From Methanofollis sp. W23 (lineage in GTDB: Archaea; Halobacteriota; Methanomicrobia; Methanomicrobiales; Methanofollaceae): a stretch of 64,000 nt of DNA. Where the stretch lies: assembly GCF_017875325.1 (NCBI RefSeq), contig NZ_JAGGMN010000001.1, positions 2,748,140 through 2,812,139 on the forward strand, read 5' to 3'. Numbering within the stretch: position 1 is the stretch's first letter; every line of letters begins with the position of its first letter. The notes under the pieces are model-generated. The model worked only from the letters and a program-made list of their open reading frames with translations. It searched no databases and was not told the DNA's origin. This document shows positions 1 to 64,000 of this stretch, piece after piece. The position numbers were made by a program, and so were the translations under genes.

Positions 1-1335
1 GCGCATCCCCCTCTTCTCGTCGCCTGGGTATCTCGGCACCTCTGCCGTCTGCTCAGGCGCCCCCTCCACCTCGTAGCGTGCCGGGTCAGGGACAAAGAAG
101 AACCGATCTGAAGTCTCGTCGATGACCGCCTTGTTCTGAGCATACAGATTCTCCCACGAAAACGAGATATCCGTATCCCCGGTCCCGAGATCGACCATCG
201 CCTGGCACACCGCCTCAGGCTGGATCCCCCGGCGTGCGATCGCCCGCAAGGTCCCCAGGTGGATATCGTCCCAGCCCGTATAGGTCCCCTCGTCGATCCC
301 CTGGTGCATCGAAGACGTCGAGAGGACCAGTCCCTCGATGGACATCCGGCCATAATGGCGATACACTGGTGGCTTCCAACCGAAATAGTCAAAGATATAC
401 CGCTGCCGCCTGGTGTTGGCGATGTGGTCCTTGCCCCTGATCACATGGGTGATCCCAAGGAGATGATCGTCGACCACCACCGAGAAGTTCATCAGCGGAT
501 AGACCTTTGCTTCGATCCGCGGGTGGGCCGGGGCGTCGACGATCCTGAAGATGGAGAAGTCCCTGATCGCCGGGTCAGGGTGTTCCAGATCGGTCTTGAC
601 GCGGACTGTCACCTGTCCCTCGGCAAACCCGCCAGAGAGCATCTGTTCCCAGAGTTCCAGGTTCTCCTCGATGGTATGTGACCGGCACGGACAGGCCTTC
701 TTGGCAAGTTTCAGTTCCCTGAACCGCCCTGCATCGCAGGTGCAGACATACGCTCCACCCAGTTCGATGAGTTTCCTGCCCAGGTCATAGTAGATATCCA
801 TCCGGTCGGACTGGTAGACAATATCGGTCACCCCAAGTCCCATCCACTCGATATCCTCCTGGACCATTCTATATGCCTCAGGGTCCACCCGGCGCGGGTC
901 GGTGTCTTCGATCCGCAGGACATAGCGCCCGCCGTACCGCTTCACATAGGCGTCATTGAGAAATGCCGCCCGGGCATGACCAAGGTGGAGCGGGCCTGAG
1001 GGGTTGGGGGCAAACCGCATGACCACGCCGCCCTCGCTCTCTTCCAGGGGGGGAAGTTCTTTCTTCTCTTTCTTTTTCTTCTTCCCCGTGTCCATCTCGC
1101 CGGCGACCTCTGGAGCGAGTTCGGCAAGTTTTGCCTTCCACGTCTCCGGGTCCATCGCCGCCACCTCGGCCAGCACCTCGTCGAGGGCTGCCGGGAGTTC
1201 TTTTGCGTGCGGCCTGAGTTCAGGATGGGTGCCAAGCACCTTGCCCATCACCGCCTTCGCCCTGGGGACGCTGCCATGCTTTGCCGCGTTCTCGAGCGCG
1301 TAGACGAGGAGGATTTGTCTGAGCGCTGCGTCCAT
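1..1335 (-). CDS. gltX: Glutamyl-tRNA synthetase, archaeal type (3' end beyond window)
   Basis: Charges tRNA-Glu with glutamate in the cytoplasm. The reading frame is open from the ATG at 1335 to the window edge (445 codons), so the anticodon-binding C-terminus is cut off. An archaeal N-terminal extension of about 100 residues, ending in a lysine-rich linker, precedes the Rossmann fold. The class I HIGH motif appears as PSGPLHLGHARA, followed by LRIEDTDPRR. The start lies one base after the idsA stop, so translation is probably coupled. It is the last visible gene of the minus-strand superoperon. Confidence 0.95.
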   Translation of the reverse strand, partial: MDAALRQILLVYALENAAKHGSVPRAKAVMGKVLGTHPELRPHAKELPAALDEVLAEVAAMDPETWKAKLAELAPEVAGEMDTGKKKKKEKKELPPLEESEGGVVMRFAPNPSGPLHLGHARAAFLNDAYVKRYGGRYVLRIEDTDPRRVDPEAYRMVQEDIEWMGLGVTDIVYQSDRMDIYYDLGRKLIELGGAYVCTCDAGRFRELKLAKKACPCRSHTIEENLELWEQMLSGGFAEGQVTVRVKTDLEHPDPAIRDFSIFRIVDAPAHPRIEAKVYPLMNFSVVVDDHLLGITHVIRGKDHIANTRRQRYIFDYFGWKPPVYRHYGRMSIEGLVLSTSSMHQGIDEGTYTGWDDIHLGTLRAIARRGIQPEAVCQAMVDLGTGDTDISFSWENLYAQNKAVIDETSDRFFFVPDPARYEVEGAPEQTAEVPRYPGDEKRGMR

Positions 1336-1336
1336 C

Positions 1337-2311
1337 TCAGAAACTCCTGCTGATGAAAAACTCCACCAGGTCTTCTAAGTGCTGGCGCTCCTTGCACTCT
1401 GGCAGGACTGTGAGAGCGTGCTTGGCCGTCGCCACTTTCTCCTCGGCGACCCGCCTGACCGCGTCGACCACCCCGGCCTCCTTCAGTTCGGCGATCGCCC
1501 TGTCCACTTCCTCGGGCGTGAGGTCAGGACGGCGGTACTTCGAGAGGTTGAGCCCCTTCTCCCGCGCCGTGATCGCGATGAGCGTCTGTTTGCCCTCGCG
1601 CAGGTCAGATCCACGGTCCTTCCCGCTCTTCTCAGGGGGAGCGATGAAGTCGATGAGGTCATCCTGAATCTGGAAGGCGATCCCGGCGTTCATCCCGTAC
1701 TGGTAGAGTGCGTCGACCTGGACGGCGTTCCCCCCGGCCAGAACCCCTCCAATGGCTGCCGATGCCGCATACAGGGCCCCAGTCTTCTTCCCGGCCATCT
1801 CGAGATATTCAAAGGCGTCGACCTCTTTCTCGGCCTTTTCGAAGGCCATGTCCTGGTGTTGCCCCTCGCAGATCTCGGCGCACGTCCGTGCCAGCATCGC
1901 GACCGCCTTCACCCGCGCCCGGTCGTCGGCGACCGCATGGGTAATGAACTCGAAGGCTTTCGCATACAGGACATCGCCTGCCAGGATCGCCGTCGGTTCG
2001 TCCCACTTGACATGGACCGTCGGGGCGCCCCGGCGCGTCGCGTCCCCATCCATGATATCGTCATGGATGAGGGTGAAGGTGTGCGTCATCTCCAGGCCGA
2101 TCGCCGCGTGCATCAGGTCGTCTGAAGACCCGGGCCGCACCGCCTCGGCCGCCAGGAGGAGCACCGCCGGCCGCAGGCGTTTCCCGCCTGCGAGCAGCAG
2201 GTGTGCACTTGCCTTATAGAGTTCGCCAAACGCATCACTGAAATACCGTTCGAGCATCATGTCGACCTGCTCGGCGGTCTTATCCAGATAATCTTTGAGA
2301 TCTTCGCTCAT
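1337..2311 (-). CDS. idsA: Geranylgeranyl/farnesyl diphosphate synthase (short-chain trans-prenyltransferase)
   Basis: Condenses IPP onto allylic diphosphates to give the C15/C20 precursors of archaeal ether lipids. At 324 residues it has the usual family length. Both aspartate-rich motifs are present: the first as LIHDDIMDGDATRRG near residue 80 and the second as QIQDDLIDF near residue 215. GGKRLRP, the IPP-binding region, lies near residue 43. It follows the RNase J gene and precedes gltX, completing a block that also holds mvk, ipk and fni, so most of the lipid precursor pathway is co-located. Confidence 0.95.
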   Translation of the reverse strand: MSEDLKDYLDKTAEQVDMMLERYFSDAFGELYKASAHLLLAGGKRLRPAVLLLAAEAVRPGSSDDLMHAAIGLEMTHTFTLIHDDIMDGDATRRGAPTVHVKWDEPTAILAGDVLYAKAFEFITHAVADDRARVKAVAMLARTCAEICEGQHQDMAFEKAEKEVDAFEYLEMAGKKTGALYAASAAIGGVLAGGNAVQVDALYQYGMNAGIAFQIQDDLIDFIAPPEKSGKDRGSDLREGKQTLIAITAREKGLNLSKYRRPDLTPEEVDRAIAELKEAGVVDAVRRVAEEKVATAKHALTVLPECKERQHLEDLVEFFISRSF

Positions 2312-2328
2312 ACGGAACCATTCCTTCC

Positions 2329-3666
2329 TTATTTGATCAACACTCTCTGCCCGTTCCTCAGGAGGTGGAGGTCATTGTTGAGAGTGTACCCGCACCCCTC
2401 TGCAAACCTCAGGTATCCCCCGGTCATATCGATGTCCCCATGGGAGGGGATGATATGCTGCGGGTTGAGGAGGTGGATCAGTTCATAGTGATCTTCCACA
2501 TAGGCGTGACCACTCACGTGAAGTTCATCAAAGATCCGCGCTCCCTTCATCCGTAACAGGGTCTCGACCAGGTGACGCTGCCCATAATTCATCGGGTTTG
2601 GGATGACCTTTGCCGAGAAGAGGATCTTGTCCCCTTTTGCGGTCCTGAACGGCGTATCGCCGTGGGCGATCCTGGTCAGGATCGCCCCTGGCTCACCCTG
2701 GTGGCCGGTGACGATCGGGACGTACTTGTCCTTCCCATTCTTCATGATCTGGCGCAGCGTCCGGTCGACCGTCCGCCTGTTCCCGAAGACCGAGAGGTTC
2801 TTGGGGAAGGCAACAAGTTTGAGTTTCTCCGCCGTCGTCGAGTAGCGCTCCATCGACCGCCCGAGCAGGACCGGCTTTCTCCCGATCTCATATGCACACT
2901 CGGCGATGGTCTTGATCCTTGAAATATGGGACGAGAACGTCGAGACGATGATCGCACTCTTGTCGTCCTCATAACTGGTCATCGTGTCCCTGACCAGTTC
3001 TTTTGCGATCCGCTCGCTCGGCGCCCTGCCCTTCCGCTCGATGTTGGTGGACTCGACGATGAGGGCAAGCACTCCCTCCTTCCCGATCTGGCGCAGCCGC
3101 GCGAAGTCCGGGGGGTCACCGAGCACCGGGGTGCGATCGAGCTTGAAGTCGTTGGCGTACACCACCGCCCCGCGTTTGGTATGGAGCACTGCCATCACTG
3201 TGTCGATGATCGAGTGCTGCGTCCGCACAAACTCAAGGGTGAGGTTCTGGGAGATACGGTAGCGGTTGCCTGACCGTAGCACCTGGAGCTTGTTGTTTAC
3301 CCCGAACTTCTGTTCGCCCTGGATCTGTTGTTTGATCAGCTCGATAGTATATGGTGTCCCGATGATGGGAGCATTGTACCGGTGGGCGAGTTTTGGGATC
3401 GCACCGATATGGTCCAGGTGACCATGCGTGCACACGATCGCCTTCACTGTCCCTTCGACTGTGTTCATCATCGTGTCGTCGGGGATGGCTTTCATCTCGA
3501 TGAGGTCCAGAGAATGCATTTTCTCAAGGTCTGCATCCTCGTGGATCATGATCTGATCGAGCCTTATGCCCATATCAAAGATGACGATCTCTTTTCCGCA
3601 GCGGACTGCAGTCATGTTTCGGCCGACTTCATTATAGCCGCCCACTGCAACGATCTCAACATCCAT
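2329..3666 (-). CDS. rnj: Ribonuclease J (archaeal aRNase J, beta-CASP metallo-beta-lactamase)
   Basis: A metallo-beta-lactamase/beta-CASP nuclease; archaeal members are 5'-3' exoribonucleases of mRNA turnover. Zinc ligands are visible in HGHLDHIGAIPKL. TGHQGEPGA and the C-terminal HVSGHAYVEDH and IPSHGD motifs are also present. I chose the ATG at 3666 (445 residues, MDVEIVAVGG) because AAGGAG lies about 8 nt upstream. The frame is open nine codons further to a GTG, but that would overlap the upstream isomerase gene. It lies between fni and idsA. Confidence 0.93.
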   Translation of the reverse strand: MDVEIVAVGGYNEVGRNMTAVRCGKEIVIFDMGIRLDQIMIHEDADLEKMHSLDLIEMKAIPDDTMMNTVEGTVKAIVCTHGHLDHIGAIPKLAHRYNAPIIGTPYTIELIKQQIQGEQKFGVNNKLQVLRSGNRYRISQNLTLEFVRTQHSIIDTVMAVLHTKRGAVVYANDFKLDRTPVLGDPPDFARLRQIGKEGVLALIVESTNIERKGRAPSERIAKELVRDTMTSYEDDKSAIIVSTFSSHISRIKTIAECAYEIGRKPVLLGRSMERYSTTAEKLKLVAFPKNLSVFGNRRTVDRTLRQIMKNGKDKYVPIVTGHQGEPGAILTRIAHGDTPFRTAKGDKILFSAKVIPNPMNYGQRHLVETLLRMKGARIFDELHVSGHAYVEDHYELIHLLNPQHIIPSHGDIDMTGGYLRFAEGCGYTLNNDLHLLRNGQRVLIK

Positions 3667-3685
3667 TTTTCTTCTCCTTGTGTCT

Positions 3686-4720
3686 TTATTCACAGAGCAT
3701 CAGCCTTGTAGTCCCGGTAATATAGGTCCGTACATGCGCAAGGTCCTGGATGCTGCCAGAGCCGGTCAGAAACATTGCGACCTGCAGTTCCCTGAGGAAC
3801 GCCCTGACAGTCTGTTCAAGTGTATCTTCACTTTGCATAGCCGGTTTGAGAAGGGGAAGGGCCATGCCCCCGAGATCGGCGCCGAGCGCAATGGCTCTGG
3901 CAATATCGATCCCGCTTCTCACGCCACCGGTGGCGATCACCGGCCCGCTGCCTGCGACCTCGCAGAGGCTTACCACAGTGGGGATCCCCCATCCGAGGAA
4001 ACGCTGGCCGAGGGCCTTGAGTTCTTTGTTCTCTCCAGCGCGTTCCACTTCGACTGCGGCCCACGAGGTGCCACCTGCGCCGCCGAGGTCGATCGCCGCG
4101 GCGCCTGCACCCCAGATGAGACGTGCGGTCTCTGCCGAGATCCCGGCCCCGGTCTCCTTGAGGATCACCGGAGTCTTGAAGTTGTTGCAGAGGTCTCCGA
4201 TCGCCGCAAGACACCCGCGGGCATCATGATCGCCTTCTGGCTGGGTGGCTTCCTGAAGGAAGTTGAGATGGATGCAGAGGGCGTCTGCATCGATCATCTC
4301 GACTGCCCGCTCGGCCCATTCTGCACCGTGGTCGCGGAGTTGTACCGCCCCGAGGTTTGCGCAGAGAAAGGCGTGCGGCGCCTCGTCTCGTACCACCGTG
4401 AAACTCTTTTCAAGGTCAGGGTGTTCGAGGGCCGCTCGCTGCGACCCCACGCCCATCCCGAGTTTGAACTTCTCGGCGACCCTGGCGAGTCTTCGGTTTA
4501 CCTCGGTGGTCGCCGGGTGACCGCCGGTCATCGCCGCGATAAAGAGAGGGGAGCCGAGCTCCGCTCCCAGAAAGCGTGTCTGCAGTCTGATCCCGTCCAG
4601 GTCCAGTTCAGGAAGGGCCGCATGCGCGAGCCTGACGTCGTCGAACCCGGCTCGTCCTGCCTCGACCTGTTCGTTGCAGCAGATCTTGAGGTGGTCGAGT
4701 TTGCGGGAGGGGGTCTGCAT
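3686..4720 (-). CDS. fni: Type 2 isopentenyl-diphosphate delta-isomerase
   Basis: FMN-dependent interconversion of IPP and DMAPP. The 344 residues match the IDI-2 family length. Recognisable parts are the N-terminal RKLDHL substrate segment, FIAAMTGGH, the glycine-rich GGAGGTSWA and the phosphate-binding GGVRSGIDIARAIALGA. The start at 4720 gives the conserved MQTPSRKLDHL opening; the Shine-Dalgarno is weak. It sits between ipk and the RNase J gene and uses the IPP that ipk makes. Confidence 0.95.
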   Translation of the reverse strand: MQTPSRKLDHLKICCNEQVEAGRAGFDDVRLAHAALPELDLDGIRLQTRFLGAELGSPLFIAAMTGGHPATTEVNRRLARVAEKFKLGMGVGSQRAALEHPDLEKSFTVVRDEAPHAFLCANLGAVQLRDHGAEWAERAVEMIDADALCIHLNFLQEATQPEGDHDARGCLAAIGDLCNNFKTPVILKETGAGISAETARLIWGAGAAAIDLGGAGGTSWAAVEVERAGENKELKALGQRFLGWGIPTVVSLCEVAGSGPVIATGGVRSGIDIARAIALGADLGGMALPLLKPAMQSEDTLEQTVRAFLRELQVAMFLTGSGSIQDLAHVRTYITGTTRLMLCE

Positions 4721-4781
4721 ATCTTGTGTGATCTCAATCCCTCCGAAAGTATCTGGGTGTGCCTGCAGACTTCTCTGAATC

Positions 4782-5537
4782 TCACCTTCTGACTATCGTT
4801 CCACCGTGGTCTTTTCCGTCGAGGAAGTCCTCGATATGGGAGATATGGAATATATGCGACTCCACTCCTGCTTCGGCGAGTGCGAGCAATTCGGTAATCT
4901 TCCCTTTCATCCCGCCGGTGACGTCGGTGTTCCCTGAACACCCGATAGACAGACGTCCGACTGAGTCCCTTGTGATCTCCGGCACGACCGCCCCCCTGTC
5001 GAGGACGCCCGGGACATCGGTTGCAAGCCCGACCCGTCCTGCATCAAGTGCAAGGGCGAGGTACCGGATGATCTGGTCACCTGAAATGATACAGGCACCG
5101 CGGCGTGCGTCCATCACCACGTCCCCATGAAGGACCGGGGTGACGCCCAACCGCACCAGTTGAGCTATAGGTATGCACTCACAGGATATGAGTTGTCCGC
5201 TCTCGGCACGGCACGCGGCCAGGGGGTGGACACCGATCGCGTCCACTCCATGCTCGCGCAACGCCGCCACCACGGCCCTGTTGAGGCTGGCGACCGCTTC
5301 GTGGGTCACGGCGATCCCCGTCTTGTTCCCAGGGCCGACGCCTTCCTGGATCTGGTATTTCTTTGCTTCAGGGTGGCCGCAGGATCCCGCCCCATGGACG
5401 AGGACCAGTCGAAGGTCGGGCCTGGCTGCGATCACCCCGGCAAGTGTCGCCAGGCGCGCGTACTCGATCGCTCCTGTCCCTGCCTTGTCGGTGACAACGC
5501 TCCCGCCGAGTTTTAACAGAATGACTTTTTTATCCAT
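4782..5537 (-). CDS. ipk: Isopentenyl phosphate kinase
   Basis: Phosphorylates isopentenyl phosphate to IPP, the last step of the archaeal alternative mevalonate pathway. Amino acid kinase fold: LKLGGSVVTDK at the N-terminus, HGAGSCGHPEA with the substrate-selecting histidine, SGDQIIRYLA and TGGMKGKI towards the C-terminus. The frame stays open 24 codons upstream, but the ATG at 5537 (MDKKVILLKLGG, 251 residues) overlaps the mvk 3' end by only 8 bp and fits the family start. Confidence 0.95.
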   Translation of the reverse strand: MDKKVILLKLGGSVVTDKAGTGAIEYARLATLAGVIAARPDLRLVLVHGAGSCGHPEAKKYQIQEGVGPGNKTGIAVTHEAVASLNRAVVAALREHGVDAIGVHPLAACRAESGQLISCECIPIAQLVRLGVTPVLHGDVVMDARRGACIISGDQIIRYLALALDAGRVGLATDVPGVLDRGAVVPEITRDSVGRLSIGCSGNTDVTGGMKGKITELLALAEAGVESHIFHISHIEDFLDGKDHGGTIVRR

Positions 5538-6399
5538 TTTTCTCTTTGCGTATGCCTTTGGTGTCGATGGTGGTGATGATCGAGCGTGCGCCCATTGCGT
5601 CGATCGCACCTGCGACCCTGCTCTTGGCGTGTTTGGGACAGAGTGCGACCATACATCCGCCGCCGCCTGCCCCGGTCATTTTGGCCCCGAAGGCGCCGGC
5701 CGCCCTGGCCGAGAGCACCAGTTTGGAGAGTACCGGGTGACCAACCCCCAGGGCTTCGAGAAGGGCGTGGTTGACGTCCATGCACTTCCCGAGTTGTTGC
5801 GGTTTGTTGATCGACTTGATCGCCTGGGTGGTCACGGCCCCGATGGCGTCCATGATGGGGTCCACGATCTCGGGGTGGTGCCGTTGTTCTTTTGCGACGA
5901 GTTCCACCATCTTTGCGGTCGAGTGGGAGATCTGTGAGTTCCCGATGACCAAGTGGAGGTTCTGCGGGGGAAGTCTGCGTTTCGAGTCCCCGGTGATCAG
6001 GACGATCCCCCCGAAGGTCGTGACATAGGTGTCGGTCGGGCTTGCTCTTCCTCTCTGGACCTTTTTCTCAATGGCAAAGGCGCGACGTGCGATCTCTTCT
6101 CGCGAAAATCCGAGTTTGAACTCGTCTGAGATCGCGGCAAGAGTCGCTGTTGTCACGGCCGCGGATGAACCCAGACCTGAAGACGATGGGATCTGGGATC
6201 TGATATAGACACTCCCCCTCACCCCGGCCGACTTAAAACATTCCTCGATATAGGGCGAACGTACATGGGCTGGGTGGCGGTGTTTCCTGACTGTTACGGT
6301 GACCCTGGGTTTGATGGCCATTGCCATGCCAGGTTTCCCGTAGACGACGGCATGCTCTCCAAAAAGGAAGACTTTGCCGGGTGCGCTCCAGGTGGCCAC
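5530..6399 (-). CDS. mvk: Mevalonate kinase
   Basis: GHMP-family kinase that makes mevalonate 5-phosphate. It has 289 residues. The N-terminal PGKVFLFGEHAVVYG, the ATP-binding SSGLGSSAAVTTATLA near residue 73 and the C-terminal KMTGAGGGGCMVAL are all intact. It is co-transcribed with ipk (8-bp overlap) and lies one base after the MEMO-family gene, so the early and late mevalonate steps share a transcript. Confidence 0.96.
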   Translation of the reverse strand: MATWSAPGKVFLFGEHAVVYGKPGMAMAIKPRVTVTVRKHRHPAHVRSPYIEECFKSAGVRGSVYIRSQIPSSSGLGSSAAVTTATLAAISDEFKLGFSREEIARRAFAIEKKVQRGRASPTDTYVTTFGGIVLITGDSKRRLPPQNLHLVIGNSQISHSTAKMVELVAKEQRHHPEIVDPIMDAIGAVTTQAIKSINKPQQLGKCMDVNHALLEALGVGHPVLSKLVLSARAAGAFGAKMTGAGGGGCMVALCPKHAKSRVAGAIDAMGARSIITTIDTKGIRKEKNG

Positions 6400-6400
6400 G

Positions 6401-7195
6401 CTATACCACCGCTATCGCCGCATACCCGACGGCGATCGGGTCCCCTGTGACGTCCCCGCTTGTAGTGTAGGAGAGGAGATGTCCTCGCGTGGCGCCAAGA
6501 CCCCTGGTTGCAAGGACCATCGCGGCGATCGGCCCGTATCCGCAGGCACTGACATGCAGGGATCGGATCCTCTGGTAAAATTGGGGGATATCCAGCGTCT
6601 CCAGCGCCTCGATCGCCTGTAGGTCGATCTGCCTGGCGAGATCCATGTGGATATAATGCGAGAAGTCGCTTGAGGCCACGACCCGCACCTCCCGTCCGGT
6701 CTCGCGTGTGGCGTGCACGACCGCGGCCGCCAGCGCTTCGGCGCTCTCCATACTCTGGTCTCCCATCATGAGAGGAGCGACCCGTGCCCGTGGAAAGCGG
6801 TACTTGATGAAGGGCATCTGCACCTCGATCGAGTGTTCGCCGGCATGGGCGCCTTCGTCCACTGGCACCCCGATCGCCTCAACCAGTGCGGCATCGGTAT
6901 CAATGATCCCGAGGGGAGTCTCCCAGGGAACTGCCGAGGCGCAGGTCATGAACCCTTCATGACTTGGGCCGATTACAATAAATGTCCCGTCAAAAGAGGA
7001 TGGAATGGCGGCAAAGGCCCGTGCCGCCACGGCCCCTGAATAGGGGTAGCCTGCGTGGGGGGAGACGATGCCAAGGGCATCATCGGGCATGTCGGTCTCT
7101 CCAGCATCCAGGAAGACCATCTCGAGGAACTGCTCAAGGTGGGCCGGGTCACCTGGATAATACATGCCAGAGACGCTGCATGCTCTCGTCTCCAT
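6401..7195 (-). CDS. MEMO1 family protein (AmmeMemoRadiSam system protein B homologue)
   Basis: A 264-residue MEMO-family protein related to extradiol dioxygenases. SPHAGYPYSG, IGPSHEGF, GEHSIEVQMPFI and SSDFSHYI carry the conserved His/Asp/Cys positions of the family. In archaea this gene usually stands, as here, between rps2 and mvk. The biochemical role in archaea is not established. Members named AmmeMemoRadiSam B occur with radical SAM and AMMECR1 proteins, but neither is adjacent here. Confidence 0.9.
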   Translation of the reverse strand: METRACSVSGMYYPGDPAHLEQFLEMVFLDAGETDMPDDALGIVSPHAGYPYSGAVAARAFAAIPSSFDGTFIVIGPSHEGFMTCASAVPWETPLGIIDTDAALVEAIGVPVDEGAHAGEHSIEVQMPFIKYRFPRARVAPLMMGDQSMESAEALAAAVVHATRETGREVRVVASSDFSHYIHMDLARQIDLQAIEALETLDIPQFYQRIRSLHVSACGYGPIAAMVLATRGLGATRGHLLSYTTSGDVTGDPIAVGYAAIAVV

Positions 7196-7208
7196 CCATG
7201 TTCCCTCC

Positions 7209-7820
7209 TTAGAGTTCGGTCTCGAAGTCTTCGGGAGTGAGAGAGGTGGAGACTCCGCGGATACGGAATATCTCCTTCGTAAGCAGGTAGTAGACGAGTG
7301 AGAGTGCCTTTCTCCCCTTGTTGTTCGTCGGGATGACCAGGTCGAGGTTTTTGGTCATGTTGTTCGTGTCGCAGAGCCCGACGACCGGGATCCCGTTCTG
7401 GATTGCTTCCTTGATCGCCTGCACATCACCCATCGGGTCGGTGACCACGACGACTTCAGGCTCAAGGTAGTCCCTGAAGTTCGGGTTGGTCAGGGTACCA
7501 GGGATGTAACGGCCGATTGCCGACGTCCCGCCGATGCTCTCGGCGAACTTCTTGGCCGGGTACTGGGCGTACTGCCTCGAAGCCACGACCAGAATCTTTG
7601 GGGCGTCGTACTGGGAAAGGAACTTTGCTGCGGTCTTGATCCTCTCGTCGGTCGACCTGATGTCAAGGATATACAGCCCATCCCCGCGCACGCGGTAGAT
7701 GAACTTCTTCATATCCTGGCTCTTCTGCTGTGTGCCGATGTGGACGCCCGCGGCGAGGTAATCTTCCACCGGCGCGAGGGGCTCCTCCAGCACGATCTCC
7801 ATCTCATTTGCTTCAGCCAT
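7209..7820 (-). CDS. rps2: Small ribosomal subunit protein uS2
   Basis: Ribosomal protein S2 of 203 residues, a typical archaeal length. It shows [29 protein letters not shown]-type residues (here [12 protein letters not shown]) and [12 protein letters not shown]. It begins two bases after the enolase stop and is followed by the MEMO gene, the usual euryarchaeal order. Confidence 0.97.
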
Positions 7821-7822
7821 AT

Positions 7823-9010
7823 TTAGATCAGCTCCTCAATGCGTAACAGTTCATTCAGTTTTGCGATCCGCTCGCCGCCCACGACCCCGCATTTGAGAAA
7901 GACGCTCTCGAACGCGGTGGCGAGATGCGCGATGGTCTCGTCGGTTGTCTCACCAGACCGGTGACTCATCACCGTCTCCATACCATGGGCCTGAGCGAGG
8001 TGGATTGCCTCGTAGGTGTCGGTCAGGGTACCGATCTGGTTGGGTTTGATGAGCACGCAGTTGGACGCCTCGGTCTCGATGCCCCTGGTGATCCGCTCGG
8101 CATTGGTGACATAGAGGTCGTCCCCACAGATAAGGCACCGGTCGCGGACCTGCCTGGTGAGCTCGGCAAACCCTTCGAAGTCCTCCTCTTGAAGAGGGTC
8201 TTCGACATAGACCAGATGATACTGGTCGATGAGTTCGGCAATATAGGCAACCTGGTCTTCTGTTGTCCGCTTTGCGTCTTTGTATGTGTAGGTCTTGCCG
8301 TCCCAGAGTTCAGAGGCCGCAACATCGACACCCATGTTGATCGCAAAGTTCAGTTCGTCAGAGACTGCACCCACGGCTTCCTGGAGCAGTTCAAATGCTT
8401 CGGAGTCCTGGATCCTGGGTGCCCACGCGCCTTCGTCCCCCTTGCCGCACCCTTTTCCGGCTGCGACCAGGAGTTCTTTTACTTTCTGGTGTACCGTGGC
8501 GTTGGCAAAGACTGCCTCCTCCGCACACGATGCACCGGTCGGTACAATCAGGAACTCCTGGATGTCGGTGGCATTGGACGCATGCGCCCCTCCGCCGATG
8601 ACATTGCCCAGGGGCAGGGGAGTCTTCTGGGCGAAGGCTCCACCAAGATACCTGAAGAGGTCGGTTCCGGTTGCATCTGCCGCGGCCTTTGCGCAGGCCA
8701 GGGAAAGCGCAACCGCGACATTTGCACCAATGTTTGAGAAGTCTGCCGTCCCGTCGATCTCATGTAGGGCGGCGTCGAAACCTGCCTGGTCTGCGGCGTC
8801 TCTCCCGATGAGTTCGGGCAGGAGATGTTCGCGTGCCGCCGCGATTGCCTCGCGTGGCGGCCGCACCTTTGCTTCCCAGGTGCCGGTCGAAGCCCCGCTT
8901 GGAGCCGCGGCCCGACCAAAACCAAATGCAGTGTAGATCTCAGCCTCAACAGTGGGGTTGCCCCGACTGTCCTGGATTGTCCTCAGTCCAATTCTCTCAA
9001 TCTCAGTCAT
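7823..9010 (-). CDS. eno: Enolase (phosphopyruvate hydratase)
   Basis: Interconverts 2-phosphoglycerate and phosphoenolpyruvate in gluconeogenesis or glycolysis. At 395 residues it is slightly short for an enolase. Catalytic and metal residues appear intact: [21 protein letters not shown]-like [42 protein letters not shown] and [10 protein letters not shown]. It lies between rpoK and rps2 in the conserved archaeal cluster. Confidence 0.97.
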
Positions 9011-9014
9011 CAGA

Positions 9015-9188
9015 TCACGCTTTTTTCTTTACGGTAATGGGGATCCGATCCTTCTCGAATTCTTCGAGTGCGATGTTGAGGGGATCGACACTGGTGGTTT
9101 GAATCAGGACTGGGGCACCCATGGAGACCTGGAGCGCTCGTGCTCCGATGATCCGTGCTTTTTCATAGCGAGTATATGGGTCCATCAT
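9015..9188 (-). CDS. rpoK: DNA-directed RNA polymerase subunit K (omega/Rpb6 homologue)
   Basis: A 57-residue frame beginning [19 protein letters not shown] and ending in a basic VKKKA tail. [20 protein letters not shown] and [10 protein letters not shown] are the Rpb6/omega signature. Two adjacent ATGs (9188 and 9185) are possible starts; GAGGGTGA just upstream favours the second. It lies between tRNA-Pro and eno, next to rpoN, where archaea usually keep it. Confidence 0.95.
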
Positions 9189-9215
9189 TCACCCTCGAAA
9201 CTCATAATAGATAAA

Positions 9216-9290
9216 TGGGGTCGCTGAGATTCGAACTCAGGTCACAGCGTCCCGAACGCCATAGGATAGTCCAGGCTACCCCACGACCCC
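9216..9290 (-). tRNA. tRNA-Pro (anticodon CGG)
   Basis: A 75-nt cloverleaf on the minus strand. The acceptor stem GGGGTCG pairs with CGACCCC, with discriminator A. The anticodon stem TGGCG/CGCTG encloses loop TTCGGGA, so the anticodon is CGG. The T-arm carries GTTCGAATC. The 3' CCA is not encoded. It lies between rpoN and rpoK in the same orientation, so it is probably cut out of the operon transcript. Confidence 0.93.
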
Positions 9291-9292
9291 TC

Positions 9293-9481
9293 TCACTGGT
9301 ACGGATTGATGTCCTCCACAATTTCCTTGTGAGTGAGCAGCATCCGCCTGCAGCAGTACCGCTTCAAACCGAGATCGTCGAGGATCTCTTGGGGATCCTC
9401 GCCTGCCTCCCGTCGCTGTTTGAATTCTTCCCACGCGGGAGAGATTACCTTACCACAGGTGACACAACGTACCGGGATCAT
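9293..9481 (-). CDS. rpoN: DNA-directed RNA polymerase subunit N (Rpb10 homologue)
   Basis: A 62-residue zinc-binding RNA polymerase subunit. [12 protein letters not shown] supplies the first CxxC pair and [11 protein letters not shown] the second, the atypical CX2C/CC site of Rpb10. It is full length for the family and sits between rps9 and the tRNA-Pro gene. Confidence 0.97.
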
Positions 9482-9513
9482 ATCTCGATTTCCTCCATTT
9501 CTTTTCTCCAGCT

Positions 9514-9915
9514 TTAACGATAAGACTTCTGGAACTTTGCCCGTGCGCCTGGACCGTGTGGCTTCTTCGCTTCCTTCTGGCGAGAGTCGTTGACCAGGAG
9601 GGTGCGGTCGTAGGTGACGAAGGCGTCTTTGATCTTCGGGTCGTTATGCCACTTCACGATGCCGCGGGCGAGAGCGGTCCGTGCCGCCTCAGCCTGGCCC
9701 ATGAACCCGCCGCCGGCGACCTCGATGGTCACGTCGACGCCCTCGATCGCGCTCGGCGCGAGGAGCAGGGGTTCAGAGATCTTCATGCGGGCCAGCTCGC
9801 TCCCGTAGACCTCGAGGGGCACGGAGTTGATCCTGACCCGGCCCTTTCCTTCCTTGAGGGTCGCCCGTGCAATCGCGGTCTTTCTTTTTCCACTCGTATT
9901 AATGACCTTTACCAT
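9514..9915 (-). CDS. rps9: Small ribosomal subunit protein uS9
   Basis: A 133-residue S9 protein. It opens with [20 protein letters not shown], has [19 protein letters not shown] in the middle and ends with the conserved KFQKSYR tail that reaches the P-site. The start is 12 bp after the rpl13 stop. Confidence 0.97.
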
Positions 9916-9927
9916 CTCTCCATCACC

Positions 9928-10350
9928 TCAGAACTTGGACCCAAGGTTCTTGCTGATCTCGCCAAGCGTGATGTACTTCGGGTTGTTCAGCCGTTCGATC
10001 CCTGCGCTCTCGAGGGTCTCGAACTCCTTATCCTGGTACTCCACTGGAACGCCGGTGTAGATCATGACCCTCTTGAGGGCTTCGGCACCGCGCTGCCTCT
10101 TATAGGGGAGCATACCGCGAATCGTCCGCTTCATAATGAGATCAGGGCGTCGCGGGAAGAACGGGCCACCTTCAACTGAGCCGCGCTGGTGCTTCTGGAG
10201 GTAGTTGCCAAGCACCATGGCGCGCTTGCCCGAGACGATCGCCTTCTCGGCATTTACGATCACGAACTCTTCGCCCTGAAGTGAGCGCTTTGCGACGTTG
10301 CTTGCAAGCCGCCCAAGCAGGTTTCCGTCTGCATCGATAATCGTCACCAT
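9928..10350 (-). CDS. rpl13: Large ribosomal subunit protein uL13
   Basis: A 140-residue L13 protein. It has [17 protein letters not shown] at the N-terminus, [20 protein letters not shown] in the middle and [13 protein letters not shown] at the end. The ATG at 10350 is preferred because GAGGTGA lies five bases upstream; an in-frame GTG at 10359 would overlap rpl18e. Confidence 0.96.
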
Positions 10351-10355
10351 TGGTC

Positions 10356-10724
10356 TCACCTCAGAATCCTCACGCCAGATCCCTTCGGGTTTGTCTGGAC
10401 CAGTTCTTCGATGGTCATGCAGTTCCCTTCAAGGCCTGTGATCTTACCGACTGCAGACTCGGAGAAGGTCAGTGCTGCAACCGAGACCTTGTGGTTGAGC
10501 ACGCCGCTCCCGAGCACCTTGCCGGGCACCAGGATCGTTTCCCCGTCCTGGGCGTACCGATTGATCTTTCCAATGTTCACCTCAGCATAGTTCCTGCTGG
10601 GTGACTCCAGATTTTGTGCGAGGGCCCGCCAGACCTTTGCATCATTCTCGCGCGCAAGTTCTTTGAGCGTCGCGATCAGGTGCGTCAGGCGCGGGTTTGT
10701 CTTCTGGTTTGTCCTCTTTGCCAT
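10356..10724 (-). CDS. rpl18e: Large ribosomal subunit protein eL18
   Basis: A 122-residue archaeal/eukaryal L18e protein (L15 fold). Visible signatures are [19 protein letters not shown], the [12 protein letters not shown] segment and [20 protein letters not shown]. It directly abuts rpoD, with no intergenic base, in the conserved cluster. Confidence 0.96.
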
Positions 10725-11549
10725 CTAATTCACTCCGGCTATCTCACTCAACGTATCTGAGAGATCCGTCGACTGTTTTCTGATGAATTCGAGTCCTTTT
10801 TCGATTATTGTTAAAACAGGCATGGATCCGTCGCTTTCCACGACAAAGATGAACCGTGAGCTGTCTGCAGTGACGCTGACTGCGGGCTCTTCGCCGATGC
10901 CGGTGGTCAGGCAGGCGTTCTCGCAGAGTCTGCAGAGCGAACATTCCTCAAGTTTGCCTTCGACCACGCCCATCGTCCTACCCTTCAGTTCGAGCACCCC
11001 GCGTGGGCACTCATCAATGCACATGCCACATCCATCGCAGTTCTCTGAGATGGTGATGACAGGGTATTCCTTGTAACCGCAGGCGTTGGTCGGTTGCCAC
11101 TTGGCGTGGTCTTTCCCCTTGCCAAGGACGGCACGGGCCTCAAGGACGACCTTCTGCCCTTCGAAGAGTTTGACGATCGGGATGTCGTCATGGACCAGGG
11201 CGGTATCGGGGTCGTCTGAGATGAGGTCACTTGAGAGGACGGTCTTAGGCCCTTCGACGCTCATGGTGAAGTTCACCGAGCAGAGTGAGCAGCCTTCACC
11301 GCCACACGAACACTCGCTCTGGAGAACGAATCGAGATAGGTCAGTCTTTATCGGGATTAGTCCGAGCCTGTGTGCCAGAATCTCATCGAAGAGTACGCTG
11401 GAGTTATCATAGATCCTGATATCTTCGATGGCGAGCGTCGGCACCTCGCCGATCATGGCACGGCGCAGGGCATTGGCGAACGCTGGGGTGGCGCCGCTCA
11501 ATACAAAACGGGCGGCGTCATCATCAATTCTGGCAAATTCGATCTGCAT
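10725..11549 (-). CDS. rpoD: DNA-directed RNA polymerase subunit D (Rpb3 homologue) with ferredoxin-like domain
   Basis: A 274-residue assembly-platform subunit. The alpha-like N-terminus shows ANALRRAMIGEVPTLAIEDI. An inserted ferredoxin-like domain near residues 170-215 carries two complete 4Fe-4S motifs, CDGCGMCIDECP and CSLCRLCENAC. Another Cys-rich loop, CSCGGEGCSLC, lies near residue 84. Fe-S-bearing RpoD occurs in a subset of archaea; here both cluster sites are complete. The start overlaps the rps11 stop by one base. Confidence 0.96.
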   Translation of the reverse strand: MQIEFARIDDDAARFVLSGATPAFANALRRAMIGEVPTLAIEDIRIYDNSSVLFDEILAHRLGLIPIKTDLSRFVLQSECSCGGEGCSLCSVNFTMSVEGPKTVLSSDLISDDPDTALVHDDIPIVKLFEGQKVVLEARAVLGKGKDHAKWQPTNACGYKEYPVITISENCDGCGMCIDECPRGVLELKGRTMGVVEGKLEECSLCRLCENACLTTGIGEEPAVSVTADSSRFIFVVESDGSMPVLTIIEKGLEFIRKQSTDLSDTLSEIAGVN

Positions 11550-11944
11550 CAGACTCTCCTGCCGCGTCTCCCACCCTTTTGACGGATCGAATCATGCGGG
11601 ACCGGGGTTACATCCTCGATCTTGCCGATACGCATGCCTGCACGTGCAAGTGCTCTGATGGCGGCCTGGGCTCCGGGGCCTGGGCTGCGCTGCTTCCCCT
11701 GGCCGGGGGCGCGCACCATGACGTGAAGTCCGACGATGCCTTTCTCTCTCACGACGTTGGCGAGGTTCGTGGCCATCTGCATTGCAGCATAGGGCGAGCT
11801 CTCGTTCCTGTCCTGTTTGACAACCATACCGCCGCTGCTCTTGGCGATGGTCTCTGCACCGGAGATGTCGGTCACCGTGATGATTGTGTTGTTGAATGAG
11901 GCGAAGATGTGTGCGACACCCCATTTTTCCTTCTCATTTGCCAT
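11549..11944 (-). CDS. rps11: Small ribosomal subunit protein uS11
   Basis: A 131-residue S11 protein. Signatures are [20 protein letters not shown] near the start, [20 protein letters not shown] in the middle and a basic tail ending KGGRRGRRV. It starts two bases after the rps4 stop. Confidence 0.97.
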
Positions 11945-11946
11945 GA

Positions 11947-12486
11947 TTACCTCCCGCTGATCCTGGCGCGCTCAGCGTGCGACTCAGTGGCGAGCGGGGA
12001 GTGGCCGTAGTATTCGACCTGGGCTTCCTGCTCTCTTGGGACCATGTATCCGGGGATGGTAACCCTGCGGCCGTTGATGGCAATGTGACCGTGGGTGATG
12101 AACTGGCGGGCCTGCTTTGGTGAGCGGGCGAGGCCTTTCCGGTACACGATGGTCTGAAGTCTGCGCTCGAGTTCCTGCTCGATCTTCAGGGCGAGGACGT
12201 CGTCGATGCTGGCCTCGTCCCCGACCAGGCCGTAGCGTCCAAGGTGGTTGAGGAGCTGGTTCTTCTTGGTCTCGGCCTGGGCCGTGTCGGTACCTGCGGA
12301 TTCAAGAGCGAGGATCTCCCTGGTGGCCTTGCGGTATTTGCGCAGGGTGTTCTGGGCCTTCCAGAGTTCTTTCTTGTTCCTCAGGCCGTATTCGATGACG
12401 AGCTTGACTTCCTCCTCAATGCGGCTCTTCTCGAACCGGCGCGTTGGGGTGGAGTAGGTCTTATGATTCTTGCCTGGATATCCCAT
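11947..12486 (-). CDS. rps4: Small ribosomal subunit protein uS4
   Basis: A 179-residue S4 protein with an S4 RNA-binding domain at about residues 100-165, including [20 protein letters not shown] and [16 protein letters not shown]. It is the archaeal/eukaryal type, without the bacterial zinc knuckle. It follows rps13 and precedes rps11. Confidence 0.97.
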
Positions 12487-12510
12487 CTTTCTGCCTCTCT
12501 TTCTGCCTCT

Positions 12511-12963
12511 TCACACCTTTGATCTTCTTACGCCGACGGTGGTGCCGGTCCTGCCTGAAGCCTTGGTACGCTGGCCGCGGACCTTCTGGCCGGTCTCGTG
12601 GCGGATCCCGCGGTAGCTGCGGACCTTGCGCATGGTGTTGATGTCCTCTTCGAGGGTAAGTCCGACTTCGCTGCCCATAAGGTGGCGCGGTTTACCTGAG
12701 AGGATGTCGACGGGACGGTTCTGCATCCAGGTCGGGACGCTTGACGCGTAGTTGTCGACAGCTGTGCGGATCCGGTCGATCTCCTCGTCAGACATCTTTC
12801 CGAGGATTGCACGCGGATCGATTGCGGCCTGCTGCGCGATGATCTTTGCAGCATGTCGCCCGATCCCTTTGATGCCGGTCAGGGCGACGAGCGCCATTTT
12901 CGTACCGTCCAGGTCGGTGTCTCTGACCCGGACGAAGTATTTGATTTCTTCTTCTTGATCCAT
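12511..12963 (-). CDS. rps13: Small ribosomal subunit protein uS13
   Basis: A 150-residue S13 protein. The N-terminal [19 protein letters not shown] and [13 protein letters not shown] (helix-two-turn-helix) and the basic [18 protein letters not shown] tail are typical. It is the first protein gene of the minus-strand ribosomal cluster; tRNA-Ser lies immediately upstream. Confidence 0.97.
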
Positions 12964-12991
12964 CTGATCGCCTCGTCAGATCTGGTCAAAG

Positions 12992-13076
12992 CGCTGAGGG
13001 AGGGATTTGAACCCTCGAGTCCCAGGGGGACACAGGTTTAGCAAACCTGCGCCATACCAGGCTTGGCTACCTCAAC
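12992..13076 (-). tRNA. tRNA-Ser (anticodon GCT)
   Basis: An 85-nt class II tRNA with a long variable arm. The acceptor stem GTTGAGG pairs with CCTCAGC, discriminator G. The anticodon stem CAGGT/ACCTG encloses TTGCTAA, giving anticodon GCT for AGC/AGU serine codons. The T-arm has GTTCAAATC. CCA is not encoded. It lies upstream of rps13 in the same direction. Confidence 0.94.
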
Positions 13077-13179
13077 ATTTGAATTGCGCATCCGTGGATA
13101 CTCGCAACGTCTCAGCGCTGCTCCATGAATGATGTTCATTACTATTAGAAAGGCTTCTTAATAAGGGTTATGGTCTGTC

Positions 13180-14148
13180 TCAGTCCTGGCGGGCTCGCAC
13201 GAGTCCATTGCCGAGGAGGGCCGAGACTACGATAGGGAGGGCGATGGTGGCGTCGCAGAAGCACTGGACGCTCCTGGTCTCTACGGATTCTTTGCCCCAC
13301 GAGATCGCTTCTTCAAAGGTACACCCGGATAGTCCTCCCCAGTGGGGGGCGTCGGTGGTGTACTGGACGGCGTAGGCGTGGCCCCCGGGGTCGTGCCCAT
13401 GTATCGAGGCGGTCACCTGGGTCTGCTGGATGAAGTTCTTCGGGACGCCGCCGCCGATGTAGACGACCCCGGTCTTTTTTGCGTCTTCCACGATCCTGGT
13501 CAGTTCGTCGACGTCGGCGATCTGGTCGATCGCAACTTTTGCACCGCGCCTGCGCGCGACGGTGAGGGCGATCCCGAGGGACGAGTCGCAGAGGGCCGGG
13601 ACATAGATCGGGACTTTGGCCTGGGCGGCGGTCGCGGTGAGGGACCGGCCTTCGGGCGCGGTGGCGACGAGGTGCCTGGCAAGGCGGCGGGTGAAGTCTG
13701 CCGAAGAGGCGTGATAGGGAGCGAGACTTTCGGCAAAGGCGGCGACCTTCTGGTCGACGTCCCTGAACTCGTTTTCGTATGCAAAGACGTCGTAAATACG
13801 GTCGATCCCTTCCTCGTACAGGGTGGCGTCGTCGACGCAGTGGTGTCCGAGGTAGTGGTTGATGCTGAGGTGCTCGGCGATGTCGTGGAAGATGTTTGCA
13901 CCGGTCGAGACGATGGCGTCGACGTAGTGATGGGCGACCAGCTCGATGAGGCATTCCTGCATCCCTGCCGGGACCATGGCCCCTGAGAGCCCGAGGATGA
14001 TGGTGCAGTCCGGGTCCTGGATCATCGACGACCAGACTCTGACCGATTCTCCCAGTTTTCTGCCCTGGAACCCGGTCATGCTCATGGCGTGCACCAGTGA
14101 GGGGATGTCACGGTTCGGGCGGACTGGTCGGCGTGGGTTGAGTTCCAT
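13180..14148 (-). CDS. dys: Deoxyhypusine synthase
   Basis: Transfers the aminobutyl group of spermidine to the translation factor aIF5A. The 322 residues fit the family. NAD-site pieces such as STGANIFHDIAEH and the active-site lysine segment GGGVPKNFIQQTQ are visible, with HDPGGHAYAVQYTTDAPHWG near the C-terminus. The ATG at 14148 has GGAG about 9 nt upstream. The frame stays open to 14601, but that extension only translates the repeat element upstream and is rejected. Confidence 0.93.
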   Translation of the reverse strand: MELNPRRPVRPNRDIPSLVHAMSMTGFQGRKLGESVRVWSSMIQDPDCTIILGLSGAMVPAGMQECLIELVAHHYVDAIVSTGANIFHDIAEHLSINHYLGHHCVDDATLYEEGIDRIYDVFAYENEFRDVDQKVAAFAESLAPYHASSADFTRRLARHLVATAPEGRSLTATAAQAKVPIYVPALCDSSLGIALTVARRRGAKVAIDQIADVDELTRIVEDAKKTGVVYIGGGVPKNFIQQTQVTASIHGHDPGGHAYAVQYTTDAPHWGGLSGCTFEEAISWGKESVETRSVQCFCDATIALPIVVSALLGNGLVRARQD

Positions 14149-14271
14149 GGCTCTTCTCCAGAGATATACTGGGATGAAGATGAGAAGAAGGCATTGATCT
14201 GTCCCTGAGGGGGGGTCTGGAGAGTACCTTATAGAGGTGTTGTGGTGATGGGTGCGGGCTTCTCTTTTTTT

Positions 14272-14550
14272 GGCGTTGTAGAATTCAGCATGAACCTTGG
14301 GTTCAGACATATGCCATGATAATTGTTCTGAGCAACTTTTCGGGATGTAGGTGGATCCCGATCCTCGCAACAGTGCAACAGAGAATATCATGCCCACCGC
14401 CGCTTTTTGGCCATCCCTGTGGGGGAATCGCTTCCCCCTGGTCTCCAGGTGCGAGCATGAGGAGGAACGATGGATACCTACCCGCACCCCCGCACCAGAG
14501 AAGGCGGTCCAGTCACGATTGCGCCTAGAAGAGAGGGTCTTTACACAGCC
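14272..14550. mobile_element. TIR element, diverged copy (279 bp)
   Basis: This fills most of the 427-bp spacer between dys and the CBS array. The left end GGCGTTGTAGAATTCAGC and the right end (reverse complement GGCTGTGTAAAGACCCTC) resemble the family terminal inverted repeats. The flanks are cttttttt and aaaaaaag. These are inverted, not direct, so there is no target duplication and the copy may sit in a terminator. The right end is 25 bp from the stop of the last CBS gene. It represents a subtype whose left arm is shared with the copies near 39.3 and 54.5 kb. Confidence 0.6.
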
Positions 14551-14575
14551 AAAAAAAGAGAAATAATTGTTGTTT

Positions 14576-15364
14576 TCAGAGTGCCTGGACCAGCGACGCA
14601 CGGGTCACAATCCCGGCGACATGGTTGTTCCTATCAGAGACCGCGACTGAACTGATTTTTTTCTTCAGCATCAGGTCGATGATCTCTGAGAGCGAGTAAC
14701 TGGGGGCGACCGAGATCAGGGGGGAGGACATGATGTCCCTGACCAGGAGGTTCCTGATCCGATGGTCTTGGTATTTATCTTCGACGACTTCGCGGAAGGC
14801 CCGCATCGACCTTGCCACGTCGGTTTCGGTGACGATCCCGATGGGATCGCCGTTCTCGTCGGTGACAATGAACCTCGCGATCCCCTCGTCCACCATCCTC
14901 CGGCGGAGATGGACGACCCGCTCCTCGAAATTGATGGAGAACACCGGTTCCATCACATCGGAGAGGGATGTGGAGGGCTGGAGGACCCGCAGGAGATCGC
15001 TGTACCCGATCTGGCCGATGAGCTTATGGTCGCTGTCGAAGACGACCACGATCTTTGCATGCTGCAGGAGTGCGGGAAGAATTTCAATGCCCTGGTCTGG
15101 ATAGGCGGCAGTGAAATCGGCTGATACAGTGTTGGCGACATGGATCTTTGTAGGTGAGATATCAGAGTTCCGTTTTTTCCCGAGTTTGTCGGCGATTGCC
15201 TCCCTCGAGATGGTGCCGACCACCGACCCATTGTCGGTGACGATCAGCGGATCGACATCTTCGCTCAGCATCTTGTCGAGGGCATCGGTGATAGGTGCGG
15301 ACTTTGCGATGGTGACTGGTTTTGCCATCACGTCTTTGATATAGATGTACATGTCTTCGCTCAT
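14576..15364 (-). CDS. CBS domain protein, four CBS motifs (fifth gene of array)
   Basis: 262 residues made almost wholly of four CBS motifs (about 8-60, 70-130, 140-195 and 205-262), i.e. two Bateman modules. Typical segments are VMAKPVTIAKSAP, GIVTETDVARSMR and DIMSSPLISVAP. No transporter, kinase or nuclease domain is attached. Such stand-alone proteins usually bind adenosyl ligands (AMP, ATP or SAM). The start overlaps the preceding gene by 4 bp. It is the last gene of the five-gene array; its target is unknown. Confidence 0.88.
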   Translation of the reverse strand: MSEDMYIYIKDVMAKPVTIAKSAPITDALDKMLSEDVDPLIVTDNGSVVGTISREAIADKLGKKRNSDISPTKIHVANTVSADFTAAYPDQGIEILPALLQHAKIVVVFDSDHKLIGQIGYSDLLRVLQPSTSLSDVMEPVFSINFEERVVHLRRRMVDEGIARFIVTDENGDPIGIVTETDVARSMRAFREVVEDKYQDHRIRNLLVRDIMSSPLISVAPSYSLSEIIDLMLKKKISSVAVSDRNNHVAGIVTRASLVQAL

Positions 15365-16200
15365 TTTGCCACTTCCTGTAAGATATTATCCCGTTTCACG
15401 ATACCGAGGATCTCATTTCCTCGTGTAATGACCACGCTGTTGATATGGTGGTCGATCATTGTCTGCACCACCTTGGCGGCGGTGGCCTCGGGGGGCGCGG
15501 TCACGACCGGATTGGTCATGAAGTCCTCCGCAATTGCCGAGACTTCGGTTACATGCCTGAATGCTTTTCTACCACCAGACTCCTCTTTTCTTAGCATTTT
15601 TATATCTTTTTCGGGTATTCCCCCGGACTCGTTTACATATTCAAAGAATGCAAGATTGGTTTCTGTAATGATGCCCGCGATCGTCCCGTTGTTGTTGACG
15701 ACGATCAACTTTTCCTCTCTTTCAGAGAGGAGGTCAATGATATGGTCGAGAGAATGGTAACGGTTCACGGTCATCGGCTCTTCCATGAGCCCGGTAACCG
15801 GCACCCCGAGGGCCCCCGCCACCTCGGACCTGAGGAGATCGGACTTGGTGACGATCCCGAGGAGTTCTCCCTCATGGATCACGGGCAGACCATTGACCAT
15901 GCGGTCAAGCATGATGGCGGCGATGTCTCTGATCTCGGTCTCAGGGTCGATGGTCATGGGTGTGGACGTCATCAGAATGGAGACCGGGATACGGTCGATC
16001 GGTCTCCTCCGCCAGACCGGTTCGGTCTGGCGCAGGCGGTAGGCAAGGTCCTTTTTGGTGATGATCCCGATCAGATGTGTCCCTTCCGTCACCGGAAGCC
16101 GGGAGATCTTATGTTTGATCATCAGGTTCCTCGCATGCGCGGCCGTGTCTTCGGGAGCGACCACTCTGACTGGTGACGACATCACATCTTCCGCCTTCAT
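15361..16200 (-). CDS. CBS domain protein, four CBS motifs (fourth gene of array)
   Basis: 279 residues with four CBS motifs: MKAEDVMSSPVRVV, SILMTSTPMTIDPET, GLMEEPMTVNRYHS and DFMTNPVVTAPPEA each open one. The ATG at 16200 is chosen because GGAGTGA lies five bases upstream; an in-frame ATG at 16209 has no room for a Shine-Dalgarno. A linker between motifs 3 and 4 (about residues 185-215) is rich in charged residues. It overlaps the next gene by 4 bp. Confidence 0.88.
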   Translation of the reverse strand: MKAEDVMSSPVRVVAPEDTAAHARNLMIKHKISRLPVTEGTHLIGIITKKDLAYRLRQTEPVWRRRPIDRIPVSILMTSTPMTIDPETEIRDIAAIMLDRMVNGLPVIHEGELLGIVTKSDLLRSEVAGALGVPVTGLMEEPMTVNRYHSLDHIIDLLSEREEKLIVVNNNGTIAGIITETNLAFFEYVNESGGIPEKDIKMLRKEESGGRKAFRHVTEVSAIAEDFMTNPVVTAPPEATAAKVVQTMIDHHINSVVITRGNEILGIVKRDNILQEVAK

Positions 16201-16205
16201 CTCAT

Positions 16206-17147
16206 TCACTCCTTGGAAAACGCTTTTACAAGATCAAACTCGGTAATCAGGCCGATCAATTTCCCGTCCTCGATGACCGGGAGTGCACCGACCTTTTTCT
16301 GCAGCATCTTGAGTGCCGCATCATTGATGTTTGTCATGGGGGTGGTGGTGTACAGGTCGCTCGACACCAGGGTGCGGACCGGCAGGGCCATCACCTCGCC
16401 GACGTCTCCGGTGGAGAGCCTGTTGAAGACCTCGCCGTTCCCGAGATATTTCATGATATCTGAGGCGGTCACGACCCCGAAGAGAACCTCGTCCGAGACG
16501 ATGGGCAGGCGCCTGAAGCCGTGCGAGATCATCTCATTGGTGACGGTGCCGATCGGGGTGTCAGGGCCGGTGACCCGCAGACTGGTGCTCATGATCGCTT
16601 CGACCATGGTCTTGGTCTCTTCGGTGGCCAGGGCCTTCATGACATCGCGCTCGGTGACGATCCCGACGACGGCCCCGTCGTCGTTCTCGATCGGGAGCCC
16701 GCCGATCTTCTGGGTGACGATCGTCTTGGTAACCTCGGAAAGCGAGGCCGAGTCAGAGATGGTCCTGACTCGCTGGGTCATGATCGACCGCACGCTCTCG
16801 TTGATCGCGGCGATGAGGTTGCCGTTGTGTTTGACCCGCACAAGGTTGTAGTGGTCGCCCCCGCCGAGGAGGTCGATGATGTCGCGGGCCGTGACGATCC
16901 CCCGCAGGTGATGGGTGCCGGCGTCGGTGATGGGCAGTCTCCTGAACCCGTATTCAGTCATCATCTCGACTGCATCGATGATACGGGTGGTAGGGGGGGC
17001 CGAGATCACGTTTCTGGTTGCGATTCCCATCACGTCTCCCTTGGTCTCGACGACCCGGGAGTTGAAATCGATCGGTCCGCGGTCCAGTTTACCGGGCATT
17101 TTTAAGAGTTTGTCGCCCTGCTTCGAGTTCTGCCAGTTCTGATGCAT
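16206..17147 (-). CDS. CBS domain protein, four CBS motifs (third gene of array)
   Basis: 313 residues. A short basic N-terminal stretch (about 35 residues) precedes four CBS motifs, opened by GIATRNVISAPPTT, SIMTQRVRTISDSA, AIMSTSLRVTGPDT and EVMALPVRTLVSSD. GFRRLPI occurs twice, a common CBS core sequence. It is co-directional with its neighbours: 16 bp after the second gene and 5 bp before the fourth. The ligand is unknown. Confidence 0.87.
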   Translation of the reverse strand: MHQNWQNSKQGDKLLKMPGKLDRGPIDFNSRVVETKGDVMGIATRNVISAPPTTRIIDAVEMMTEYGFRRLPITDAGTHHLRGIVTARDIIDLLGGGDHYNLVRVKHNGNLIAAINESVRSIMTQRVRTISDSASLSEVTKTIVTQKIGGLPIENDDGAVVGIVTERDVMKALATEETKTMVEAIMSTSLRVTGPDTPIGTVTNEMISHGFRRLPIVSDEVLFGVVTASDIMKYLGNGEVFNRLSTGDVGEVMALPVRTLVSSDLYTTTPMTNINDAALKMLQKKVGALPVIEDGKLIGLITEFDLVKAFSKE

Positions 17148-17163
17148 GCCATCATTCCTTTTT

Positions 17164-17910
17164 CTAAAGGCCTTTCAGTACGCCATGCCTGTCGATCATA
17201 CCGACAAGGGTCTCGCCGTCCATGACTGGGATCTGCGAGAGGTCATGTTCGACCATGCGCTCTGCCGCAGTCTTGATGTCTTCCTCAATGTCGATGGTGA
17301 TGGGCGGCGTGACCATCACGCTCTCGACTGGAACTTTCCCCCCCCTTTCAAGGCTTTTTCTCACTCTGCCGTTATTTAAGATGTCCCTCCTCGATATGAT
17401 CCCTGATAGGGTATTGTTCTTTATCACTGCGAAGGCGGTGATATTCCTGTCAAGCATCTGTGCATAGACTCTGCTGACGCTCTCGGCAGCCTCGCAGACT
17501 GGTGGAGGCCGACGCATGTAGTCTCTGATCTCTCCGTGGAGTTCCCTGCGCGTGCAGAGGACCGGAAAGATCTCGGAGAGCAACACGCTCCCGAGTACGT
17601 TCCTGGTGTCGTCTATTACCGTGGCCGTATCAGTCCCATTCTCGCGGATCGCCTCTGCGACATCCTGGAGAGGGAGGTCTGGCAGGACCGTGGTCCCTTC
17701 CCTTACAAATCCCTCGATGAGGACGTTGGACTTTGTCTCCGTGATCTTCAGCACGTCGGTGATGTTGATATAGCCGACATAACGCCCATTGGGGTTGGTA
17801 ATCGGAATCTCACGGAAAATGTCGTCCCGTAGCACCTGGCGTGCCCTGGTCATGGGATCGCCTGTGGTGAGGACCGGGGTCTTCACCATCATATCTTCAG
17901 CCACCTTCAT
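17164..17910 (-). CDS. CBS domain protein, four CBS motifs (second gene of array)
   Basis: 248 residues with four CBS motifs, starting at DMMVKTPVLTTGDP, GFVREGTTVLPDLP, DYMRRPPPVCEAAE and SVMVTPPITIDIEE. The second and third are more diverged than those of its neighbours, which may mean that only some of the sites bind nucleotide. It overlaps the first gene of the array by 4 bp (ATGA), which suggests translational coupling. Confidence 0.87.
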   Translation of the reverse strand: MKVAEDMMVKTPVLTTGDPMTRARQVLRDDIFREIPITNPNGRYVGYINITDVLKITETKSNVLIEGFVREGTTVLPDLPLQDVAEAIRENGTDTATVIDDTRNVLGSVLLSEIFPVLCTRRELHGEIRDYMRRPPPVCEAAESVSRVYAQMLDRNITAFAVIKNNTLSGIISRRDILNNGRVRKSLERGGKVPVESVMVTPPITIDIEEDIKTAAERMVEHDLSQIPVMDGETLVGMIDRHGVLKGL

Positions 17911-18470
17911 CTCAAGCGCTCCTCCTCTCGACAGTCTTCACACAGCAGCATAGAGTCAACCTGTATAAGGTTGTCGCTCATCTGCCCGCACCGGTCACAG
18001 ACGCCCATGGCATAACTCTCATCGCGGTTGATGACGATAAGGTCTGACATCACCTCGTTGAGTTCGTTCGCAACAGAAAGGAGGTCTCTGACGGTGACGA
18101 TGCCGGTCACTTTCCCGTCTTCGACCACAGGCAGTCTCCTTACCCGGTGCTGAATCATCATCTGTGCAGCTTCCCCAACCGTCTGTCTGGTCTCGATGGT
18201 GATCAGAGGAGTGCTCATGATCTCCCTGACATATACTGAACTGGGTTTGAGATCCTTTGCGACAACCTTGCAGTTGATGTCCTGCTCGGTGACGATACCG
18301 GTGGGAATGTTCCCTGAAAGGACGATGCAACTCCCGACCTCATCACGGCACATGTGGGCTGCAGCTTTTGCGACCGTTGCCTCAGCCTCGATGGTGGTGG
18401 GGTTGACCCTCATAATTTCTTTCAGAGGAACTCTTGTTTCAAGGTACATCGTGTCTCGTCCATTTGACAT
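17907..18470 (-). CDS. CBS-pair protein with C-terminal zinc ribbon (first gene of array)
   Basis: 187 residues: one CBS pair (EIMRVNPTTIEAEA and EIMSTPLITIETRQ) followed by a C-terminal zinc ribbon, CDRCGQMSDNLI and LLCEDCREEERL. The ATG at 18470 has GGGGTGA a few bases upstream; an upstream in-frame TTG at 18515 is less likely. It is the promoter-proximal gene of the array, and the only one with a metal-binding module that could contact nucleic acid or protein. Confidence 0.85.
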   Translation of the reverse strand: MSNGRDTMYLETRVPLKEIMRVNPTTIEAEATVAKAAAHMCRDEVGSCIVLSGNIPTGIVTEQDINCKVVAKDLKPSSVYVREIMSTPLITIETRQTVGEAAQMMIQHRVRRLPVVEDGKVTGIVTVRDLLSVANELNEVMSDLIVINRDESYAMGVCDRCGQMSDNLIQVDSMLLCEDCREEERLR

Positions 18471-18515
18471 GAGTTCACCCCGAGGGTCGCTATTCTCTGG
18501 ATTATTTCCAGACAA

Positions 18516-18678
18516 AACACTACTATGAGATTCCTCTATAAAAGAATACTGGAGGATATTTTAGAAATCGTGACCATATGCTCTGGAGTGATATCCTCGT
18601 CAATATAGGGGGCTATTTATACCGGTGGGAGCAATCTTCTAATGAATAGTTGATAATTCTCGGATAGGGGTTGGAATT
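18516..18678. promoter_or_regulatory. Divergent promoter region, CBS array and Era-like operon
   Basis: An AT-rich 163-bp spacer between divergent operons. On the plus strand ctatttatacc at about 18613-18623 looks like a TATA box for the Era-like gene (ATG at 18679, giving a leader of about 35 nt). On the minus strand ttcttttatagagg at about 18533-18546 looks like the TATA box of the CBS array. Confidence 0.5.
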
Positions 18679-19320
18679 ATGAATTTTCTGTTTCTGGCAA
18701 AACTGAAGGCATCCAAGTTCTTCCGAACATTATTCGGAAAGAAACATTCAAAGATCGGGATATATGGCCCTCCCAACGCAGGTAAGACCACCCTTGCCAA
18801 TAGAATCGTCAGGGACTGGACCGGCGATGCAGTTGGTCCGGTGAGTGAGGTGCCCCACGAGACGAGACGGGCCCGGCGGAAGGAGGATATCACGATCACT
18901 GGTGCGAACGGGAGTTCGATTGCCATCGATATCGTCGATACGCCCGGAGTGACAACCAAGATCGATTATCACGAGTTCCTGGAATATGGTCTTGAGAAGG
19001 ACGAGGCCGTTGGCCGTGCCAGGGAGGCGACCGAGGGGGTTGCCGAGGCGATGCACTGGCTGCGCGGGGATCTTGACGGGGTCATCTATATGCTGGACTC
19101 CACGCAGGATCCGTTCATGCAGGTGAATATCATGATGATCGGGATCATCGAGAGCAGGAAACTCCCAGTCGTGATCGTCGCCAACAAGATCGATCTCCCT
19201 GATGCGGCACCGCAACGGATCAGGTCTGCATTCCCCCAGCACCCGGTGGTGCAGATTTCAGGGATGGAGGGGAAGAATATCGAGTCGCTCTATGATGCGA
19301 TGACAGAGGTCTTTGGGTGA
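18679..19320 (+). CDS. Era-like small GTPase (archaeal)
   Basis: 213 residues with a near-complete G domain: P-loop GPPNAGKTTLAN at about residue 31, DTPGVTTK for G3, NKIDLPDA for G4 and a C-terminal QISGMEGKNIESL in the G5 position. The family is TrmE-Era-Obg-like but has no KH domain, so it is not bacterial Era. In many euryarchaea it is followed, as here, by DUF2073 and a zinc-ribbon gene. The function is unknown; a role in ribosome or RNA biology is only inferred. Confidence 0.88.
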   Translation: MNFLFLAKLKASKFFRTLFGKKHSKIGIYGPPNAGKTTLANRIVRDWTGDAVGPVSEVPHETRRARRKEDITITGANGSSIAIDIVDTPGVTTKIDYHEFLEYGLEKDEAVGRAREATEGVAEAMHWLRGDLDGVIYMLDSTQDPFMQVNIMMIGIIESRKLPVVIVANKIDLPDAAPQRIRSAFPQHPVVQISGMEGKNIESLYDAMTEVFG

Positions 19321-19325
19321 TCATG

Positions 19326-19700
19326 ATGATCCAGGGAGTTCAGATAGATTTTGTCTCTGCAGATAGGATGTCAAGGCTCGGGATGATGGAGAAGATCAGG
19401 CTTATCCTTGATGATGTCAGGGCCGGCAGGATCGTGGTGCTTGAGCGGGGGCTTGCCCCTGAAGAGCAGAGCAAGCTCATCGAGGTGACGATGATGGAGA
19501 TCAGTCCTGGCGGGTTTTCAGGGATTGAGATCGAGACCTATCCTACAAAGGACGGAAACGAAGGGTTGGGGGGATTCTTCTCTCGATTTGTCGGGAAAAA
19601 ACCAGATGAATCCAGACTCACGGTGATAGGGCCTGCAAACCAGCTCAAAACCTTGAAAAAGGACGACGGCCTGATCAGTGCATGGGTCTCCTCACGGTGA
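19326..19700 (+). CDS. DUF2073 family protein
   Basis: 124 residues, recognised as the archaeal DUF2073 family from IDFVSADRMSRLGMMEKIR, VVLERGLAPEEQSKLIE and EIETYP. GGGTGA lies five bases before the ATG at 19326; in-frame GTG (19317) and ATG (19323) are alternatives, the first overlapping the GTPase stop. It is translationally linked to the Era-like GTPase and the zinc-ribbon protein, suggesting a three-protein functional unit of unknown role. Confidence 0.85.
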   Translation: MIQGVQIDFVSADRMSRLGMMEKIRLILDDVRAGRIVVLERGLAPEEQSKLIEVTMMEISPGGFSGIEIETYPTKDGNEGLGGFFSRFVGKKPDESRLTVIGPANQLKTLKKDDGLISAWVSSR

Positions 19701-19706
19701 GGTGGA

Positions 19707-20099
19707 ATGCCACATAAGTGTACCAGGTGCGGACGGGAGTTTGAGGACGGGTCGACTGATATCCTGAAGGGCTGCCCGAGCTGTGGCGGGAAGAAGTTTC
19801 TCTATGTGAGAGAGGAACAGCGGCACGAAGACGTGCTCGAGGAGAAATCGGTCGGCGAAATCGCCGAGGAAACCGGCGAGGAAGCACTTGAGGTCACTGG
19901 AGATGTGGAAGGGTCGGGGGGCACCTATGAGCGTGTTGAATCGATCCGTATTGTCGGGCCAGGGTCATATGAATTGAATATTGAAAAACTCGCGCAGACC
20001 GAGGACATGGTGGTTGGCGTGGGGGATGAGGGGAAGTATATGGTTGATATCCTCTCGATGGGCCGGAAACCTCGTAAAAGGCGTTTCTGGAGGCACTGA
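19707..20099 (+). CDS. Zn-ribbon protein of the Era-DUF2073 cluster
   Basis: 130 residues. The N-terminal zinc ribbon has CTRCGREF and CPSCGGKKF. An acidic, Glu-rich stretch follows (about residues 30-75). The C-terminal half contains SYELNIEKLAQTEDMVVGV and ends in a very basic KPRKRRFWRH. It begins six bases after the DUF2073 stop. Acidic middle and basic tail suggest binding to both protein and nucleic acid, but this is inference. Confidence 0.85.
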   Translation: MPHKCTRCGREFEDGSTDILKGCPSCGGKKFLYVREEQRHEDVLEEKSVGEIAEETGEEALEVTGDVEGSGGTYERVESIRIVGPGSYELNIEKLAQTEDMVVGVGDEGKYMVDILSMGRKPRKRRFWRH

Positions 20100-20274
20100 T
20101 TTTCCTGTGTGCGGCCTATAATATATTTATAATATTGGGGATATAGGATCTCCTATCATATCTGGACGGCAGGGAGGTCGAGATGTTCCGTGTCGTTCAG
20201 GCCCGGTTTTTTCTGTGAGATGTATCTGTCCTGGAATGTCAGGAAAAGATCCGGGTCTAAGGAGGTGAACGGAG
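20100..20274. promoter_or_regulatory. Promoter and leader of the KamA-type gene
   Basis: A spacer of 175 bp. AT-rich ataatatatttataatattgg at about 20119-20140 is the likely TATA region. A strong Shine-Dalgarno, AAGGAGGTGA at about 20260-20269, lies close to the ATG at 20275. The implied leader of roughly 110 nt is long for this genome; I found no recognisable riboswitch fold in it. Confidence 0.45.
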
Positions 20275-21396
20275 ATGAAACCCCGATATTTGACACGAGT
20301 TGATCAGATCAGTGCCCTGGATTTCGAAGAAAAGGTGGCCCTTCGCAGGGTCGAAGAAAGGTTTGCCTTCCGTTCAAATGAATATTATCTCTCTCTTATC
20401 GACTGGGACGATCCGATGGATCCAATCCGGCGGATTGCGGTCCCTGACCTGATGGAACTGGATGAAGAAGGAGTCCTTGACCCATCGCAGGAGAAAGATT
20501 ATACGGTGGTGAAGGGGCTCCAGCATAAATACAGGGAGACGGCCCTGCTCCTGGTCTCAGATGTATGTGGGTCGTTCTGTCGATTTTGTTTCAGAAAACG
20601 GTTGTTTATGGACCGGGGCGCGGAGGTGACAAGAGATGTGACTGAAGAACTTGCCTATATCAGAGAGCATCCTGAGGTCACAAATGTCCTCCTCACCGGG
20701 GGAGACCCGTTGATCATGGCCACGTCGAGGCTTGCACCGATCGTGCGGGCGGTGCGAGAAATCGAGCACGTGAGGATTATCAGGATCGGGTCCAAGATGC
20801 TGGCCTTCAATCCGTTCAGGGTCACGGAGGATCCGGCCCTGTGTGAGATGATCCGGAGGTATTCGACGCCTGAAAAGCGGATCTATATCATGGCCCAGTT
20901 CAATCATCCGCGGGAACTGACCCCTGAGGCGGTGAGGGCAGTTTCCCTTCTCATTGATGCCGGGGCGATCGTGGTCAACCAGACGCCTCTGGTGCGGGGG
21001 ATCAATGACGATCCCGTGGTGCTTGCCGAACTCTTCAAGAAACTTTCTTTCATCGGTGTCCCGCCGTATTATGTCTTCCAGTGTCGCCCGACGAAGGGGA
21101 ACGGAATGTTCCAGGTGCCGGTCGAGGAGACGTATGAGATCTTTGAGGAGGCGAAGGCGCAGGTCTCCGGGCTTGCAAAGCGGGCGCGGCTTGTGATGTC
21201 GCATGCGAGCGGGAAGATCGAGGTCGCGGGGTTGACCGACGAGTGTGTGTATTTCAAGTATCACCAGGCGGCCGACCCGGCGCATATCGGGAAATTCATG
21301 GCGTTCAGGCGCAATCCAGCGGCACTCTGGTTTGATGACTATACTGACCCGGTGCATGATCCTGCAGACCTGCCCGGGATGACCTGCCCGATCTGA
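20275..21396 (+). CDS. KamA-family radical SAM aminomutase, not a canonical lysine 2,3-aminomutase
   Basis: 373 residues. The radical SAM cluster motif CGSFCRFCFRKR supplies Cys98, Cys102 and Cys105; TGGDPL follows. Lys314 in SHASGK aligns with the PLP lysine. In lysine 2,3-aminomutase two aspartates (Asp293 and Asp330 in the clostridial enzyme) hold the substrate's side-chain amine. Here the first is Arg271 (FQCRPTKG) and the second a Ser or nearby residue. No ablB acetyltransferase gene follows. The substrate is therefore probably not lysine; an acidic amino acid such as glutamate is possible. Confidence 0.82.
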   Translation: MKPRYLTRVDQISALDFEEKVALRRVEERFAFRSNEYYLSLIDWDDPMDPIRRIAVPDLMELDEEGVLDPSQEKDYTVVKGLQHKYRETALLLVSDVCGSFCRFCFRKRLFMDRGAEVTRDVTEELAYIREHPEVTNVLLTGGDPLIMATSRLAPIVRAVREIEHVRIIRIGSKMLAFNPFRVTEDPALCEMIRRYSTPEKRIYIMAQFNHPRELTPEAVRAVSLLIDAGAIVVNQTPLVRGINDDPVVLAELFKKLSFIGVPPYYVFQCRPTKGNGMFQVPVEETYEIFEEAKAQVSGLAKRARLVMSHASGKIEVAGLTDECVYFKYHQAADPAHIGKFMAFRRNPAALWFDDYTDPVHDPADLPGMTCPI

Positions 21397-21459
21397 TCTC
21401 TATTTTTTCCTGAGAACCCCTTGTCCATCCAGGGCGCGAGGGTGAATCGCCGGTTTTCC

Positions 21460-21582
21460 CGCTCTGTAGAATCCCTCACCAATTCCTGGTGTGAACGTGC
21501 CTCACCCACTCTTCCCATCATCTCACTGGTGGGTGGCCAAGCTCCCTGTCAGGAATTTCATTTTGAGCGCTTCTACAGCGCC
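21460..21582 (-). mobile_element. TIR element, short copy (123 bp) with near-perfect target duplication
   Basis: Left end CGCTCTGTAGAATCCCTC; the right end read in reverse is GGCGCTGTAGAAGCGCTC. Flanks are ggttttcc (21452-21459) and cgttttcc (21583-21590), 7 of 8 bases identical, consistent with an 8-bp target-site duplication. Its content matches the right arm of the full-length copies read on the minus strand (the ccaattcctggtg segment), so it is an internally deleted copy in reverse orientation. The rest of the spacer 21397-21767 holds only a T-run after the KamA-type gene. Confidence 0.75.
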
Positions 21583-21767
21583 CGTTTTCCTTCTATTTTT
21601 TGCTAGGAACTCTGCCCCGGGTTCTCCAGGATAAAAGGCGGGCTGGAAAGGTAGTATGGATGACGATGAAGAGGTTACTGCATCTTCTCAATCTAGTTCG
21701 CGAGGGATGCGGTATTCCTTCAGCCAGAGAGATCTATGGGTGCCACGCGGTCGACCAAAAAAAAGAT

Positions 21768-22343
21768 TTAGCGCCGTTTTTTAAACACAGCAGCACATCC
21801 CAGGAGACTTGCAGCCAGGGACAGCAGCGGGGTGCTTGGCGAGGCCCGGGCAGTCGCGGTGGTTGTGGTCGGGACGGTCGTCGGGGTCGAGACATTCTCG
21901 GCCTCAAACCCGATTGGTGGGTTCACGTGGATCAGGAAGACCGAGACTGGTTGTGGGCCGGGCGACACAACTGGGAGGCCGGTACAGCCAAATGAAGAAG
22001 CTTCTCCCCGGAGAAATGTGACCGAAATGCTTGAGTTGTCGTTTCTCCCGCTGTACATCAATTTTTCTCCGGGCCTGACGAGATCTTCAAGGACTGTCAT
22101 CTCCCCGTGTATGACGGTGCCCCTCGTCTCGGCGCTCTCGTTTATCACCTCCCATCTGCACGACGGTGTCGCCGAGTAGTTGCAGGCATACCTGGTATCA
22201 AACAGGATGGTCATCGTACCATTCCCTGAATCAAGTGCTGTGATGGTCCCTTTCTCTGTGACCTCGGGGAAGACTGCCGACGCGGCAGGTACGAGGCAGA
22301 AGAGGCACAGTGCCAGGACAAGAAGAAGAGAGTTTGTGTGCAT
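21768..22343 (-). CDS. Secreted, C-terminally anchored protein (short paralogue)
   Basis: 191 residues. A signal peptide (LLLVLALCLFCLVPAASA) precedes a mature part beginning VFPEVTEKGTITALDSGNG. A Thr-rich stalk near residue 155 is followed by a hydrophobic segment and a KKRR tail, the layout of archaeal proteins with a C-terminal sorting or anchor signal. GAGGTGG lies five bases before the ATG at 22343. It is a paralogue of the protein at 44780-45610 but lacks about 85 internal residues. Function unknown. Confidence 0.75.
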   Translation of the reverse strand: MHTNSLLLVLALCLFCLVPAASAVFPEVTEKGTITALDSGNGTMTILFDTRYACNYSATPSCRWEVINESAETRGTVIHGEMTVLEDLVRPGEKLMYSGRNDNSSISVTFLRGEASSFGCTGLPVVSPGPQPVSVFLIHVNPPIGFEAENVSTPTTVPTTTTATARASPSTPLLSLAASLLGCAAVFKKRR

Positions 22344-22585
22344 ATTTTCCACCTCTCTACCGGTCTGATCACGTCCCAGGACCGGAGAGACAGGGATCTG
22401 TCATCAGGGGGATGAATAAAGGTATGGTGAATCTTTGCAGTTGGTCAGAAAAACTCGATTGCCATCCTCGCCGATCTTTGTCGTGGGGGGGGTCGGGGGT
22501 TTTACCTACCCATGGTGCGAGATGGCAGTGAAGATGCTGTGATGAGGGGGCCAGATGCCTGGGGCCATATCATCCCTTCTGGACC
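22344..22585. other. Spacer between uppS and the secreted-protein gene
   Basis: It contains the upstream region of the secreted protein, whose ccggagagac and gaggtgg pieces are also found upstream of the 44780-45610 paralogue. A G-run (cgtggggggggtcgggggt, about 22482-22500) resembles the G-rich arm of the TIR elements, but no termini were found. I see no gene. Confidence 0.4.
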
Positions 22586-23350
22586 CTACCGGTGTCTCCG
22601 CATCCGCTGGTCGTACACCCTGATCGCTCGCATCAGGTCGATTTTCCTGAAGACCGGCCAGTATGGGGCGCAAAAGTACACCGCGCACTCGTTCCCATTT
22701 GCCATCCATGGCAAGAAGTTCGAGGTCCGCCGCTCATTTCCTGTCCTCACGATAAGGTCGACGGGAGGGAGAGGTGCCCCGTCATAGAGGTGGTGCTCGA
22801 CCGTCTTTGAGGTGATCGCATCGGCCTTCAGGTTGCCTTCCCTCACCCCTTCCACGACCCGCCTGGCGGCATGGACGATCTCGTTTCTCCCCCCATAGGC
22901 CAGTGCGATATTGAGGAAATAGCGACTGTAGTGGCGGGTGGCGTCCTCTGCAGACTCGATGAGCGAGAGGAGATCTCTGGGGAGCATTGAGCGGTCGCCT
23001 ATCATCTGCACCCTGATCTGGTTCTTGTGGATACGGTCGTCGGTGGGGATCTCTGCGAACTTCTCCTTGAAGAGATCGAAGAGATAGTCGACCTCGGCCT
23101 CGTCGCGTTTGAAGTTCTCGGTCGAGAAGGAATACAGGGTGATCGTCCTGACTCCCAGATCCTGCGCCCATTCTAAAACCCGCAGGGTGGCCTGCGCTCC
23201 TGCCCGGTGCCCTTCGATGGTGCCGACATTATTGAGACGTGCATACCGGCGGTTGCCGTCCTGGATGATCGCAATGTGGCCAGGGATATGTTTGCACTGC
23301 CATCCAAGGTAGCGTTCATAGAGGTGTTCGGCCTGGGTTCGTAGGATCAG
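22586..23350 (-). CDS. uppS: cis-Prenyltransferase (undecaprenyl/polyprenyl diphosphate synthase-like) with probable CTG start
   Basis: Makes the long polyprenyl diphosphate used as a glycosyl carrier lipid. The frame encodes IIQDGNRRYAR (catalytic Asp31), GHRAGAQ, TLYSFSTENFKR and RTGNERRTSNFLPW, so it is intact and of usual size (254 residues). No ATG, GTG or TTG occurs before residue 114. A CTG at 23350 lies 7 nt after GAGGTGA and overlaps the upstream TGA as CTGA, so CTG is the likely start. The glycosyl carrier role follows from the family. An NgBR-like partner lies at 30098-30688. Confidence 0.88.
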   Translation of the reverse strand: MILRTQAEHLYERYLGWQCKHIPGHIAIIQDGNRRYARLNNVGTIEGHRAGAQATLRVLEWAQDLGVRTITLYSFSTENFKRDEAEVDYLFDLFKEKFAEIPTDDRIHKNQIRVQMIGDRSMLPRDLLSLIESAEDATRHYSRYFLNIALAYGGRNEIVHAARRVVEGVREGNLKADAITSKTVEHHLYDGAPLPPVDLIVRTGNERRTSNFLPWMANGNECAVYFCAPYWPVFRKIDLMRAIRVYDQRMRRHR

Positions 23351-24363
23351 AGAGGCGTCACCTCGAGGATTATCCCGTTATTCGGGTACCGTTCCACCAC
23401 ATATTTGCGCCCTGACAGTCGGTCCCGCATCTCGGCAAGCACCCACCATGCCATCTCGACCAGATCTCCAGATCTCTCGATCTCATATATACTTTCCTGG
23501 AGTGCGGGAGGGAGATCACCGTCTTCCAGTTCGAGTACCCCATATATGATCGTCCCGTCCTCGGTGATCTCATCGAAGGACCTGGCGGTGTTCGCTGCGA
23601 TTCTTTTGAGCCGTTCTCGCAACTGGACCGAGTCCTTGAAGTCCGACGAACAGAAGTGAACCTTCGGGTCGTCGAGAAGAGGGGCGGCCCAGGCCACGGC
23701 CCCTCCGACGGCATTGTGAAGGCCGTCTTCAAGGTCGAGGTGTCGCTCCCGCATGGCCTGGGCATTTGTCTCGCTCCACTCGAGTTCATTGATATTGAGA
23801 AAATCAAGGGCAGGAATGATGGCGCCGAGGGCCTCGATCCCGGGGAGGGAGGGGACCTCGATCCCGATGGAAAACCCGAGTTCCCTGGCGACCTCCACTG
23901 AGGCGGCATAGGGACTGGTCAGGATCCCGGCCCATGTCTCCTGAGGGGGGTGGAGGCGGACCTCGTCGACAAGTCCACAGAGGGGTTCGAGCTGCGCCCG
24001 TGTGGGGGCGATCCCGGTGTAGAGGTGGATATGGTGTTCGGGCCCGAAATGCTCCTTGAGAAGACGACAATATGAGACGACCTCTTCGAGGACCAGGAAG
24101 GGTTCGCCGCCCGTAACCCCGGTGCCGAGTGCGCTCATCATCTCGGCCTCTGTGATGATGTCGTCAGGGCTTTTCACCAGTCGGTCGTTGGCATAGACCA
24201 CCCTGCGTCCCCGGCGCGTCTCCGAGAGCGGACAGTACCAGCAGTTCCTTGCGCAGATACCAGTCACGAAGAGGACCATCTTCGCCCCCTCGTAGCAGAG
24301 GATACATCCCTCAGAGAGATGCGATGTGCACCCGTCGATACGACCTGTCTTGTCTCCGTTCAT
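23347..24363 (-). CDS. Radical SAM protein (pyruvate formate-lyase-activating-like)
   Basis: 338 residues. The radical SAM motif CARNCWYC lies near residue 37, preceded by extra cysteines (CTSHLSEGCILC) that could bind a second metal centre. TGGEPFLVLEE matches the GGE SAM-binding motif. The family occurs in methanogens but its substrate is unknown. AAAGG lies before the ATG at 24363. It overlaps uppS by 4 bp and is probably co-transcribed with it. Confidence 0.88.
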   Translation of the reverse strand: MNGDKTGRIDGCTSHLSEGCILCYEGAKMVLFVTGICARNCWYCPLSETRRGRRVVYANDRLVKSPDDIITEAEMMSALGTGVTGGEPFLVLEEVVSYCRLLKEHFGPEHHIHLYTGIAPTRAQLEPLCGLVDEVRLHPPQETWAGILTSPYAASVEVARELGFSIGIEVPSLPGIEALGAIIPALDFLNINELEWSETNAQAMRERHLDLEDGLHNAVGGAVAWAAPLLDDPKVHFCSSDFKDSVQLRERLKRIAANTARSFDEITEDGTIIYGVLELEDGDLPPALQESIYEIERSGDLVEMAWWVLAEMRDRLSGRKYVVERYPNNGIILEVTPL

Positions 24364-24438
24364 GCGACCTTTCTACCGTATATGTACCTGCTGTCACCTT
24401 TAACCATATCCCAGCAGGCATGTACCCCTTTGAAAAGG

Positions 24439-24446
24439 ATAAATAT
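24439..24446 (+). promoter_or_regulatory. TATA box of the pilin operon
   Basis: ATAAATAT within ggataaatatcc, centred about 26 bp before the ATG at 24469. That spacing puts the transcript start at or next to the start codon, so a leaderless mRNA is likely. The same ATAAATATCC word precedes polX. Confidence 0.6.
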
Positions 24447-24468
24447 CCCATAGATGTACATCGGTACC

Positions 24469-25374
24469 ATGATCCCGAGACAGGACGAGGAGGGACTCTC
24501 TGAAGTGGTGGGGTTTGTCCTCCTCCTTGGTGTCCTCATGCTCGCACTCACCGTCTACCAGGCCTATGCCGTCCCCGCACAGGGACGCAGTGACGAGATC
24601 GTGCATATGAACGGGGTCAAGGACTTTTTTCTCGACTATAAACTCGCACTCGATTCGCTCTGGATAAACAACGCTGTTACCGTCCCTGTCTCCACCGCAC
24701 TTGACCTTGGGACCGGTCAGGCCACGGCACCGAACGGATGGCTTCCCTTCCTCTCGCCGACGGCATCTGCAGGATCCCTGAGCATCAGAGAGGGCGACGT
24801 CCTCGTCATCAAGACCAGCGACCACCCTCAAGGATGGGAGATCCCGCTCGGCGCCCTTGAATATTGTTCAGAGAACCGCTACTGGGTGGACCAGACCTGG
24901 ACCTACCAGATGGGGGGAGTCTTCCTCGCCCAGGATGGCGGGACGACGGTCAGGCTTGCTCCTCTCTTTGCTGTCTCTGACCTTGCCCGGACGAGTGCGT
25001 CGGTGAGCATCACCCCGGTGCATCTCAGAGGGTCCGGACTCGTCGGCGGCCCTGGACCGGTACGGCTCGAAACGCGGTTGCAGGAGATGCCAGGCGATCA
25101 GAGACCATATGGCGACCACGCCCCTGTAGCATGGGTGCGTCTCAGCATCAGAAGTGACGATCCGGAGCGCACGGTGGCCTGGACGCGGGTCCTGGGAGAG
25201 GCGCCCGCGCGAGAAGGGGTTCCTGAGGAGTGGTATCAGGTAACACACGACGGCAATGTCGCCTCTGTCTTCATCGACGGCCCCGACCATGGTGAGAACA
25301 AGGATGTCTCTCTCCATGTCCACAGGGCAGATTTCTATGCCTCCCTCCATGGGGCGGCGGCGAGGATCGAGTGA
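24469..25374 (+). CDS. Archaeal type IV pilin-like surface protein 1
   Basis: 301 residues. The N-terminus DEEGLSEVVGFVLLLGVL is a class III (prepilin) signal: a short charged leader, then a hydrophobic helix that is both the cleavage region and the filament core. The rest (about 270 residues) is an extracellular domain I cannot assign. The ATG at 24469 is preferred over an ATG at 24454 because of the TATA spacing. First gene of a three-gene run with overlapping or close joins. Confidence 0.8.
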   Translation: MIPRQDEEGLSEVVGFVLLLGVLMLALTVYQAYAVPAQGRSDEIVHMNGVKDFFLDYKLALDSLWINNAVTVPVSTALDLGTGQATAPNGWLPFLSPTASAGSLSIREGDVLVIKTSDHPQGWEIPLGALEYCSENRYWVDQTWTYQMGGVFLAQDGGTTVRLAPLFAVSDLARTSASVSITPVHLRGSGLVGGPGPVRLETRLQEMPGDQRPYGDHAPVAWVRLSIRSDDPERTVAWTRVLGEAPAREGVPEEWYQVTHDGNVASVFIDGPDHGENKDVSLHVHRADFYASLHGAAARIE

Positions 25375-26192
25375 TGGACATGAGGGGAGAAGAAGGGATC
25401 TCAGAGGTGGTCGCAAGCGTCCTGCTCATCGCTCTGAGTGTCGCCGGGGTGGCGGTCGTCGCCGCCCTCCTCTTCTCCACTCCTTCGGGGGCCGAAGTCC
25501 CGGCGGTCTCCCTCACTGCCGGGACCACTTCTGACGGTACCTTTGTCCTGGTCCACGAAGGCGGCGACCCTCTGGCGTCTGGCACCTACCACCTCTATGT
25601 GGACGCGGGGGACGGCCTCGTCGACAGGACCGATCGGTTCCTCCTTGAGGGGGACGGTGCCTGGTCGGTCGGGGAGGGATTGACCTATGCCGACAGAGAA
25701 CCGGGCGGCCGCGTCGTCGTCACTGTACTCATAGGAGAGGGTGAGACGGTGATCGCTGAGCCATGGGCCGAAGGAACCATCGCCACTGTCGTGGACGGGG
25801 GTGGAAGTACGCCTGGGCCTGGTCCGGGGCCAGGGCCGGGCCCAGAGCCCGGCACTCCAGGTATTGAGATCGAGACACCCTCTGACGGCGGCCATATGGT
25901 CTTCTCAGGGCACCCGAAGTATTCTTCGACCGTCAGGGCGAGAGCGACTGGTGAGGCGATCGAGGAGGTGGAGTTCGTCCTTGAATCTTCAGAAGGGGAG
26001 ATCTTCATCGAGGGGGTATACCCTGCAATACGGGGTGGGGACGGAGAGTTCTATGCTGATATCGTCAGCAACTATGGGCAACTCAAGAAGATGACGGGCA
26101 GGGAGGTCACTCTCGCGGTCGTCGCCTATGACCACACCGGTGCCCAAGTGGCCAGGGACCGCGTGACCGTACAGGTATGGCCGGCATACTGA
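25374..26192 (+). CDS. Archaeal type IV pilin-like surface protein 2
   Basis: About 272 residues. The prepilin signal EEGISEVVASVLLIALSV is at the N-terminus. A first extracellular domain (about residues 45-140) has HEGGDPLASGTYHLYVD, a segment shared in form with protein 3 (HDGGDPLEKGHFQILVD). A Pro-Gly spacer (PGPGPGPGPGPEPG) at about residue 150 joins a second beta-rich domain. The ATG overlaps the preceding TGA; a second ATG at 25380 is possible. Likely assembled by the same pilus machinery. Confidence 0.8.
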   Translation: MDMRGEEGISEVVASVLLIALSVAGVAVVAALLFSTPSGAEVPAVSLTAGTTSDGTFVLVHEGGDPLASGTYHLYVDAGDGLVDRTDRFLLEGDGAWSVGEGLTYADREPGGRVVVTVLIGEGETVIAEPWAEGTIATVVDGGGSTPGPGPGPGPGPEPGTPGIEIETPSDGGHMVFSGHPKYSSTVRARATGEAIEEVEFVLESSEGEIFIEGVYPAIRGGDGEFYADIVSNYGQLKKMTGREVTLAVVAYDHTGAQVARDRVTVQVWPAY

Positions 26193-26209
26193 CACGGGGA
26201 GGAGACGGA

Positions 26210-28210
26210 ATGGATAGGGATCATGAAGAGGCAGTCTCAGAAGAGATCGCTGCGGTCCTGCTCATTGCGGTCTTTGTCGCCGCTGCCGCAGTCTTCGGGC
26301 TCACCCTACTCTCCATTCACCCGGGCAGCGCCCCTCCAGCGACGCTCGTACACCTTGACGACGATGCCCTGGTCAACGGGCGCATCGTCCTCTGTCATGA
26401 TGGCGGCGACCCTCTGGAGAAGGGACACTTCCAGATCCTCGTCGACGGCAGAGACCTGACTGACGCATTCACCACTCTTGAGGGTTCTGGAGCGTGGACG
26501 ACCTGGACAAATGGAGAGATCCTGGTCCTTGGCCTCGAAAGCCGGCACAAACCGGCCGATATCAGGATTGTCGGCGACGGCGTGGGAGAGGACGGGAGCA
26601 GATGGCTCCTCCATACCCTCAGGGACGGCGGCGGCAGATCTCCGGGCCCGACGATCACTCCCCCCATGACGCCAACGATAGTGCCGACCCCCACCCCGAG
26701 CCCGTCGCCTCTCGTCGCACACTTCGCCGCGGACCTGACGACAGGCTCCGCACCTCTTACTGTCCAGTTCACCGACCTCTCCACAGGGTCGCCGACCTCC
26801 TGGTCCTGGGACTTTGGGGACGGGAAGGTCTCGACCAAGCAGCATCCCCTCCATACCTATACTGATCCTGGGATCTACACCGTCAACCTCACGGTCACGA
26901 ACTCCGGAGGGTCAGACATTCTCGCCAGGACTGGATATATCATGGTCTACCAGTGTGTCTCCCCTGGCATCACAGGAACCTATTACCCGACCATAGGCTT
27001 TACCGGCACATCGGTCCAGAGGGTCGACCGGAGGATCTGGTTTGCAGACCAAAAAGCCAACACGACCTCCTGGATCATGGCTGAAACCGACGAATATGAC
27101 TGGCCCCAGTCGATGATCGGGAAACAGGACCAGTTCAGTGTGATCTACGAGGGATACGTCATCGTGCCGACAGACGACACATACACGTTTTATCTGACTT
27201 CAGACGACGGATCGAAACTCTGGCTGGATGCAGTTACGGAGAGCGACGAACCTCTGATCGACAACTGGGACTATCACCAGGTACACGAAATGAGTGCGGC
27301 AGTCAATCTCCCTGCTGGGGCCCACCGGATCAGGACAATCATGTTTGAGAACAAAGGCGAGGCTGTATTCCATCTGGAATGGTCCTCTTCCACCTTTGAT
27401 CGGCGGCCAGTCGAATTCTTCTGTCAGGGCCTGTCCGGGATCGAGGCCAACTTCACCGTTGACCAGATCGTAGGAGAGGCCCCCCTCACTGTCCAGTTCA
27501 CCGACCTCTCCACAGGGTCGCCGACCTCCTGGTCCTGGGACTTTGGCGACGGAGAGACCTCGTCCTGGCAGAACCCGGCGCACACCTATAGCGCACCCGA
27601 CACCTATACCGTCATTCTCACGGCAAGGAACAGTGCCGGGGCCGACACTGCATCCAGGACCATCATGGTCACGGCACTGCCTGTAAAGGGAAAGGAGATC
27701 ACCCTGGTCACCTCCCCGCCCAAGGACGGCACACTTGAGGGGACATTTGCCTTCACCGTCACCGGTCCCTGGTCATACCTCCAGGTCGGTGAGGATTACC
27801 TCCCCCTCGTTCAGGGCGACCGGGTCGAACTCACCCTCATGGGAGACCAGAAGGGTATGCTCCATCTTGCGGAGGCTACCATCACCACCTTCGAGTTCCC
27901 TGACATTCAGGTCTCGGTCAACGATGAGGTTATTGGGGCGGGTGCAATCGGATCTGGCGGGATCTGGATCAGCGGGTACGAGAACCCGACCTCTACCCTC
28001 ACCCTCTCGGTCGAACCCGAGACTGCATGGACCTCTCTTCTCGTCAACGGCGAGATCGTCATTGAAGACTGGGGGGACGGACACGGCGTCGTCCTCTCCG
28101 CCCTGCTGCCAGACTCGACTGGAGTGATGAACCTCGACCTCACCGGGGTCGGCGAGGTTCAGAGAGCGGTCTTTTACCGGGGTGGGGCCGAGACCTACAC
28201 CCTTGTTTGA
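26210..28210 (+). CDS. Pilin-like surface adhesin with two PKD domains and a PA14 domain
   Basis: 666 residues. The prepilin N-terminus (EEAVSEEIAAVLLIAVFV) is followed by a domain like that of protein 2, a Pro/Thr linker, PKD domain 1 (about 185-250, with SWSWDFGDG), a PA14-like domain (about 255-410, with YTFYLTSDDGSKLWLD), PKD domain 2 (about 415-490) and a beta-rich C-terminus. PA14 and PKD modules bind sugars or mediate adhesion in other proteins. GGAGGAGACGGA precedes the ATG at 26210. Probably a large adhesin at a pilus tip or surface. Confidence 0.82.
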   Translation: MDRDHEEAVSEEIAAVLLIAVFVAAAAVFGLTLLSIHPGSAPPATLVHLDDDALVNGRIVLCHDGGDPLEKGHFQILVDGRDLTDAFTTLEGSGAWTTWTNGEILVLGLESRHKPADIRIVGDGVGEDGSRWLLHTLRDGGGRSPGPTITPPMTPTIVPTPTPSPSPLVAHFAADLTTGSAPLTVQFTDLSTGSPTSWSWDFGDGKVSTKQHPLHTYTDPGIYTVNLTVTNSGGSDILARTGYIMVYQCVSPGITGTYYPTIGFTGTSVQRVDRRIWFADQKANTTSWIMAETDEYDWPQSMIGKQDQFSVIYEGYVIVPTDDTYTFYLTSDDGSKLWLDAVTESDEPLIDNWDYHQVHEMSAAVNLPAGAHRIRTIMFENKGEAVFHLEWSSSTFDRRPVEFFCQGLSGIEANFTVDQIVGEAPLTVQFTDLSTGSPTSWSWDFGDGETSSWQNPAHTYSAPDTYTVILTARNSAGADTASRTIMVTALPVKGKEITLVTSPPKDGTLEGTFAFTVTGPWSYLQVGEDYLPLVQGDRVELTLMGDQKGMLHLAEATITTFEFPDIQVSVNDEVIGAGAIGSGGIWISGYENPTSTLTLSVEPETAWTSLLVNGEIVIEDWGDGHGVVLSALLPDSTGVMNLDLTGVGEVQRAVFYRGGAETYTLV

Positions 28211-28380
28211 GGACGCGGGGGGCATGGGTCCATGCCCTCCTGGGAAGGCGATTTGGTGATCCAGATGCATGATGTGTCTTCTTCTCATCTCTCTTGCCGC
28301 GGGCGAGTGCCACCCGATCGCCGGGATGACGATCTGCCCGGCACGGTCTATACCTGGTTTTTTCGAGGGCGCCGCACTGC
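28211..28380. other. Spacer after the pilin operon
   Basis: No gene seen. A perfect short inverted repeat, GGGCATGG-GT-CCATGCCC at about 28219-28236, lies just after the adhesin stop. It may act in termination or mRNA stability, although no T-run follows. The polX frame extends upstream through this spacer but has no coding character here. Confidence 0.4.
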
Positions 28381-28388
28381 ATAAATAT
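28381..28388 (+). promoter_or_regulatory. TATA box of polX
   Basis: ATAAATAT in gcataaatatcc, centred about 25 bp before the ATG at 28410, implying a leaderless transcript. Nearly identical to the pilin-operon box. Confidence 0.6.
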
Positions 28389-28409
28389 CCAGCATACGAC
28401 TCCCCATAC

Positions 28410-30101
28410 ATGGACGTGACCAATCAGGTGGTCGCGGGGGTGCTCGCCGAGATCGGCGATCTCCTTGAGGTCCACGGTGAGAACCCCTTCAAGGTGCGGG
28501 CCTATGCCAGGGCCGCGGAGACGGTGAGGCACCTCGGCCGACCGGTCGCAGGGATGGACGACGACGACTTTGAGGCGCTTCCCGGGATAGGGAAGGTGAT
28601 TGCAGGGAATATCGCGGAGATCGTCGAGACCGGCACCTGCCAGGAACAGGTACGTCTCCGCGAGGCGACGCCGCCTGGGCTTCCCGCCCTCCTGAATCTC
28701 CGGGGCGTCGGCCCAAAGACTGTCCACAGGTTCTGGAAAGAACTTGGGGTGACAGGGATCGACGACCTCGAAACCGCCGCCAGGGCACACCGGATCAGGG
28801 GGCTCAGGGGGTTTGGGGAGAAGAAGGAGGACGAGATCCTCAGGGCGGTCGCTGCCGCCAGAAAGGTGTCCACGCGGATGAGCATGACCGAGGCCGAACG
28901 CCTGGCAGAGCGGGTGCTCTTGGTCATACCTGGGGAGGCATGGGTGGCCGGGAGCCTGCGGCGCGGGCGGTCCACCATCGGGGACATTGACGTCGTCACC
29001 CTTGCTCCGGCCGCCGAGACCGCACTGGCCCTCGAGGGGATCGCCGACGAGGTGATCGACGCCGGAGAGAAGAAGATCTCGGTCAGGATCGATGAGATAC
29101 GGATCGATGTCAGGTTTTCGACATCTGGAGACCTCGGGGCGATGCTCCTGTACCTCACCGGTTCGAAGGGCTTCAATATCAGACTCAGGGAAGTTGCCAG
29201 GTCAGGGGGCATGCGCCTCAACGAGTACGGCCTGACCGACCAGACGACCGGGGAACTCAGGAGTTTTGGGACCGAAGACGAGGTTTTTACCGCCCTCGGT
29301 ATGGTCCTGGTCCCCCCTGAACTGCGTGAAGACCGCGGCGAGGTGGACCTGGCCCTTGCCGGGCATCTCCCCCGAGTCGTGGAGGCGCAGGAGATCAGGG
29401 GCGACCTCCATCTCCATTCAGAGTGGAGCGATGGTTCGATGAGTCTGGACGAGATCGCACTGGTCGGGGAGTCGAGGGGCTATGAATATATTCTGGTCAG
29501 CGACCACTCTGCGAGCCTTGGGATCGCCCATGGTCTTGACGCCGACAGACTCGCATGTCAGCACCAGGCGATCAGGGAAGTGAACCGCACCTTGGGATCA
29601 GGATGCACCCTCCTTGCTGGCGTCGAGGTGGACATCCTCGCCGACGGGAGACTTGCTCTCCCTGACAGGGTGCTGCAGGACTGCGACCTGGTCGTTGCTT
29701 CAGTTCACTCTGGCTTCGGCCAGGCGGAGGACGTGATGACCCGACGGGTGATCACGGCGATCGAGAAAGAGCATGTCGATATCATCGGCCATCCGACGGG
29801 GCGGGTCATCAGCCGACGCCCACCGGTCGCCCTTGATATGGGGCGGGTCATTGGTGCCGCGGCAGAGAATGGAAAGGCTCTGGAAATCAACGCTTCCCCT
29901 GGTCGCTTCGATCTGGATGATATTTATATCAAGCAGGCCCAAGAGAGGGGCGTGAAACTTGCAATCGGGACTGATGCCCACGCCCCCTCTGATCTCGACC
30001 ATATAAGGCACGGGGTCACCCTCGCGCGCCGGGGATGGTGTGGGGCGGGTGACATCCTCAATACCATGTCTCTTGTGGACCTGATGGAGTGGCGCGGATG
30101 A
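28410..30101 (+). CDS. polX: DNA polymerase/3'-5' exonuclease PolX
   Basis: A family X DNA polymerase for repair gap filling. 563 residues fit the PolX plus PHP layout. The N-terminal 8-kDa region has helix-hairpin-helix pieces (LPGIGKVIAGNIAEI and LRGVGPKTVHRFWKE). The polymerase core has SLRRGRSTIGDIDVV with the DxD metal pair and RIDVR with the third Asp. The C-terminal PHP domain has DLHLHSEWSDGSMSLDE and HPTGRVI. The ATG at 28410 fits both the family N-terminus and the TATA spacing. Confidence 0.95.
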   Translation: MDVTNQVVAGVLAEIGDLLEVHGENPFKVRAYARAAETVRHLGRPVAGMDDDDFEALPGIGKVIAGNIAEIVETGTCQEQVRLREATPPGLPALLNLRGVGPKTVHRFWKELGVTGIDDLETAARAHRIRGLRGFGEKKEDEILRAVAAARKVSTRMSMTEAERLAERVLLVIPGEAWVAGSLRRGRSTIGDIDVVTLAPAAETALALEGIADEVIDAGEKKISVRIDEIRIDVRFSTSGDLGAMLLYLTGSKGFNIRLREVARSGGMRLNEYGLTDQTTGELRSFGTEDEVFTALGMVLVPPELREDRGEVDLALAGHLPRVVEAQEIRGDLHLHSEWSDGSMSLDEIALVGESRGYEYILVSDHSASLGIAHGLDADRLACQHQAIREVNRTLGSGCTLLAGVEVDILADGRLALPDRVLQDCDLVVASVHSGFGQAEDVMTRRVITAIEKEHVDIIGHPTGRVISRRPPVALDMGRVIGAAAENGKALEINASPGRFDLDDIYIKQAQERGVKLAIGTDAHAPSDLDHIRHGVTLARRGWCGAGDILNTMSLVDLMEWRG

Positions 30102-30688
30102 TCCGGTGGTTCTACGAACGCCTCCTTCTCAGGGATCTTAACAGGCCCCCTGAGCAGATCTGCTTTATGATCACCGGAGAGGACATGCTCGAAGCGCCAG
30201 AAAAGATCATTGAGGCGACCGGGTGGTGCCGGGAGGTGGGGATCCAGGGGACGACCTTCCACATCTCCACCGACCAACCTGAACAGATCAGAGGGTGTCT
30301 CCCGACGATCCGGAGGATCGGAGAGATCGCCAGACTCACTCTCCACTATGCAGACACCGTCGAGACCATCGGCGAGGGGATGGAGGTGACCGTCGCCGTC
30401 GGGATGAGCGGGCGCGAGGAGATCACCGCATGTATCAGAGAGATCGCCAGGGAAGGGGCAGCGCCTGATGAGATCAATGAGGAGATGATCGAACGCCACC
30501 TCACCTTCACCTGCATGCCAGACCTGGTGATCAAGACTGGCGGCAATTATCTCACCGACTTTCTCATCTGGCAGTCAGTCTATTCCGAGCTCTTCTTCCT
30601 TGACGTGAACTGGAAGTGGTTCAGAAAAGTGGACTTTCTCAGGGCGATCAGGGACTATCAGTCCAGGGCCCGCCGGTTCGGGACCTGA
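30098..30688 (+). CDS. Degenerate cis-prenyltransferase subunit (NgBR/Nus1-like)
   Basis: 196 residues of cis-prenyltransferase fold. The catalytic DGNxR loop is replaced by ITGEDML, so it should not be active alone. The C-terminal half is well kept: KTGGNYLTDFLIWQ, YSELFFLDVNW and YQSRARRFG. This is the pattern of the non-catalytic NgBR/Nus1 partner. A heteromeric cis-prenyltransferase has been reported from Methanosarcina mazei. The likely partner is the product of 22586-23350. The ATG at 30098 overlaps the polX stop and has GGAGTGG upstream. Confidence 0.75.
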   Translation: MIRWFYERLLLRDLNRPPEQICFMITGEDMLEAPEKIIEATGWCREVGIQGTTFHISTDQPEQIRGCLPTIRRIGEIARLTLHYADTVETIGEGMEVTVAVGMSGREEITACIREIAREGAAPDEINEEMIERHLTFTCMPDLVIKTGGNYLTDFLIWQSVYSELFFLDVNWKWFRKVDFLRAIRDYQSRARRFGT

Positions 30689-30747
30689 GAGAAGTCATGG
30701 CCATGCCCTCGGGTTGTGAAGTACAGGTGTGGTTTCTCTGTTTAGAG

Positions 30748-30978
30748 GGCTGTGTAAAAACCCTCCTGGCGGCGATCTCTGGCAGGGGGCGGCACGCACC
30801 CTGTCCCCCCGCGCGAGTGATTGGTGGCGGACGGCATTACGCTCTCCATGGTCATTGAGAGTGCCTTCCCGCCCTATCTTCATCCTGGGGTCTGGGCAGC
30901 ACTTGATCCCGGCGAAAAGATGAGGGGAGGCGATTGAATCATATTCAATCCAAAAAAAGTGAGGATTTTTACAGGGCC
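30748..30978 (+). mobile_element. TIR element, full-length copy (231 bp)
   Basis: Termini GGCTGTGTAAAAACCCTC and, reversed, GGCCCTGTAAAAATCCTC match at 15 of 18 positions. Inside are the G/C-rich left segment (gggggcggcac) and the right gcacttgatcccggcg segment typical of the family. No target duplication is evident. It begins 59 bp after the cis-prenyltransferase-like gene. The rest of the spacer to 31148 is AT-rich promoter sequence for the regulator gene. Confidence 0.8.
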
Positions 30979-31148
30979 AATTTTATAGGTCATTCTATCG
31001 AACCCTGAAATTCGTTCTTGCGTCATGGCCGATTTTCCAGAATTGGGATTTAAAAGGGACGATCTTTGAATGCACCTTGAAAAAACACCCGCCTCGCGCC
31101 CTGCAGAGAAGCAAATCCATAAGATACGAGACCTCTAAAAATGTAGGT

Positions 31149-31826
31149 ATGAATTCTTCCGTCCGGGAAGACTGTCTTGAGGCGGTCCTCACTCTGGTGC
31201 AGGAACATCAGCGCCCTGTCACCGAAAGAGAGATCGACGAGGTGGTGGAGGCGGCTTCATCGGAGGTCACGACTGCAGTCAGGGTGCTGGCCGAGGAAGG
31301 ATACCTCAGAAACGAGGACGGCGGCTATCTGCTGACCCCGCCAGGACACGATGCCGCGGAGGTGGTGTTGAGAAAGCACCGGGTACTGGAGTGTTTTCTC
31401 CATGAGATGCTCGGAATGGACGTCGGTGCTGCCTCAAAAGAAGCCTGCATCCTTGAACATGCCGTCTCAGACGAGGCCATCGACCGTCTCTCCTCATATA
31501 TCGAGGACCCGCATGGCGATCTGCCCCCGGCGCGCCGGGGACTACGGCACCGGCGCGGCCCCAGGGCCGCCGCCTGCCCGGTAGGTGCCACGCCCAATGG
31601 ACGCCGCCCTCTCCTGGACTGTTCGGAGGGAGAGACCGTGAAGGTCGCCGTAATCCAGTGCATCGGCCGGAACAGGCGGCTTATCGACCTTGGACTCATC
31701 CCCGGACGCGAGATCGCAGTCCGGCGTAAACTCCACAACAACGCCCTCGTGGTCGGGGTGATGGGCGCCGACATCGCCCTCTCTCCTGAAGTCGCATCGA
31801 CCATCTTTGTGGAGAGAACAGGATGA
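31149..31826 (+). CDS. DtxR-family metal regulator with C-terminal FeoA domain
   Basis: 225 residues. Residues about 1-65 form a winged helix (VREDCLEAVLTLVQEHQRPV, LAEEGYLRNEDGGYLLT). Residues about 66-125 are the metal-binding/dimerisation region (LRKHRVLECFLHEMLG, EACILEHAVSDEAIDRL). Residues about 150-225 are an SH3-like FeoA domain (GRNRRLIDLGLIPGREI). The Pro/Arg-rich linker between them is unusual. It overlaps feoB by 4 bp, so it probably represses its own iron-uptake operon. No separate feoA is present, so its FeoA domain might also serve FeoB. Confidence 0.85.
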   Translation: MNSSVREDCLEAVLTLVQEHQRPVTEREIDEVVEAASSEVTTAVRVLAEEGYLRNEDGGYLLTPPGHDAAEVVLRKHRVLECFLHEMLGMDVGAASKEACILEHAVSDEAIDRLSSYIEDPHGDLPPARRGLRHRRGPRAAACPVGATPNGRRPLLDCSEGETVKVAVIQCIGRNRRLIDLGLIPGREIAVRRKLHNNALVVGVMGADIALSPEVASTIFVERTG

Positions 31827-33682
31827 GGTGTGCGCTTGTCGGGAACCCGAGCGTCGGCAAATCGCTCATCTTCAACCAGCTCACCGGGCTCGGGGTTGAA
31901 GTAAGCAACTATCCAGGGACCACCGTCGAGTTGATGCAGGGGACACTCTGCTATCACCAGTCCTCGATCGAAGTCATCGACCTCCCTGGGGTCTATTCTC
32001 TGGACGGCGGTTCGGTCGAAGAAGAACTGGTCAGGACCTACCTGATGACCGAGTCCCCGGAAGTCATTGTCGCCGTCCTCGACGCGACCAGGCTTGAGCG
32101 TAACCTCTACCTCCTCCTTCAGGTGGCTGAATATGGGATCCCGACCGTCGTTGTCCTGAACATGACCGACGAAGCCGCGGCCCAGGGGATCTCCATCGAC
32201 CGCGTACGTCTTTCCACCCTCCTCGGGGGCCTGCCAGTCATCGAGACCGCTGCCACCGAAGGGAAAAATGTGGACGAGATCATCCCGGCGGTCCTGAGCG
32301 AAGCAAAGACCGCCACCCTCTCGGTCCCATACAACCCCCAGGTCGAGGCCGGGATCAGGAGCCTGGAGAAACTCTATGGAGCCTCCAGGCTCCAGGTCCT
32401 CCAGGCCCTCCAGGGGATCGGGGACGACCCTGTCCTCCTTGAAGGGGCGCAGACGATCGCAGACGAGATCGAGGCCAGAAACCATATGGCCCCCGACCAG
32501 ATCATCGCCGCAAACCGGTATCTCTGTGCCCGTCGGATCATCGAATCCGTCGTCGGCGCTCAAGAACCCGACCGACGATTCTCTCTCGACCGTCTCCTGA
32601 CGAAGGCCTTTCCAGGCATCCCGATCCTGGTGTTGGTCCTTCTTTCGATGCTGATCACGGTCTTTATCGCCGGATCGTTCCTTGAAGAACTGATCGTCGA
32701 GAATTTCAACCTCTATATCATCGATCCGTTCCTTGCCCTCGGTCTCCCTCCACTTGCGGAGACTCTCGGCCATGCCGCCCTTCTTGCGGTCGTGGCAGGG
32801 CTTGGGATCGCCTTCCCGTTCGTCTTCATCTTCTACATCCTCCTCTCGATCATCGAGGACTCAGGCTACATGACCAGGGCCGCCTTCCTTGCCGACCGGG
32901 CAATGCACCACCTTGGGCTTCACGGGGGCGCCCTCATCCCGATGGTAATGGCCTTTGGGTGCAATGTCCCTGCGGTCATGGCGGCCGGGCAGATGCGGAG
33001 CGGCCGGGAAAAGACCATCGCCGCTTTTCTTATCACGATGGTTCCCTGCTCGGCAAGGACCGTGATCATCGCCGGGATCGTCGCCGCCTTTGTAGGGATA
33101 GGTGCGGCCCTCTCAGTTTACCTCATCGTCATGGCGCTCATCCTGCTCACCGGGTATGTCCTTGCGAAGTACATCCCTGGTGGGCAGTACGGCATGATCC
33201 TCGAGATGGCCCCTCTCCGCCGTCCAGACCCGATCCTTGTGCTGCGCAAGTCGTGGGAGCGGATCAAGGAGTTCCTCTTTATCGCCATGCCTCTCCTCCT
33301 GGTCGGGAGTATCGTCCTTGGGGCGCTGGACTATTTCGGGTATGTCGGCGCCTTCTCCACGGCGGTCGCCCCCATCTCAGAAGGGGTGCTCGGTCTCCCG
33401 GCCTATGCATCCACCGCCCTCCTCTTTGGGATCCTCAGGAAGGAGATGGCTTTCGAGACGCTTGCGGTCCTGGCCGGGACGACCGACCTTGCCGCGGTGA
33501 TGACCTCTGTGCAGCTCTACACCTTTGCCGTGATCAGCGTCCTCTTCGTTCCCTGCATCTCCACCATCGCCGTCCTCCTCAAACAGGTGGGGACCAAGAT
33601 CACACTTGCAGTGTCGGCATACACGATCATGCTTGGATTTTTTATCGGTGCGATCATACATCTGATCACAGGTTTGGTCTGA
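31823..33682 (+). CDS. feoB: Ferrous iron transport protein B
   Basis: Fe(II) permease of the membrane with an N-terminal G domain. 619 residues, slightly short for FeoB. G-domain motifs: GNPSVGKSLIFNQLTG, NYPGTTVE, DLPGVYSL and NMTDEA. About eight membrane segments follow from residue ~260, with SGYMTRAAFL and GCNVPAVMA gate-type motifs and GILRKEMAFE. It is downstream of the DtxR-FeoA gene and one base upstream of the KaiC-like pair. Confidence 0.95.
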   Translation: MRCALVGNPSVGKSLIFNQLTGLGVEVSNYPGTTVELMQGTLCYHQSSIEVIDLPGVYSLDGGSVEEELVRTYLMTESPEVIVAVLDATRLERNLYLLLQVAEYGIPTVVVLNMTDEAAAQGISIDRVRLSTLLGGLPVIETAATEGKNVDEIIPAVLSEAKTATLSVPYNPQVEAGIRSLEKLYGASRLQVLQALQGIGDDPVLLEGAQTIADEIEARNHMAPDQIIAANRYLCARRIIESVVGAQEPDRRFSLDRLLTKAFPGIPILVLVLLSMLITVFIAGSFLEELIVENFNLYIIDPFLALGLPPLAETLGHAALLAVVAGLGIAFPFVFIFYILLSIIEDSGYMTRAAFLADRAMHHLGLHGGALIPMVMAFGCNVPAVMAAGQMRSGREKTIAAFLITMVPCSARTVIIAGIVAAFVGIGAALSVYLIVMALILLTGYVLAKYIPGGQYGMILEMAPLRRPDPILVLRKSWERIKEFLFIAMPLLLVGSIVLGALDYFGYVGAFSTAVAPISEGVLGLPAYASTALLFGILRKEMAFETLAVLAGTTDLAAVMTSVQLYTFAVISVLFVPCISTIAVLLKQVGTKITLAVSAYTIMLGFFIGAIIHLITGLV

Positions 33683-33683
33683 G

Positions 33684-34397
33684 ATGGATCCGTTCAAGAC
33701 TGGCATTAGGGCGATCGACGAGACCGCAGGAGGGATCCCCCCGGCCTCCAACCTGCTCCTTCTCGCCCCTCCCTTTACAGGCGCCGATCGCCTGGCATAT
33801 CAACTGACTCATCCAGGGAAAAATGACTATACCATCGTAATTTCGGCAGACGGCGATGCTCTGGATGTGAAAGATTCATTTGGACTCTCAAGAGAAGATA
33901 GCCACCGTCTCTGGGTCGTCGACTGTATCACCAGGACGATGGAGCCCACGGCCACCGACAGCGACCAGGTGAAGTACGTGGCAAGTCCGGTGGACCTGAC
34001 CGGGATGGGGATCAAGGTCACCAGGATCCTGGAAGAGATCAAGGAGATCGAAGCGGCGGCGGGGACCGGGGAAGTGCCGCGGGTGCGGATCTGTGTCAAC
34101 TCTCTCTCGAGTTTTCTCATCTATTCGAAACTTGAGGCGATCTACCGGTTTTTCCATATCCTCTCGGCCAGGGTGAGGCGGATGAACGGGGTCGCGGTCT
34201 ATCTGCTCAACCCCGCGGCAGTCGATGAGAAGACCATCTCGACCATTGAGCAGTTGATGAACGGGGTCATCAGGATCTCTGAGGAAGACGGCGGCGATGG
34301 GGTCAGAACGCTGGACCTCAGGACAAAAGGGGGTGTCGTAGTCAGGGATGTCCGCTACCGCATCTTGGGGAATGCACTTGTGGTGATTGAAGCATGA
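33684..34397 (+). CDS. KaiC/RadA-like protein with degenerate Walker A
   Basis: 237 residues of RecA/KaiC-like layout (TGIRAIDETAGGIPPASNLLL at the start is split here by my reading into the ID and GGIP landmarks). Where a P-loop GxxxxGKT should stand the sequence is APPFTGADRLA, with no GKT, so ATP hydrolysis is doubtful. A Walker B-like stretch is RVRICVNSLSSFLIY. It starts one base after feoB and overlaps the next gene by 4 bp. Probably a regulatory or scaffold partner of that KaiC-GTPase fusion. Confidence 0.72.
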   Translation: MDPFKTGIRAIDETAGGIPPASNLLLLAPPFTGADRLAYQLTHPGKNDYTIVISADGDALDVKDSFGLSREDSHRLWVVDCITRTMEPTATDSDQVKYVASPVDLTGMGIKVTRILEEIKEIEAAAGTGEVPRVRICVNSLSSFLIYSKLEAIYRFFHILSARVRRMNGVAVYLLNPAAVDEKTISTIEQLMNGVIRISEEDGGDGVRTLDLRTKGGVVVRDVRYRILGNALVVIEA

Positions 34398-35569
34398 TCA
34401 GGACAGGCATTCTGGCCTTTGATAGGATGATCGGCGGCGGGGTTCCTGAGGGGAAGAGCGCCCTCTTTTCCCTTGGCATGGGGGTGGAAGGACAACAGTT
34501 CATGTTCAGCACCCTCAGGTGCGCAAGGGTGCAGGGGCACCGTTGCTTGGTCGTGATCCCCTATGCCACCGGGCCCGCATTCCTTTCCGGGACCAGGGGA
34601 ACCCCATACGAGATCAGGGGGGGAGAGGGGTTGTACTTCCTGGACTCTCACGTCTTCGAGGAGATCGATGCCCTCCGTACGGCGACTCCTGAGAGTGAGG
34701 CCAGGGCATGGGAAGAGCGGATCGATATGGTGCTGCAAGAGTATTCCATTGATGCGGTCTTCCTGTACCCGAACCGTCTCTGTGATACCCTCGGAACGGC
34801 CCGGACACTCAGGCTCTTTGCCGACCTCTGTGCCATGCGAAAGGTGACGCTCTTTGTGGAGTATCTCAACCTGTATAATGCCTGTCATCTCAGGGACATG
34901 CTGGATGCGGTGCCCTTCGACCTGGTGGTGACCGCTGGCGAGGGGTTTGGGGGCCATATGTTCCTGAGCACTTTCAGGGTGGAGGAGGTCTCGTGGAGAG
35001 ACGTCCCACCCCGCCCCCTCCCTTTTGTGGTCCATGGGGACGGGCGCCTGGTTCCGCAGATCCCGAAGATCGTCGTGACCGGTCCGGTGGATGCTGGGAA
35101 GACCACTTTCATCAGGACGGTCTCGAAGCGGTGGGTCTCCTCTGAACGGGAGGGAGTTTCAAGTACGCCGACGACGGTTGCGATGGACTTTGGAAACCCT
35201 GCAGTGACATGTAGCGGTTTTGAGGTCAATCTCTTCGGCACCCCAGGACAGGAGCACTTCGGGCCGATCATCAGGCACCTGCTTACCAACGCCACCGGGG
35301 TCGTCTTCATGGTGGACGGGTCGGGAGACGGGGATCTAGAGGGGGCGCGCGGGATGCTGGCGCCTGTGCTGGCCCTCGGTGCTCCCTTTGTCGTGGGCGT
35401 AAATGTAAAAGACCTCCCCCTGAGGACCGACGACGGAGAGGTGCGTGAGGTGCTCGGTGTGCCTGAAGAAACGCCGGTCATCTCGTTCTCGGCACAGCGG
35501 CTCGACGAGGCGACGGCCGTGGTCGACGCCCTCGTGGAATTGATCGTCCGCGGAAAATCTATGGAGTGA
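34394..35569 (+). CDS. KaiC-like/GTPase fusion protein
   Basis: 391 residues in two parts. Residues 1-215 are KaiC-like ([18 protein letters not shown]) but the P-loop position reads [11 protein letters not shown], without GKT. Residues 225-391 are a small GTPase: P-loop GPVDAGKTT at 230-238, switch [11 protein letters not shown] at 281-289, and VNVKD in place of NKxD. These G motifs resemble the SRP-receptor-beta/MglA-like bacterial and archaeal GTPases (COG2229 type). Fusion to a KaiC-like pseudo-ATPase suggests signalling or positional control; no function is assigned. Confidence 0.72.
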
Positions 35570-35576
35570 AGACGTA

Positions 35577-36326
35577 ATGCTGACATTTATTGGGCTTGGT
35601 CTCTTTGATGAGCATGATGTGTCGGTCAAGGGGCTGGAGCAGATCCGGCGGGCCGACTATGTATTTCTTGAATCATATACCTCGGTCCTGACCGGGACGA
35701 CCCTTGAGAGGATGGAGGACCTCTTTGGGAAGAAGATACAGACGCTGGCCAGGGACGATGTCGAGGGCCATCCTGAAGATTTTCTCAGGCTTGCGCTCGA
35801 CACAGATGTTGCCTTCCTTACGGCGGGCGACCCCATGGTCTCGACGACACATATCGATCTGCGGATCAGGGCCGAAAGGATGGGGGTCAGGACTTCGATT
35901 GTCCATGGGGCTTCGATCGTGAGTGCGGTCTGTGGGCTTACCGGGCTGCAGAACTATCGTTTCGGGAAGTCGTGCTCTTTGCCGTTCCCCTATGGGAAAT
36001 GGGCGCCCAAGACCCCGATCGAGGTGATCGAGCAGAACATGGCCGAGAACCTCCACACACTCGTCTATCTTGACATCCAGCCTGAGCGGTATATGCGAGT
36101 CCCTGAAGCGGTGGTGCTCCTCGAGGAAATGGCTGCCGAACGCGGTCTTTCAATCCCCCTCTATGTGGGGGTGGCTAGGGCGGGTTCGCCCGCGCCGGTG
36201 GTCGCGGCCGGGAATGCGGCCGACCTGGCTGGAGTGGACTTCGGCGGTCCGCTTCATATCCTTGTCGTTCCGGCAGCACTCCATCTTATGGAACAGGAAT
36301 ATCTCAAGACCTTTGCTGGCCTATGA
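35577..36326 (+). CDS. dphB: Diphthine synthase
   Basis: SAM-dependent methyltransferase of diphthamide synthesis on elongation factor 2. 249 residues, family-typical. [49 protein letters not shown] and the C-terminal [19 protein letters not shown] are diagnostic of tetrapyrrole-methylase-fold Dph5. It overlaps the DUF357 gene by 4 bp. Confidence 0.95.
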
Positions 36327-36889
36327 GTTCGTCGTTGCACGATGCCCTTGACGCCGACCTTTCTGTGGTTTCTCCTGCCCCTCCAGAGGGGTCGGCTCAT
36401 GCGAGAGTCTGCGCCTGTGTTCTCAGGATGGTCTCCTCATATCTCTCTGACGGGACAGTCTTTGCGGGCAGGGGCGACCTGGTCAATGCCCATGCCAGTT
36501 TTGCCTATGCATATGGGTGGCTGGACGCCGGTGCCCATCTTGGGCTGTACCATGGGCGGACGGTGCCCATGGACTATGACTTTGTCACCTCGACCGGTCC
36601 CGACCTCCGTGCCCATCTTGAGGAGAAGACTGCACGCTATGAACACCTCCTTGTCGAGGCGACCGGTTCGGTCTCCCCGGCCCCCGATTCAGAGACCCCG
36701 ATGTACAGAGCAGCCTGTGAGGTCGCCGATACTGGCGGAGTTGCCCTGGCACGGGGACAAGGGTGTGCAGGGGACGGACGGTTGGAAGAAGCACTTGGCT
36801 GGTATTCGTACGGGTACGGGTGGCTTGATGCCGGGGTGCAGGCTGGTCTTTTTGTAATCCTGGGGCGAAGAGATATCTTTACCGTATGA
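36323..36889 (+). CDS. DUF357 family protein, duplicated domain
   Basis: 188 residues with two copies of the DUF357 helical hairpin; each ends in a YGWLDAG motif ([15 protein letters not shown] and [16 protein letters not shown]). In archaea this family is often found next to dph5, as here. No catalytic residues are recognisable, so a structural or partner role is more likely than an enzyme. Confidence 0.82.
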
Positions 36890-37040
36890 ACCTTCTATCT
36901 CCTCGTTTTTCCGATTGAATTCATTCATATCCTCTTTTCTCTCTGTTCTGGAGACTCAAAGGGTTTATACTATGGTCCATAAACGTAGTGGAACAGAACT
37001 CCCCCGCATCTTTCCCTGACATGGGGGGCAATGGTGGCGA
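36890..37040. promoter_or_regulatory. Spacer with promoter of the flippase-like gene
   Basis: Contains agggtttatactatgg at about 36959-36974, a plausible TATA box roughly 75 bp before the ATG at 37041. The C/T-rich stretch after the DUF357 stop may terminate the upstream operon. Confidence 0.4.
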
Positions 37041-38066
37041 ATGAAGAGATCGCAGTGGAAGTGGCTTGCTGTTTCGCTTGGGTTCAGCAGTGTCGTGCTC
37101 GTCCTTGTCCTGTACTTCACCTTCGACGAGAGGACGCTGACCTATCTCTCCAGGTTGAACCCCTGGTATCTCTTGATTGCCCTCCTCGCCCACATTCTGG
37201 CCCTCGGGATCTGGGCGCTCAGGATGAAGGTCCTCTCCAGGTCGCTCGGGTACCGCGTGGGACTGTTTGGCTGTCTCAACGCCGTATTTGCAAACCTGCT
37301 CATCGCCGGGATCACCCCCTCGCAGGCCGGGGGCGAACCGGTACGAGTCCATGAACTCTACCGTTCAGGAGTGAAACTTGGCGACGCCACGGCGGTGGTG
37401 ATCATGGAGCGGATCCTGGACGCCATCGTCCTTGTGGCCATCAGCATCATCTCGATGCTCCTGCTGGGCCAGCAGTGGCGGGATATCGGCTCAGGGCAGT
37501 CAGGGCTGATCTATGGGTCCTGGGTGGTCATCGCCTCGTTTGTCCTGCTCCTGCTCTACCTGTTCAAAAATCCCCATGTGCTGAAGGGGTGGCTGAAGAG
37601 GATTTCGCTCTGGTTGGACCGGAGGAAGAGGAAGCGGAACGCGGAAAAACTGAGTGCGTTCCTTGCCAGGATCGACAGCGAGGTCGACAACTTCCACGAG
37701 AGTCTGGGGATGTTTGTGAGCCGTGGAAAGGTGGGACTTATTGCAGGGATGGGGTGCACCGCGCTCTTCTGGATCATCGAATTTGTCATTGCTTCGGTCA
37801 TCCTGATGGGCCTGGGGGAAGAGCCGTTCTTTGTGGAGTCGTTTATCGCCCAGATCCTCATTGCCCTCCTGATGATGATCCCGCTCACGCCCGGGGGGTC
37901 AGGGATTGCAGAGGTGAGCGCCACCTCGATCTATGGGATCTTTGTAGATCCCGCGATTGTCGGTGTCTTTGTCCTTCTCTGGCGGATGATATTCTATTAT
38001 TTCAACATCTTTGTGGGTCTTGTGGCGAGCATCGGGATCCTCAAGCGTGAGGTCAAGAGGCTCTGA
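37041..38066 (+). CDS. Flippase-like/lysylphosphatidylglycerol synthase-TM family membrane protein
   Basis: 341 residues with about eight membrane segments, the UPF0104/AglD C-terminal-type integral membrane domain. Characteristic pieces are LAHILALGIWALRMKVLSR, GITPSQAGGEPVRVHELYR, VIMERILDAIVL and LTPGGSGIAE. A basic cytoplasmic loop (RKRKRNAEKLSAFLARIDS) lies at about residues 195-215. Homologues act in lipid or glycolipid handling; the substrate is not known. Confidence 0.88.
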   Translation: MKRSQWKWLAVSLGFSSVVLVLVLYFTFDERTLTYLSRLNPWYLLIALLAHILALGIWALRMKVLSRSLGYRVGLFGCLNAVFANLLIAGITPSQAGGEPVRVHELYRSGVKLGDATAVVIMERILDAIVLVAISIISMLLLGQQWRDIGSGQSGLIYGSWVVIASFVLLLLYLFKNPHVLKGWLKRISLWLDRRKRKRNAEKLSAFLARIDSEVDNFHESLGMFVSRGKVGLIAGMGCTALFWIIEFVIASVILMGLGEEPFFVESFIAQILIALLMMIPLTPGGSGIAEVSATSIYGIFVDPAIVGVFVLLWRMIFYYFNIFVGLVASIGILKREVKRL

Positions 38067-38107
38067 CCGCCGCAACTCTTAACTGCGGGGAAATGATCTC
38101 GTAGCTT

Positions 38108-38557
38108 ATGGGAGTCATGGACGCGAGTGTACGAGGGGTGTTCTTCACCACCAGTGCTGGCGGGGCAGTACCTGCGGTCCTGTTGAACCTGCCCTCCGGG
38201 AAGACGTTGCCGATCTATATCGGGTTGTGGGAGGCGATCTCGATCAACAATGCGCTCAACGACGATCTTCTCCCGAGGCCGGGGACTCATGACCTCTTTG
38301 TGGCGATGCTGGAGTCGTACGGGATCACAGTGAGAGGGCTCACCATCGACGACCTGCGGGACGGCGTCTTCTATGCCACCCTTGCCTCGTCGCGGGAGGA
38401 GGGGGAGGAGAGTCTGGACTGCCGGCCGAGCGACGGGATCGCGATCGCTCTCAGGGCAGGGGCACCGATCGCGATTGAGGAGGTGGTGGCCGAGAAGGCG
38501 GGGGTTGAAGAGGAGGAACTCCCTGATTTCGTTGATCTCTCGACCTATCTCTCGTGA
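38108..38557 (+). CDS. Bifunctional nuclease family protein (BFN/DUF151)
   Basis: 149 residues. ARSSREEGEE-like SSREEGEESLDCRPSDGIAI and LPIYIGLWEAISINNALN mark the DUF151/bifunctional nuclease domain, first defined in plants with DNase and RNase activity. The archaeal role is not established. The gene stands alone, 41 bp after the flippase-like gene. Confidence 0.87.
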   Translation: MGVMDASVRGVFFTTSAGGAVPAVLLNLPSGKTLPIYIGLWEAISINNALNDDLLPRPGTHDLFVAMLESYGITVRGLTIDDLRDGVFYATLASSREEGEESLDCRPSDGIAIALRAGAPIAIEEVVAEKAGVEEEELPDFVDLSTYLS

Positions 38558-39359
38558 CCAGTGCGCCTTGAAGGGGAGAAGGGACCATGCAGGGGTGGTG
38601 AGGCGAGCGCCCCCTTGAGGCATGTTGCATTGCAAATATTTTTCAGCGTAGATCGTTCTGGAGTCTTCCGTCGCCGTCCGGGTTCCTTCATGGCAGAGGC
38701 AGGCAGCGACTGAATGGTGCCCTCGGTCGCTCCATCTGGAAGAGGAATTATACCCCGTCGAAAAAAGCGAGAACCGGGTTTTGAGGGGTGGGTAGAGGTT
38801 TTAATCTCATCTTGGTGCAGGCGTGACTCAACCGCCTTCATTCATGCTCGCGCCGGGGGCGTTGCCCCCGGACTCCCGGGATGATGATGGGGGTGGGAAG
38901 GCAGAGGGTCGATTATTCAGAAGGAGTTTTTAATCCTCTGCATATCGACTTCACTCGGATCAGGTGAGTTCAGATTCTCATCCAAACCAGAAGAGATGAT
39001 CTTAGGGACCATTTTCATGGAGTATATCTCAAGCTCTCTTGGGGTGAACATCTCTTCGAACTGAAGTGTATCCTTCTAGAAATTCTACACTTTCTCCTCC
39101 GCCGGGGGACGTGCCGCTCCCCTGGTCCTCCACCGATGAAGATTGGCGGAAAGGCACAATCAATGGACCTGAAGAGATTTATCGTCCTCGATCTATCGTG
39201 TGGCGAGAGGTTTCGGTGGCGACACTGACCCTGTATCCTTCAGATGCCTGTTGTGAGAATAAGGTTCCCCCACACCTTGAAGTGCCGTTCAGAACTATTT
39301 TCATCCAGTATGTGTGAGCCCAAGGTTTATGTCAGATTCTACAGAGCCAAAAAGTGGGA
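38558..39359. repeat. 802-bp spacer with degenerate TIR-element sequence
   Basis: No gene seen. The right part (about 39070-39348) reads as an eroded TIR element: a left end around atccttctagaaattcta, a right end gtcagattctacagagcc ending at 39348, and flanks ctgaagtg/aaaaagtg matching at 5 of 8. The right end lies 11 bp from the hisE stop. The segment 38640-38900 has G/C-rich remnants (gccgggggcgttgcccccgg, about 38852-38871) like the right hairpin of the family. Confidence 0.45.
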
Positions 39360-39653
39360 TTATTTTCTTCGTGCCGCCAGTTCACCGAGGACGTCCTCGA
39401 TATCGATCTCTGCCGCTTTGAGGGCGACAAGGAAATGGAAGAGGAGATCGGCACCTTCTTCGATGGTCCGGTTATCTTCTCCGTTCTTGACGGCAAGGAT
39501 GAACTCGGTCGCCTCTTCTCCTACCTTTTCAAGGGGTTTGTCGATCCCTTTCCGGTGGGTGAGAAGTGAACTGACATAGGAGTCGGGCGAGGGATGGGCG
39601 GCCCGATCATTGATGACACTCCAGAGTTCTTCAAGGACTGCCTGGTTTTTCAT
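39360..39653 (-). CDS. hisE: Phosphoribosyl-ATP diphosphatase
   Basis: Second step of histidine biosynthesis. 97 residues, the usual HisE size. The all-alpha NTP pyrophosphohydrolase helices are visible in SYVSSLLTHRKGIDKPLEKV, GEEATEFILA and EEGADLLFHFLVAL. The ATG overlaps the nusA stop by 4 bp. No other his gene is in the window, so the pathway is dispersed. Confidence 0.95.
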   Translation of the reverse strand: MKNQAVLEELWSVINDRAAHPSPDSYVSSLLTHRKGIDKPLEKVGEEATEFILAVKNGEDNRTIEEGADLLFHFLVALKAAEIDIEDVLGELAARRK

Positions 39654-40105
39654 GCCTGCGGCACCTCCTCTTCAACGGGAGGGATGATCTCGCCGATTTC
39701 GTCACCGAAGAAACGTCTGACCAGGAGCCTTGCTTTTTCCACGGTGCTGCCGCCTTTGCCGATTGCGATCCCGAGTTCGCTCTTTTTTTGTATCACAATC
39801 TCGAGTTTGCCGGTCAATTCGTCGGTCCTGATTTCTTTGACCTCCGCAGGTCTGAGGATATTTGCGATGAACCCCCCCCTGTCTTCGGCGTATTCGACCA
39901 TCTCGATCCGCTTCCCGAGGACTTTCTGCATTTTTCTGATGTTTTCACCTTTTTTTCCGATGGCAAGGCCCATGTCACCGGGTTTGATCACGTAGATCAC
40001 CCGGTCGAACCGGTCGTCGATGAGGCAGTCATATGCCACTGATTTGGTGAGAATGCGGAGTTCCTCGATGTATCTTCTCTCTTTAAATCCAATACTCCGT
40101 TCCAT
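39650..40105 (-). CDS. nusA: NusA-like KH-domain transcription termination factor
   Basis: 151 residues. Archaeal NusA consists of two KH domains only. KPGDMGLAIGKKGENIRKMQ is the first KH loop and ELGIAIGKGGSTVEKARLL the second. In many archaea this gene lies in the RNA polymerase operon; here it is paired with hisE (4-bp overlap) away from other transcription genes. Confidence 0.94.
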   Translation of the reverse strand: MERSIGFKERRYIEELRILTKSVAYDCLIDDRFDRVIYVIKPGDMGLAIGKKGENIRKMQKVLGKRIEMVEYAEDRGGFIANILRPAEVKEIRTDELTGKLEIVIQKKSELGIAIGKGGSTVEKARLLVRRFFGDEIGEIIPPVEEEVPQA

Positions 40106-40208
40106 TTTTATGAGTCCCTTATAATTATGTGTATTCTCTGGTTTTCGTTCTGATTTTTCCTATTCATGGGAAATTCTGACTGATGTTCATATATAGTTTG
40201 TGCGGAGG

Positions 40209-40243
40209 AAAAAAAAGGTTGGCAGGTCTGACACCCTGCCAAC
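40209..40243 (-). terminator. Bacterial-style intrinsic terminator hairpin
   Basis: On the minus strand a perfect 9-bp stem, GTTGGCAGG/CCTGCCAAC, encloses an 8-nt loop and is followed one base later by eight T residues (the A-run at 40209-40216). It lies about 155 bp past the stop of the minus-strand MBL-fold gene and just upstream of nusA. The rest of the 40106-40398 spacer is AT-rich, with no gene. Confidence 0.6.
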
Positions 40244-40398
40244 ACACACCGGTATGGTGTTTACTCTCGGATTTATAGAGGGTTTGAGTGGAATGAAGAT
40301 GTCTGGTCGTCACCCCGGGTGGGATGTCCGGCCACCCACGGATGGACCATCCCTCCATCTCTATGATATTATATATATATGTTTCTTAGACACAGGGA

Positions 40399-41064
40399 TC
40401 AGGAAAACCGGTGTCGCTGGCCCGCCCCTCCTTGCTTGAATGCTCTGGTATTTATCTCTCTGATTGTCTCTATTCCTTCTGTACAGTGTGATGGAGAGAG
40501 ATAGACGAGAGTTGTGAGGACGTCAAGGTCGTCATCAGAGACTGAGTGGAACCCGCCGATCGCGCCCATGACCGGGCCATGGTTCCCGACGCTCCTGATG
40601 ATCTCGCCGATGTGGGGATGAGCACACCCGGTGACGAGGAGGTAGCCCTGCTCGGTCCTGAGGGCGAGTGACTGCTCAGCAGGATGCTCGCCGCATGGCC
40701 CGGTGGTGAAGAGGCCTGGCGCCAGTTCCTGCCACCCGTCGATGACCACGACGGTGCCTGCCGCGGCCACCGCCACTCTGGTCTTTTCCGAGAAGGTGTC
40801 GGGGATGCAGACGGTGAGGTCGGGGTTGCGGCCGAGGACTGCCTGGAGCCCGCCGACATGGTCCCAGTGGTCGTGGGAGAGGACGAGGGTCTGGATGTCG
40901 GCAGGGTCTATCCCGAGTGTCTTCAGGTTGGCCGAGAGGATGGCGGGGTCGCCGCCGGTATCAAAGAGGAGGGCGGCCTCTTCGATGTAACATGAGAAGC
41001 CTTTGGCAGTCCTGAGCGCCGGGTCGAAGGGGATGTTGTTGTAGACCTCGGTGATTGTGTACAT
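40399..41064 (-). CDS. MBL-fold metallo-hydrolase
   Basis: 221 residues of metallo-beta-lactamase fold. SHDHWDHVGGL is the HxHxDH zinc motif, and CAHPHIGEII and GGFHSVSDDD follow. This pattern resembles the COG1237 group, which includes the methanopterin-pathway RFA-P synthase homologues, but that assignment is tentative. The ATG at 41064 (MYTITEVYNN) is preferred over an in-frame start 25 codons upstream, which lies in a run without coding character. Confidence 0.82.
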   Translation of the reverse strand: MYTITEVYNNIPFDPALRTAKGFSCYIEEAALLFDTGGDPAILSANLKTLGIDPADIQTLVLSHDHWDHVGGLQAVLGRNPDLTVCIPDTFSEKTRVAVAAAGTVVVIDGWQELAPGLFTTGPCGEHPAEQSLALRTEQGYLLVTGCAHPHIGEIIRSVGNHGPVMGAIGGFHSVSDDDLDVLTTLVYLSPSHCTEGIETIREINTRAFKQGGAGQRHRFS

Positions 41065-41869
41065 GGGAGAAGAGAGGGGGGCCTCTTCTATAGGTTTTGT
41101 GTTTGAGGAAAAATGGGGCTTTATAGCCCTCCCTCTCACCAGGTCCGGATATGAGCGAGACTCCCCTGCGTTTTTATGGTCTATTGAAGATCGGTTCTGT
41201 AGAATTCCTTATTAATAATGGGGCAGGAAGGCACAATAGACGAACATGAGGGGGGCATTGTCGTCCTCTCTCTCTCTAAGAGAATCATCTGGGGGGTTAC
41301 CATGAAAATGATCCTGAAGATTATCTCTTAAGGTTTGCATGAGAATTTGCACCCATAAAACCCCACTGAGGCTGATACATAGGGGAGAAAATTTTTCTCC
41401 AGGCAATCAGCCGTCTCCAATCGCTGAATCTTTTCTGCTATCTTGCACCGAGACCCCCCCGAGGATAAGGGCGGGGCAGCAATGAGACGTTTTCCCCCCA
41501 TGCCCCCATGGTGTCCCGCTCTGGAGGGGGAGCACAGATCCACATGCCCTGGAGACCCATGACCATGTTCATCCAGTATGCGTGAGATGGGGGCTCATCC
41601 CTGGTTCTACAAAGCACGAAGATCGGCTCTGTAGAAACCCTCACCTCTTGTGTAGGTGAGACGTGTGTCGCCCGCCTTCCTGCCCCTTTGGCCGGGAAGG
41701 CAGAATCGATGACCATCAAGAGAGTGCTGCCGTCCTTGCCTCACTCTTTACGTGGGAAACTGAGGGGATGACTGGAAGGAGTTGAGGCGGTTGAAAGTCT
41801 TTGATGGCACGCTCCTCGTTGCAGGGAGCTGTCATGAGGATCTCTTCAGGGCAAAAAAATGGGATGTGT
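41065..41869. repeat. 805-bp spacer with two abutting TIR-element ends
   Basis: No gene seen. A copy appears to run from GGTTCTGTAGAATTCCTT at 41194 to ggttctacaaagca ending at 41616 (423 bp). Flanks tgaagatc (41186-41193) and cgaagatc (41617-41624) match at 7 of 8. Directly after the second flank another left end, GGCTCTGTAGAAACCCTC at 41625, begins; its right end was not found. The pair looks like successive insertions or a partial duplication. Confidence 0.5.
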
Positions 41870-42607
41870 TCAGGCACAGAGATATGAGACGGAGACTGAT
41901 GCCGTGACCTTCGCCTCGCCGACCTCGATCGGAGTCGGCATTCTGGCACCAGCGTCCATTGCCATTGGTGCGTTGAAGCTGCGCTCATAGTACGGGACAT
42001 AGGTGCCGCCGATGGTGATCTCTTTTGTCCCGGTGATGGTCACGCCTGCGGCGGTCGCCACGGCGTCGGCGTCTGCCCGTGCATGGGTGACGGCCTGGGT
42101 GAGTGCGTCGGCCCTGAGTGTCTGTTCTTTCTCTGGGCTGAGGGTGAAATACAGCCCGTTGACACGGTTAACGTCGTTTGCAACGGCAATGTCGATGATC
42201 TCACCGGCCCGGTCCACGTCCTTGAGGGTGACCTGGAGGGTGTTGGTGACATGGTAGATCACTGCCTTGCTCCTGAACGGCTTGTCGTTGTCGGGTTCTT
42301 CGGCCCAGATGTTGTAGCCGGTGGTCTTGAGGTCTTCAGAGGCGATCCCTGCGGCCTTGATGGCGTTGATCACCTTGTTCATCGCCTGGCTGTTTGCCGC
42401 CTGGGCGGCTTTCGGGTCGGTGTCCTTGGTCTCGACGCCGAAGGAGATGACGGCCCGGTCGGGAGTCGTCGTCACTTCGCCGGTACCTGAGGCGTGGATG
42501 AGCCGCTCGTCAGTGGTGTTGGGGGCGACTGCGGCGCTGGCGCTCCAGACGCAGGCGGCCACGAGCACCATGAGAGCGGTACAGAGGACGAATGTGCGCG
42601 TACGCAT
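41870..42607 (-). CDS. SIMPL (DUF541) domain secreted protein
   Basis: 245 residues. A signal peptide (VLCTALMVLVAACVWSASA) precedes a SIMPL/DUF541 domain, recognised by IHASGTGEVTTTPDRAVISF, YNIWAEEP, VTLKDVDRAGEIIDIA and a C-terminal VTASVSVSYLCA. The start at 42607 is chosen because it opens the signal peptide. The family is periplasmic or surface-located in bacteria, with no firm function. The gene stands alone among repeat-rich spacers. Confidence 0.85.
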   Translation of the reverse strand: MRTRTFVLCTALMVLVAACVWSASAAVAPNTTDERLIHASGTGEVTTTPDRAVISFGVETKDTDPKAAQAANSQAMNKVINAIKAAGIASEDLKTTGYNIWAEEPDNDKPFRSKAVIYHVTNTLQVTLKDVDRAGEIIDIAVANDVNRVNGLYFTLSPEKEQTLRADALTQAVTHARADADAVATAAGVTITGTKEITIGGTYVPYYERSFNAPMAMDAGARMPTPIEVGEAKVTASVSVSYLCA

Positions 42608-43692
42608 GGTTATCAGGCTACTGTCTGGTGAGAGAATAAAAATACCTTCCTTAAACTCCGAAAAATTTCGCACTTATCGGTTCTGGGGGAGTGTGAATTC
42701 ACAGGAGAACCATCGAGAGATTGAATTTCGTGGGGTTATGGGGTGAAGAGTATGAGCGGATTCACCGTGAAAATCCAGGGTAGTCCCTGGTCCCCGAAGT
42801 GTCGGGGACGCGAGTCCTCGCCTGGCTCCCATCCATTTATCCCAGAAATTCAGCGTTGTAAAACTCCTCGACCCTTCTGTGTACAGGCATGACCACCCGG
42901 ATCTCCCGGACCGCCTGGACCACGATGGATGGGCATGACAGGGGTTGTGTCCTCGACTTGTCGCGTGTGGGGGGTAGGGGGCGGCACGCCCCCCCACAGA
43001 GAATCTCTGTGAGAATTTACCATGCGTTCATCCCAGAACTCCCCGACCCTCCCCTTCCCAGAAGATAACAGTAGAGATGGTGGGGCGCCCCCTCTCTCTG
43101 TTGCGTACTCATACATTTCCCTGCCTTCCCATACCCCGCCAGAGAGATTCATCAAGACGATTTCTACAGAGGCGATAATTGATTATCAGGGATTGTATGG
43201 TGACTTTCTCTCTTCAGGATTCCTCAAGGGTGATACGCAGGGAAAAATACCTCTTCTAAATGGTTTTCTTCTCTGCCTTCCCGACCCTGTCTTCATCATG
43301 GGGGTTATGGGGTCGCTGCCAGCACGAAGTATGGGAAGGCGTGATGATCCGACGTGCCGTCCTCAATTGAGGAGTCTTCCCCGCTGTCTCGCCTGGGGAG
43401 ATCTCCTCAGGATCCCCGATGATGAGGATAGGTGAGGGCGGCGATGAAACAAGGCCCTCCCCGATTCTCCTGTCTTAAAAAAGAATGGTCCAGCAACAGG
43501 AAATTATCATCTCGTATGCGTGGGGCGTGATCTCGCCTCATGCTGAATTCTACAGGGCTTTCTCTCTCATGTTCTCTCGGACCCAGAGGTCTCGCACCAC
43601 AATCTCCCCTCTTCGTGATCTGTGGTACCCTCATGGCCTTCTCTGGGTCGTGAGATGGAAAAATTTAAAATCGCGGTAAATTCGAGAAGTAC
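42608..43692. repeat. 1.1-kb spacer with eroded TIR-element copy and promoter of the zinc protein
   Basis: No gene seen; the frames present here match no family and overlap repeat remnants. A minus-oriented element-like unit lies at about 42848-43030: agcgttgtaaaactcctc at one end, a G-rich ggggggtagggggcggcac core, and gagaatttaccatgcg at the other. It is bracketed by direct repeats tcccagaa (42840-42847 and 43031-43038). Isolated right-end-like words (tttctacagaggc near 43160, ttctacagggc near 43549) also occur. A TATA-like tttaaaa at 43664-43670 precedes the next gene by 26 bp. Confidence 0.45.
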
Positions 43693-44040
43693 ATGAAGAT
43701 GCCACGCAAGATTAGAGAAGATAATGGTGCGTATCCCTGTGAACCGTCACAATCTGGGGGGATTGCCGGGGGTGCCGGGGTCTCAACGCCTGAGCGCGTG
43801 TGCTGCGAACTCTGTGGGGAATGGTTTATTCCCCATTCTCTGGAAAACGGAGAGGAAGTGTTCTGTCCCGCCTGTAGGCGGGCGTATACCCGGATATGTC
43901 CCTACTGCGAGCGTACTTTCAGGACCGATACCTGGCCGCACGAGGTCTGTCCAGAGTGTTATGAGGACGATCTCTGGCAGGGCGGGGAAGATCCGGCCGA
44001 TGAATATGAGGACGAACTGGACCGTCTCGAGGACTATTAA
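43693..44040 (+). CDS. Small protein with four CxxC zinc knuckles
   Basis: 115 residues. Four CxxC pairs, CELC, CPAC, CPYC and CPEC, lie between about residues 39 and 92 and could form two zinc ribbons. The C-terminus is very acidic (DPADEYEDELDRLEDY). I do not recognise the family. The TATA-like box 26 bp before the ATG suggests a leaderless message. An alternative start is the ATG two codons later. A nucleic acid or ribosome-associated role is possible but unproven. Confidence 0.72.
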   Translation: MKMPRKIREDNGAYPCEPSQSGGIAGGAGVSTPERVCCELCGEWFIPHSLENGEEVFCPACRRAYTRICPYCERTFRTDTWPHEVCPECYEDDLWQGGEDPADEYEDELDRLEDY

Positions 44041-44532
44041 TCTCTTTTTTTGCGCTGAAAAAAACTCTCGCCGGTCCTGGGGGCTGAGCGCGACAGGACC
44101 GCCTTCCCCATCGGCCATGCCACTGCTCCCTGACTTTCGGGAAGAAAATTGGGCAGGGAAGGCATATTTGAACTCCCTGAAGAGGGATTGCCGTCCCCGG
44201 CCAGAGAGATCCAGAGGGTTTCTACAGAGCCAGAGATATGAAATCGAGTGGGTGGGTGATCCCTGCTCCGCCTTTAGAGCAGGGCACCACAGAGAGCCAC
44301 CGCCTCAGTGCCGCCCGCCCATCCTTGGTCCGTGGGGGGTCCGGGGTTTCCTCTGGGGAGAGACGGCGGTGAAAGTTCTGCGCTGAGGGGGGCCGATCTC
44401 TCACTCGTTCCTCCGGGATGAAGAGCGGGCTTGATGAGGGGGACCGGAGTTCTTGGAGAGAGATTGTGAAATCTTGACCTCCGTCCCGCGCGCACACCAG
44501 GGCCTCTCTTCTCCTGGTTTAAATAATTAAAA
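44041..44532. other. 492-bp spacer with solitary TIR end
   Basis: No gene seen. A T-run directly after the zinc-protein stop (tctcttttttt) may terminate it. A perfect family right end, GAGGGTTTCTACAGAGCC at 44214-44231, is present, but its left partner is unclear (gcgctgaaaaaaactctc near 44052 is a weak candidate). Confidence 0.4.
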
Positions 44533-44765
44533 GGCTTTGTAGAATTCCTCTAGATAGCCATCTTGGCAGGGGGCTGGCCGCCCCCCTAACCCCCCGGGTC
44601 CAGGAGAGGCGGGGAACGGCAATCCCCTCTTCATCTTCGTCCATCCTGCCCCCCCACCCTATCTTCATCCCGGGGGTCCGGGTGGCACTCGCCCCCGGCG
44701 ACAAGATAGGGGAAGGCGGTTGAATCATACTCGAACCAAGAAAAAATGAGGTTTTCTACAGAGCC
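44533..44765 (+). mobile_element. TIR element, full-length copy (233 bp) with perfect 8-bp target duplication
   Basis: Termini GGCTTTGTAGAATTCCTC and, reversed, GGCTCTGTAGAAAACCTC match at 15 of 18. The 8-bp direct repeat aattaaaa flanks it at 44525-44532 and 44766-44773. Inside are the left hairpin (gggggctggccgccccc) and the right segment ctcgcccccggcg. It ends 14 bp from the stop of the minus-strand secreted-protein gene. Confidence 0.85.
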
Positions 44766-44779
44766 AATTAAAAAAAGAT

Positions 44780-45610
44780 TTAGCGCTGCCTGAGCGCAGC
44801 GGCACAGCCCAGGAGACCTGCAGTTAGGGGCACCACCAGGGCGCTCGACGAGGCCTGGGCGGTCGTGGTGGTCGTGGCCGGGACGGTCGTCTGGGCAGAG
44901 ACATTCTCGGTCTCGAACCCGATCGGCGGGTTCACGTGGACCAGGAAGACCGAGACCGGTTGTGGGCCGCTCACCGCGGGGACATTGGTACAGGCCGAAG
45001 ACGGGGCTTCTCCCTGAATAAAGGTGATCAGGACGCTTGAGTTGTCGTTTCTTCCATTGTACATCAACTCTCCACCGGGCTCGACGAGGTCTTCAAAGAC
45101 GGTCATCCCCTCGCTCATGACGGTGATGTTCATCGCGGTGGCCGGGCAGACCGACCCGGTGCAGTTGGCGCAGTCAGGGACCGCTTCATAGGTGAGGGAG
45201 TAGTTGCCGACCAATGGAGCGGGCAGGGTTGCCAGGTCGCCGACGATCTCGCTTGCATACCAGGTGCCCTCAGAGGCTACCAGTTTTCCGACGGCGATCC
45301 ACGGCCCGCCCTCGCCGCCAAGCGAGGTGACCTCAACCGTATCGCCGACCTCGAAGACCGAGAAGACCGCGGGGTCCGGGACAGTGCCGTTGACCTTGGC
45401 ACTTTCGTTCATCGCCTCCCACCCGCATGGCGGGGTTGCCGAGTAGTTGCAGGCATACCTGGCATCAGGCAGGATGGTCATTGTACCGTTCTCGGCATCA
45501 AGTGCCGTGATGGTCCCTTTTTCTGTGACCTCAAGGAGCACTGCCGACGCGGCAGGCGCTGAACAGAGGATACACAGCGTTAGGGTAAGGAGAAGGGTTT
45601 TTGTACGCAT
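44780..45610 (-). CDS. Secreted, C-terminally anchored protein (long paralogue)
   Basis: 276 residues. A signal peptide (LLLTLTLCILCSAPAASA) precedes VLLEVTEKGTITALDAENG, and the C-terminal third has PQPVSVFLVHVNPPIGFE, a Thr-rich stalk, a hydrophobic segment and a short basic end. Compared with the 21768-22343 paralogue it has an additional ~85-residue middle domain (about 90-175) with four cysteines (CANCTGSVC and nearby). GAGGTGG precedes the ATG at 45610. Function unknown; a surface protein is likely. Confidence 0.75.
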   Translation of the reverse strand: MRTKTLLLTLTLCILCSAPAASAVLLEVTEKGTITALDAENGTMTILPDARYACNYSATPPCGWEAMNESAKVNGTVPDPAVFSVFEVGDTVEVTSLGGEGGPWIAVGKLVASEGTWYASEIVGDLATLPAPLVGNYSLTYEAVPDCANCTGSVCPATAMNITVMSEGMTVFEDLVEPGGELMYNGRNDNSSVLITFIQGEAPSSACTNVPAVSGPQPVSVFLVHVNPPIGFETENVSAQTTVPATTTTTAQASSSALVVPLTAGLLGCAAALRQR

Positions 45611-46147
45611 ATTCACCACCTCTCCACCGGTCGGGTTGCGTCCCGGAACCGGAGAGACTGGGGTTTCAGTCATCACCAGAATACATAAAATTATGGCTCC
45701 ATAGAAACTCTTGCCAATTTGTGATGCAGGCGCGACCTGCTTGTGTCCTCGCTCTATATGCGCCTGGGTTCATCGAAGAACTTCTGTTCTTCTGATGTTC
45801 CCTTTGCTTACGGTTCGAAAATGGGCTCTTTGGCAACTCCCCACCAATTCCTGGTTGAGTGTGACTCATTTGCTTTCTTATATCGAATCGCGCCGGGGGC
45901 GAGTGCCGCCCGGACCCCTGGGATGAAGATGGGGTTGCAGTTCTACGATCTATCGTGTTGCGGGGGGACGGCACGCCCACCTCCCCTGCTAGAGAGCACC
46001 ATTATGAGGATTGCTCCATAGCCAGTTTATCATAGTTTGGCTCCACACGGTCTCCGACCGGTCGTGTGCTGGAGGGGATAGGGGGGACTCCCATACGTCC
46101 TCGTCCGCACCGCACCTTTATGCGCCGGCCCGCCGCACCTGAGAGGC
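45611..46147. repeat. 537-bp spacer with diverged TIR-element copy
   Basis: No gene seen. An element-like unit runs from GGCTCCATAGAAACTCTT at 45695 to gaggattgctccatagcc ending at 46023 (329 bp, weak end match). It contains minus-oriented family sequence, including a ccaattcctggt word also present in the 21460 copy, and a gcgccgggggcgagtgccgcc hairpin-like segment. The last ~120 bp are the promoter region of the FKBP gene. Confidence 0.45.
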
Positions 46148-46579
46148 ATGGAGAGGGCAGCAGAGGGCGATCTCGTCCTTGTCGAATATACTGGCACCCT
46201 TGAGGACGGCACCGTCTTCGACCACTCTGAGGCACCGCAAGAAGTGACCATCGGTGAGGGGATGGTCAACCCGGCCTTTGAGGAAGCACTGGTCGGGATG
46301 GCCCCTGGAGAGACCAAGACCATTTTCCTCCCGGCAAAAAGGGCTTATGGTCCGTACAAGAGAAGACTGGTCTTCAGGATCAGGCGCAAGAAACTCAACC
46401 TCCCTGAAGAACCGGTCCCCGGAGGGATCGCGAGAGTCAGTCTCAAGAACGGGAAGAGTTCGCTGGTCACGATCAAGGAGGTGACCGAGCGCTGGGTGGT
46501 CGTGGACGCCAACCACCCCCTTGCTGGCAAGGATCTCACCTTCACCCTTATCCTCAGAGAGATCAAGAGGCCGGTATAA
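46148..46579 (+). CDS. FKBP-type peptidyl-prolyl cis-trans isomerase (SlyD-like)
   Basis: 143 residues. GDLVLVEYTGTLEDGTVFDH opens the FKBP core (split by an inserted-in-flap region), with GEGMVNPAFEEALVGMAPGE and ANHPLAGKDLTFTLIL following. The insert-in-flap chaperone domain between them marks the SlyD-like archaeal type. A cytoplasmic folding helper. It precedes msrB on the same strand by 42 bp, a plausible protein-maintenance pair. Confidence 0.92.
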   Translation: MERAAEGDLVLVEYTGTLEDGTVFDHSEAPQEVTIGEGMVNPAFEEALVGMAPGETKTIFLPAKRAYGPYKRRLVFRIRRKKLNLPEEPVPGGIARVSLKNGKSSLVTIKEVTERWVVVDANHPLAGKDLTFTLILREIKRPV

Positions 46580-46621
46580 GTACCGGCATCCTTATCTCCC
46601 TCCTCCGCTTGAAGGTGGGCG

Positions 46622-47062
46622 ATGGACGAGGTCAGGATCTATGACGCCGCCTCGGGGACGGTGAGGACGGTGGCACGGTGCCGGCTCACAGAGGACGAGT
46701 GGCGGCAGCGACTCATGCCAGAGGCCTTCAGGGTCGCCAGAGAGGGGGGCACCGAACCGCCATTCACCGGAAAATACCATGCCTGGAAGTTGGGGGGGGT
46801 TTACCGCTGTGTCTGCTGCGGCACCGACCTCTTTCTCTCAGAGGCGAAGTTCGACTCTGGCACCGGGTGGCCGAGTTTCCGGGCGCCGGTCTCTGAATTG
46901 AACATCGCGACACGAAAAGATATGCGTTATGGCATGGTGCGGACTGAAGTGCTCTGCTCGCGGTGCGGTGCCCATCTTGGCCATGTCTTCGAGGACGGTC
47001 CGCCGCCGATCGGTCTGCGCTATTGCATCAACTCCGCCTCCCTGGTCTTCACCGAAAGGTGA
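46622..47062 (+). CDS. msrB: Peptide-methionine (R)-S-oxide reductase
   Basis: Repairs methionine-R-sulfoxide. 146 residues. Zinc cysteines are in CVCCGTDLF and CSRCGAHLGHVF; the catalytic cysteine is in RYCINSASLVF. SGTGWPSFRAPV is the substrate-binding segment. No msrA is adjacent. Confidence 0.95.
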   Translation: MDEVRIYDAASGTVRTVARCRLTEDEWRQRLMPEAFRVAREGGTEPPFTGKYHAWKLGGVYRCVCCGTDLFLSEAKFDSGTGWPSFRAPVSELNIATRKDMRYGMVRTEVLCSRCGAHLGHVFEDGPPPIGLRYCINSASLVFTER

Positions 47063-47109
47063 GCAGAATGGAGGAAAACCCTTAATCCAGATTAAGGAGT
47101 TATTCTTGT

Positions 47110-48228
47110 ATGGGAGACGTGTACGCCGGGGAGGCTGCGGCCCTCAGGGATGAGGTGCGAGACGCGGTCAGGAGTGCGGAAGACTACCACCAGGAGATGC
47201 AGAAGACCCCAGGATGGACCTGGGTTGAAACCTCTATTCTTCTCCTCGCCGTCGTCACCACTGCAGCACTTTTTCTCTTCGTCGACGGTGCTCTCCTCTT
47301 CTGGATTGTGGCCAGTTTCTACCTCTATATGTTCCACCCTCTCGCTATGTTCGTCCCCTCGGGCGGGAGCGGCAAGGGTGCACCCCGCCGGGAGGACCTG
47401 GTCGAATACACGAGGTACCTCAGAGATGCCGGGGCGATCAAGGAAACGGTGACGTCCAGGCGGAATGCGGTCGCCGAAGTCTTCTGGAACCTCTTCTTCA
47501 TCAACAGTCAGCCCCTGGCCCCTGGGTTCTGGCTCATCTACTTGCTCGACGTAGTCTTCGCCCTCGTCCTCACCGCAACCGGGGAGACCGAGTGGCACGT
47601 GGCGGCGATCGTCGCCGTGCAGTCGGGGGCGATCATCGCCTTTTACCTTGCCATCTGGCATATGAAGCCTTACTCGCCTGGATTTTTTGGGCGGGTCCTC
47701 GGGTTGCGCCATGACCTCAAGGCCGGGATCGCCGGCGGGGTCAGGTCGGGCTTCGTCGCCCTCCTGGTGATCGGCGGGATCGCTGCGGTCGCCGGGATCC
47801 TGATCGTCTCGGCGATGCTGCTCCCTGGCATGACCCTTGGCAGACTCCTGGATGTCGAGGGGATCTCACGGTTCAGGACATTTCTCCCGGTGGTCCCGCT
47901 CCTCCTCTCACAATTTGTGGTGCTCCGTTCTCTGCAGGGGAGGTACTCCAGAGCGCTCCTCCTTGAGGTGAACAGGGCCGAGGTCCAGGGGATGAAAGCG
48001 CGCCTCCTTCCGGCGGCAGAGCGCCTGGCCGACCGGGCCGCAGAGGGAGAGGACGGCCCCGAGATTGCAGAAGAACTCACAGAGATCAGAAAGACCCTCG
48101 TCCAGTTAAGTGCCTATGGGCCTGAACGCCACCGTCTTGCCGGTCACTTCACGGTCTATACCATCGTCCCCAATATCGGGATCATCCTCAGTGGGAAGAG
48201 GAAGAGGGAGACGGAGGCGGAGAGTTGA
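47110..48228 (+). CDS. Uncharacterised multi-pass membrane protein
   Basis: 372 residues, family not recognised. About six hydrophobic segments are visible: a pair at roughly 42-78, two at about 135-185 and two at about 210-285. The N-terminal 35 residues are helical and charged. The C-terminal ~85 residues (after RSLQGRYSRALLLEVNR) are soluble, charged and probably coiled or helical. It is 47 bp after msrB and could be in the same transcript. Confidence 0.7.
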   Translation: MGDVYAGEAAALRDEVRDAVRSAEDYHQEMQKTPGWTWVETSILLLAVVTTAALFLFVDGALLFWIVASFYLYMFHPLAMFVPSGGSGKGAPRREDLVEYTRYLRDAGAIKETVTSRRNAVAEVFWNLFFINSQPLAPGFWLIYLLDVVFALVLTATGETEWHVAAIVAVQSGAIIAFYLAIWHMKPYSPGFFGRVLGLRHDLKAGIAGGVRSGFVALLVIGGIAAVAGILIVSAMLLPGMTLGRLLDVEGISRFRTFLPVVPLLLSQFVVLRSLQGRYSRALLLEVNRAEVQGMKARLLPAAERLADRAAEGEDGPEIAEELTEIRKTLVQLSAYGPERHRLAGHFTVYTIVPNIGIILSGKRKRETEAES

Positions 48229-49071
48229 GAGGGGCGTTCTTGATTCTGTGATCTGGTTTGGAAGTCATCCCCAAACTCTCCTGTCCTCCCTCTTCTCAGA
48301 AGAGAGCACTGAATGGGGTGGAGAGATCCTCCCTCTCTTCGTTGCCCAACGATGGCTTCATGCCTTCCAACTCCACCGTGCCGGGGGCGGCAAGCCCCCT
48401 GGGGGAGGATGGAGTTTAGAAATTCAGGTACGAAAAAATTCAGTTCAAGATGGTTTTCAACCACAGTGAGTTTTGAGATATGTTCTTGATGAAATTTTTT
48501 GTCGTTTGATCTCTCTATGAGGAGAGGAAAGGTGGTGTCCTCCCCCTCCCCTGGTGCGGGGTGGCGGTGACGATCCTGCGATTGGGAGCGGCCATTCTGA
48601 CCGACGTGCCTTCCCATATCATCATGCCGGGGGCGCTGCCCCCGGGCCCCTGGGACCACGATGAAGCAGGGAAGGCAGAATAGATGAATGTGAGATGGGT
48701 GATGCTGTCCTTGACCAGTCGTGTCGCGGCACGCCCTCCTCTATAGAGATAGTGATTCAGAGGAATGAGTGGTCTTCTGATCACGTGCTTCCCGCCTCTT
48801 CGTGCCGAGGGTGCGCGCTCCCGCCCGGCACGATCGATCAGGGCAAGCGATGATGCATGGGTGCGCAACAAAAAGGTGAGAAACTCCCCCCTCATCTATT
48901 GCTCTCTTCTGAGATGGGAGGGCCGGAGAGTTTTGGGATGGTTTCATGGTCAGTCCTTGTGAAGACTCTCTGTGTCGCCGGCACGTGGGTGCAAGGAGGC
49001 GTTTGGGTCACACTCTCCTTGCAATAGGTGAGCCCTCTACAACCCCGATCTTCAAGCGTTCCTCTCCTCCC
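48229..49071. other. 843-bp spacer with repeat remnants
   Basis: No gene seen. Two hairpin-like G/C words, gccgggggcggcaagccccc (about 48380) and gccgggggcgctgcccccgg (about 48628), are of the kind found in the right arm of the TIR elements, but no clean termini flank them. The minus-strand frame at 48515-48895 overlaps these remnants and is not considered a gene. Confidence 0.4.
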
Positions 49072-49569
49072 TCACAGCCTGACCAGGTGCGCCTCTTTTA
49101 TCTCCGTTTCCAGGACGGCGAGGGTCGGCGTCCCGGTGAGATACCCGCAGATCTCGCCAGGGTTGATCATCAGCGTCCCCCCGTGCCGGCCGATGAGCGG
49201 GTGATGGGTGTGGCCCGAGACAAGGACGTCGAGGTCGCCGCGCTCTATGAGAGACGCGATCTGGCCGGTGTCATGACCGTGGACAAGCCCGATGCAGAGC
49301 CCTCCGGCCTTTGTTCTGGCATAATCGCCGCGCAGGTCGACCTTCCCCCCGTCAGACGCAGTTTTTCTGAGCGCCTCACGGTCACCGTCATTGTTCCCAA
49401 AGACCCCAATCACCGGTGCCTCCAGGCTCTCAAGCACTTTCAGGGCGAAGGGGGCAACATAGTCCCCGGCATGGAGGACCAGTCCGACCCCTTCCCTGTT
49501 CAACACCTCAACCGCCCGTTCCACCAGGGGAAGACAGTCATGGGTGTCTGCCATGATCCCGATGCGCAT
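49072..49569 (-). CDS. YfcE-type metallophosphoesterase
   Basis: 165 residues of calcineurin-like phosphoesterase fold. Metal ligands: MRIGIMADTHD, LHAGDYV, FGNNDGD, LVHGHD and SGHTHHPL. This matches the YfcE/MJ0936 phosphodiesterase family. The physiological substrate is unknown. It is transcribed away from the adjacent ABC transporter operon. Confidence 0.92.
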   Translation of the reverse strand: MRIGIMADTHDCLPLVERAVEVLNREGVGLVLHAGDYVAPFALKVLESLEAPVIGVFGNNDGDREALRKTASDGGKVDLRGDYARTKAGGLCIGLVHGHDTGQIASLIERGDLDVLVSGHTHHPLIGRHGGTLMINPGEICGYLTGTPTLAVLETEIKEAHLVRL

Positions 49570-49652
49570 AGATCCCGATAGGGGCCGACCACCATAGGGC
49601 TTGCGACATGTGGGTGTATGCGGGCGCGCCCCTCCTCGCAGGACAAAAATCC

Positions 49653-49676
49653 TTAACTTGGGTTGATTTTGGTTAA
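49653..49676. promoter_or_regulatory. Possible operator upstream of the first ABC transporter
   Basis: TTAAC and GTTAA arms (49653-49657 and 49672-49676) form an imperfect palindrome about 35 bp before the TATA box. The position fits an upstream regulator site. Support is limited to symmetry. Confidence 0.25.
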
Positions 49677-49710
49677 CATGCGCCTGTGGGCGTTCCTATT
49701 TCAGAAGGGC

Positions 49711-49718
49711 TATATATT
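49711..49718 (+). promoter_or_regulatory. TATA box of the first ABC transporter operon
   Basis: TATATATT centred 25 bp before the ATG at 49740, implying a leaderless transcript for the substrate-binding protein. Confidence 0.6.
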
Positions 49719-49739
49719 GTCGGGCGCTGAACATATTTT

Positions 49740-50522
49740 ATGGACAAAAGGATCCTGACCGCTTTTGTAGCAGCGATCGTCGTTCTGGCGGTTGCTCTCT
49801 GCGGATGCACCGGTAATGCCGCTGATGCTCCAACAAACGAGAATAAAACGTACATCGTGGGCATCGACGGCGACTATCCGCCCTACTCCTCGGTGACCCT
49901 TGAGGGGGAGCCCACCGGGTTTGACGTCGAGTCGATCCGGTGGATCGCCGACGAGATGGGCTTTGAAGTCGAGATCAAGCCTATGGCCTGGGACGGTATT
50001 ATCCCCGCCCTCCAGCAGAACAAGATCGACATGGTCTACTCTGGCATGACCATCTCCCCTGAACGTCTTGAGAAGGTGAACTTCTCCAAGCCTTACTGGA
50101 TCACCAACCAGGCTGTCGCTGTCCGCGAGGGCTCTGACTTCACCATTGATGACGTCAAGGAGGGCAAGGTCGTGCTCGGTGTCCAGCGCGGCTGCACCGC
50201 CCACACCTGGATCGACCAGCACCTGGTCGAGACCGGGAAGATCTCTGAAGACGACCGTCAACTTTATAAAAACGTTCAACTCGCCCTGAACGACCTCCTG
50301 AACAAGCGGGTCGACGCCGTGATGTACGACGTCCCGGTCATCAAGGAGTCCATCCAGGACAAACCCCTCGTGATGCTCGGTGAGATCCAGACCGATGAAG
50401 AGTACGGCGTGGCTGTCCGCAAGGACGACAACGAACTGCGTGCCATCATCAACGAAGGCCTGGACAAACTGATGGAATCCCCGAAGTGGGAAGAACTGAA
50501 GCAGAAATACGAGATGGAGTAG
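49740..50522 (+). CDS. Amino acid ABC transporter substrate-binding lipoprotein (system 1)
   Basis: 260 residues. A signal peptide ends in a lipobox-like VALCGCTGN, so the mature protein is probably lipid-anchored at its cysteine. The type 3 solute-binding fold shows GIDGDYPPYSSV, GFDVESIRWIADEM, MVYSGMTISPERLEKVNFS and VLGVQRGC. It binds polar amino acids by family. Its permeases and ATPase follow; 125 bp separates it from the first permease. Confidence 0.92.
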   Translation: MDKRILTAFVAAIVVLAVALCGCTGNAADAPTNENKTYIVGIDGDYPPYSSVTLEGEPTGFDVESIRWIADEMGFEVEIKPMAWDGIIPALQQNKIDMVYSGMTISPERLEKVNFSKPYWITNQAVAVREGSDFTIDDVKEGKVVLGVQRGCTAHTWIDQHLVETGKISEDDRQLYKNVQLALNDLLNKRVDAVMYDVPVIKESIQDKPLVMLGEIQTDEEYGVAVRKDDNELRAIINEGLDKLMESPKWEELKQKYEME

Positions 50523-50646
50523 GCGCGGTCTTGTGCGTCTTTATCTCCTCTACATTTTTCAATGATGGGGCTCAACTCATATCACGCGTGAATAGAGCCC
50601 CCATGTTCAGGACAGGACAGGGTCCCCTGCAGTGTGGTGAGTTCAG

Positions 50647-51324
50647 GTGACCGGTGTCCTCGAGGTGATCTCCCAGTCGCTCCCCTATCTTGCAGAAGGC
50701 GTAGTGATCACGCTCGTCCTTGTCCTTGCCGCCCTTGGCCTTGGGCTCCTGATGGGGCTTCCGATGGCAGTCGCCCATGTTTACGGGACAAGGGCGGTCA
50801 AAGGGATCATATCGGTCTATGTCTGGTTCTTCAGGGCCCTCCCAAACCTGGTGCTCCTGTTCCTCTTCTTCTTCGGGGTCTTCCCGTTGCTGGGACTTGG
50901 CGACGTCTCGCCCTTTCTCGTGGCCATCATCGTGCTCGGACTGAGGTCTGGGGCCTACCAGTCGCAGATTTTCAGGGGCGCGATCCAGTCGCTTGGGGAG
51001 GGGCAGATGACCGCCGCGAGGTCGCTTGGGATGAGCAGGGGGCAGGCGATCAAGAGCATCATCCTCCCGCAGGCGGCGAGGATCGCCCTGCCAGGATGGA
51101 CGAACGAGTACCCGATCCTCCTCACCGACTCGGCGGTCTGCTATGCGATCGGGGTGATGGAGATCCTGTTTCGGGCCGACCAGATCGTCTCGGTGACCTA
51201 TGAACCGATGACCGTCTATGTGGGGGCGGCGGTGGTGTACATCCTCCTCAACTATGGCGGGATGTGGATCTTTGGCCGGGTCGAGAAGAAGATCAGCATA
51301 CCTGGATTTGGGAAAGGAGCATAA
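50647..51324 (+). CDS. Amino acid ABC transporter permease A (system 1)
   Basis: 225 residues, about five membrane segments of the HisM/GlnP type. GVVITLVLVLAALGLGLLMG and the EAA-like loop GQMTAARSLGMSRGQAIK are visible. The start is GTG, preceded by a GGTGAG-like Shine-Dalgarno. Homologous to the permease at 56229-56903. Confidence 0.92.
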   Translation: MTGVLEVISQSLPYLAEGVVITLVLVLAALGLGLLMGLPMAVAHVYGTRAVKGIISVYVWFFRALPNLVLLFLFFFGVFPLLGLGDVSPFLVAIIVLGLRSGAYQSQIFRGAIQSLGEGQMTAARSLGMSRGQAIKSIILPQAARIALPGWTNEYPILLTDSAVCYAIGVMEILFRADQIVSVTYEPMTVYVGAAVVYILLNYGGMWIFGRVEKKISIPGFGKGA

Positions 51325-51327
51325 GAT

Positions 51328-52083
51328 ATGGGTTCAGAGGATTGCATCCTCCGTGTTGAGGATATCCATAAACAATATGGTGATCGCGAGGTGCTCCGCG
51401 GGGTCACCTTCGAGGTAAAGAAGGGTGAGACAAAGGTGTTCATCGGTCCTTCGGGGACCGGGAAGAGCACGCTGTTGCGGTGCATCAACCAGTTGACCGA
51501 GCCTGACTCTGGTCGTGTGTTCCTGCAGGGGGAGGAGGTGACGCATTCTGGGAACCGTATCAATTATTTCCGGCAGAAGATCGGGATGGTGTTCCAGAAC
51601 TTCTACCTCTTCGACCACCTTACGGCGCTGCGGAACGTGGAGATCGCCCTCCTGAAGGTGAAGAAGATGGACCCTGCGGCGGCACGCGAGAAGGCGCTCG
51701 CCGAACTGCGTCGGGTCGGGATGGAGGACTGGGCCGAGAACTATCCTGCCGAACTCTCAGGTGGTCAGGCGCAGCGTGTCTCGATCGCGCGCGCCCTTGC
51801 GATGGACCCCGACGTGATCCTCTTTGACGAACCGACCTCTGCCCTCGACCCTGAACTGACCCGCGAGGTGCTCGAGGTGATGAAGACGCTTGCTCGGCAG
51901 GGGATGACGATGCTCGTGGTGACGCACGAGATGAGTTTTGCCAGATCGGTGGCAAACGAGATCATCTTCATGGAGCACGGAAAGGTCCAGGAGCATGGCG
52001 CCCCTGCCGACCTCATGACAGGTCCTGCATTTACCCGCACACGCGAGTTCATAGGAACATTCAGTGAATCATTGACTGATTAG
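51328..52083 (+). CDS. Amino acid ABC transporter ATP-binding protein (system 1)
   Basis: 251 residues with a complete ABC cassette: Walker A GPSGTGKST, signature LSGGQAQRVSIARAL, Walker B VILFDEPTSALD and the switch histidine in VVTHEMSF. It is nearly identical at DNA level to the ATPase gene at 56908-57663 (12 differences over 739 bp), whereas the neighbouring genes are much more diverged. Confidence 0.95.
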   Translation: MGSEDCILRVEDIHKQYGDREVLRGVTFEVKKGETKVFIGPSGTGKSTLLRCINQLTEPDSGRVFLQGEEVTHSGNRINYFRQKIGMVFQNFYLFDHLTALRNVEIALLKVKKMDPAAAREKALAELRRVGMEDWAENYPAELSGGQAQRVSIARALAMDPDVILFDEPTSALDPELTREVLEVMKTLARQGMTMLVVTHEMSFARSVANEIIFMEHGKVQEHGAPADLMTGPAFTRTREFIGTFSESLTD

Positions 52084-52084
52084 G

Positions 52085-52753
52085 ATGACAGAAGCAGATT
52101 TTTTCCTTGAGATCCTCCTCCCCGCTCTCCTGAGCGGAGCGGTCATCTCTCTGCAACTGATCCTTCTCTCGGCCCCCTTCGGGTTCCTGCTCGGTACCGG
52201 CATCGCCGTCGGCCGGACCTATGGGGGGAGGCTGCTCTCGTTCCTCTGCAAACTCTATGTCATCTTCTTCAAGGGGACGCCGCTCCTCCTCCTCCTCTTC
52301 ATCCTCTACTTCGGTCTGCCCTCGGTCGGGATCGTCTTCGAGCCCTTTGTCGCGGCAGTGATAGGGTTCATCCTCTGTAATGGTGCCTACAATTCCGAGT
52401 ACATCAGGGGTGCGCTCCTCTCGGTAAAGGAGGGGCAGATCACCGCAGCCCAGGCCCTCGGGATGACCAGGTTCCAGGCGATCAAAAATATCATCCTCCC
52501 CCAGGCGCTCCGCAGGGCCATCCCTGGCGTTTCAAACGAGTTCATCTATCTCATCAAATACTCGTCCCTGGCTTACCTGATCACGGTCCCAGAACTGACC
52601 GGCGCGGGTGCCGATATCGCTTCCAAATATTTTGCATACTTCGAGGCCTTTGCCATGGTCGGGGTCTTCTATCTGGTCATGGTCACGGTGGCCACCCTCG
52701 CCGTCAACTGGCTGGAGAAGCGGACCGCCGTCCCGGGCATGGTCAGGTCATGA
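52085..52753 (+). CDS. Amino acid ABC transporter permease B (system 1)
   Basis: 222 residues, about five membrane segments. It has the EAA-like loop GQITAAQALGMTRFQAIK and a FFKGTPLLLLLFILYFGLPS stretch typical of the family. It starts one base after the ATPase stop. With permease A it forms the heterodimeric channel. Confidence 0.92.
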   Translation: MTEADFFLEILLPALLSGAVISLQLILLSAPFGFLLGTGIAVGRTYGGRLLSFLCKLYVIFFKGTPLLLLLFILYFGLPSVGIVFEPFVAAVIGFILCNGAYNSEYIRGALLSVKEGQITAAQALGMTRFQAIKNIILPQALRRAIPGVSNEFIYLIKYSSLAYLITVPELTGAGADIASKYFAYFEAFAMVGVFYLVMVTVATLAVNWLEKRTAVPGMVRS

Positions 52754-52936
52754 GCGCATCTGGCGCTCTCTCCTTGTTTTAGGCGGGAACCGGGATCTAT
52801 ATTGCTGATATTATATTGCAAATGCCGACGGGATATGCACTGTAAATCAGGATTCATCTCTTCATCTATGAGAATTTAGAGAAAATATAGAACCAAATCA
52901 TTAATCAAACCTCTTTGAAAACGTTTTTTCAGTACT
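52754..52936. promoter_or_regulatory. Promoter region of the NSS-family transporter
   Basis: A 183-bp AT-rich spacer. Stretches such as tatattgctgatattatattg (about 52798-52818) and aaatcattaatcaaac (about 52894-52910) are candidate promoter elements. No gene or hairpin was found. Confidence 0.35.
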
Positions 52937-54436
52937 ATGGCAGAAAATCAGCGTTGGAGTTCTCGAAAAATGTTCATTCTCGCCGTTGTCAGTTCGGCGA
53001 TAGGTCTGGGAAACCTCTGGCGTTTCCCATACGTCGCATATGAGAACGGCGGCGGCGCGTTCCTTATCCCCTACCTGATTGCAATGTTCACTGTCGGGAT
53101 CCCCCTCCTCATCCTTGAGACAGGGGTGGGATACAAGACCCAGGCAGGCCCGCCGATGGCATTCAAGCGTCTGCTGGGCAAGTGGTACAGTGTGATCGGA
53201 TGGGCTGCGGTCCTGGTCGCCTTTCTCATCGTCACCTATTACTCGGTGATTGTGGCGTGGAGTTTCGACTATCTTGGCTTTTCATTTAACCTGGCCTGGG
53301 GCAGCGACCCGGCTACGTTCTTCTACGAAGATTTTCTCCAGGTCTCTGATGGGTTCTTCTCCATCGGCGGCCTGAACCTGGTGGTCCTTGCCGGTGCGGT
53401 CCTTGCCTGGATCTGGATCTATCTCTCCATCTTCAAGGGCGTCAGGTCGGTCGAGAAGATGGCCTGGATCACGGTTGTCGTCCCCTGGCTGCTGATCATT
53501 CTCTTCGTGTTCAGGGGGATCACCCTGCCTGGCGCGATGGACGGGCTCTCCTACTACCTGACCCCGCAGTTCGAGGCTCTTCTTGATCCAGGCGTCTGGA
53601 TCGCCGCCTATGGCCAGGTATTCTACTCGATGTCAATCGGGATGGCGATCATCATCGCATACTCCCGATTCCTCGGCGAGAAGTCCGACGTGGTGAAGAG
53701 CACCGTGCTCATCGCGATCGCCGACTGTTTCACCTCGATCTTTGCAGGTATTGCAGTCTTCTCCACGCTTGGGTATCTTGCCTTCACGCATGGCGTCCCG
53801 GTGACTGAGGTGGTCAGGAGCGGGATCGAACTGGCGTTCGTGACCTATCCCGCCGTCATCAGTGCGCTCCCGTTCCTCCCTGAGCTCTTCGGCATCCTCT
53901 TCTTTGCGATGCTCATCACCCTTGGGGTCGGGTCGTCCTTCTCTCTGGTGCAGGCGGTGAGCGCCAGTCTCTCTGATTATGTCAAGACCGAACGCTGGTG
54001 TCTCAATGCAGTCATCTGCGCCGCAGCCTTTGCGGTGAGCCTGATCTATATGACCGATGCCGGTATCCTCTGGCTCGATATCGTCGACAATTATGTCAAC
54101 CAGTTCCTGATCCTTCTGGTCGGGTTTGCCGAGGCCCTTGCCATCGGGTATGTCTATGGCGCTCCCAAACTGCGTGAGTTTGTCAACCAGTTCTCTGACT
54201 GGAAGGCCGGGCGCTGGTGGGACGCCTGTATCTGGGTCGTCGTCCCGCTCTTCCTTGGGTCGGCCCTGCTCTTCAATATCGTCACCGACCTTTCTGATCC
54301 TTATGGTGACTATCCGCTTGCGGCCACCCTTGTTGGATGGGCTGAGGTCATCCTCCTCCCGGTTTTTGCGATGGCTCTCACCTATATCTATCGGAACCAT
54401 AAGGGCGTGGATGTCGAGGAAAAGGCCTCAGAATAA
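52937..54436 (+). CDS. Sodium-dependent transporter, NSS/SNF family
   Basis: 499 residues with about 11-12 membrane segments. The sodium and substrate site in helix 1 is SSAIGLGNLWRFPYVAYENG, the hallmark of LeuT-fold neurotransmitter-sodium symporters. Prokaryotic members take up amino acids with Na+. It stands alone between two amino acid ABC transporters on the same strand. The C-terminal tail is short and charged. Confidence 0.93.
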   Translation: MAENQRWSSRKMFILAVVSSAIGLGNLWRFPYVAYENGGGAFLIPYLIAMFTVGIPLLILETGVGYKTQAGPPMAFKRLLGKWYSVIGWAAVLVAFLIVTYYSVIVAWSFDYLGFSFNLAWGSDPATFFYEDFLQVSDGFFSIGGLNLVVLAGAVLAWIWIYLSIFKGVRSVEKMAWITVVVPWLLIILFVFRGITLPGAMDGLSYYLTPQFEALLDPGVWIAAYGQVFYSMSIGMAIIIAYSRFLGEKSDVVKSTVLIAIADCFTSIFAGIAVFSTLGYLAFTHGVPVTEVVRSGIELAFVTYPAVISALPFLPELFGILFFAMLITLGVGSSFSLVQAVSASLSDYVKTERWCLNAVICAAAFAVSLIYMTDAGILWLDIVDNYVNQFLILLVGFAEALAIGYVYGAPKLREFVNQFSDWKAGRWWDACIWVVVPLFLGSALLFNIVTDLSDPYGDYPLAATLVGWAEVILLPVFAMALTYIYRNHKGVDVEEKASE

Positions 54437-54451
54437 TTTCTTTTTTTTATT

Positions 54452-54779
54452 GGCTCTGTAGGATCCGGCATGAGCCCCTGGCTCAGGCATACGCGTGAAA
54501 ATTGTTGGAGTTCTTTAAGAGTGAGTGACCCCTTGCTCCCTCGGTATACCAGGACACCACGCGGGACGATCATCGAATGCCCAGCCCACCTGGTTATCTT
54601 CGTCTGGAGGTCGGGGGGCATTCGCTCCCCGTCGAAGAGAATCATCAAGAAAATTTCTATCTCTGAGTGGGTTGGCCGCGATGCGATCGGTCAAAGACGG
54701 CAGCGCTCCCAGCCAAAAGGGTAGGAGGGTGAGTGCATCATACGCATACTAAGGATTGGTGAGGGTTTCCTACAGGACT
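54452..54779. mobile_element. TIR element, diverged copy (about 328 bp)
   Basis: Left end GGCTCTGTAGGATCCGGC begins 15 bp after the NSS transporter stop, directly beyond a T-run. Right end gagggtttcctacaggact ends near 54779. The left arm (catgagcccctggctcaggc) is shared with the 14272 copy and, reversed, with the remnant near 39.3 kb, defining a second subtype. No target duplication was found. Confidence 0.55.
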
Positions 54780-54794
54780 GATCTTTCAAATTCC

Positions 54795-55028
54795 GGCTCT
54801 GTAGAAATCCTCTTGGTGAATCTCTCTGGCGGGGGGCTTGCCGCCCCCCGAAACCCCCCCGCCACACGATATGTCGAGGTCGGCAGCACTCTCGTCAGAG
54901 TTGCCCATGATGCCTTCCCGCCCCTATCTCCCTTCTGGGGGTCGGGGGGCAGCGCCCCCGGCGAGAAGATGGAGGACGGTGGTTGAATCGCGCTCGCACC
55001 GAGAATTGGTGAGGCTTTCTACAGGGCC
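54795..55028 (+). mobile_element. TIR element, full-length copy (234 bp)
   Basis: Termini GGCTCTGTAGAAATCCTC and, reversed, GGCCCTGTAGAAAGCCTC match at 16 of 18, the best-preserved pair. It contains a left hairpin (cggggggcttgccgcccccc), a middle tcgaggtcggcagcactctc segment and a right agcgcccccggcg segment. No target duplication is evident. The remainder to 55274 holds the promoter of the second transporter operon (agatatatc at about 55242-55250). Confidence 0.82.
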
Positions 55029-55274
55029 GCTCCAGGAGAATTCTCCAGGATTTTTTGCCCTGCTCTCCGAGCCTGAGAGTCTTCCTCTCTCATCTCAGGT
55101 GCGTTTTCCATCGTTCACGAATGATGAGGAATGGCGTGGGGCAGCAGGGTCGGTCTGGTGCGATCGTATCAGTTCATGGGGTAAAATAGAAGGTATTTCG
55201 GGCCTCTCCTCTATTCGTCCAGGCCCTTGCTAATTCATAAAAGATATATCACGGCCGACCCTATTTTTTTATGA

Positions 55275-56078
55275 ATGAATATGAAGTTGGGTGGTGGTCT
55301 GCTGGTCCTTATACTTGCCTGTACAGTCTGCTTTGCAGGGTGTACGGGTGGTGCGACGCCAGCGGACCAGGACCAGGGATCCGACGGTGCCGACGATGTC
55401 CCTACATACATTGTTGGTGTCGATGCGGCGTATCCTCCATATGCCTCCATGGAGAAAGACGGCACGATCACTGGACTTGACGTCGAGTCAATCCAGTGGA
55501 TCGCCGAGAAGAAAGGCTTCAAGGTCGAGATCAAAGGGATGGAATGGGACGGGATCATCCCCGCACTTCAGCAGGGCAAGATCGATATGGTCTACTCTGG
55601 CATGACCATCACGCCTGAGCGTCTTGCGATGGTAAACTTCTCCAAGCCGTACCTGACGATCAACCAGTCCTTCGCCGTCCATGACGACTCCGGGATCACG
55701 ATGGAGGATATCATGGCTGGCAAGGTCGTGATCGGTGCCCAGCGCGGGACCACCGGTGCCTACTGGGTGGAACAGAACCTCATCGCAAATGGCACGATGT
55801 CCAAGGACGACCTGAAATACTTTGACAGTTTCCCGATTGCCATCACCGCTCTGAACAACAGGCAGGTCGATGCGACGGTCTACGATAAGCCCCCGCACCT
55901 CGACGCGATCCAGGGTCAGCCCCTCCATATCGTGGGTGAGATCTACACCGGCGAGAACTATGGCGTGGCGATCAGGAAGGACGACCCCGAACTCCTCCAG
56001 ACCGTCAACGAGGGCCTGGACGAGTTGATGGCCTCTCCAAAGTGGGAAGAACTTCTCAAGAAATACGAGATGCTCTGA
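55275..56078 (+). CDS. Amino acid ABC transporter substrate-binding lipoprotein (system 2)
   Basis: 267 residues. The signal peptide ends in a lipobox-like VCFAGCTGG. The binding fold has VGVDAAYPPYASM, GLDVESIQWIAEKKGFK, MVYSGMTITPERLAMVNFS and VVIGAQRGTTGAYW. It is clearly paralogous to the 49740-50522 protein but much more diverged than the ATPases are, so the two systems probably differ in ligand preference. A TATA-like agatatatc lies 28 bp before the ATG. Confidence 0.92.
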   Translation: MNMKLGGGLLVLILACTVCFAGCTGGATPADQDQGSDGADDVPTYIVGVDAAYPPYASMEKDGTITGLDVESIQWIAEKKGFKVEIKGMEWDGIIPALQQGKIDMVYSGMTITPERLAMVNFSKPYLTINQSFAVHDDSGITMEDIMAGKVVIGAQRGTTGAYWVEQNLIANGTMSKDDLKYFDSFPIAITALNNRQVDATVYDKPPHLDAIQGQPLHIVGEIYTGENYGVAIRKDDPELLQTVNEGLDELMASPKWEELLKKYEML

Positions 56079-56228
56079 GCCATCTCTTTGTTCTGGTTGC
56101 GATGCAACCGATAGGGTGAGGGGTTAAACCCCAAACCTTTTGTGAAATGCCGGATAACCATGAGATACTGTATTCCTGGTGAACACATAGAACATGGCCG
56201 CTCCTTTGTGTGGCTATAGGGACTGAAC

Positions 56229-56903
56229 ATGGATGTTGTAACTATCCTGGTGGAATGGTTCCCATATCTTGTCCTGGGGATCATTCAGACCCTTGCTCTG
56301 GTGCTCGCGTCCCTTGGTCTGGGGCTGCTTTTCGGCCTGCCGATGGCACTCGGCCAGATCTATGGGAACCGTGTGCTCCAGAGTATAATTTCGGTATATG
56401 TCTGGTTCTTCAGAGGCATGCCTGTCCTGGTACTCCTGTTCCTCTTCTTCTTTGGCATATTCCCCTCTCTGAACCTTGATGTCGCACCGTTTTACGTGGC
56501 CGTCGTTGTCCTGGGGTTGAGGGGAGCGGCGTACCAGTCCCAGATCTTTAGGGGCGCGATCCTCTCGATCAGCGAGGGGCAGATGACCGCCGCGAGGTCG
56601 CTCGGGATGACGCGGATGCAGGCGATCAGGAGCATCATCCTCCCGCAGGCGGCGCGGATCGCCCTGCCTGGATGGTCAAACGAGTACCCGACGGTGCTGA
56701 CCGATACGTCGGTATGTTATGCGATCGGGGTGGCTGAGATCCTGACACGGACGACGCAGATTGTGGCCCAGACCTACATCGCGATGCCGCTTTATCTGGC
56801 GGCAGCCGGGATCTATCTCGTCCTCAACTATGCGGGGATGAAAGGACTGCATATGCTGGAGAAGAAGACCAGTATTCCAGGGTTTGGACAAGGAGGTGTC
56901 TAG
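56229..56903 (+). CDS. Amino acid ABC transporter permease A (system 2)
   Basis: 224 residues, about five membrane segments, with the EAA-like loop GQMTAARSLGMTRMQAIR. Paralogue of the 50647-51324 permease. It is 150 bp downstream of the binding-protein gene, as in system 1, so the binding protein may be made at a different level from the membrane complex. Confidence 0.92.
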   Translation: MDVVTILVEWFPYLVLGIIQTLALVLASLGLGLLFGLPMALGQIYGNRVLQSIISVYVWFFRGMPVLVLLFLFFFGIFPSLNLDVAPFYVAVVVLGLRGAAYQSQIFRGAILSISEGQMTAARSLGMTRMQAIRSIILPQAARIALPGWSNEYPTVLTDTSVCYAIGVAEILTRTTQIVAQTYIAMPLYLAAAGIYLVLNYAGMKGLHMLEKKTSIPGFGQGGV

Positions 56904-56907
56904 AGAT

Positions 56908-57663
56908 ATGGGTTCAGAGGACTGCATCCTCCGTGTTGAGGATATCCATAAACAATATGGTGATCGCGAGGTGCTCCGCGGGGTCACCTTCGAGGTAAAG
57001 AAGGGTGAGACAAAGGTGTTCATCGGTCCTTCGGGGACCGGGAAGAGCACGTTGCTGCGGTGCATCAACCAGTTGACCGAGCCCGACGCTGGTCGTGTGT
57101 TCCTGCAGGGGGAGGAGGTGACGCATTCTGGGAACCGTATCAATTATTTCCGGCAGAAGATCGGGATGGTATTCCAGAACTTCTACCTCTTCGACCACCT
57201 TACGGCGCTGCGGAACGTGGAGATCGCCCTCCTGAAGGTGAAGAAGATGGACCCTGCGGCGGCACGCGAGAAGGCGCTCGCCGAACTGCGTCGGGTCGGG
57301 ATGGAGGACTGGGCCGAGAACTATCCTGCCGAACTCTCAGGTGGTCAGGCGCAGCGTGTCTCGATCGCGCGCGCCCTTGCGATGGACCCCGACGTGATCC
57401 TCTTTGACGAACCGACCTCTGCCCTCGACCCTGAACTGACCCGCGAGGTGCTCGAGGTGATGAAGACGCTTGCTCGGCAGGGGATGACGATGCTTGTGGT
57501 GACGCACGAGATGAGTTTTGCCAGGTCGGTGGCAAACGAGATCATCTTCATGGAGCATGGGAAGGTCCAGGAGCATGGTGCTCCTGCCGACCTCATGACA
57601 GGTCCTGCATTTACCCGCACACGCGAGTTCATAGGAACATTCCAGGACTTTGACGAGCAGTGA
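56908..57663 (+). CDS. Amino acid ABC transporter ATP-binding protein (system 2)
   Basis: 251 residues, with the same Walker A, signature and Walker B motifs as the system 1 ATPase; the core differs by one residue (Ser to Ala in the TEPDxGR segment), plus the last six residues. The ATG at 56908 follows AAGGAGGTG; an upstream in-frame TTG is not needed. The near-identity is confined to this gene (56904-57642). Confidence 0.95.
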   Translation: MGSEDCILRVEDIHKQYGDREVLRGVTFEVKKGETKVFIGPSGTGKSTLLRCINQLTEPDAGRVFLQGEEVTHSGNRINYFRQKIGMVFQNFYLFDHLTALRNVEIALLKVKKMDPAAAREKALAELRRVGMEDWAENYPAELSGGQAQRVSIARALAMDPDVILFDEPTSALDPELTREVLEVMKTLARQGMTMLVVTHEMSFARSVANEIIFMEHGKVQEHGAPADLMTGPAFTRTREFIGTFQDFDEQ

Positions 57664-57675
57664 CGTGGCGAGACA

Positions 57676-58335
57676 ATGGATGATATAGTATTCCTGACGA
57701 CGGTTCTTCTCCCTGCCCTCTGGGACGGGGTGCTGGTCACCCTCCTTCTCATCGCAGTGGCAGCTCCCTTCGGATTCCTCCTCGGGATCAGTCTTGCGGT
57801 CGGCAGGACCTATGGGACCCGTCTCATCTCGTTCCCATGCAAGGCCTTTGTCATCTTTGTCAAGGGGATCCCACTTCTCCTCCTCCTCTTCATCCTCTAC
57901 TTTGGCCTGCCCTCGGTCGGGATCAGGTTCCCGTCGGCAGAGTGGGCGGCGATCATCGGGTTTATCTTCTGTAATGGAGCGTATAGTTCGGAATATATCA
58001 GGGGTGCGCTCCTCTCGGTGAAGGAGGGGCAGATGATCGCGGCCCAGGCACTCGGGATGACGCGCGTCCAGGCGGTCAAAAATATCGTCCTCCCCCAGGC
58101 GCTCCGCAGGGCCATCCCAGGGCTGACCAACGAGTTCATTTATCTCATCAAATACTCGTCTCTGGCCTACATGATCACGGTCATTGAACTGACCGGTGCG
58201 GGCAAACTGGTGGCGACAAAGTATTTCACCTTCAACGAGACCTTCATCGTGGTCGGGATCGTTTATCTCTTCCTGGTCACGGTTACGACCCTGGTCGCAA
58301 ACCGGCTTGAGAAGAAATACGCCGTCCCTGTGTGA
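57676..58335 (+). CDS. Amino acid ABC transporter permease B (system 2)
   Basis: 219 residues, about five membrane segments, with the EAA-like loop GQMIAAQALGMTRVQAVK and FVKGIPLLLLLFILYFGLPS. Paralogue of the 52085-52753 permease. Last gene of the second transporter operon; a TIR element starts 28 bp after its stop. Confidence 0.92.
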   Translation: MDDIVFLTTVLLPALWDGVLVTLLLIAVAAPFGFLLGISLAVGRTYGTRLISFPCKAFVIFVKGIPLLLLLFILYFGLPSVGIRFPSAEWAAIIGFIFCNGAYSSEYIRGALLSVKEGQMIAAQALGMTRVQAVKNIVLPQALRRAIPGLTNEFIYLIKYSSLAYMITVIELTGAGKLVATKYFTFNETFIVVGIVYLFLVTVTTLVANRLEKKYAVPV

Positions 58336-58363
58336 GGGACTCAATCTTTTTTCCATTTTTTTC

Positions 58364-58599
58364 GGCTTTGGAGAAATTGTCTAGATGAATCTCTCTGGCG
58401 GGGGGCAGGCCGTTCTTCAAACACCCTGCCACACGATAGATCGAGGACGGCAGTACTCTCTTCATGGTCATCTATTCTGCCTTCCCGACCCCCTCGTCAT
58501 CCTGTGGGGCTCTGGGGGTAACACCCCCGGCGTGTGTGCTTGTGAGAAGGCAGTTGATACATGCACATACCAGGAGGAGGTGGAGGTTTCAACAGGGCC
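58364..58599 (+). mobile_element. TIR element, full-length copy (236 bp)
   Basis: Left end GGCTTTGGAGAAATTGTC; right end reversed GGCCCTGTTGAAACCTCC. It has the left G-rich segment (ctggcggggggcaggccg) and right remnants of the family. Flanks tttttttc and gaaaatgc are inverted to each other, so no target duplication. It lies 28 bp past the ABC operon stop, in a T-run that looks like its terminator. Confidence 0.65.
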
Positions 58600-58753
58600 G
58601 AAAATGCGTGAAGAAATCGTAGGGAACGACATCATCCTCTTCATGATCCTGTCCCTATCTTCATCTCGGAGGCCGTGAGCACCCCCCTGGCGTATGTGCT
58701 GTGGGGAGGGACATCGATCATCTGTGCTGCGGCCACAGAAAAACGAAGAATTT
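58600..58753. repeat. Direct repeat, first copy, in the element cluster
   Basis: The segment 58609-58649 (tgaagaaatcgtagggaacg and onwards) recurs at 59211-59251 with two mismatches in 41 bases. No gene seen in this stretch. Confidence 0.6.
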
Positions 58754-58984
58754 GGCCCTGTAGAAATCCTCTTGATGACTATCTCTGGCGGGGTGCTGGC
58801 CGCCCCCCGCACCCCCCGCGTCAAGATAGGTCGAGGATGGCAACACTCTCGTCACAATTTCCCATAATATCTTCCCGCCCCTATCTTCCTCCTAGGGGTC
58901 CGGGGGCAGCGCCCCCGGCGCGAGGCTATGGGAAGGCGGATGACACACATTTTCCACACGAGAAGTGAGGGTTTCTACAGAGCT
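58754..58984 (+). mobile_element. TIR element, full-length copy (231 bp) with perfect 8-bp target duplication
   Basis: Termini GGCCCTGTAGAAATCCTC and, reversed, AGCTCTGTAGAAACCCTC match at 15 of 18. The 8-bp direct repeat aagaattt flanks it at 58746-58753 and 58985-58992. Interior closely follows the 54795 copy, including the tcgaggatggcaacactctc segment and the agcgcccccggcg right segment. Confidence 0.85.
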
Positions 58985-59693
58985 AAGAATTTTTCTCTCT
59001 CGCGCTGGGGGTTGCACCCCCGAGACCCCCTACGACGAGGATGGGGGTGGGGCGGCGACGAAGTGGTGATCTTGCTTGCTGCCCCCGCGTGAAGCGCGTG
59101 ATCAGCGGCGTCCGGGTCCGACATTTGAGGGATGACACGACACTAGTGGTGCATCAAGAACGAATAGTCGGCACCATGATGCAATTGAACAGGATCTCTC
59201 TTTCTTCGTGTGAAGAAATCGTAGGGAACGACACCCTCCTCTTCATGATCCCTCCTCTGCCTTTCCGGCCCAATCGCAATCCTGGAGGTCTGGGGGCGCC
59301 GCGCCCCCTGGGCATATGGGGGGGGAAGGTGTGATGATCAGGTGTGCCACCCTCATTGCAGAGTTTTTCCTGTCATCTCGCACGGGTGGGAACCCCCCAG
59401 GCCCCCCTGGAATGAAGAGAGGCGGGGGGCGGTGATGGCTTGTGTCCCTGTCCGTTGTCTCGTCTTGAGGAGCGTGATCAAAGGTCTCGAAAGGTCCGAC
59501 ATTTGAGGGATGACTCACCACCGGTAGAAATCTTTGAGGTGATTCTCTCCGGCAGGAGGCATGCTGCCACACGAGAGGTTGGGGACGGTAACACCTTCGT
59601 CATGGTCGTCCATGTTGCCTTCCTGCTCCAATCTTTGTCCTGGGGATCTGATGGCTCGGAGCATGAACGATCTTGAGAGAATTTTCAATTTTC
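58985..59693. repeat. Spacer with two pairs of direct repeats
   Basis: No gene seen. A 21-base word, gtccgacatttgagggatga plus one base, occurs at 59116-59136 and 59494-59514 inside longer similar segments beginning gcgtgatca (59096 and 59472). The second copy of the 41-bp repeat is at 59211-59251. The repeats suggest segmental duplication or a second, poorly bounded element. Confidence 0.5.
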
Positions 59694-59817
59694 TGCTCTG
59701 TAGAAACTCTCTGAATGTCTCTCTCTGGTGGAGGGCGTGCCCCCCCCGGCGGGGATCATGAGGGAAGGTGGGAAAATCACGTTTGCACCCATATGGGGTG
59801 AGGGGTTCTACAAAGCC
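59694..59817 (+). mobile_element. TIR element, internally deleted copy (124 bp) with perfect 8-bp target duplication
   Basis: Left end TGCTCTGTAGAAACTCTC; right end reversed GGCTTTGTAGAACCCCTC. The direct repeat caattttc flanks it at 59686-59693 and 59818-59825. It keeps both arms but lacks the middle ~110 bp of full-length copies. The following 59826-60102 stretch shows no gene and holds the upstream region of the TusA-like gene. Confidence 0.85.
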
Positions 59818-60102
59818 CAATTTTCAAGGGGATGGGCCAGGCACGAGGCGGTGGGAGGGCGATTCAGTCATGCTTGCGCCGGGGAGCAACTCGAGGTTCA
59901 GAGATATTCTCGACTCACCTGGATCATCGAACGAACCTTCTCGCCATTATATTCAGAAGTGACCCTTCAGGTCATCCTGCCGCCAGCCTCACCAGACCCC
60001 CCTTCAGAGGTAGGTTTATCCCCCGCGGTCACCTATGCCCCCGAGATGGGGGGGACAGGACCGGGATGATTGTAGGACAATTCTGCCTGAGAGGTTGGTT
60101 GA

Positions 60103-60345
60103 ATGGCTGAGGAGGAGAGCGCAGCACGGGAACTGGACTGCGTCGGCCTCTTCTGCCCGGAACCGATTGCACGGACAAAAGAAGAGATCGAGAAGGTCGC
60201 CGTCGGCGAGGTGTTGAAGGTCGAGGCCGACGACCCGGCGGCAGAGGAGGACATCACCCGCTGGGCAAAGCGGACCGGGCACGAGATCGTCGGGTTTGGG
60301 AAGGCCGGGGGGATCCTGACCTTCTATATCAGGAGAACGGTGTGA
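60103..60345 (+). CDS. TusA-family sulfur carrier protein
   Basis: 80 residues. The LDCVGLFCPEPI segment has the CPxP sulfur-carrier cysteine (Cys18). TusA proteins carry a persulfide between enzymes in tRNA thiolation, cofactor synthesis and sulfur metabolism. First gene of the TusA-DsrE-NifS-IscU run; the DsrE-like gene follows after nine bases. Confidence 0.92.
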   Translation: MAEEESAARELDCVGLFCPEPIARTKEEIEKVAVGEVLKVEADDPAAEEDITRWAKRTGHEIVGFGKAGGILTFYIRRTV

Positions 60346-60354
60346 GGTGATAAT

Positions 60355-60714
60355 GTGGCAAAGATCGTGTATGTCCAGACGAGCGGGCCTGATACGCCTG
60401 AACGGCTGTACGCCCCGTTCATCCTCGGGGCGACGGCGGTGAGCATGGGGGTCGAGGCGGCGATCTTCTTTATGATCAAGGGGGTGATGGTCGTCAAGCA
60501 GGGCGAGGCTGAGAAGGTGAGGGTCGGGGCCTTCCCGCCCCTTGCAGAAGCGATGCAGCAGGCGCTCGATGCCGGCGTGAAGGTCTATATCTGCGAGCAG
60601 AGCACGCAGTTGCTCGGGATCCCGCGGGGCGAATTCATCCCTGAGGGAGTGATCGCCGGTGGGGCGACGCTCAATGACCTCGCCCTTGAGGCCGATGCGG
60701 TCCTGACCTTCTGA
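60355..60714 (+). CDS. DsrE-family protein
   Basis: 119 residues. DsrE/DsrF-like fold: VYVQTSGPDTPERLYAPFIL at the start and VKVYICEQSTQLLG with a conserved-position cysteine (Cys80) that could accept a persulfide. DsrE proteins partner TusA in sulfur transfer. Start is GTG with GAGGTGAT upstream. It lies between the TusA and NifS-like genes. Confidence 0.88.
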   Translation: MAKIVYVQTSGPDTPERLYAPFILGATAVSMGVEAAIFFMIKGVMVVKQGEAEKVRVGAFPPLAEAMQQALDAGVKVYICEQSTQLLGIPRGEFIPEGVIAGGATLNDLALEADAVLTF

Positions 60715-60726
60715 GGGGGGGCGCAA

Positions 60727-61875
60727 ATGGTCTATCTCGACCATGCATCGGCGATGCCGGTCGACCCGCGTGTCCTTGCCTTTGCCAGGCGGTACCTGGA
60801 AGAGGAGTTCGGCAACCCCTCCTCATTATATGACCGTGGGCTCTCGACGCGGCGTGCGGTGGAGGCGGCGAGAGGAGAGGTCGCGGCCCTGGTCAATGCC
60901 GGCGACCCGCGGAGCATCGTCTTCACCGGGAGTGCGACCGAGTCGAACAACCTGGCGATCAGGGGGACAGTGCTGCGAAACCGGCGGAAGGGCAAGAAAG
61001 TTCTTGTCAGTGCGATCGAGCATATCTCGGTGATGAACCCGGCCAAAGATCTCCAGAAACAGGGGTTTGAACTGGAGTTCATCCCGGTGGACGAATATGG
61101 CGCCGTCGACCTGGCCGCCCTTGAGGGCTTGCTCACGCCAGAGACCATTCTTGTCTCGGTGAATTATGCGAACGACGAGATCGGGACGCTCGAACCGATA
61201 CGCGAGGTGAGCAGGGTGGTGCATGAGGCGGGAGCGTACCTCCATGTGAATGCCACCGCCGCGGCCGGCCGGATCCCGATCGATCTCCAGGAGGACGGGA
61301 CCGATCTCCTGACCCTCTCTGGAAACGATCTCGGGGGGCCGCGGGGTGCGGCGGCGCTCTACATCAGGCCTGGGGTGAAGGTGCAGTCGATGATGCCTGG
61401 CGGCGGGCAGGAGCGAGGGCTGCGTTCTGGGACCGAGAACGTCTTTGCCATCGCCGGGATGGGCGAGGCGGCGCGGCTTGCTTCAAGGGAGATGGCCGAT
61501 GAGATGGGGCGTGAGCAGGCGATCCGCGACCGCCTGATCAGGGAGGTCCTGGAGGTCGAGGAAGCGGCGCTCACCGGGCACCCGACTGAGCGTCTCCCGC
61601 ACCACGCGAGTTTCAGGTTCAGCAGGATCGAGGGGGAGAGTATCCTCCTGAACCTTGACACCTTCTTTGATATCCAGGTGGCAACCGGATCGGCCTGCTC
61701 GTCCAGGACACTGGAGCCGTCCCATGTCCTGCTTGCGATCGGACTGACCCACGAGCAGGCGCACGGGTCGGTGGTGATGACCCTCGGGCGGTCGAACACC
61801 GTCGCCGACGTGCGCTATGTCGCCGATGCGATGCGCGAGACGGTGGGGCGTCTGCGGGGGATCTCCCCGTTATGA
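60727..61875 (+). CDS. NifS/IscS homologue lacking PLP-binding residues
   Basis: 382 residues aligning end to end with NifS/IscS (EEFGNPSSLY, IEHISVMN, GGGQERGLRSGTEN, GSACSSRTLEPSHVL). Cys324 in the sulfur-acceptor loop and His99 are kept. The PLP residues are not: SGHK is SGND, so the Schiff-base lysine is Asp201 (Asn200 before it); the pyridine-N aspartate is Asn175; the glutamine three residues on is Ala178; NNEIG/NNETG is NDEIG (Asp150). Cysteine desulfurase activity is therefore doubtful. It may act as a persulfide carrier or scaffold partner. Confidence 0.85.
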   Translation: MVYLDHASAMPVDPRVLAFARRYLEEEFGNPSSLYDRGLSTRRAVEAARGEVAALVNAGDPRSIVFTGSATESNNLAIRGTVLRNRRKGKKVLVSAIEHISVMNPAKDLQKQGFELEFIPVDEYGAVDLAALEGLLTPETILVSVNYANDEIGTLEPIREVSRVVHEAGAYLHVNATAAAGRIPIDLQEDGTDLLTLSGNDLGGPRGAAALYIRPGVKVQSMMPGGGQERGLRSGTENVFAIAGMGEAARLASREMADEMGREQAIRDRLIREVLEVEEAALTGHPTERLPHHASFRFSRIEGESILLNLDTFFDIQVATGSACSSRTLEPSHVLLAIGLTHEQAHGSVVMTLGRSNTVADVRYVADAMRETVGRLRGISPL

Positions 61876-61892
61876 TCTCTGAGGTGAGAAGA

Positions 61893-62306
61893 ATGGAGGA
61901 AAGGCCACAGATTGGCTATTCGAAACGGGTCATGGACCACTTCATGAACCCGAGGAATGTGGGTGAGGTCGAGGACGCCGACGGTGTGGGGTTGGTGGGC
62001 AACCCGGTCTGCGGCGACCTGATGCAGGTTACTATCAGGGTCGAGGACGACGTGATCACTGACATCAAGTTCAAGACCTTTGGGTGCGGGTCTGCGATCG
62101 CGACGGCAAGTATGGTCACCGAACTGGCGATGGGCAAGCACCTCGATGAGGCGCTGGCGATCACCCGCCAGGACGTGGCCGACGAACTGGAGGGGCTTCC
62201 GCCGGTGAAGATGCACTGCTCCAACCTTGCGGCCGACGCCCTGCACGAGGCGATCGAGGATTATCAGGAGAAAAAAAAGAAGAAAGAGGCCGAGGTGGAG
62301 GCCTGA
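61893..62306 (+). CDS. IscU/NifU-type Fe-S cluster scaffold
   Basis: 137 residues. All three ligand cysteines are present: Cys40 (GNPVCGDLM), Cys65 (FGCGSAIATAS) and Cys109 (MHCSNLAADA, with the preceding His). A Lys/Glu-rich tail follows. The ATG at 61893 is chosen since GAGGTGA lies five bases upstream; an ATG at 61872 would overlap the NifS-like stop. The intact scaffold contrasts with its degenerate NifS-like neighbour. Confidence 0.93.
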   Translation: MEERPQIGYSKRVMDHFMNPRNVGEVEDADGVGLVGNPVCGDLMQVTIRVEDDVITDIKFKTFGCGSAIATASMVTELAMGKHLDEALAITRQDVADELEGLPPVKMHCSNLAADALHEAIEDYQEKKKKKEAEVEA

Positions 62307-62360
62307 ATTTACCGGGGCCAGATCGACAGGAAGATTACTGGTATGTTCTAAGATCCATCC

Positions 62361-62978
62361 ATGGCAGAGGAGTGCTACAGCATCATCGACCTGATGCTCC
62401 TGATGTCCGAGAAAGTGGCGGAGACGGCTCGCAGTCTGGACCAGGAGCAGGCGGCGGGTTTTGTCGACCACCTTCTTGCGGCACGCCGGGTTTACGTGGT
62501 CGGGGCGGGACGGTCCGGGCTTGTGGCGAGGGCGTTTGCGATGCGGCTCTGTCATCTGGGGATGGAGGCCTATGTAGTCGGGGAGACGATCACCCCGGCT
62601 CTTGGGGAGGGCGACACCCTTGTTGCCTTCTCAGGATCAGGCGAGACGACCTCGGTCGTCGACTTCAGCGAGACTGTGAAGGAACTCGACGGCCGGATCT
62701 GTCTTATCACGGCCACCCCTGATTCACAGCTCGGGCGCATGGCCGACTGTGTCGTGGACCTGGGTGCCTCGACCCCCCCGATCAGGACCTCGTCGGGACA
62801 GTATGAGGTCCGCCAGCTCACCGGGGAGTATCGGTCGGTCTCGCCGGCGTTTGCTCCGTTCGGGACGCTGTACGAAACTGCCGCCCTGATCTTCTCAGAC
62901 GCCGCCCTCTCGGCCCTGATGGAGTTGAAGCATTGCAGTCTTGAAGAGGTAAAGGGGCGGCTTGCGAATATCCAGTGA
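62361..62978 (+). CDS. hxlB: 6-Phospho-3-hexuloisomerase
   Basis: 205 residues, SIS-domain sugar-phosphate isomerase. VVGAGRSGLVARAFAMRLCH and AFSGSGETTSVVD are the sugar-phosphate-binding loops. In archaea this enzyme works with hexulose-6-phosphate synthase in the ribulose monophosphate route to pentoses. No hxlA (synthase) gene is adjacent. It follows the IscU gene by 54 bp; functional linkage is not implied. Confidence 0.9.
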   Translation: MAEECYSIIDLMLLMSEKVAETARSLDQEQAAGFVDHLLAARRVYVVGAGRSGLVARAFAMRLCHLGMEAYVVGETITPALGEGDTLVAFSGSGETTSVVDFSETVKELDGRICLITATPDSQLGRMADCVVDLGASTPPIRTSSGQYEVRQLTGEYRSVSPAFAPFGTLYETAALIFSDAALSALMELKHCSLEEVKGRLANIQ

Positions 62979-63417
62979 GGGGTCTGAATTGCCCCCCCCA
63001 ACTCCATCGTTATCATGGGGGTCAGGTGGGAACGAGTTCGGGAATATCTCTGATCATTGCTGTGCGATTGGAGGATACTTAGGTATTCGGAATATTGGGA
63101 TCTGGAGAGATCCTCATAGATCGTCAGAGTAACCTCCTGATCGTGTGCCTTCCACCATGTTCGCGCCGGGGTTTTCATCCCCGGACTCCCGCCACACAAT
63201 TGGGTCGAGGACAGCTTCTCATTCTTCATGTTCGTCCATTTTTCCTTCCCTGTGCGCTCGATGTAGGAGAGGTGTTGGTTCACACTTGTATCTGGAATAG
63301 CAGGTTTTCGATGAACCTCCGGAGAGATGAGGGAGAGAGTGCGGTGAAGTCACGCTCCCGCTCAGAAGGGGTGAGGCTCTCTACAAAGTCGAGTAGTCTC
63401 CGGTCCTCTGCCCTCTT
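62979..63417. other. 439-bp spacer with eroded TIR-element arm
   Basis: No gene seen. Family-like fragments (gccacacaattgggtcgagg near 63191 and a right-end-like gaggctctctacaaagtc near 63372-63389) suggest an old element, but no left end or target duplication could be found. Confidence 0.4.
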
Positions 63418-63750
63418 TTATCCCTCTCTCTTCTCCAGGCCTCCCTCGATCCTCTCGACCCTCTCCCTGATCTCCTCCACCGAACGCTTCAGTTCGACGA
63501 ACTCCTGATTCATCCCGATATTCTCGCGGTGGCGGCGGTCAAGCCAGGCCCTGAGCTTGAAGGTGGCGTATATGAGGAGGGTGAAACCCGCGAGAAGGAG
63601 GATGACCACCGAGAGGGCGTGCATGTGGTCAAGATAACTAGAGATGTCGCCGGTGAGTGCGTATCCTGCGCCACCTACCACGAAGAGCCCGCTGGCCGCG
63701 GCCCAGGCTGAGAGGAGTGCCAGTTTCAGGGGGTCTCTGCCCATGTGCAT
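63418..63750 (-). CDS. Small membrane protein with C-terminal coiled coil
   Basis: 110 residues, no family recognised. Two membrane segments (about 10-32 and 44-65) are followed by a basic LRAWLDRRHRE turn and a C-terminal coiled-coil stretch (NQEFVELKRSVEEIRERVER). This topology fits a membrane anchor with a cytoplasmic coiled coil. It stands alone. Confidence 0.65.
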   Translation of the reverse strand: MHMGRDPLKLALLSAWAAASGLFVVGGAGYALTGDISSYLDHMHALSVVILLLAGFTLLIYATFKLRAWLDRRHRENIGMNQEFVELKRSVEEIRERVERIEGGLEKREG

Positions 63751-64000
63751 ATCACCAGATGGTACGGCCGGGCGTGAACGCTGAAAAGTGGGTATGAAGG
63801 CTGGGATCAGGGGGTGCTACAACCGGCGACGTGCCGTATGATAGGGCATGTACAGGCGATAGTTATTATACTTTTTGTATGATTCTTGGATCATAATTCG
63901 GTCTCATGCATTTTTTTCAATGATCGGTTCGACCGGGTGGGGGATATGGGGGTTCTGCCTCTGGGAGGATTCCATGGTCACGCCAGAGTCAATCTCTCTG
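63751..64000. other. Right-edge spacer
   Basis: No gene seen up to the window edge. AT-rich ttattatactttttgtatgat at about 63861-63882 may be a promoter for the membrane protein (minus) or for a gene beyond the edge. Confidence 0.3.

Follow-up and report, generated by a model that had tools for sequence, protein, structure and literature searches.

The window analysed here, a stretch of 64,000 nucleotides from Methanofollis sp. W23, encodes two proteins of the cis-prenyltransferase family (PF01255), one of which keeps the catalytic DGNRR motif and the other of which does not. Are these two separate proteins that happen to share an ancestry, or are they two parts of one enzyme? Here, we propose, with a probability of about 0.9, that the two proteins (A and B below) are the subunits of a single heteromeric cis-prenyltransferase, whose product, a dolichol-type polyprenyl diphosphate, would serve as the lipid carrier in glycosylation. 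This is based on complementary motifs, on co-occurrence, on the tail-to-tail arrangement of the genes in relatives, and on a probable counterpart pair in Methanosarcina mazei. The initial annotation had claimed that the window holds both halves of such an enzyme, and all the points of that claim that can be tested by sequence fit. The kind of enzyme is already known, and the window pair is a further example of it. The features on which the argument draws are as follows.

22586 to 23350, minus strand: A, the putative catalytic cis-prenyltransferase subunit, 254 amino acids from a CTG start (PF01255, TIGR00055).
23348 to 23350, minus strand: codon CTG at which A starts, in a CTGA that also contains the TGA stop of the preceding radical SAM gene.
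23246 to 23260, minus strand: DGNRR catalytic motif of A (Asp31), kept in 90 of 90 A proteins.
23347 to 24363, minus strand: uncharacterised radical SAM gene (PF04055) directly upstream of A, with a 4-base overlap.
24454 to 28210, plus strand: pilin-like and PKD/PA14 genes, which here separate A from B (Pilin_N, PKD, PA14).
28269 to 30101, plus strand: gene for a DNA polymerase/PHP protein of the PolX type, immediately preceding B (NF006375, 476 bits against a cut-off of 426).
30098 to 30688, plus strand: B, the putative non-catalytic partner subunit, 196 amino acids, with an ATG start that shares bases with the PolX stop codon.
30674 to 30682, plus strand: the RxG motif of B (R-F-G), followed by a single final residue, read from the sequence and the tails of relatives.

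A is a full-length member of the family, matching PF01255 with 238 bits over profile positions 1-218 of 219 and the uppS equivalog TIGR00055 with 237 bits, above the curated cut-off of 109.55. Among solved structures, bacterial UppS (E 5.6e-46) and human DHDDS (E 1e-45) match it nearly equally well. Its reading frame is open from 23374 and has no ATG, GTG or TTG ahead of the DGNRR motif, which is why the list of open reading frames gives only a 141-residue fragment of the protein. The initial annotation had placed a DGNRR motif with Asp31 in the protein at 22586-23350, and this is borne out when counting starts from the CTG at 23350, where the aspartate becomes residue 31. A GAGGTGA lies seven bases 5' of this codon and is, as judged from the sequence, a strong candidate for a ribosome-binding site. 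The CTG is found at the same position in all 10 members of the genus that were read: six of them have no in-frame ATG, GTG or TTG upstream of DGNRR, and in the other four a GTG lies 62 codons ahead of the motif, with an ATG just before it as well in one of these. Gene callers limited to ATG, GTG and TTG would thus truncate or miss A. Outside the genus, members of the order frequently start here with ATG, GTG or TTG instead.

The second protein retains only part of the family's sequence. Its PF01255 match (95.7 bits) is confined to profile positions 111-219, the C-terminal half, and its TIGR00055 score (81.8 bits) falls under the cut-off given above. Translation agrees with the earlier statement that the protein at 30098-30688 is without the catalytic motif, reading ITGEDML (residues 25-31), and has KTGGN (146-150) and RARRFG (190-195) segments. 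The likening of these segments to eukaryotic NgBR/Nus1 stands in part: B ends in R-F-G plus one residue as does human NgBR, whose tail reads RLGK at the extreme end of the chain, but KTGGN is no NgBR signature, human NgBR having KFGPV there, and yeast Nus1 is described as lacking a canonical RxG (PMC7573591). The KTGGN stretch is instead what is left in B of the R-T-x-G-E motif that the family has. When 40 B proteins are combined into a profile, its best match is bacterial UppS (E 4e-34), and it also matches human NUS1/NgBR over nearly the whole domain (E 2e-12, positions 17-203) and yeast Nus1 (E 1.5e-4). By eye, no membrane anchor was seen at the N-terminus of B, which has a short helix with charged residues and no membrane-spanning stretch. 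The chain has some 19 residues ahead of its first strand in a structure model that is poor (mean pLDDT 57.6), was built from the two window proteins only, and gave no Foldseek match at E 0.001; the model and the fold search were otherwise treated as uninformative. A scan of viral contigs for relatives found none.

The genome has exactly two PF01255 proteins, the complete A and the C-terminal-only B, with no third; because the same pattern recurs in relatives, the pairing is not a matter of chance. The motifs of the two types were compared in 90 A proteins from 89 genomes and 87 B proteins from 87 genomes. In all 90 A proteins the residues D, G, N, R, R, S, N, F and R, plus a later R, R and S, are invariant. 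When A is aligned to human DHDDS (residue numbers as given in PMC7573591), the counterparts of N82, R85, R205, R211 and S213 are likewise invariant, and that of E81 is kept in 89 of 90. What A lacks is the RxG: none of the 90 proteins has it at the matching place in the tail (R at +3, G at +5), the tails being variable, with five carrying an RxG displaced from that place. The B proteins present the complementary picture. DGNRR occurs in none of the 87 (one has a chance DGN), and the chain ends in RxG plus exactly one residue in 86, as it does in three of three further B proteins. The sole exception (G113) has K for the R of RxG and reads RKFGK; W, Q, Y, E and the RxG glycine are invariant in all 87. 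In bacterial UppS, a homodimeric enzyme of the same family, all motifs sit in one chain: a small control of 12 bacterial genomes, 11 with a match and one of them also with two 35-residue fragments, gave DGN and RxG together in 12 of 12 full-length proteins. The glutamate of W-Q-x-x-Y-x-E was also considered as a residue divided between the subunits, and this was rejected, as it is present in 77 of the 90 A proteins.

How might the two chains work together? Partner subunits of heteromeric enzymes are described as related to the family mainly in the C-terminal half and as being without the catalytic motif (PMC7839719). In the human complex, the NgBR tail crosses the dimer interface, where DHDDS N82 and R85 are touched by the carbonyl of its glycine, and R37 and again R85 by the carboxylate at its C-terminus (PMC7573591); the A residues matching N82 and R85, along with the arginines of DGNRR, are kept in 90 of 90 proteins. 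In the window pair, A would give the active site, with Asp31 of DGNRR, the E-N-F-x-R segment, and R-T-x-N-E-R-R-T-S, and these segments would bind both substrates, isopentenyl diphosphate and the allylic starter. B, its own active site lost, would send its tail (R193-F194-G195-T196) across the dimer interface and so complete the substrate-binding site of A, as NgBR does for DHDDS. We infer from these likenesses that the two proteins assemble physically and that both are needed. As window A ends at the domain, with no C-terminal extension like the tetramerisation region of DHDDS, our guess is that a simple heterodimer is the likelier assembly. The genome also has an STT3-type oligosaccharyltransferase, which needs a polyprenyl carrier, and the A/B pair is the only PF01255 source of one, so that the product would presumably be used in N-glycosylation.

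A heteromeric cis-prenyltransferase of Methanosarcina mazei, made up of MM_0618 and MM_1083, was reportedly described by Emi et al. in 2019. The initial annotation had cited such an enzyme as precedent, and it is so stated in PMC8131916, which gives C45-50 products for the MM_0618 and MM_1083 pair; the chain length made by the window pair may be similar. The same source describes a further M. mazei paralogue, MM_0014, which is without RxG, has a TLGG tail, and crystallises as an active homodimer (PMC8131916). The MM_0014 sequence is found at 100% identity in one genome of our set (G306), which is thus almost certainly M. mazei and which has two further matches: an A, 51% identical to window A over 231 amino acids, and a B, 34% identical over 214 amino acids and ending RRYGK. 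The M. mazei pair would therefore consist of the same two protein types as the window, one of each, and gene spacing suggests that MM_0618 is the A protein. The two species differ in that M. mazei has the third paralogue, which the window genome lacks, and in that the M. mazei A protein has a C-terminal tail, which window A lacks. Enzymes of the MM_0014 type belong to the same family and are missing the RxG as A is, but they have the TLGG tail and form a separate branch. Scattered third cis-prenyltransferases of this type, with a T-L-G-G tail, occur in a few relatives, at loci L043 (G008) and L094 (G113).

The pair extends well beyond these two species. In the order, two PF01255 matches per genome were found in 97 of 100 genomes and three, one and none in one genome each, giving at least two in 98 of 100, the second matches having been read as sequence among the matches listed; a phylum sample had at least two in 60 of 60. 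The B profile matches 194 of 196 genomes. In 11 of the 194 the best E is above 1e-50, where A could be the scorer, and B was confirmed by sequence in four of these 11 (G101, G106, G131 and G143), which leaves about 187 of 196 genomes with a secure B. PF01255 matches are missing altogether from the two genomes that the B profile does not match (G183 and G185), both of one genus and with a completeness of about 91%. Judged by these motif and profile patterns, a heteromeric pair known from one methanogen appears to be common across its archaeal phylum. Distant euryarchaeal paralogues have been noted in a tree of the family, apparently with no function attached to them (PMC5088576), and no phylum-wide survey of heteromeric enzymes was found in the literature searched, most subscription journals and the key paper lying outside it.

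The position of the two genes had been described as about 7 kb apart and in different operons, and this is true of the window, where the nearer ends are 6.7 kb apart, but it is a secondary, lineage-specific rearrangement. Of 49 loci with both genes (counted because the two fell in one retrieved stretch), 48 have A and B tail to tail, with 3' ends ranging from a 31-base overlap to 8 kb apart and lying within 100 bases of each other in 35 of the tail-to-tail loci. In the fullest arrangement among 19 order loci compared, pilin genes are followed by the radical SAM gene and A on one strand, by B and PolX on the other, and then by DtxR-FeoA and FeoB on the first strand. One relative (G026, locus L035) has B-PolX inverted, an intermediate arrangement, and the window has pilin-radical SAM-A inverted in addition; two successive inversions would thus have placed A and B 6.7 kb apart. 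The pilin genes of the window now lie between the pair and in order relatives lie outside it; one gene of the 24454-28210 cluster is fused to PKD and PA14 domains. Beyond the order, A and B are usually apart, being within 10 kb of each other in 10 of the 47 non-order genomes of the phylum sample.

Other neighbours are kept to differing degrees. PolX adjoins B in 10 of the 19 order loci compared. Where the flanks permit a comparison, the radical SAM gene adjoins A in all 42 order genomes and in 22 of 48 others; across the phylum sample it has a match in 54 of 60 genomes (one marginal), and 38 of the 60 have it less than 1 kb from A and on A's strand. It may serve an unknown step of carrier-lipid synthesis.

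Could A act without B? One option is that A works alone as a homodimer, as MM_0014 does, and that B is a separate pseudo-enzyme with some other role. A missing RxG is by itself no proof that a partner is needed, given that MM_0014 is active as a homodimer without one (PMC8131916) and that DHDDS alone is weakly active (PMC7573591), and with A and B on opposite strands in the window and tail to tail in relatives there is no shared operon to tie them. We nevertheless consider this option very unlikely: the MM_0014 type has TLGG in place of RxG whereas the tails of A are variable, B has exactly the motif that A is missing, placed right at the end of the chain in 86 of 87 proteins, and the M. mazei proteins that are probably orthologous are described as forming a heteromeric enzyme (PMC8131916).

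A milder form of this argument would have A alone making short chains and A with B making long ones, B setting the chain length and not being required. The weak activity of DHDDS alone and the roughly 400-fold faster complex (PMC7573591) are in keeping with it, and the lack of a third homologue in the genome means that one pair has to serve all needs. That not one of the 90 A proteins has RxG at the matching place speaks for B being truly needed, although it does not separate this reading sharply from the best explanation, and we regard a dispensable B as unlikely. That B is a decaying duplicate without function, as the loss of its catalytic motifs might suggest, is hardly credible, being contradicted by the B-profile match in 194 of 196 genomes and by the W, Q, Y, E and RxG glycine kept in 87 of 87 proteins. 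A heteromeric enzyme of A and B is the reading that we prefer, and the counterpoints to it are the five A tails with a shifted RxG, a linkage of A and B that is not universal, and the one B protein with K in its RxG.

The architecture of the proposed enzyme is also that of human DHDDS/NgBR, which combines a catalytic subunit without RxG and a non-catalytic one ending in R-x-G plus one residue. The two systems differ in that NgBR/Nus1 has an N-terminal membrane anchor, which B lacks, and DHDDS a C-terminal tetramerisation region, which window A lacks. Their relationship was examined in trees of 30 of the 89 A-bearing genomes (one A per genome) and 30 of the 87 B proteins. In the first tree, NgBR is placed on the B side (95/100), and DHDDS is the neighbour of A (83/71). 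In a second tree, for which one long row (B_G106) was dropped before building, NgBR joins the MM_0014-like proteins instead, an unstable placement. The grouping of A with DHDDS has support of 83/71 and 93/77 in the two trees, not starred; neither a single clade of NgBR and DHDDS (p-AU 0.229) nor a grouping of the bacterial proteins with DHDDS (p-AU 0.481) is rejected. A scan with yeast actin aimed at Asgard archaea gave 23 loci, all in bacterial-titled records and several of them probably eukaryotic contamination. It is possible, if somewhat doubtful, that the split between a catalytic and an RxG-donating subunit is ancestral, a standard phylum-wide route to the glycan carrier lipid that predates eukaryotes, and that DHDDS/NgBR descends from such an archaeal pair.

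Our findings extend the two-subunit enzyme of one methanogen to a pattern across a phylum. The archaeal A/B pattern also makes the origin of NgBR, by one split or two, a testable matter. In addition, anchor-free B partners would be good structural material for the study of a tail that completes an active site, R290 being a disease position in the human protein.

One further protein of the window, encoded at 20275-21396 on the plus strand and falling under the cut-offs of lysine and glutamate 2,3-aminomutase, belongs to the KamA family of radical SAM proteins (TIGR00238, 215.7 against a cut-off of 199.2).

Follow-up and report, generated by a model that had tools for sequence, protein, structure and literature searches.

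What could two KaiC-like proteins that both lack a usable nucleotide-binding loop do together, when one of them is fused to a small GTPase? The question is raised by two neighbouring genes of Methanofollis sp. W23 (order Methanomicrobiales), which lie in a 64,000-nucleotide stretch of DNA that we analysed and call the window. P1 (33684..34397) encodes a KaiC-like pseudo-ATPase of 237 amino acids that belongs to Pfam DUF7504. P2 (34394..35569) encodes 391 amino acids and joins a KaiC-like pseudo-ATPase to an MglA-type GTPase. As an earlier note on this DNA had reported, the stop codon of P1 and the start codon of P2 overlap by 4 bp (ATGA, 34394..34397), an arrangement common to most relatives in Methanomicrobiales. 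P2 consists of an N-terminal KaiC-like domain, here called P2N (residues 1-217; 34394..35044) and recognized by profile comparison with KaiC structures, and a GTPase domain (residues 218-391; 35045..35566) recognized by the Pfam families Arf and GTP_EFTU. These genes, and the other features of the locus given below, are on the forward strand.

The pair lies within an operon. Upstream are genes for a DtxR/FeoA-type regulator (31077..31826) and for FeoB (31823..33682), both recognized by Pfam, NCBIfam and synteny in the order, and FeoB is separated from P1 by 1 bp. The gene for the diphthine synthase Dph5 (35577..36326; NCBIfam dph5, 7e-85) begins after a gap of 7 bp downstream of P2 and is followed by a DUF357 gene (36323..36889), which is found 3′ of P1 or P1-P2 across the order. 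A promoter scan yielded no signal above chance; the consensus used was that of bacterial sigma-70, not an archaeal one. Elsewhere in the window (24454-28210), three successive ORFs start with a sequence that resembles the N-terminus of archaeal type IV pilins (EEGISEVVASVLLIALSVAG and similar), and the third of these runs on into PKD-like repeats.

The KaiC kinship of both proteins is supported by sequence and by predicted fold. P1 scores well within DUF7504 (9e-30; 104.9 bits, with a gathering cut-off of 27) and matches DUF7090 at 2e-12. A broad profile of the P1 family matches KaiC structures at 5e-17. The window's P2N taken alone reaches an E-value of 0.13 with Pfam KaiC, a family that 29 of 32 P2N relatives match (best 4.3e-24), and the P2N family profile matches KaiC structures at 2e-27. 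Because the single P2N of the window is too divergent for Pfam, family profiles are needed to see the relationship. The profiles of P1 and P2N also match each other (hhalign, 99.2%). Structure prediction, which the earlier note had proposed, agrees with its assignment: the single-chain AlphaFold2 model of P1 (pLDDT 92) has PH0321, the archaeal RecA-like ATPase PH0284 and KaiC as its nearest folds, and that of full P2 (pLDDT 88) matches KaiC in a fold search. Taken together, these results assign P1 and P2N to the KaiC family, within the RecA superfamily. We rejected an identity as Elp4 (PAXNEB), for which P1 scores 28.9 bits (cut-off 28) and 3 of 32 P2N relatives match; we read these matches as the common RecA fold.

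Neither KaiC-like domain has the Walker A motif GxxxxGK[ST] of the KaiC family. Alignment places the degenerate sequence APPFTGAD at this position in P1 (residues 28-35; 33765..33788) and LGMGVEGQ in P2N (residues 27-34; 34472..34495). Since the motif is absent, we file both as inactivated KaiC-like proteins and not as KaiC ATPases. The earlier note's claim that both are KaiC-like proteins without GKT in the P-loop is thus upheld, and it extends to relatives: none of the 81 P1 sequences of Methanomicrobiales and none of the 131 P2N sequences overall has the lysine, counts in which some sequences come from a genome sampled twice.

The two losses have different histories. P2N has a fixed PGVEGxVF-type motif at the Walker A place in other lineages and, with no lysine in any sequence, is a pseudo-ATPase throughout the lineages seen. 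In P1, the lysine is lost only in Methanomicrobiales. Outside the order, nearly all P1 sequences keep GK, and nine of ten sequences from Archaeoglobaceae have a full GxxxxGKS. Because the motif is intact in Archaeoglobaceae, we propose that P1 was ancestrally nucleotide-binding and that this ability was lost in Methanomicrobiales. By the motif states, the description as two pseudo-ATPases holds for Methanomicrobiales, but elsewhere the pair consists of one possible ATP binder and one dead subunit. Nature thus provides a series in which the P-loop of one ATPase subunit disappears stepwise and its partner is dead from the outset, a clean case for asking what role a pseudo-ATPase has within a complex. 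In Halobacteria-type genomes (L162-L166, L170-L173, L177-L179), P1 has a GPPxxGKR-type Walker A and occurs without P2, and the next gene is mostly CoA-binding-like.

The degenerate domains do not evolve as if released from constraint. Comparison with close relatives gives a dN/dS of 0.14-0.16 for P1, 0.16-0.18 for P2N and 0.12-0.24 for the GTPase domain. These rates indicate that both are real genes with purifying selection on every domain and, given values of about 0.12-0.24, that the pseudo-ATPase parts are kept by selection.

The GTPase half of P2 can be placed more precisely than the earlier note's Ras-like label. It scores above the Pfam cut-offs for both Arf and GTP_EFTU, and a profile search matches MglA (3t12) at 5e-17, ranked among Rab/Arf matches. 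The G1 motif GPVDAGKTT (residues 230-238; 35081..35107) and the sequence FGTPGQEHF (residues 281-289) are where the note had seen them. In all 131 P2 relatives, G1 is intact as GxxxxGK[ST]. The G3 motif GTPGQ (residues 282-286; 35237..35251), which lacks the Asp of Ras, Arf and Rup, is shared by 123 of the 131. GTPGQ is a common signature of MglA groups 2-5, and group 4 is nearly confined to methanogenic Euryarchaeota (Wuichet and Sogaard-Andersen, PMC4316618). Accordingly worded, the note's label stands as far as a GTPase with an intact G1 is concerned, but the signature, together with a linked roadblock gene in most other archaea (see below), marks the domain by sequence as MglA-type and not as generic Ras. 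Its G3 without the conserved Asp follows the rule of the MglA family. Its size does not: family members are single domains of about 160-240 amino acids, and P2 has 391 with its KaiC-like half.

The note had also pointed to VNVKD in place of NKxD. This sequence is present (residues 336-340, so that G4 is NVKD, residues 337-340; 35402..35413), but only the window's P2 has it: the motif reads NMKD and NRKD in two sister genomes and is a normal NKxD in most of the 131 relatives. Because the G4 lysine is often missing in MglA groups 2 and 3, and CvnD9 is nevertheless an active GTPase (PMC4316618), NVKD is no argument against activity. In genus g12 (L082, L083, L084), erosion affects both G3 (GIPGG/GIPGQ) and G4 (NTKR, NRKH, NRKQ) while G1 is intact, and these motifs mark a pseudo-GTPase branch within the P2 family.

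Two other GTPase families were rejected. In Rup proteins, G3 has the conserved Asp known from eukaryotic Ras/Arf, and P2 has G at this position. For ArvA-type vesiculation GTPases, the partner genes differ: DUF2073 (ArvB) is not beside P2, whose neighbours are P1, Dph5, DUF357 and FeoB.

P1 and P2 occur together far beyond the window. Full-length P2 is present in 37 of 150 Methanomicrobiales genomes, and all 37 have P1. At every locus of the order that was read, namely the window's and 36 others, P1 lies directly upstream of P2, and the gene order is DtxR/FeoA-FeoB-P1-P2-Dph5-DUF357-flippase-nuclease or a variant of it. Among named genomes that were scanned, the fusion was located within the order in Methanoregula, Methanolinea and Methanocalculus, and outside it in Methanoperedens, ANME-2, Alkanophaga, Methanocellales, Archaeoglobaceae, Thermoplasmata, Altiarchaeota and DPANN contigs. 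P1 adjoins P2 in ANME-2, Methanoperedens, Methanocellales and Archaeoglobaceae, and follows P2 in Thermoplasmata, where the gene order is reversed. P1 is thus next to P2 in most lineages with the fusion, but is not clearly present in a few (Alkanophaga, Nanoarchaeia, Micrarchaeota and others). In a draw of 345 genomes from the phylum, full-length P2 occurred in 61 and P1 in 59 of those. This orthologue survey, another check proposed in the earlier note, bears out the co-occurrence of the two genes. From its distribution, the pair looks like a signalling unit of long standing in archaea, not like an isolated curiosity. A role in anti-phage defence was rejected, as PADLOC gave no match.

P1 is the more widespread of the two, with 176 occurrences in the same draw. 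It is found without P2 in one family of the order (f4), in most Methanosarcinaceae sampled and in Halobacteria. Some Methanomicrobiales, notably family f4, have P1 alone before Dph5, and Dph5 and DUF357 follow P1 or P1-P2 even where FeoB was not found beside P1. As P1 lacks P2 in so many lineages, it must have some P2-independent role or another partner. The earlier note held that orthologues with normal P-loops and no partner gene would refute its reading. Half of this occurs, namely P1 with a near-normal P-loop and without P2, yet nearly every genome with P2 has P1. In one f4 genome (G028, locus L067), P1 is broken by an internal stop and P2 is also absent.

A third component emerges outside the order. 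Of 69 loci from other lineages, 62 have a Roadblock/LC7 (MglB-like) gene no more than 500 bp from P2, compared with 0 of 25 loci of Methanomicrobiales, in a set that includes some contigs twice. The P2-linked proteins have 120-137 amino acids and exceed the Pfam Roadblock/LC7 cut-off; their profile matches a solved roadblock protein at 1e-23, CvnB5 at 1.6e-12 and MglB at 3e-4. In six Methanosarcinaceae-type loci with MoaB-like/YhbY-like flanks, P2 and the roadblock gene are both absent, and four relatives with the same flanks have both. The six genomes have no P2 elsewhere, and we read the joint absence as the loss of one block. In Archaeoglobaceae, a V4R-domain gene lies 3′ of P1-P2-MglB (L168:8630-9229, L174:4228-4848, L228:2382-2978). 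V4R is structurally related to TRAPPC3, and GTPase, roadblock and V4R folds thus occur together in a single operon.

The roadblock genes of the window's genome are unlinked to P2. One of them, which we call type-a (C1:1670810-1671190), overlaps a gene for a REC-MetOD2 response regulator, and the two form an operon (C1:1670810-1671828; L292:6811-7829). The same pair is present in all 15 further loci checked (L320-L334), with or without P2. Type-a genes occur in all 37 P2 genomes of the order and also in genomes of the order without P2, always with a response regulator in the cases read. A role as a P2-specific gene was rejected, given that type-a is spread over most of the order and paired with the regulator also where P2 is missing. 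A short roadblock tree does not place type-a with the P2-linked MglB genes. MetOD2 is a domain of Methanocellales and Methanomicrobiales whose role is unknown (PMC5847659), and type-a is a candidate partner for this orphan output domain. A second roadblock system in the window's genome (L293:5886-6950) consists of two roadblock-domain genes in tandem; such systems are common across the order, irrespective of P2.

The best available sign of contact between P1 and P2N is that they evolve in step. Across 36 loci of the order, their tree distances correlate at 0.93 (partial correlation 0.85 given Dph5), compared with 0.06 for P1 and its operon neighbour DUF357 as a control and 0.61 for P2N and its own fused GTPase. 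In 55 loci outside the order, the partial correlation of P1 and P2N is 0.75 given GTPase and roadblock distances, and that of P1 and the GTPase is -0.08. All these figures rest on non-independent distances and carry no significance test. Because P1 covaries with P2N far more than with the controls, we infer that P1 binds P2N in a P1:P2N complex. With adjacency, co-occurrence and rate covariation, the earlier note's idea of a pseudo-ATPase pair tied to a GTPase is borne out to the extent that these parts form one evolutionary unit; the qualification is that P1 is not dead in all lineages.

On balance, P1 and P2 probably belong to a single signalling complex, an MglA-type GTPase switch on a KaiC-like scaffold that is aided by a roadblock/MglB protein. 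P1 and P2N would assemble together through their RecA/KaiC folds. In Methanomicrobiales, this part has no usable P-loop and so would not be ATP-driven; it may serve as a platform for sensing or docking, from which the fused GTPase is held back, positioned or set free. The GTPase would bind GTP via its intact G1, and a Roadblock/MglB-type protein may help it to hydrolyse GTP, i.e., act as a GAP. In most other archaea, the gene for this putative GAP adjoins P2. For the window's genome, the protein would most likely come from the unlinked operon of type-a roadblock and REC-MetOD2, and the switch may thereby receive response-regulator input. Against this reading stand the lack of a linked roadblock gene in Methanomicrobiales, the type-a operon in genomes without P2, its position in the short tree, and the many lineages with P1 alone. 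By analogy with MglA, the signalling or polarity role suggested in the earlier note is reasonable, and roles in motility or at membranes may be considered.

A different division of labour seems unlikely: in Methanomicrobiales, the P1:P2N platform might replace MglB, with a KaiC-like subunit contacting the switch regions as GAP or exchange factor. This would account for the lack of a roadblock gene near P1-P2 at every Methanomicrobiales locus, and the strong coupling of P1 and P2N suits it. However, every P2 genome of the order has type-a elsewhere, and the coupling is also strong where a roadblock gene is linked.

We regard it as quite improbable that the KaiC-like part binds ATP or another nucleotide non-canonically and couples the adenine-nucleotide state to the GTPase, as is supposed for KaiC-family hubs. 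The GK of P1 in most other lineages and the full motif in Archaeoglobaceae are consistent with such a site. KaiC-type catalysis requires the Walker A lysine, however, and this residue is absent from every P1 sequence of the order and every P2N sequence.

It is very unlikely that P1-P2 serves the pathway of its own operon, whether iron uptake (Feo) or diphthamide and translation (Dph5). The order DtxR-FeoB-P1-(P2)-Dph5-DUF357 is indeed conserved across Methanomicrobiales, but FeoB is absent from the stretch read at five loci of the order (L064, L087, L102, L104, L105), and outside the order these neighbours are gone while P1-P2-MglB persists. We therefore rejected a core role through FeoB or Dph5. 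Finally, a decaying relic whose pseudo-ATPases are heading for loss is hardly credible: the eroded GTPases of genus g12 and the absence of P2 from many genera would fit it, but dN/dS is low over all domains in the window's own lineage, and P2N is retained without a P-loop in every lineage.

The signalling complex that we favour matters in two respects. A three-gene unit of P1, P2 and MglB is kept from Archaeoglobus to ANME methanotrophs and Thermoplasmata, which offers concrete partners and a testable complex for archaeal MglA-type GTPases, to which the survey cited above (PMC4316618) assigned no pathway. The unit also unites two main proposed archaeal signalling hubs, KaiC-like proteins and roadblock-controlled GTPases. 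A bolder and doubtful extension is that a KaiC-type pseudo-ATPase assembly is the built-in MglA regulator of an ancient archaeal membrane or polarity switch, made of the KaiC pair, MglA and MglB, with a V4R/TRAPPC3-like protein in Archaeoglobaceae. This design would be one not described in bacteria or eukaryotes, with parts related to eukaryotic TRAPP/Ragulator folds.

How does this unit compare with known systems? P1 belongs by score to DUF7504/DUF7090, both Pfam families without assigned function, and a literature search for DUF7504 found no paper. P1 and P2N share fold and sequence family with KaiC, ArlH and the KaiC-like PH0284, but they have a single KaiC domain without the Walker A lysine, and in P2 the GTPase takes the second position. 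Inactivated KaiC-like proteins (iKaiC) were proposed as archaeal signalling hubs by Makarova, Galperin and Koonin in 2017, as cited in PMC5847659. To judge by that citation, they likewise combine a KaiC-family domain without a working P-loop with signalling domains; what sets P1/P2 apart is the partnership with an MglA-type GTPase and MglB. We found no description of the unit of KaiC pair, MglA and MglB in the literature searched, although the 2017 paper may already list the fusion.

ArvA of Haloferax (PMC10927574) is likewise an archaeal small GTPase with conserved partner genes. However, its partners are DUF2073 and DUF2072, and it is free-standing, with no KaiC-like part described. The closest likeness is to the MglA/MglB module (groups 2-5, including the CvnD/CvnB conservons and archaeal group 4), with which P2 shares GTPGQ without Asp, an intact G1 and a profile match to MglA structures; a Roadblock/LC7 gene adjoins the P2-type GTPase in most archaea outside Methanomicrobiales. 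The survey of that family covered mainly GTPases of at most 240 amino acids and reported no conserved neighbours for group 4 mglA (PMC4316618). P2 differs in that its GTPase is the C-terminal half behind a KaiC-like pseudo-ATPase, and in that a second KaiC-like protein is encoded alongside. The earlier note's switch of a new kind is therefore new in its combination of inactivated KaiC hubs with MglA/MglB, but known GTPase/GAP logic applies to it, and the P1-P2 unit resembles an MglA/MglB switch built from KaiC parts.
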